Positions 1-12,942 of a DNA stretch of 12,942 nt are shown in pieces (the first letter of the stretch is position 1; the number at the start of each line of letters is the position of its first letter). The position numbers were made by a program, and so were the translations under genes. The stretch is taken from contig JALSNT010000217.1 in the NCBI GenBank assembly GCA_026986885.1, positions 1 to 12,942 of the forward strand, in the 5' to 3' direction. Source of the stretch: Desulfobulbaceae bacterium (GTDB lineage Bacteria; Desulfobacterota; Desulfobulbia; Desulfobulbales; Desulfobulbaceae). Below the pieces are notes generated by a model. It was not told the DNA's origin. It worked only from the letters and a program-made list of their open reading frames with translations, and ran no database searches.

Positions 1-778
1 CCAGAGATGGTGGCCAGCGCCGTATTTCCGGCAGCACCCACAAACGCTGCACCTTATTTGCAAGATCCATGTAATACTGCTGTTCAAGGGCGGAATTAAC
101 CGATCTGTTCCTCTGCACTCCCCCGCCGGCCGACCGGGCGTTATGCAATCGTTGCTGCTCTTGAAGAACGGCGGCTATTTCGGCCCGGGCCGTCCTGGCA
201 GCCTGGCGGGCGCGTTTTTCTTCCGCCAGGGCCCTTTGTCTGGCACGCTGTTCTTCAGCCCTTTTTCGGGCCAGGGCTTTTTCTCTTTCCCGTTTTGCCC
301 GCACCTTTTTCCGTATTCGATCCAGGGCAAGTTGCTCCCTGCGTTTTTCCTCCTCCAGCCTGGTATCTACGGCCTTTTTTATCTTCCGTTTCAGAGGCCG
401 AATGGAAATGGGCCTGGCTGCAGGCACGGGAACAGGTTCAGGTTCAGCGGCAACCGCTACCGGTACGGCTTTTTCCGGTTCAGGCACCTTGGCAACAGGT
501 TCCGGCGCCGGAGGAGGCGATGGCGGTCGCAGGGGTATGTTTTTCCGAGATTTTACCTCTGCCGGCTCCGGGTCGGGCATGGAAACCAGATCAATGGTCA
601 TCACCTCTGCAAGAAGTGGTTTTTGCGGTATTATATCAGGAAGATACCTGATAACTGCAAAGGTCAGCACGTGCAAGGTAATGCCAAAGATTATGGCCTT
701 GCCCCAGGTGTGATCACCCTGTTCCTGTCGGCGATAAAATTCCCGCTCGGAAAAAGGCGTACCGTCCAACAGGGTCAC
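1..778 (-). CDS. tolA: TolA/TonB-like energy-transducing envelope protein (partial, C-terminus off window)
   Basis: This is an open frame of 259 codons reading leftward from a GTG, with no stop before base 1, so the C-terminal end is missing. In order it shows a short cytoplasmic N-terminus, one membrane segment at about residues 26-46 with a histidine (LHVLTF) as in TonB/TolA anchors, a Pro/Glu/Val-rich stretch at about 66-125, a long Lys/Arg/Glu/Ala helical region at about 130-210, and the start of a C-terminal domain (YYMDLANKVQRLW). This is the TolA/TonB layout. The protein would span the periplasm and pass force from the TolQR motor to the outer membrane. The GTG overlaps the tolR stop (GTGA) and follows a GGGGAGGAG ribosome site, implying translational coupling. 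The tolQ-tolR-tolA order favours TolA over TonB, but the missing C-terminus would decide. Confidence 0.85.
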   Translation of the reverse strand, partial: MTLLDGTPFSEREFYRRQEQGDHTWGKAIIFGITLHVLTFAVIRYLPDIIPQKPLLAEVMTIDLVSMPDPEPAEVKSRKNIPLRPPSPPPAPEPVAKVPEPEKAVPVAVAAEPEPVPVPAARPISIRPLKRKIKKAVDTRLEEEKRREQLALDRIRKKVRAKREREKALARKRAEEQRARQRALAEEKRARQAARTARAEIAAVLQEQQRLHNARSAGGGVQRNRSVNSALEQQYYMDLANKVQRLWVLPEIRRWPPSL

Positions 779-1203
779 CTCCTCCCCTGTTTTTCTTCAG
801 AAGGACGGGTAATCATGCCGAGTTTATCAAAACCCGCCCGTTTAATATCCGCCATTGCCGTAACCACAACCCCATACGGGACATCCTTGTCGGCCCGAAG
901 ATAAATGGGCTGTTTTTTCTTCTCTTGCGGCAGTTGTTTAAGTTGAAGAAAAAGTTGATTACGATCGAGTTTGATCCGACCCAGGAAGACCTCTCCTTTG
1001 CCGTTTACGGAAACTACTATCGGTTTTTCATGCTGCCGAAGAGACTTGGCCGTGGTTTTCGGCAGATCTATCTCAAGTCCCTGGGTCATCATCGGGGCCG
1101 TAACCATAAAGATAATCAACAGCACCAGCATGACGTCAACCAGAGGTGTCACATTTATTTCAGCAACCAGTCGTTGTTTACCTTTGCCACTGACAGGACC
1201 CAT
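775..1203 (-). CDS. tolR: TolR/ExbD-family proton-channel subunit
   Basis: The 142-residue product has the TolR/ExbD pattern: a short cytoplasmic start, a single membrane helix beginning INVTPLVDVMLVLLIIFMV, then a periplasmic domain ending near the C-terminus. Asp23 in the helix matches the proton-pathway aspartate of this family, at the same number as in E. coli TolR. The protein acts in the inner membrane with TolQ, turning proton flow into movement of TolA for envelope constriction and outer-membrane integrity. The ATG at 1203 follows an AAAGGA site six bases upstream. The stop overlaps the GTG of the tolA-like gene. ExbD is the alternative assignment; the TolQ-type neighbour and gene order make TolR more likely. 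Confidence 0.9.
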   Translation of the reverse strand: MGPVSGKGKQRLVAEINVTPLVDVMLVLLIIFMVTAPMMTQGLEIDLPKTTAKSLRQHEKPIVVSVNGKGEVFLGRIKLDRNQLFLQLKQLPQEKKKQPIYLRADKDVPYGVVVTAMADIKRAGFDKLGMITRPSEEKQGRR

Positions 1204-1396
1204 GTTTTTTCCTTTGTCATTCCGGTGTTACCCCGAACCTGAGAAATTTTGACCTGAATTGAGCAATTCGGGTTTTAATAAACCGGGAAATATAAAAAAC
1301 CTGGATTGATGGTGATTACAGGCCTTATTTTTCAGGCCATGACACAGAGGGTGGATAAAAAAGATCATCTCACGCCAGACGCAAGACAGTCGGCAG
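1204..1396. repeat. tolQ-tolR intergenic spacer with inverted repeats
   Basis: This 193-base gap is long for a tol operon and holds no credible gene. It contains an inverted repeat at 1253-1272 (CCTGAATT, loop GAGC, AATTCGGG) followed on the plus strand by TTTT. It also has an overlapping small repeat (GGTTT/AAACC) and a weak GGCCT/AGGCC hairpin near 1322-1341. In the tol transcript, which runs leftward, no U-run follows the 1253-1272 stem, so it does not look like a terminator there. It may serve RNA stability or processing between tolQ and tolR. Confidence 0.4.
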
Positions 1397-2089
1397 TTAT
1401 CCCCGTGCCAGTATGTCCCGCTCAATCAGATTGAGAAAATCCGTTGAAAAATTATCTATATCAGCCTCTATATCTGCCTGTTTATTTGAAAAAAAGTTAT
1501 AAAATATAACCGCAGGAATAGCAACAGCCAAGCCGGCCGCTGTGGCGATCAGTGCCTCGGAGATACCGGGAGCAACGACTGCAAGCGATGCCGAACCACG
1601 AACGCCGATATCCTGAAAGGAACTCATAATGCCCCAGACCGTACCGAAAAGACCGATAAACGGCGTTGCGCTGCCGGTGGTGGCGAGAAATGATAAAGAC
1701 CGCCCCAACCGCTCACTTTCTATGAGTTGCGCCTTACTCACTGCCCTTTTCAGGTTTTCCATGGTCGCCAGCTGCATATCCAGGGTCTCCCCATCGGCCT
1801 GACTTGCCCTGTTGCGGGCACTGCTTATTTTTTTCATTTCGTTGTAACCGGAAACAAATACCGCCGCTTCCGGACTGAGAACATACTCGGTGGCGGCTTC
1901 ATACGCTTCACTGAGTGTTTTGCTACTCCAGAACAGGTCAATAAATTTCGCCGAACTATTTTTGGCCCGGTGAAACATGATAAGTTTAAGGATGATTATG
2001 GACCAGGAAATGACGGAAAAAAGAAGCAGGGTCGTCATGACCAGTTTAACCATTGGACCGGCCCCGGCTATCATGCTGAAGATTGACAT
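1397..2089 (-). CDS. tolQ: TolQ/ExbB-family proton-channel subunit
   Basis: The 230-residue protein has the usual TolQ length and layout: a first membrane helix at about 14-38, a cytoplasmic loop with charged helices, and two further helices at about 136-156 and 174-199. The family signature is clear in LATTGSATPFIGLFGTVWGI and in the later EALIATAAGLAVAIPAV stretch, which carries the channel-lining threonines and small residues. TolQ forms the pentameric motor with TolR in the inner membrane. The ATG at 2089 is preceded only by a weak ribosome site (CGGA about 11 bases upstream). The gene is first of the leftward tol cluster, so its promoter should lie in the 2090-2200 region, but I see no convincing -35/-10 pair there. 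ExbB is the less likely alternative. Confidence 0.92.
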   Translation of the reverse strand: MSIFSMIAGAGPMVKLVMTTLLLFSVISWSIIILKLIMFHRAKNSSAKFIDLFWSSKTLSEAYEAATEYVLSPEAAVFVSGYNEMKKISSARNRASQADGETLDMQLATMENLKRAVSKAQLIESERLGRSLSFLATTGSATPFIGLFGTVWGIMSSFQDIGVRGSASLAVVAPGISEALIATAAGLAVAIPAVIFYNFFSNKQADIEADIDNFSTDFLNLIERDILARG

Positions 2090-2600
2090 AATATAGTAAT
2101 TCCGATGTTAAGCGAAAATTGTCTGATTAGGGTTTGTACCTTCCCGACCTTTGACTTCTGTCCTCTGTTACGGATGATGGCGTCGTAAAAACTTCTGTCT
2201 ACGGCCTCGTATGTTCCATGGCGATTGTCAACATCCTACATGTCTAATTAAGACCCACCACGGAACCCCACTCCTCAGAGTCTGCGCTTACCTGTATATC
2301 TGTGTTTTGCCTGTTTTTTTTCATTGATGCCATGACCACATATTCCGGCCCAGCCATGCCGACAATGTGAAAATTGCTCGATTAAGATAGATATAAACTT
2401 GTAATTTACCCTGTCTGCCAACTATTCCTGCCTTATTGATAAGACAGGAAAACCGTCCCTGCCGGCTACATGCAAAGAACAGGCCGACCATTGGCTTGCA
2501 AATGGAATAAATAAGAGACAAGTTTAGACAGATTGTTTTCTGCAGGAGCAACCCGATCACGTTACTGAATCATTTATTATAGCGGACAATAAATATTCTG
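2090..2600. other. Non-coding stretch upstream of tolQ
   Basis: About 500 bases between the divergent tolQ and thioredoxin-reductase-like genes hold no supported gene. Short frames here have no family features. The region is AT-rich with several poly-T tracts. A motif at 2176-2190 (GATGGCGTCGTAAAA) resembles a class of intergenic repeat I associate with sulfate-reducer genomes, from memory only. An imperfect hairpin lies at 2427-2448 (CCTGCCTTA / TAAGACAGG) without a following T-run on either strand. The tolQ promoter should lie at the left end. Confidence 0.5.
2427..2448. repeat. Imperfect inverted repeat
   Basis: The arms CCTGCCTTA and TAAGACAGG pair with one mismatch around a TTGA loop. 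An upstream CCTGTCT at 2410-2416 can pair with the same right arm. No T-run follows on either strand, so this is not an intrinsic terminator. It could be an operator or a remnant of a repeat. Confidence 0.35.
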
Positions 2601-2629
2601 TCGACCTCGTTCTATGGATAGTGTAAAAT
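2601..2629 (+). promoter_or_regulatory. Candidate sigma70-type promoter for the thioredoxin-reductase-like gene
   Basis: TCGACC (four of six to TTGACA) and TAAAAT (five of six to TATAAT) are separated by exactly 17 bases. A transcript would start near 2636 and carry a leader of about 185 bases before the ATG at 2821. Found by eye only; such matches also occur by chance. Confidence 0.35.
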
Positions 2630-2639
2630 TTTATAAGCG

Positions 2640-2800
2640 AGGTATTATTTTGGGGCCGGCAACCGGAATCTCCATTCAGAGAGTCACAAACCGGTACGGC
2701 TGAACCGGAGGCAAACAGGTCACGGTCACAGCCAACGGTGAAAGCGTCCGGACATGGGCTTGCCTGCTGATTGTTTTACAGAAATTTTTTTTACTCACAT
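2640..2800 (+). other. GC-rich, self-complementary leader of the flavoprotein gene
   Basis: Between the candidate promoter and the ribosome site lies a stretch much richer in GC than its flanks. It has several self-complementary segments: CCGG-CAA-CCGG near 2656, GGCTG/CAGCC, CCGGA/TCCGG, and a long-range AGGCAA/TTGCCT pair, ending in an eight-T run at 2785-2792. This suggests a structured 5' leader. I compared it from memory with cobalamin, c-di-GMP, molybdenum-cofactor, TPP and glycine riboswitch cores and found no match. No coding potential is seen. Confidence 0.3.
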
Positions 2801-2820
2801 TTACCAAGGAGAGTCATATT

Positions 2821-3732
2821 ATGGCTGATTCCATTATCGATGTTGTGATCATAGGGGCCGGACCGGCCGGCATCCAGGCAGCAATCCATGCCGCCAGAAA
2901 AAAAACCAGCGTCCTGGTACTTGGTCGAATTGAAAACAGTGCCCTCTATGCCGCCCATATTGAAAATTATGCCTGTATTAAAGGAGTGACGACCGGTAAA
3001 AAACTTCTTGAAGCCGGTATTGAGCAGATACAAAAATTCGGCGCAGAGTTAAGAGCTGAGGATGTTCTTAAAATTAAGCAGATAGACACGTTGTTTCACC
3101 TTGAACTTGAAAGCGGCGAAGCTGTTATATGTCGGACAATCATTTTTTCCATGGGTGTCTCTAAAAAGAAGCTCAACGTACCCGGAGAGCGTGAATTATT
3201 CGGGCAGGGGGTCAGCTATTGTGTTGACTGCGATGCCAATTTTTACAAAAACGCCAGGGTGATGGTTGCCGGCAACAGAAGTGCTGCCGTGGACGGCGCT
3301 TTGACGCTGACCGATTATGCCCGCAAGGTTTACCTGGTTGCCAGGGAACTGTCCGTCTCCCGGGAGCTCATGGACCGTCTGCAAAAGAGTCAGGTTGAAC
3401 TTCTTACCCCTAACTGGGTCAAGAAGATTAACGGAGAAAACGAGGTTTCATCTGTTACCCTTGAAGATGATTCCACAGTTGACCTTGACGGTATATTTAT
3501 TGAACTTGGTTCCAAAGGCGCGCTTGAACTTGCCACCCGCATCGGCGTTGCCCTGGATAGCGAACATTTTAAATATATTGAAACAAACAGACGACAGGAA
3601 ACCAATATTGCCGGCATCTATGCCGCCGGTGATATTGTCGGCCCTCCGTACCAGATGGCCAAGGCTGTCGGTGAAGGCTGCATCGCCGGAATGGAAGCGG
3701 CCACCTTTGCCCGTAAGCAGAAAAGAACATGA
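2821..3732 (+). CDS. Thioredoxin-reductase-like flavoprotein with atypical pyridine-nucleotide site
   Basis: The 303-residue protein has the low-molecular-weight thioredoxin reductase fold: an FAD-binding GAGPAG at residues 12-17, a redox CVDC at 134-137 followed by Asp138, and a C-terminal FAD motif (IYAAGDIVG) near 263-271. The second Rossmann segment is degenerate. Where typical enzymes have GGGNTA or GGGDSA, this one has GNRSAA at 151-156, and the HRRDxxR NADPH-phosphate motif is replaced by VARELSVSR at 173-181. It should therefore reduce a thioredoxin-like partner but may not use NADPH; ferredoxin or another donor is possible. The ATG has an AAGGAG site nine bases upstream. It stands alone, behind a structured leader and in front of a terminator. 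The family is secure; donor and partner are not. Confidence 0.85.
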   Translation: MADSIIDVVIIGAGPAGIQAAIHAARKKTSVLVLGRIENSALYAAHIENYACIKGVTTGKKLLEAGIEQIQKFGAELRAEDVLKIKQIDTLFHLELESGEAVICRTIIFSMGVSKKKLNVPGERELFGQGVSYCVDCDANFYKNARVMVAGNRSAAVDGALTLTDYARKVYLVARELSVSRELMDRLQKSQVELLTPNWVKKINGENEVSSVTLEDDSTVDLDGIFIELGSKGALELATRIGVALDSEHFKYIETNRRQETNIAGIYAAGDIVGPPYQMAKAVGEGCIAGMEAATFARKQKRT

Positions 3733-3846
3733 AATTCCTCCATGGATTCCGGTATATACCCAGACAATCCAACAGTTCCTGTTGTTTTTTTTCCATAATT
3801 ATGTTTAGATAAGCGTGTAATTTCAATCCGAACAAATCCCCTTTAT

Positions 3847-3888
3847 CCTGTCTGATACCTTCTTTTCTTCTATCAGGCGGGTTTTTTT
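3847..3888 (+). terminator. Rho-independent terminator after the flavoprotein gene
   Basis: An 11-pair stem (CCTGTCTGATA with TATCAGGCGGG, including G-U pairs) closes a 13-base pyrimidine loop and is followed directly by seven T. It lies about 115 bases past the stop at 3732 and separates this gene from the pyc operon. The reverse strand has no T-run, so it acts only rightward. Confidence 0.85.
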
Positions 3889-4117
3889 ATATCCTGGAGC
3901 GGCGCAGGCTACATGGCAGTACAACTCTGTGCCTGCCGGAGTTCTATGGACGGTTTGTTGGAGAGGGGGGGAATCATCCCGGGAAGGGTGACCGACAGGA
4001 ATACTGACAATCAGCGGCCCGATAGGATTTTGGGATACCGCAGCAACGGGCAATGAAAACATCTTTGTCAGAAATCAGGTCACACTCTTTTTTTGGGGAA
4101 AATATTTAATACAGGAC
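3889..4117 (+). other. Leader region of the pycAB operon
   Basis: These 229 bases between the terminator and pycA hold no gene. There is a GC-rich hairpin candidate (GCAGGC at 3904-3909 with GCCTGC at 3931-3936), then a G-rich segment near 3961-3985, then an AT-rich stretch up to the start codon. I found no convincing -35/-10 pair and no riboswitch class I recognise. Confidence 0.35.
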
Positions 4118-5566
4118 ATGCAATTGAAGACAAAAATTCTTGTGGCCAATCGTGGCGAAATAGCCATTCGTATTATTCGCGCCATCCAGGAACTCAATTA
4201 CGAGGCCGTTGCTGTTTATGAATCACCCGATGGTGATTCCCGACATATACGAATCGCTGATGAGGCGGTCTGGATCGGCGACGGACCGCGTTGTGACTAT
4301 TTAAATATCGACAAGATCATAGATGCCGCCATCCATGCCGGTGCGGTGGCGATTCATCCCGGATATGGCTTTTTAGCGGAAAATCCTGATTTTGCTCGAG
4401 CCTGTGAAGATGCCGGTCTTATTTTTATCGGTCCTTCATCGGACGTAATTGAAAAACTCGGCAACAAGGTTATGGCTCGCAGGATCATGGCCGATGCCGG
4501 AATCCCCATGGTTCCGGGAACCGACAACCTCAAAGCCGGAGATGAGGGGCTTGCCGAGGCAATAGCTTTCGGCAAAGAACACGGATATCCGATTATGCTC
4601 AAAGCTACCTCCGGTGGCGGTGGCCGTGGTATTCGCCGGATAGAAAAGGAGTCCGAACTCGATGAGCAGTATTTTATAGCCCGCTCCGAGGCTAAAGCCG
4701 CCTTTAATGATGATTCGATCTATGTGGAAAAGGTGGTGGTTCAGCCTAAACATGTAGAGGTGCAGATCATCGCCGATAAAACAGGAAAAACCATCCATCT
4801 CGGCACCCGGGACTGTTCCATCCAGAGGCGCAACCAGAAGCTGATAGAGATTGCACCGGCTTTTCATCTCAGTCCGGAAATGACCGAGGAGATATGTCAA
4901 ACAGCCATCCGGGCTGCCCAGGCTGCCAACTATTTCAACGCCGGCACTGTCGAATTTTTAGTTGACAGTGATAATTCCTATTATTTCATGGAGATAAACA
5001 CAAGGTTACAGGTCGAACATACGGTCACGGAAATGATTACCGGTATTGATATCGTCCGCACCCAGATTAAACTGGCCCTGGGTAAGGAACTGTTGTTTGA
5101 CCAGGGACACGTACAACTGCGCGGCCATGCCATTGAAATGCGTATCAATGCCGAGGATCCGCAAAATAACTTTATGCCGGAAGGTGGTAAAACCATCACC
5201 GTTTATAATTCTCCCGGTGGTTACGGGGTTCGGTTAGACGGGTTTTGTTATCAGGGTCTCACCATTCCCGAGGCCTATGATTCCCTTCTGGTCAAATTGA
5301 CCGTATTCGGCTGGTCATGGAATGAAACCGTTGACCGGCTCAGAAGATGCCTGCATAACTTTGTTATCACCGGTCCCAAAACCACAATTCCCTTTTACCT
5401 CAATCTGATCAATCATCCGGATTTCAAAAGAGGCCGGTTCGACACCTCCTTTCTTGATAAAAATGAACAACTGTTTGAGTATGACGAACAGGCAAGCGAG
5501 GTAAACAAACTGGCCCGTCTGATAGCTGAAATACACCAAAAGAGACAAAACACGTACGCTGCCTGA
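4118..5566 (+). CDS. pycA: Biotin carboxylase subunit of pyruvate carboxylase
   Basis: The 482-residue protein is a complete biotin carboxylase. It begins with KILVANRGEIAIRIIRA and has the ATP-grasp glycine loop SGGGGRG at 165-171. Catalytic and metal residues match the E. coli enzyme in pattern: Glu279, Glu292, Asn294, Arg296 and Glu300 within FMEINTRLQVEH. The C-terminal domain (INAEDP, SPGGYGVR, YDSLLVKL) is intact. It uses ATP and bicarbonate to carboxylate biotin, here presumably the biotin on the downstream subunit. That partner gene is a carboxyltransferase 46 bases away, so this is the A subunit of a two-subunit pyruvate carboxylase rather than AccC of acetyl-CoA carboxylase, although it could serve both. 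The only Shine-Dalgarno-like sequence is AGGA, very close to the ATG; no alternative start exists because an in-frame TAA lies just upstream. Confidence 0.9.
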   Translation: MQLKTKILVANRGEIAIRIIRAIQELNYEAVAVYESPDGDSRHIRIADEAVWIGDGPRCDYLNIDKIIDAAIHAGAVAIHPGYGFLAENPDFARACEDAGLIFIGPSSDVIEKLGNKVMARRIMADAGIPMVPGTDNLKAGDEGLAEAIAFGKEHGYPIMLKATSGGGGRGIRRIEKESELDEQYFIARSEAKAAFNDDSIYVEKVVVQPKHVEVQIIADKTGKTIHLGTRDCSIQRRNQKLIEIAPAFHLSPEMTEEICQTAIRAAQAANYFNAGTVEFLVDSDNSYYFMEINTRLQVEHTVTEMITGIDIVRTQIKLALGKELLFDQGHVQLRGHAIEMRINAEDPQNNFMPEGGKTITVYNSPGGYGVRLDGFCYQGLTIPEAYDSLLVKLTVFGWSWNETVDRLRRCLHNFVITGPKTTIPFYLNLINHPDFKRGRFDTSFLDKNEQLFEYDEQASEVNKLARLIAEIHQKRQNTYAA

Positions 5567-5612
5567 TCACAATTCTACACTATCTGACCAGGCGAACGAA
5601 ACGGATATAAAG

Positions 5613-7520
5613 ATGATACGTATTACTGAAAAAATGACGGCGGCAACCGTGCTTGACACTCTTCGTCGGGCCGACGGTTATTATATCACCAACACGGCCC
5701 GGGATATGTCCCAGTCCGATTATAAAAACCGTATTCTCCTGCATACCGATCTTATGGCTGCCGAGGCCAGGGAAGAATCCGGTTATTTTTCCCTGGAAAT
5801 AACCGGCGGCGCTTCCGTTCATGTCGATATTCTTCGTAAACAGGTGGACCCTTTTCTCAAGCTGAAACTGCTCAGAGAACAAATGCCCGACACCATGTTT
5901 CAGACCCTGTGCCGGGGTGTTAATCTTTTTGGGTATCGACCGTACCCGCAAAACGTCATCAGGCTGACGGTACGGGAATTTGCTCAATATGTCGATGTCT
6001 GGAGGACCTTTGACTTCATGAACCATGTGCCCAACATGGAAGCGGTTTTTGAAGAGGTTGCCAGGGCCGGCAAGATTAATGAGCCCTGTATCTGTTTTTC
6101 AACAGGTCCGGAACACACTGATGAGTTCTATGTAAAAAAGGTACGGGAAATTCTGGATGTTACCGGCCCTGAAATTATTCTGTGCATTAAAAATCATGGC
6201 GGCCTCGGCACGCCTAAACGTATCGGCGAGCTGGTTAATGCCATTAAACAGGCATATCCTGAACTGGTTATTCATTATCACGGTCACAATACGGACGGCA
6301 ATGATATCGGCCGAATCCTGGCCGCCGTTTTAAACGGCGCTGCCATAGTTGATGCGGCCGATCATTCCTTTACCGGTTTTTACGGGCCACCACCGGTTCT
6401 CACCGTTATCCAGACACTGAAAGACTATGGCAAGACCGCAATCGGTATTAACGAAGAGGCCGTAATTCGCTCATCTGATGTCATTCGCGACCAGCGGCAG
6501 TATTATGCACAGTTTGAGGCCCAGATCAAAGGATTCATGCCTACCGTGCAGATTCACAAGCTGCCCGGAGGGGCAATGGGTTCCAGCCTTGAGCAGGCGG
6601 CCAAAGGCGGCTTTCTCGACAAAATGCCCGATATCCTGCATAAAGAATTGCCCAAGGTACAAAAAGAGCTCGGTAACTGGTGGAGTGTAACCCCTGGTTC
6701 CCAGATTCTCTGGACGACGGCCGTGACCAATGTTCTTGAGGGTGAACGCTATGGTAATCCATCGGGTGATTTGAAGAATCTGCTCCTGGGGAAATATGGT
6801 CCCTTCCCCTTCTACCAGCCGGAAGACTGGATTTATGAAAAAGCGTTCGGCTCTGGCTGGAAAACCGTGCTTGAGCAGGACGGAGGCATGGAACTCATTG
6901 ATGACATTGATATTGAAAAGGAACGGGAAACCCTGGGCAAAAAACTGGGAAAAGAGCCTACCAAACAACAGCTTGTTACCTATCTGCAACATCCTAATGA
7001 TGCTGTAGAATTCTTCAAATTTGAAGAAAAATTCGGCCGGTCATATGTTTTACCGCCATCAATTTTCCTGCGACAAGGAGGATTTCAATTGGGTGAAAGC
7101 CTGATATTTCGTGATCATAACGGTAAAGAACATCACATTGAAATCGGCCCAAGTCAGCAGGATGATGACGGCAGAACCAATGTCTACCTCAATGTCGATC
7201 ACTCCCAGCGAATCTATATGATTGAACCGGATGTGCGCGAGGGAACTTCACCCCAGGCCGCACTTTCCAGAGATGAGATTGCCAAACTGGCAAAAAGTGG
7301 GGATATTCGGGCACCATTCGGCGGCAATGTCTATGAGATTTCAGTGGAAGAGGGCCGGGAAGTAACGGTTGGTGATCAGGTCGCTATTCTTGAGGCCATG
7401 AAAATGCAGACCCCCATTGTCAGCGAGGTCACCGGCAGAGTCGTTTTGATTTCAGCAGAAACAGGCCAGGCCTTAAAACCAGGGGATAAAATTCTCCAGA
7501 TAGAAAGCAGCGGGGATTAA
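5613..7520 (+). CDS. pycB: Pyruvate carboxylase subunit B-like carboxyltransferase with biotinyl domain
   Basis: The 635-residue protein has an HMGL-like carboxyltransferase barrel (about 1-300), a PYC/OADA domain (about 300-500) and a C-terminal biotinyl domain with EAMKMQ, where Lys597 is the expected biotin site 38 residues from the end. It should move the carboxyl group from biotin to pyruvate, giving oxaloacetate. Key positions are kept: Asp31 and Gln34 in RDMSQS, Arg101 in CRGVNLFGY, Lys193 (expected carboxylated lysine) and His223/His225 (metal). Others differ from the usual motifs: IKDMAGL reads IKNHGGL and HTHDTSG reads HYHGHNTDG. A clear acceptor preference cannot be read from this. 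The oxaloacetate decarboxylase alpha subunit shares this layout, but no membrane beta or gamma subunit is nearby and a biotin carboxylase is, which favours a carboxylase. Confidence 0.85.
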   Translation: MIRITEKMTAATVLDTLRRADGYYITNTARDMSQSDYKNRILLHTDLMAAEAREESGYFSLEITGGASVHVDILRKQVDPFLKLKLLREQMPDTMFQTLCRGVNLFGYRPYPQNVIRLTVREFAQYVDVWRTFDFMNHVPNMEAVFEEVARAGKINEPCICFSTGPEHTDEFYVKKVREILDVTGPEIILCIKNHGGLGTPKRIGELVNAIKQAYPELVIHYHGHNTDGNDIGRILAAVLNGAAIVDAADHSFTGFYGPPPVLTVIQTLKDYGKTAIGINEEAVIRSSDVIRDQRQYYAQFEAQIKGFMPTVQIHKLPGGAMGSSLEQAAKGGFLDKMPDILHKELPKVQKELGNWWSVTPGSQILWTTAVTNVLEGERYGNPSGDLKNLLLGKYGPFPFYQPEDWIYEKAFGSGWKTVLEQDGGMELIDDIDIEKERETLGKKLGKEPTKQQLVTYLQHPNDAVEFFKFEEKFGRSYVLPPSIFLRQGGFQLGESLIFRDHNGKEHHIEIGPSQQDDDGRTNVYLNVDHSQRIYMIEPDVREGTSPQAALSRDEIAKLAKSGDIRAPFGGNVYEISVEEGREVTVGDQVAILEAMKMQTPIVSEVTGRVVLISAETGQALKPGDKILQIESSGD

Positions 7521-7605
7521 GCTCCTAAAGCCGGTTTCACCCGCAACCCAATAGAACAATGGACATCGAATTTCGAACTGCAGTGTGCCCTGAAATGTTC
7601 GCTCT

Positions 7606-7651
7606 CGTCACACCGCTCTGCGGTGTGACGCAATCTGTGGCGCTCTGCGCC
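7606..7651. repeat. Tandem perfect hairpins with identical TCT loops
   Basis: The first hairpin, 7606-7630, has arms CGTCACACCGC and GCGGTGTGACG around TCT. The second, 7639-7651, has arms GGCGC and GCGCC around TCT. No T-run follows on either strand, so these are not standard intrinsic terminators. Their position just past pycB resembles REP-type extragenic palindromes. Confidence 0.6.
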
Positions 7652-7691
7652 TGTTGTCCGTATGGAATAAACAATGTTGATTACCATTAAA

Positions 7692-7731
7692 GAAAGCAGA
7701 CAAAGGTAATGGTTGCTGTTTGTCCGCTTTC
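7692..7731 (-). terminator. Candidate terminator hairpin for the darP transcript
   Basis: Arms GAAAGC-A-GACAAA (7692-7704) and TTTGTC-C-GCTTTC (7719-7731) pair with one mismatch around a 14-base loop. Read leftward, the stem is followed by TTTAAT, a weak U-rich tail. It lies about 70 bases beyond the darP stop at 7800. No U-tail follows in the rightward direction. Confidence 0.35.
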
Positions 7732-7799
7732 GTTCCACTCAAGCAGACCTACAATGTTAATTTTCTTGTTTTTTATGACAGAAAATGAGGAGTAAGGCA

Positions 7800-8357
7800 C
7801 TAATGATTTTCTTTTTCCCGCTGGTTCTCCAATTCGCGGGCAGCACGAAGCAGGCGAAATATCTCCCGGCTGTGCCTGCTCTGCCGGGTACGGGCGTAGA
7901 TAGCAGCCAGCCTACCGAGGGCTATGGTATCGACCATCGGCAGAGCCTTTTTGATTTCTCCGATGGTCACACTCTCCCAGATTTCGGACAATTCCTGCTG
8001 CGCGGCGGCCGCCTGTTTTCTCTTTGCTATGGCCTCATTAAGCAGACTGTCCCGGAGATATTCCAGCTCGTGAAACTGCTTTTTGTCCCTTAGTTCTCTC
8101 CCTTTTCTCTCGGTAAGAAAATTATAGAGATCGGCAAGGGATTTTGTTGCTAAACCCTTGCTGATGCTCTTGGTGATATATTTAATCTGCCGCTTCCTTG
8201 CCCCACCCTTGAGGGCCTGTGTTTCCGTCAGCAGGAGACGAATTTCCCGGTCGCAGGGCACCCTTTGGACAACGTGCTCCGGCAGAGCAACCAGCTCCCG
8301 CACCAACTGTTCAACCTCTTTAATCCTTCTCTTCTGCTCCGATCTACTTAATCTCAT
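7800..8357 (-). CDS. darP: DarP/YjgA (DUF615) ribosome-associated protein
   Basis: The 185-residue, highly charged protein matches the DUF615 family. GGARKRQIKYITKSI corresponds to the EGRRRQLQLIGKML region of E. coli DarP, and SREIFRLLRAARELE near the C-terminus corresponds to ARQIFQYLRELAE. The family binds the immature large ribosomal subunit and promotes late 50S assembly in E. coli. The overall length is similar to the E. coli protein, but the acidic N-terminal extension is absent and the middle is longer. The ATG at 8357 has only a weak ribosome site (GGGTAAAG). It lies 92 bases downstream of the DUF166 gene on the same strand with no terminator between them, so the two may be cotranscribed. 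Family assignment is confident; function in this organism is inferred. Confidence 0.85.
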   Translation of the reverse strand: MRLSRSEQKRRIKEVEQLVRELVALPEHVVQRVPCDREIRLLLTETQALKGGARKRQIKYITKSISKGLATKSLADLYNFLTERKGRELRDKKQFHELEYLRDSLLNEAIAKRKQAAAAQQELSEIWESVTIGEIKKALPMVDTIALGRLAAIYARTRQSRHSREIFRLLRAARELENQREKENH

Positions 8358-8449
8358 GATATCTTTACCCGTGGCCTAAAACCAAAAAAACGCTTAATTT
8401 CGGGAGAACTCAAGTACAGAATAAATGCGCAGGCAGTTGATGCGTTCGT

Positions 8450-9094
8450 TTATTTCTCACCTTGTTCTTTTTTTTGTTGCGCACGCGCACAGGCCTTTTG
8501 CAAGGCAGCTCGATGGACATAACCGGCATAATGGACAGGGCTTTTGCCGGTAACAGGGTCAAAACGGCCTGGATCTGCCGTACAATGATATTGCACGAGC
8601 CGGGGAAGCAGGATCAGGGCCTCGGCAACGGGGACACCTGTAACCTCGGCCAGTACATCCCAGGTGGCACCGCAGGGCGCTCCGCGAATGACCTTTATAT
8701 CACGAATAATCCCCTGGCTGAGCTCAACCTGATATTCAGGGAAACCAAATCTTTCTCCATACCCTGCCAGTTTCTTATGGCGGCCAAGTCCGCAACAGGT
8801 AAACGGTGTATACCCCTTGTCATTGTGTTTGCCGGAAGAAACAACGGGAATCTCCAGCCTGCTGCACAGTTCAATAAGATGATGGGAGAGATCGGGGTGG
8901 GACAGATAATTGAGTACCAGCTCAGCGTTCCGGACAGTTACCGGCTTGATATACAATTCAGGATCATCGATAAATTCAGGCAACTGTTCATCAATGGCAA
9001 CAACGGTAACTTCGTCATCGGCATTGCCGAATCGTTGAAGACCTTCGATCTTGTTGCGGCCGGATCCATTTTGTTCAAACACAAGGATTTGCAT
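8450..9094 (-). CDS. DUF166 family protein of unknown function
   Basis: The 214-residue soluble protein fits the DUF166 family, which is mainly known from methanogens and some sulfate reducers and is sometimes loosely labelled as thymidylate synthase. Conserved segments seen are CCGLGRHKKLAGYGERFG (100-117), the GxI-RxxxVxRGAPCGATW block (128-145) and LVQYHCTADPG (166-176). Cysteines at 77, 100, 101, 141 and 171 could bind a metal or an Fe-S cluster; this is inference. The C-terminus after residue 176 is a basic tail. No clear ribosome site lies close to the ATG at 9094; an AGGA is about 20 bases upstream. The gene sits just beyond the terminator of the hdrA-mvhD operon and upstream of darP on the same strand. 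No biochemical function can be given. Confidence 0.75.
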   Translation of the reverse strand: MQILVFEQNGSGRNKIEGLQRFGNADDEVTVVAIDEQLPEFIDDPELYIKPVTVRNAELVLNYLSHPDLSHHLIELCSRLEIPVVSSGKHNDKGYTPFTCCGLGRHKKLAGYGERFGFPEYQVELSQGIIRDIKVIRGAPCGATWDVLAEVTGVPVAEALILLPRLVQYHCTADPGRFDPVTGKSPVHYAGYVHRAALQKACARAQQKKEQGEK

Positions 9095-9112
9095 AAATTA
9101 ATTATTTTTCAT

Positions 9113-9147
9113 CCTAAATTTAGCAATTTAGGTGAAGATCTCTTCAT
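9113..9147. repeat. Two small inverted repeats upstream of the DUF166 gene
   Basis: CCTAAAT (9113-9119) and ATTTAGG (9126-9132) flank a six-base loop. Next to it is a near-perfect palindrome, TGAAGATCTCTTCA (9134-9147). Both lie between the mvhD terminator and the DUF166 start, where a promoter for DUF166 is expected, so either could be an operator. They could also be chance structure in AT-rich DNA. Confidence 0.4.
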
Positions 9148-9161
9148 CCTTATTTTTTTAA

Positions 9162-9200
9162 TAGAAAAAGCCCGTCACCACTGGAGATGAACGGGCTTTT
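9162..9200 (-). terminator. Rho-independent terminator of the hdrA-mvhD operon
   Basis: A perfect 10-pair stem (AAAAGCCCGT, 9166-9175, with ACGGGCTTTT, 9191-9200) encloses a 15-base loop. Read leftward, the U-run continues as TTTTTCTATT. It begins about 20 bases past the mvhD stop and separates that operon from the DUF166 gene. The stem is symmetrical enough to work weakly in the other direction, but no gene approaches from that side. Confidence 0.9.
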
Positions 9201-9220
9201 ACAGGCGAAATAAAAAAGGT

Positions 9221-9823
9221 TCAGGCAGCAAAGGCCTTGTCAAAGGTCTTTGCCATTTTGGTGGTGATTACCTCATCAATATGTTCCCTGGTCCAGATTT
9301 TATCCTTGCGAACCGCCTTGGTCGCATTGCCGTAGCTGATGCGGCTCTTCATGCTGGAAACAAATTTCAGCCCTTTTTCCAGTCGGCTTTTCAGCTCTTC
9401 TTCACTTAATCCTTCGGCCTGGCCAAGGGGACCCAATGCCTTCATCTGCTCAGTAAATTCGGTAATTAACTGGACAAAACGAGGGGCTTCGGCTGCCGAT
9501 GCCCATTGCAGATCATAGCGTTCTTGACGGATTCCTATCTCGTCGAGAACTTTGTGTACCAGACTCTCAGCACCCATTGCATCATAATTACCAACCTGGT
9601 AATGACATTCGCCGAGTTGTCAGCCGCCGGTAAAGATGCCGTCTGCTCCTTCAATAAAGCCGCGAATAATAAAGGCAGGATCAACCCGGCCGGTACACAT
9701 AACCCTGATTGTCCGCAGGTTAGGCGGATATTGGAAACGGGAAACCCCGGCGGCATCAGCTGCGGCATAGCAGCACCAGTTACATAAAAAACCCAGTATT
9801 CTGGGACTATACTCATCATCCAT
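9221..9823 (-). CDS. mvhD: MvhD-type iron-sulfur subunit, selenoprotein (in-frame TGA read as Sec68)
   Basis: Read through one TGA at 9620-9622, the frame gives 200 residues. The first part is typical MvhD: GFLCNWCCYAAADAAGVSR with Cys14, Cys17 and Cys18, then RVMCTGRVDP (Cys43), then GADGIFTGG-U-QLGECHY (Sec68, Cys73), then GNYDAM. Homologues commonly have Cys at the TGA position, and Sec variants (for example VhuD of methanogens) are known. The family carries a [2Fe-2S] cluster and passes electrons from a hydrogenase or formate dehydrogenase to HdrA. The start ATG follows GAGG by eight bases, and only three bases separate it from the hdrA stop, so the genes are translationally linked. Residues after about 133 form a charged tail beyond the usual family length. 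Without recoding the gene would be a 67-residue stub plus a 118-residue fragment starting at 9577. Confidence 0.9.
9578..9622 (-). promoter_or_regulatory. Sec codon and candidate bacterial SECIS element in mvhD
   Basis: The UGA at 9622-9620 is followed by a six-pair stem AUUACC / GGUAAU (9603-9598 and 9592-9587) with the five-base loop AGGUU. The GG and the GU in this loop lie about 24-26 bases after the UGA, within the range usual for bacterial SECIS hairpins, and GU is the feature SelB recognises. The lower stem can extend with bulges to 9578. The structure was found by eye, not by a folding program. Confidence 0.8.
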
Positions 9824-9826
9824 ATC

Positions 9827-12800
9827 TTACACCTCGACGGTTTCTTTTACAGTGGCCGCACCAAAGGCCTCTATCTGAGAAGTTATCTGTTCGTTAGTGA
9901 AGCCGCCCATGGAGATGGCAAAGGTCGGGCAGTGGCTGGCACAGATGCCGCAGGCCTTACAGGAGGCGGCAATGGTCCTGGCCTTTCGTTTCTTTTCCAC
10001 CTTGATCATCTCAATGGCACCAAAGGGGCACAGGCTGACACACAGGCCACAGCCGATGCATGTTTTTTCGTCGACCGAGGAAACAATAGGATCGACAGAC
10101 ACCGCCCCTTTGACCAGCGGAATAGCGGCTTTAGCGGCAGCCGCCTGGGCCTGGGCAATGGTTTCATCCACTGGTTTCGGGCCGTGCGCAAGACCACAGA
10201 CATAGACACCGTCCACCGGCAGTTCAACTGGTCTGAGTTTGACATGGGCCTCAAGGAAAAAATTATCATCGGTAAGCGGCGCCTTGAGCATCCTGCTTAA
10301 GTCTTCAGTACCGTCGGGCACGATACCCACGGACAGGACCAGCAGATCAGGTGTCAGGTCCAGTTCTTCCTGCATGAGCGGATCGAAAAAACCGACATGG
10401 AGACGACGTCCCTTTTCATAGACCTTCGGCTTGTTCTCCAGCTCGTACGGTATAAAAATCACACCCTTGAGTCGAGCCTGACGATAGGCATCCTCGGCAT
10501 AGCCATAGGTCCGCATATCACGATAAAGAACAATAACCCTGGATTCCGGATTTATTTCCTTGATCTGCAGGGCATTTTTTACCGCATGGTTACAGCAGAC
10601 CTTGGAGCAGTAATTAAGATCATCACCCCGGGAACCGGCACATTGAATCATGATGACAGAACCGGGTGCCCGGTTCTTCGCCTTACCGGCAAGCCGTTTT
10701 TCCAGTTGCTGCTGGGTAATAACCTTGCTGTTGCTGCCAAGTAAATAACCATCGGGTCGATGTTCATGGCCGCCGGTGGCCAAGATAACCACACCATGGT
10801 CTACTGTTTGTTCTTGTTTATTCTTACCGGTCCCGGTGGCGATAACCGAAGAAAAATTACCGACAAAACCCGAGCTGTGAATGATCTCGGCATTGGTCAA
10901 CACATCAATTGCTTTGTTTTTCTTGACCCGGGCGACCAGTTCTTTCAAATAGCCTGCGGTCTCAGACCTGCTTAAGGTATGGTTAAGCAGGCCGAGATTT
11001 CCGCCAAGAGACTTGCCTTTTTCAAGGAGAACCGATTCAAATCCCTGTTCAGCCATGGTCAATGCCGCCACCATACCGGCAATGCCGCCACCGATGATCA
11101 GCGCCCTCTTGGTCACCGGCACGGTCTGCTCCGGCAGCGGTTTAAGTTTCCTCGCCTTGGCCACTGCCATGCGCACCAGATCCTGTGATTTATCCGTGGC
11201 CGCATCCGGCTCTCCTGCATGTACCCAGGAACATTGATCGCGAATATTGACCATCTCGATAAGACAGGGATTCAGGCCTGCGTCTTTCAAGGTTTCCTGA
11301 AAGAGCGGCTCATGGGTACGTGGTGAGCAGGCGGCAATGACAACCCGGTTCAGATTGTGATCGATGATCGTCTTTTTCAGTGTTTCCACCGCATCCTGGG
11401 AGCAGGAATACAGAGAATCAGTGTGATACACAACCCCTTCCATGTCGGCAACCGAATTTTCCACCCGGTGTACATCAACAACGGAACTGATGTTTATGCC
11501 GCAATGACAGACAAAAACCCCAATCCTTGGTTCGTCGGCATCTGTTTTTTCCTGCGGGTAATTTTTATGAACAATACCCTGACCGCGTTGTTTTTTGAGA
11601 AGGCCGGCAGCGATACCGGCGGCGGCAGAGGCCTGGGTAACGGATTCGGGGATATCCTTGGGCCCTTGAAAGGAGCCGGCCACAATTACTCCTTCCCTTT
11701 TTGTGGCCAGGGGTTGAAAAACCTCTGATTTGGCGAAATTATACCGGTTCAGTTCTATACCGGTAATATCTGCAATTCCTTCGGCATCTCGAGGTGACTC
11801 CAGACCGACGGACAGTACTACCAGATCAAAGGGTGCAAATTCATGCGCCCCTGCCAGGGTGGAATAGGTCAGTTGCAACCGGTTTTCCCAGGGCGTAATG
11901 TCACCGACCTTGGCGCGGACAAATTTAATGCCCATGGACTCGGCACGGTGCTGGGCTTTGTCAAACTCCTTACCCTGGGTACGGATATCCATATAATAGA
12001 TGGTAATGTCTACTTCCGGATCATGTTCCTTGGCGACCATTGCCTCCTTGATTGCATACATACAGCAGACCGAAGAACAGTAGCCGTTGTCACAGCCAAG
12101 ATCACGGGAACCAACGCACTGGATAAAGGCAATACGTTTGGGATGACGGCCGTCCGAGAAACATTTGACCTCACCCTTAAACGGGCCGGAGGCGGTTGTC
12201 ATCCGCTCAAATTCGAAGCTGGTAACAACATCCGGATGTTTGCCGTAGCTGTATTTTTCCAGGGTTGACCGATCAATTTTACCGAATCCCGGTGACAGGA
12301 TAACCGCCCCGATATTAAGTTCAATTTCTTTGGGCTTCTGATTAAAATTAATCGCATGACTCTGACAGACCGGTACGCAGATCTGACAGGTATCATACTG
12401 CAGATGCAGGCAGGAGGAAGGATCAATGTAATAGGTGGCAGGCACTGCCTGGGCGTAATCAATATGAATCGGCCGCGTTATCGACAGTCCTTCATTATAA
12501 GGGTCCACATGATGCCGGGGACAGTACTGGGTACACAATCCGCAGGCCGTGCAGGCATCAGCATCTATGTATCGGGGACGCTGGTGAATTTTTGCAGTAA
12601 AATCACCTGATTTTCCCTCCAATGCCAGCAAATCAGCATTGGTTAACATTTCTATATTTGGAGACCGACCGGCCTCTACCAGCTTGGGTGCCAGTATTCA
12701 GAGAGAACAGTCATTGGTGGGAAATGTCTTGTCCAGCTGCGCCATGACACCACCGACCACCGCAGACTTTTCCACCAGATATACATAGTAACCAAGCTCG

Positions 12801-12886
12801 GTCAGGTCCAGGGCGGCCTGAATACCGGCGATACCGCCGCCGACAACCATAACTGATCCGGCCCTGTGTTCCATTCCTTTTCCCAT
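9827..12886 (-). CDS. hdrA: Long HdrA-like flavoprotein, selenoprotein (in-frame TGA read as Sec63)
   Basis: Read through TGA at 12698-12700, the frame encodes 1019 residues. The first module has an FAD motif [12 protein letters not shown] near residues 15-26, then NDCSL-U-ILAPK with Sec63. It continues with an inserted ferredoxin domain (Cys112/115/118/122 and Cys159/167/170/174) and a CVGSRD...YCSSVCC cluster motif (Cys257, 270, 274, 275). The second module begins near 454 with [11 protein letters not shown] and [10 protein letters not shown], followed by FAD motif IIGGGIAGM (597-605). It has another CAGSRG...YCSKVCC motif (749, 760, 764, 765) and two C-terminal [4Fe-4S] ferredoxin motifs (943-953 and 976-986). 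HdrA proteins are cytoplasmic flavin-based electron bifurcation or transfer hubs. GGAG lies six bases before the ATG at 12886. The partner mvhD follows directly; hdrB and hdrC are not in the window. The family is certain; donor, acceptor and bifurcation are inferred. Confidence 0.93.
12668..12700 (-). promoter_or_regulatory. Sec codon and candidate bacterial SECIS element in hdrA
   Basis: The UGA at 12700-12698 is followed two bases later by a six-pair stem ACUGGC / GCCGGU (12695-12690 and 12673-12668). Inside it is an ACC/GGU stem with loop CAAGCU; an alternative pairing CCA/UGG leaves loop AGC with G second. The loop G lies 15 bases after the UGA, at the short end of the usual SECIS range, and there is a four-base bulge on the 3' side. 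Found by eye; less typical than the mvhD element. Confidence 0.65.
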
Positions 12887-12898
12887 TACAATCTCCAG

Positions 12899-12910
12899 AG
12901 TAAATTTACT
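12899..12910. repeat. 12-base perfect palindrome upstream of hdrA
   Basis: AGTAAATTTACT lies immediately before the hdrA ribosome site, in the expected promoter or leader zone, with TATA-like sequences (TATAGT) further upstream on the minus strand. It could be an operator or part of the core promoter. Only 56 bases upstream of the gene are visible, so nothing more can be said. Confidence 0.3.
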
Positions 12911-12942
12911 ATAAGCACTATATTTACACCTACCTAAACTGA

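Follow-up and report, generated by a model that had tools for sequence, protein, structure and literature searches.

Selenocysteine codons in adjacent hdrA and mvhD genes of a Desulfobulbaceae bacterium and a candidate cluster-ligand role for the HdrA residue

The hdrA and mvhD genes and their surroundings

The window analyzed here, the whole stretch of 12,942 nt of contig JALSNT010000217.1 (assembly GCA_026986885.1, Desulfobulbaceae bacterium), carries on its minus strand an hdrA gene followed by mvhD, with these features:

9827..12886, minus strand: hdrA, 1019 codons with one in-frame TGA, encoding a fused (type II) HdrA with two thioredoxin-reductase-like domains
12698..12700, minus strand: hdrA Sec codon (codon 63, TGA) in CSL-U-ILAPK; TGA in 73 of 79 covering loci and Cys in 6
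12661..12676, minus strand: SECIS-like hairpin of hdrA, GAGGCC-GGUC-GGUCUC, loop 27 nt past the UGA and opening with G
11117..11536, minus strand: HdrA N-terminal cluster domain in the second half of the protein, codons 451-590 (domain end approximate), with Cys460, 462, 495 and 520; predicted partner of Sec63
9221..9823, minus strand: mvhD/frhD, with an in-frame TGA at codon 68 and its own stop TGA at codon 201; ATG 3 nt past the hdrA stop codon
9620..9622, minus strand: mvhD Sec codon (codon 68, TGA) in GG-U-QLGECHY; TGA in 65 of 71 adjacent mvhD genes
9587..9603, minus strand: SECIS-like hairpin of mvhD, ATTACCA-GGT-TGGTAAT, loop 23 nt past the UGA
9165..9200, minus strand: terminator-like hairpin with a T run after mvhD, seen by eye and folded at -19.3 kcal/mol

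The hdrA frame opens at ATG 12886, behind a putative ribosome-binding site CTGGAG and 56 nt from the window edge, passes through NDCSL, the TGA at 12700-12698 and ILAPKLVEAGRSPNI, and ends at TAA 9829-9827; codon 63 is the sole internal stop of this 1019-residue frame. A plain list of open reading frames reduces the gene to 940 codons starting at ATG 12649, so that the first 79 residues including the first FAD motif are lost, as the preliminary description of this DNA had said they would be. The same loss is found in the protein database: the best 120 of 7,999 scored proteins, a set that includes the window's own, are all 915-952 aa long, and when aligned to the read-through query they start at residue 80 in 109 cases and at residues 69-103 in the rest, none of them at or before residue 63. 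The listed database entries are therefore the shortened form: all of the best 120 lack the first FAD motif, and the gene described here is representative of many such HdrA entries. With these corrected, metabolic interpretations of Desulfobulbales, autotrophic sulfur disproportionators among them, would change. Truncation of HdrA by gene callers because of Sec codons has already been pointed out (PMC12054007). The read-through product aligns with solved HdrA (5odc_A), in agreement with the earlier identification of the gene. Its NCBIfam scores are under the curated cut-offs (976.1 of 1,100 bits for NF040770, 706.4 of 1,300 for NF041891, and 692 of 1,400 for NF041778), these models being 762-777 positions long compared with the 1019 residues of the fusion.

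The putative ribosome-binding site of mvhD, GAGGTG, sits in the 3' end of hdrA. Its product is homologous to solved MvhD (5odc_D, E 4.1e-47), and the part downstream of the TGA scores over the Pfam FlpD cut-off. The hairpin at 9165-9200 is likely the end of the operon; it is missing from the output of our terminator scan, and its loop exceeds the limit of that scan. We set aside the scan of the window, which gave three promoter-like sites (4.8 in shuffles) and eight terminator-like sites (5.4 in shuffles, sd 1.8). ARAGORN found no tRNA in the window. Beside the operon (8450-9094, minus strand) lies a gene for DfsP, a member of the DUF166 (seleno)protein family (NF041372, 254.5 bits, cut-off 200), which has no in-frame TGA in the window or in L001 and L002, the only two of 80 loci where it was found. 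On the plus strand, 2821-3732 encodes a thioredoxin-reductase-like protein with a CVDC motif that falls short of the TrxB cut-off (237 of 343 bits) and lies near a pair of biotin carboxylase and pyruvate carboxylase B-type genes (4118-7520).

Relatives were taken from a genome collection search, in which we kept 80 loci from at least 558. The closest among the matches listed, L001, is also from Desulfobulbaceae (91%), and upstream of hdrA it has a gene for the acetyl-CoA decarbonylase/synthase gamma subunit and open reading frames of 842 and 544 codons. The latter two are a single TGA-broken gene encoding a GltD-like/formate dehydrogenase alpha fusion (L001 1747-5922). This fdhA fusion directly precedes hdrA in relatives and holds TGA in all 35 of the 80 loci that cover its codon, so that fdhA, hdrA, and mvhD are three consecutive selenoprotein genes there; the window stops 56 nt before the hdrA start and so does not contain the fusion. 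MvhD would either donate electrons to HdrA or accept them from it, and in relatives the partner would be the product of the gene just before hdrA, an NAD(P)-type formate dehydrogenase, feeding the Wood-Ljungdahl pathway. HdrA is probably coupled to formate dehydrogenase.

Decoding of the in-frame TGA codons

For each locus we retained the most identical hdrA match with a codon beginning TG at the position of codon 63, which also dropped second-half matches. All loci except L030 cover the codon, and the 79 that do have TGA in 73 cases, TGT in 5, and TGC in 1. With TGA so prevalent and Cys in the other six, the codon is not there by chance. The preliminary description had read it as Sec in a CxxU motif with Cys as the alternative, and both points stand, as the column holds nothing but Cys or TGA. 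In L077, a Cys HdrA (3-3026) lies beside a Sec MvhD; then, up to about position 7100, come another hdrA, this one with TGA (4044), and an MvhD with Cys (7092), so that tandem copies mix Sec and Cys forms.

According to PMC13188914, the published bacterial SECIS model places the loop 16-37 nt after the UGA with a G within the first two loop positions; the hdrA hairpin, with a distance of 27 nt and the loop GGUC, agrees with this rule. The synonymous sites of codons 71-75, which lie in the hairpin, are nearly fixed across the 74 sequences compared, those of the window and of 73 loci. Among rows that keep the residue, GAG is used in 74 of 74, GCC in 67 of 67, GGT in 67 of 74, CGG in 72 of 74, and TCT in 67 of 69, compared with 41.3, 38.5, 19.8, 19.1, and 10.5 expected from the codon use of the same genes. 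The corresponding z-values of 7.5-20.1 are overstated because the rows are related. Codon identity in same-residue pairs is 0.82-1.00 in codons 71-75 compared with a mean of 0.45 in 54 others, and these codons form the top five-codon stretch of 57; the highest identity among the other 54, 0.94 at codon 85 outside the hairpin, is near the values within it. In a comparison of Sec forms (the window and 72 loci, L023 having been dropped for too little upstream sequence) with 11 Cys-form sequences (six loci and five second copies), the latter have mixed codons at the hairpin positions.

The single-sequence fold of the window's hairpin is unremarkable (z -1.29, with 25 of 200 shuffles folding at least as well). 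Alignments of chosen rows comprised 27 (A1), 23 (A2), and 35 (A3) rows; in the 27-row alignment there is no compensatory change in the hdrA hairpin, the share of paired cells is 92.0% versus 91.9% in column shuffles, and six rows break at least one pair, L068, L073, and L078 breaking three or four of the six. An Rfam scan of the window gave no match up to E 1, and the hairpins of both genes thus rest on comparison rather than on a curated family.

The TGA at codon 68 of mvhD, a second such codon absent from the preliminary description, is also read as Sec. We took as the adjacent mvhD the first match 2.3-3.9 kb onward, which exists in 71 of the 80 loci and is missing from nine, in part owing to contig ends. 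Of these 71 genes, 65 have TGA and six have Cys at codon 68. Two of the six (L066 and L072) have TGA at codon 17 instead (CxWU), and a single MvhD in genome G065 has TGA at both sites, which indicates that the Sec site shifts between two conserved Cys positions. An in-frame TGA occurs in the best MvhD match of 50 of 58 genomes from the order of G001 (one also has TAG), counted wherever in the gene it lies. In the mvhD hairpin, 61 rows were compared, namely the window and all TGA loci but L033, L037, L009, L030, and L077 (60 of 65); among rows that retain the residue, only one synonymous codon occurs at each of codons 74, 75, 76, 78, and 79. Three rows have a compensated change at one pair of this hairpin, a pair that does not form in four rows.

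The machinery for Sec, which the preliminary description had proposed as a check, was sought in relatives, namely in 17 genomes, those of 12 Sec-form and 5 Cys-form loci out of the 80. Matches over the family cut-offs were obtained for selB in 14, selA in 13, selD in 13, and tRNA-Sec in 15 of them, compared with 2, 1, 2, and 5 of 14 control genomes. With five controls passing, the tRNA-Sec cut-off alone is weak evidence; 14 of the 15 tRNA-Sec matches score 67-81 bits, and that of G016, at 47.6, is near other tRNA-like matches. The machinery is present in the Sec-form genomes: selB, selD, and a tRNA-Sec of at least 67 bits were found in all 12, and selA in 11 (none in G010). Many strong selD matches themselves hold one in-frame TGA. 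Of the Cys-form genomes, G012 and G015 have selB, selA, and tRNA-Sec, and the Bathyarchaeota G014, G016, and G017 have selB, selA, and selD nowhere over the cut-off, although the bacterial models may miss archaeal forms.

From the TGA/Cys-only column, the frozen codons of the SECIS-like hairpin, and the Sec machinery in relatives, we infer that hdrA codon 63 (UGA) almost certainly encodes Sec. It would be decoded by the bacterial SelB/tRNA-Sec system, directed by the hairpin that starts 21 nt past the UGA, and the adjacent mvhD would be decoded likewise at codon 68. Were the TGA a real stop, translation could restart at ATG 12649 to give a working protein of 940 residues, or the gene could be broken. 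The plain open reading frame has this length and the best 120 of 7,999 database proteins all begin past the TGA; however, identity over residues 1-180, across the TGA, is 87-94% in L001-L005, the part ahead of the TGA shows homology to solved HdrA and contains the FAD motif GGGIAG, and Cys codons replace the TGA in six loci, which makes a real stop very improbable. An error of sequencing or assembly that turned TGC or TGT into TGA had been named as a possible flaw of the Sec reading. We found no evidence for it, and it is for all practical purposes ruled out: 73 loci share this TGA, and 65 of 71 adjacent mvhD genes carry one of their own. Genome-wide reassignment of TGA, for instance to Trp, would account for in-frame TGA codons in two neighboring genes, but mvhD itself terminates with TGA at codon 201 and codon 63 is never TGG in the 79 covering loci, and we reject this explanation, the first of these points being decisive.

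Architecture of HdrA and the proposed role of Sec63

Solved HdrA is matched twice, by residues 9-434 and by residues 451-1013, as in the type II (fused) architecture. Residues 13-329 align with 147-459 of 5odc_A, free of gaps up to codon 63, which corresponds to residue 197, a Cys in CSICILAPK; the Sec of Methanocaldococcus jannaschii HdrA is presumably residue 197. Further matches join residues 451-629 to 5odc_A 2-180 and residues 830-1008 to 470-649. (The organism of 5odc is Methanothermococcus thermolithotrophicus in the PDB titles and M. wolfeii in PMC9012536; Foldseek and VIA rows beneath HdrA were other flavoenzymes and were excluded from use.) Half 1 (9-434) consists of the FAD domain with an inserted ferredoxin domain and is without the N-terminal domain. 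The losses in the two halves are complementary, half 1 retaining only the residue-197 ligand and half 2 only the N-terminal domain, whose four cysteines are all invariant. The bifurcation residues E356 and K409 (PMC12054007) correspond to E227 and K280 in the first half and are kept in 35 of 35 rows.

In solved HdrA, residue 197 is described as an iron-sulfur ligand that reaches the N-terminal domain of the partner HdrA in trans (PMC9012536). The correspondence of Sec63 to this residue, together with the complementary halves, suggests a selenolate-ligated [4Fe-4S] cluster. Sec63 would most likely be the selenolate ligand to the cluster bound in the half-2 N-terminal domain, and the HdrA polypeptide would then act as its own heterodimer. 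We consider this ligand role, which draws on alignment and on a single secondary source about a Cys enzyme, more likely than not, and assign the whole explanation, from the decoding of both hdrA and mvhD as Sec to the ligand role of Sec63, a probability of roughly 0.6. An all-Cys cluster could also form, as all four cysteines of the N-terminal domain are invariant, and the predicted model of HdrA has pLDDT below 50 at residues 55-57.

The preliminary description had placed Sec63 in a CxxU redox pair beside the first FAD. Its location holds, the site being within the FAD/thioredoxin-reductase-like domain; the redox role is doubtful, because its counterpart in the alignment, Cys197, is said to ligate a [4Fe-4S] cluster in trans (PMC9012536) and the two halves of HdrA show the matching complementary loss. 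A selenenylsulfide or selenol-thiol pair of Sec63 with Cys60 would agree with the CxxU spacing and with the invariance of Cys60 and position 63 in 35 of 35 rows, and a ligand role of Sec63 alone leaves the invariant Cys60 unexplained. Among the matches listed, our literature search found no statement of a CxxU redox mechanism in HdrA, and we regard such a pair as the less probable, though tenable, use of an inserted Sec63.

If Sec63 does ligate the iron-sulfur cluster, HdrA would be a testable natural example of an electron-bifurcating enzyme tuned by selenium, and Cys forms exist for comparison. There is perhaps an even chance that a natural selenolate ligand ties together both halves of a fused, self-dimerizing HdrA on the electron path to ferredoxin, and that selenium occupies, with the TGA codons of fdhA and mvhD, three successive electron-transfer sites.

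Relation to known selenoproteins

Sec-HdrA in Deltaproteobacteria has already been published, and the hdrA described here is a further case. PMC1794560 reported in 2006 adjacent Sec-HdrA and Sec-FrhD, with hdrA fused or clustered, in Deltaproteobacteria, and lists Sec-HdrA in M. jannaschii and other archaea, Syntrophobacter fumaroxidans, and Desulfotalea psychrophila. Our locus resembles these in the Sec of HdrA, in the adjoining Sec FrhD/MvhD, and in the hdrA-hdrA fusion or clustering within a bacterial operon; the operon neighbors given there are frhG-frhA-glpC, whereas the relatives of the window have fdhA instead. Sec-HdrA or Sec-MvhD is also recorded in reports on Desulfobacterium (PMC2702500), Desulfococcus (PMC5109826), and Asgard archaea (PMC11227280 and PMC9723677). 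PMC13188914 tabulates CxxU for Sec-HdrA, as found here, and also for MvhD/FrhD; in contrast to this latter entry, the Sec of our MvhD is at GG-U-x4-C, and CNWC (14-17) is all Cys.

The two thioredoxin-reductase-like domains are shared with archaeal type II HdrA (PMC12054007). The split of the N-terminal domain and residue 197 between halves is shared with HdrA3/4 of ANME and with Moorella HdrA (PMC9012536), but in our protein the residue-197 half comes first and this residue is Sec, whereas HdrA3/4 have the opposite order. The sole use of the word selenocysteine in PMC9012536 concerns FdhA. Among the matches listed from the open-access literature searched, a link of the Sec of HdrA to the Cys197 cluster ligand was not found.

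Similar gene neighborhoods are known. Desulfobacterium autotrophicum HRM2 has Sec-rich hdr/mvhD/fdh loci (PMC2702500), and Chloroflexi have HdrBCA-MvhD-FdhBA with a Sec FdhA (PMC5736913); the likeness to our locus lies in Sec hdrA or hdrL, Sec mvhD, and Sec fdhA within one genome and in hdr loci that adjoin fdh. The fdhAB-hdrL-mvhD cluster of Desulfurivibrio sp. AMeS2 has the same gene order beside Wood-Ljungdahl genes, and the word selenocysteine occurs 0 times in its description (PMC12142623). One of our loci, L042, is an AMeS2 contig, and it has TGA in all three genes, fdhA, hdrA, and mvhD.
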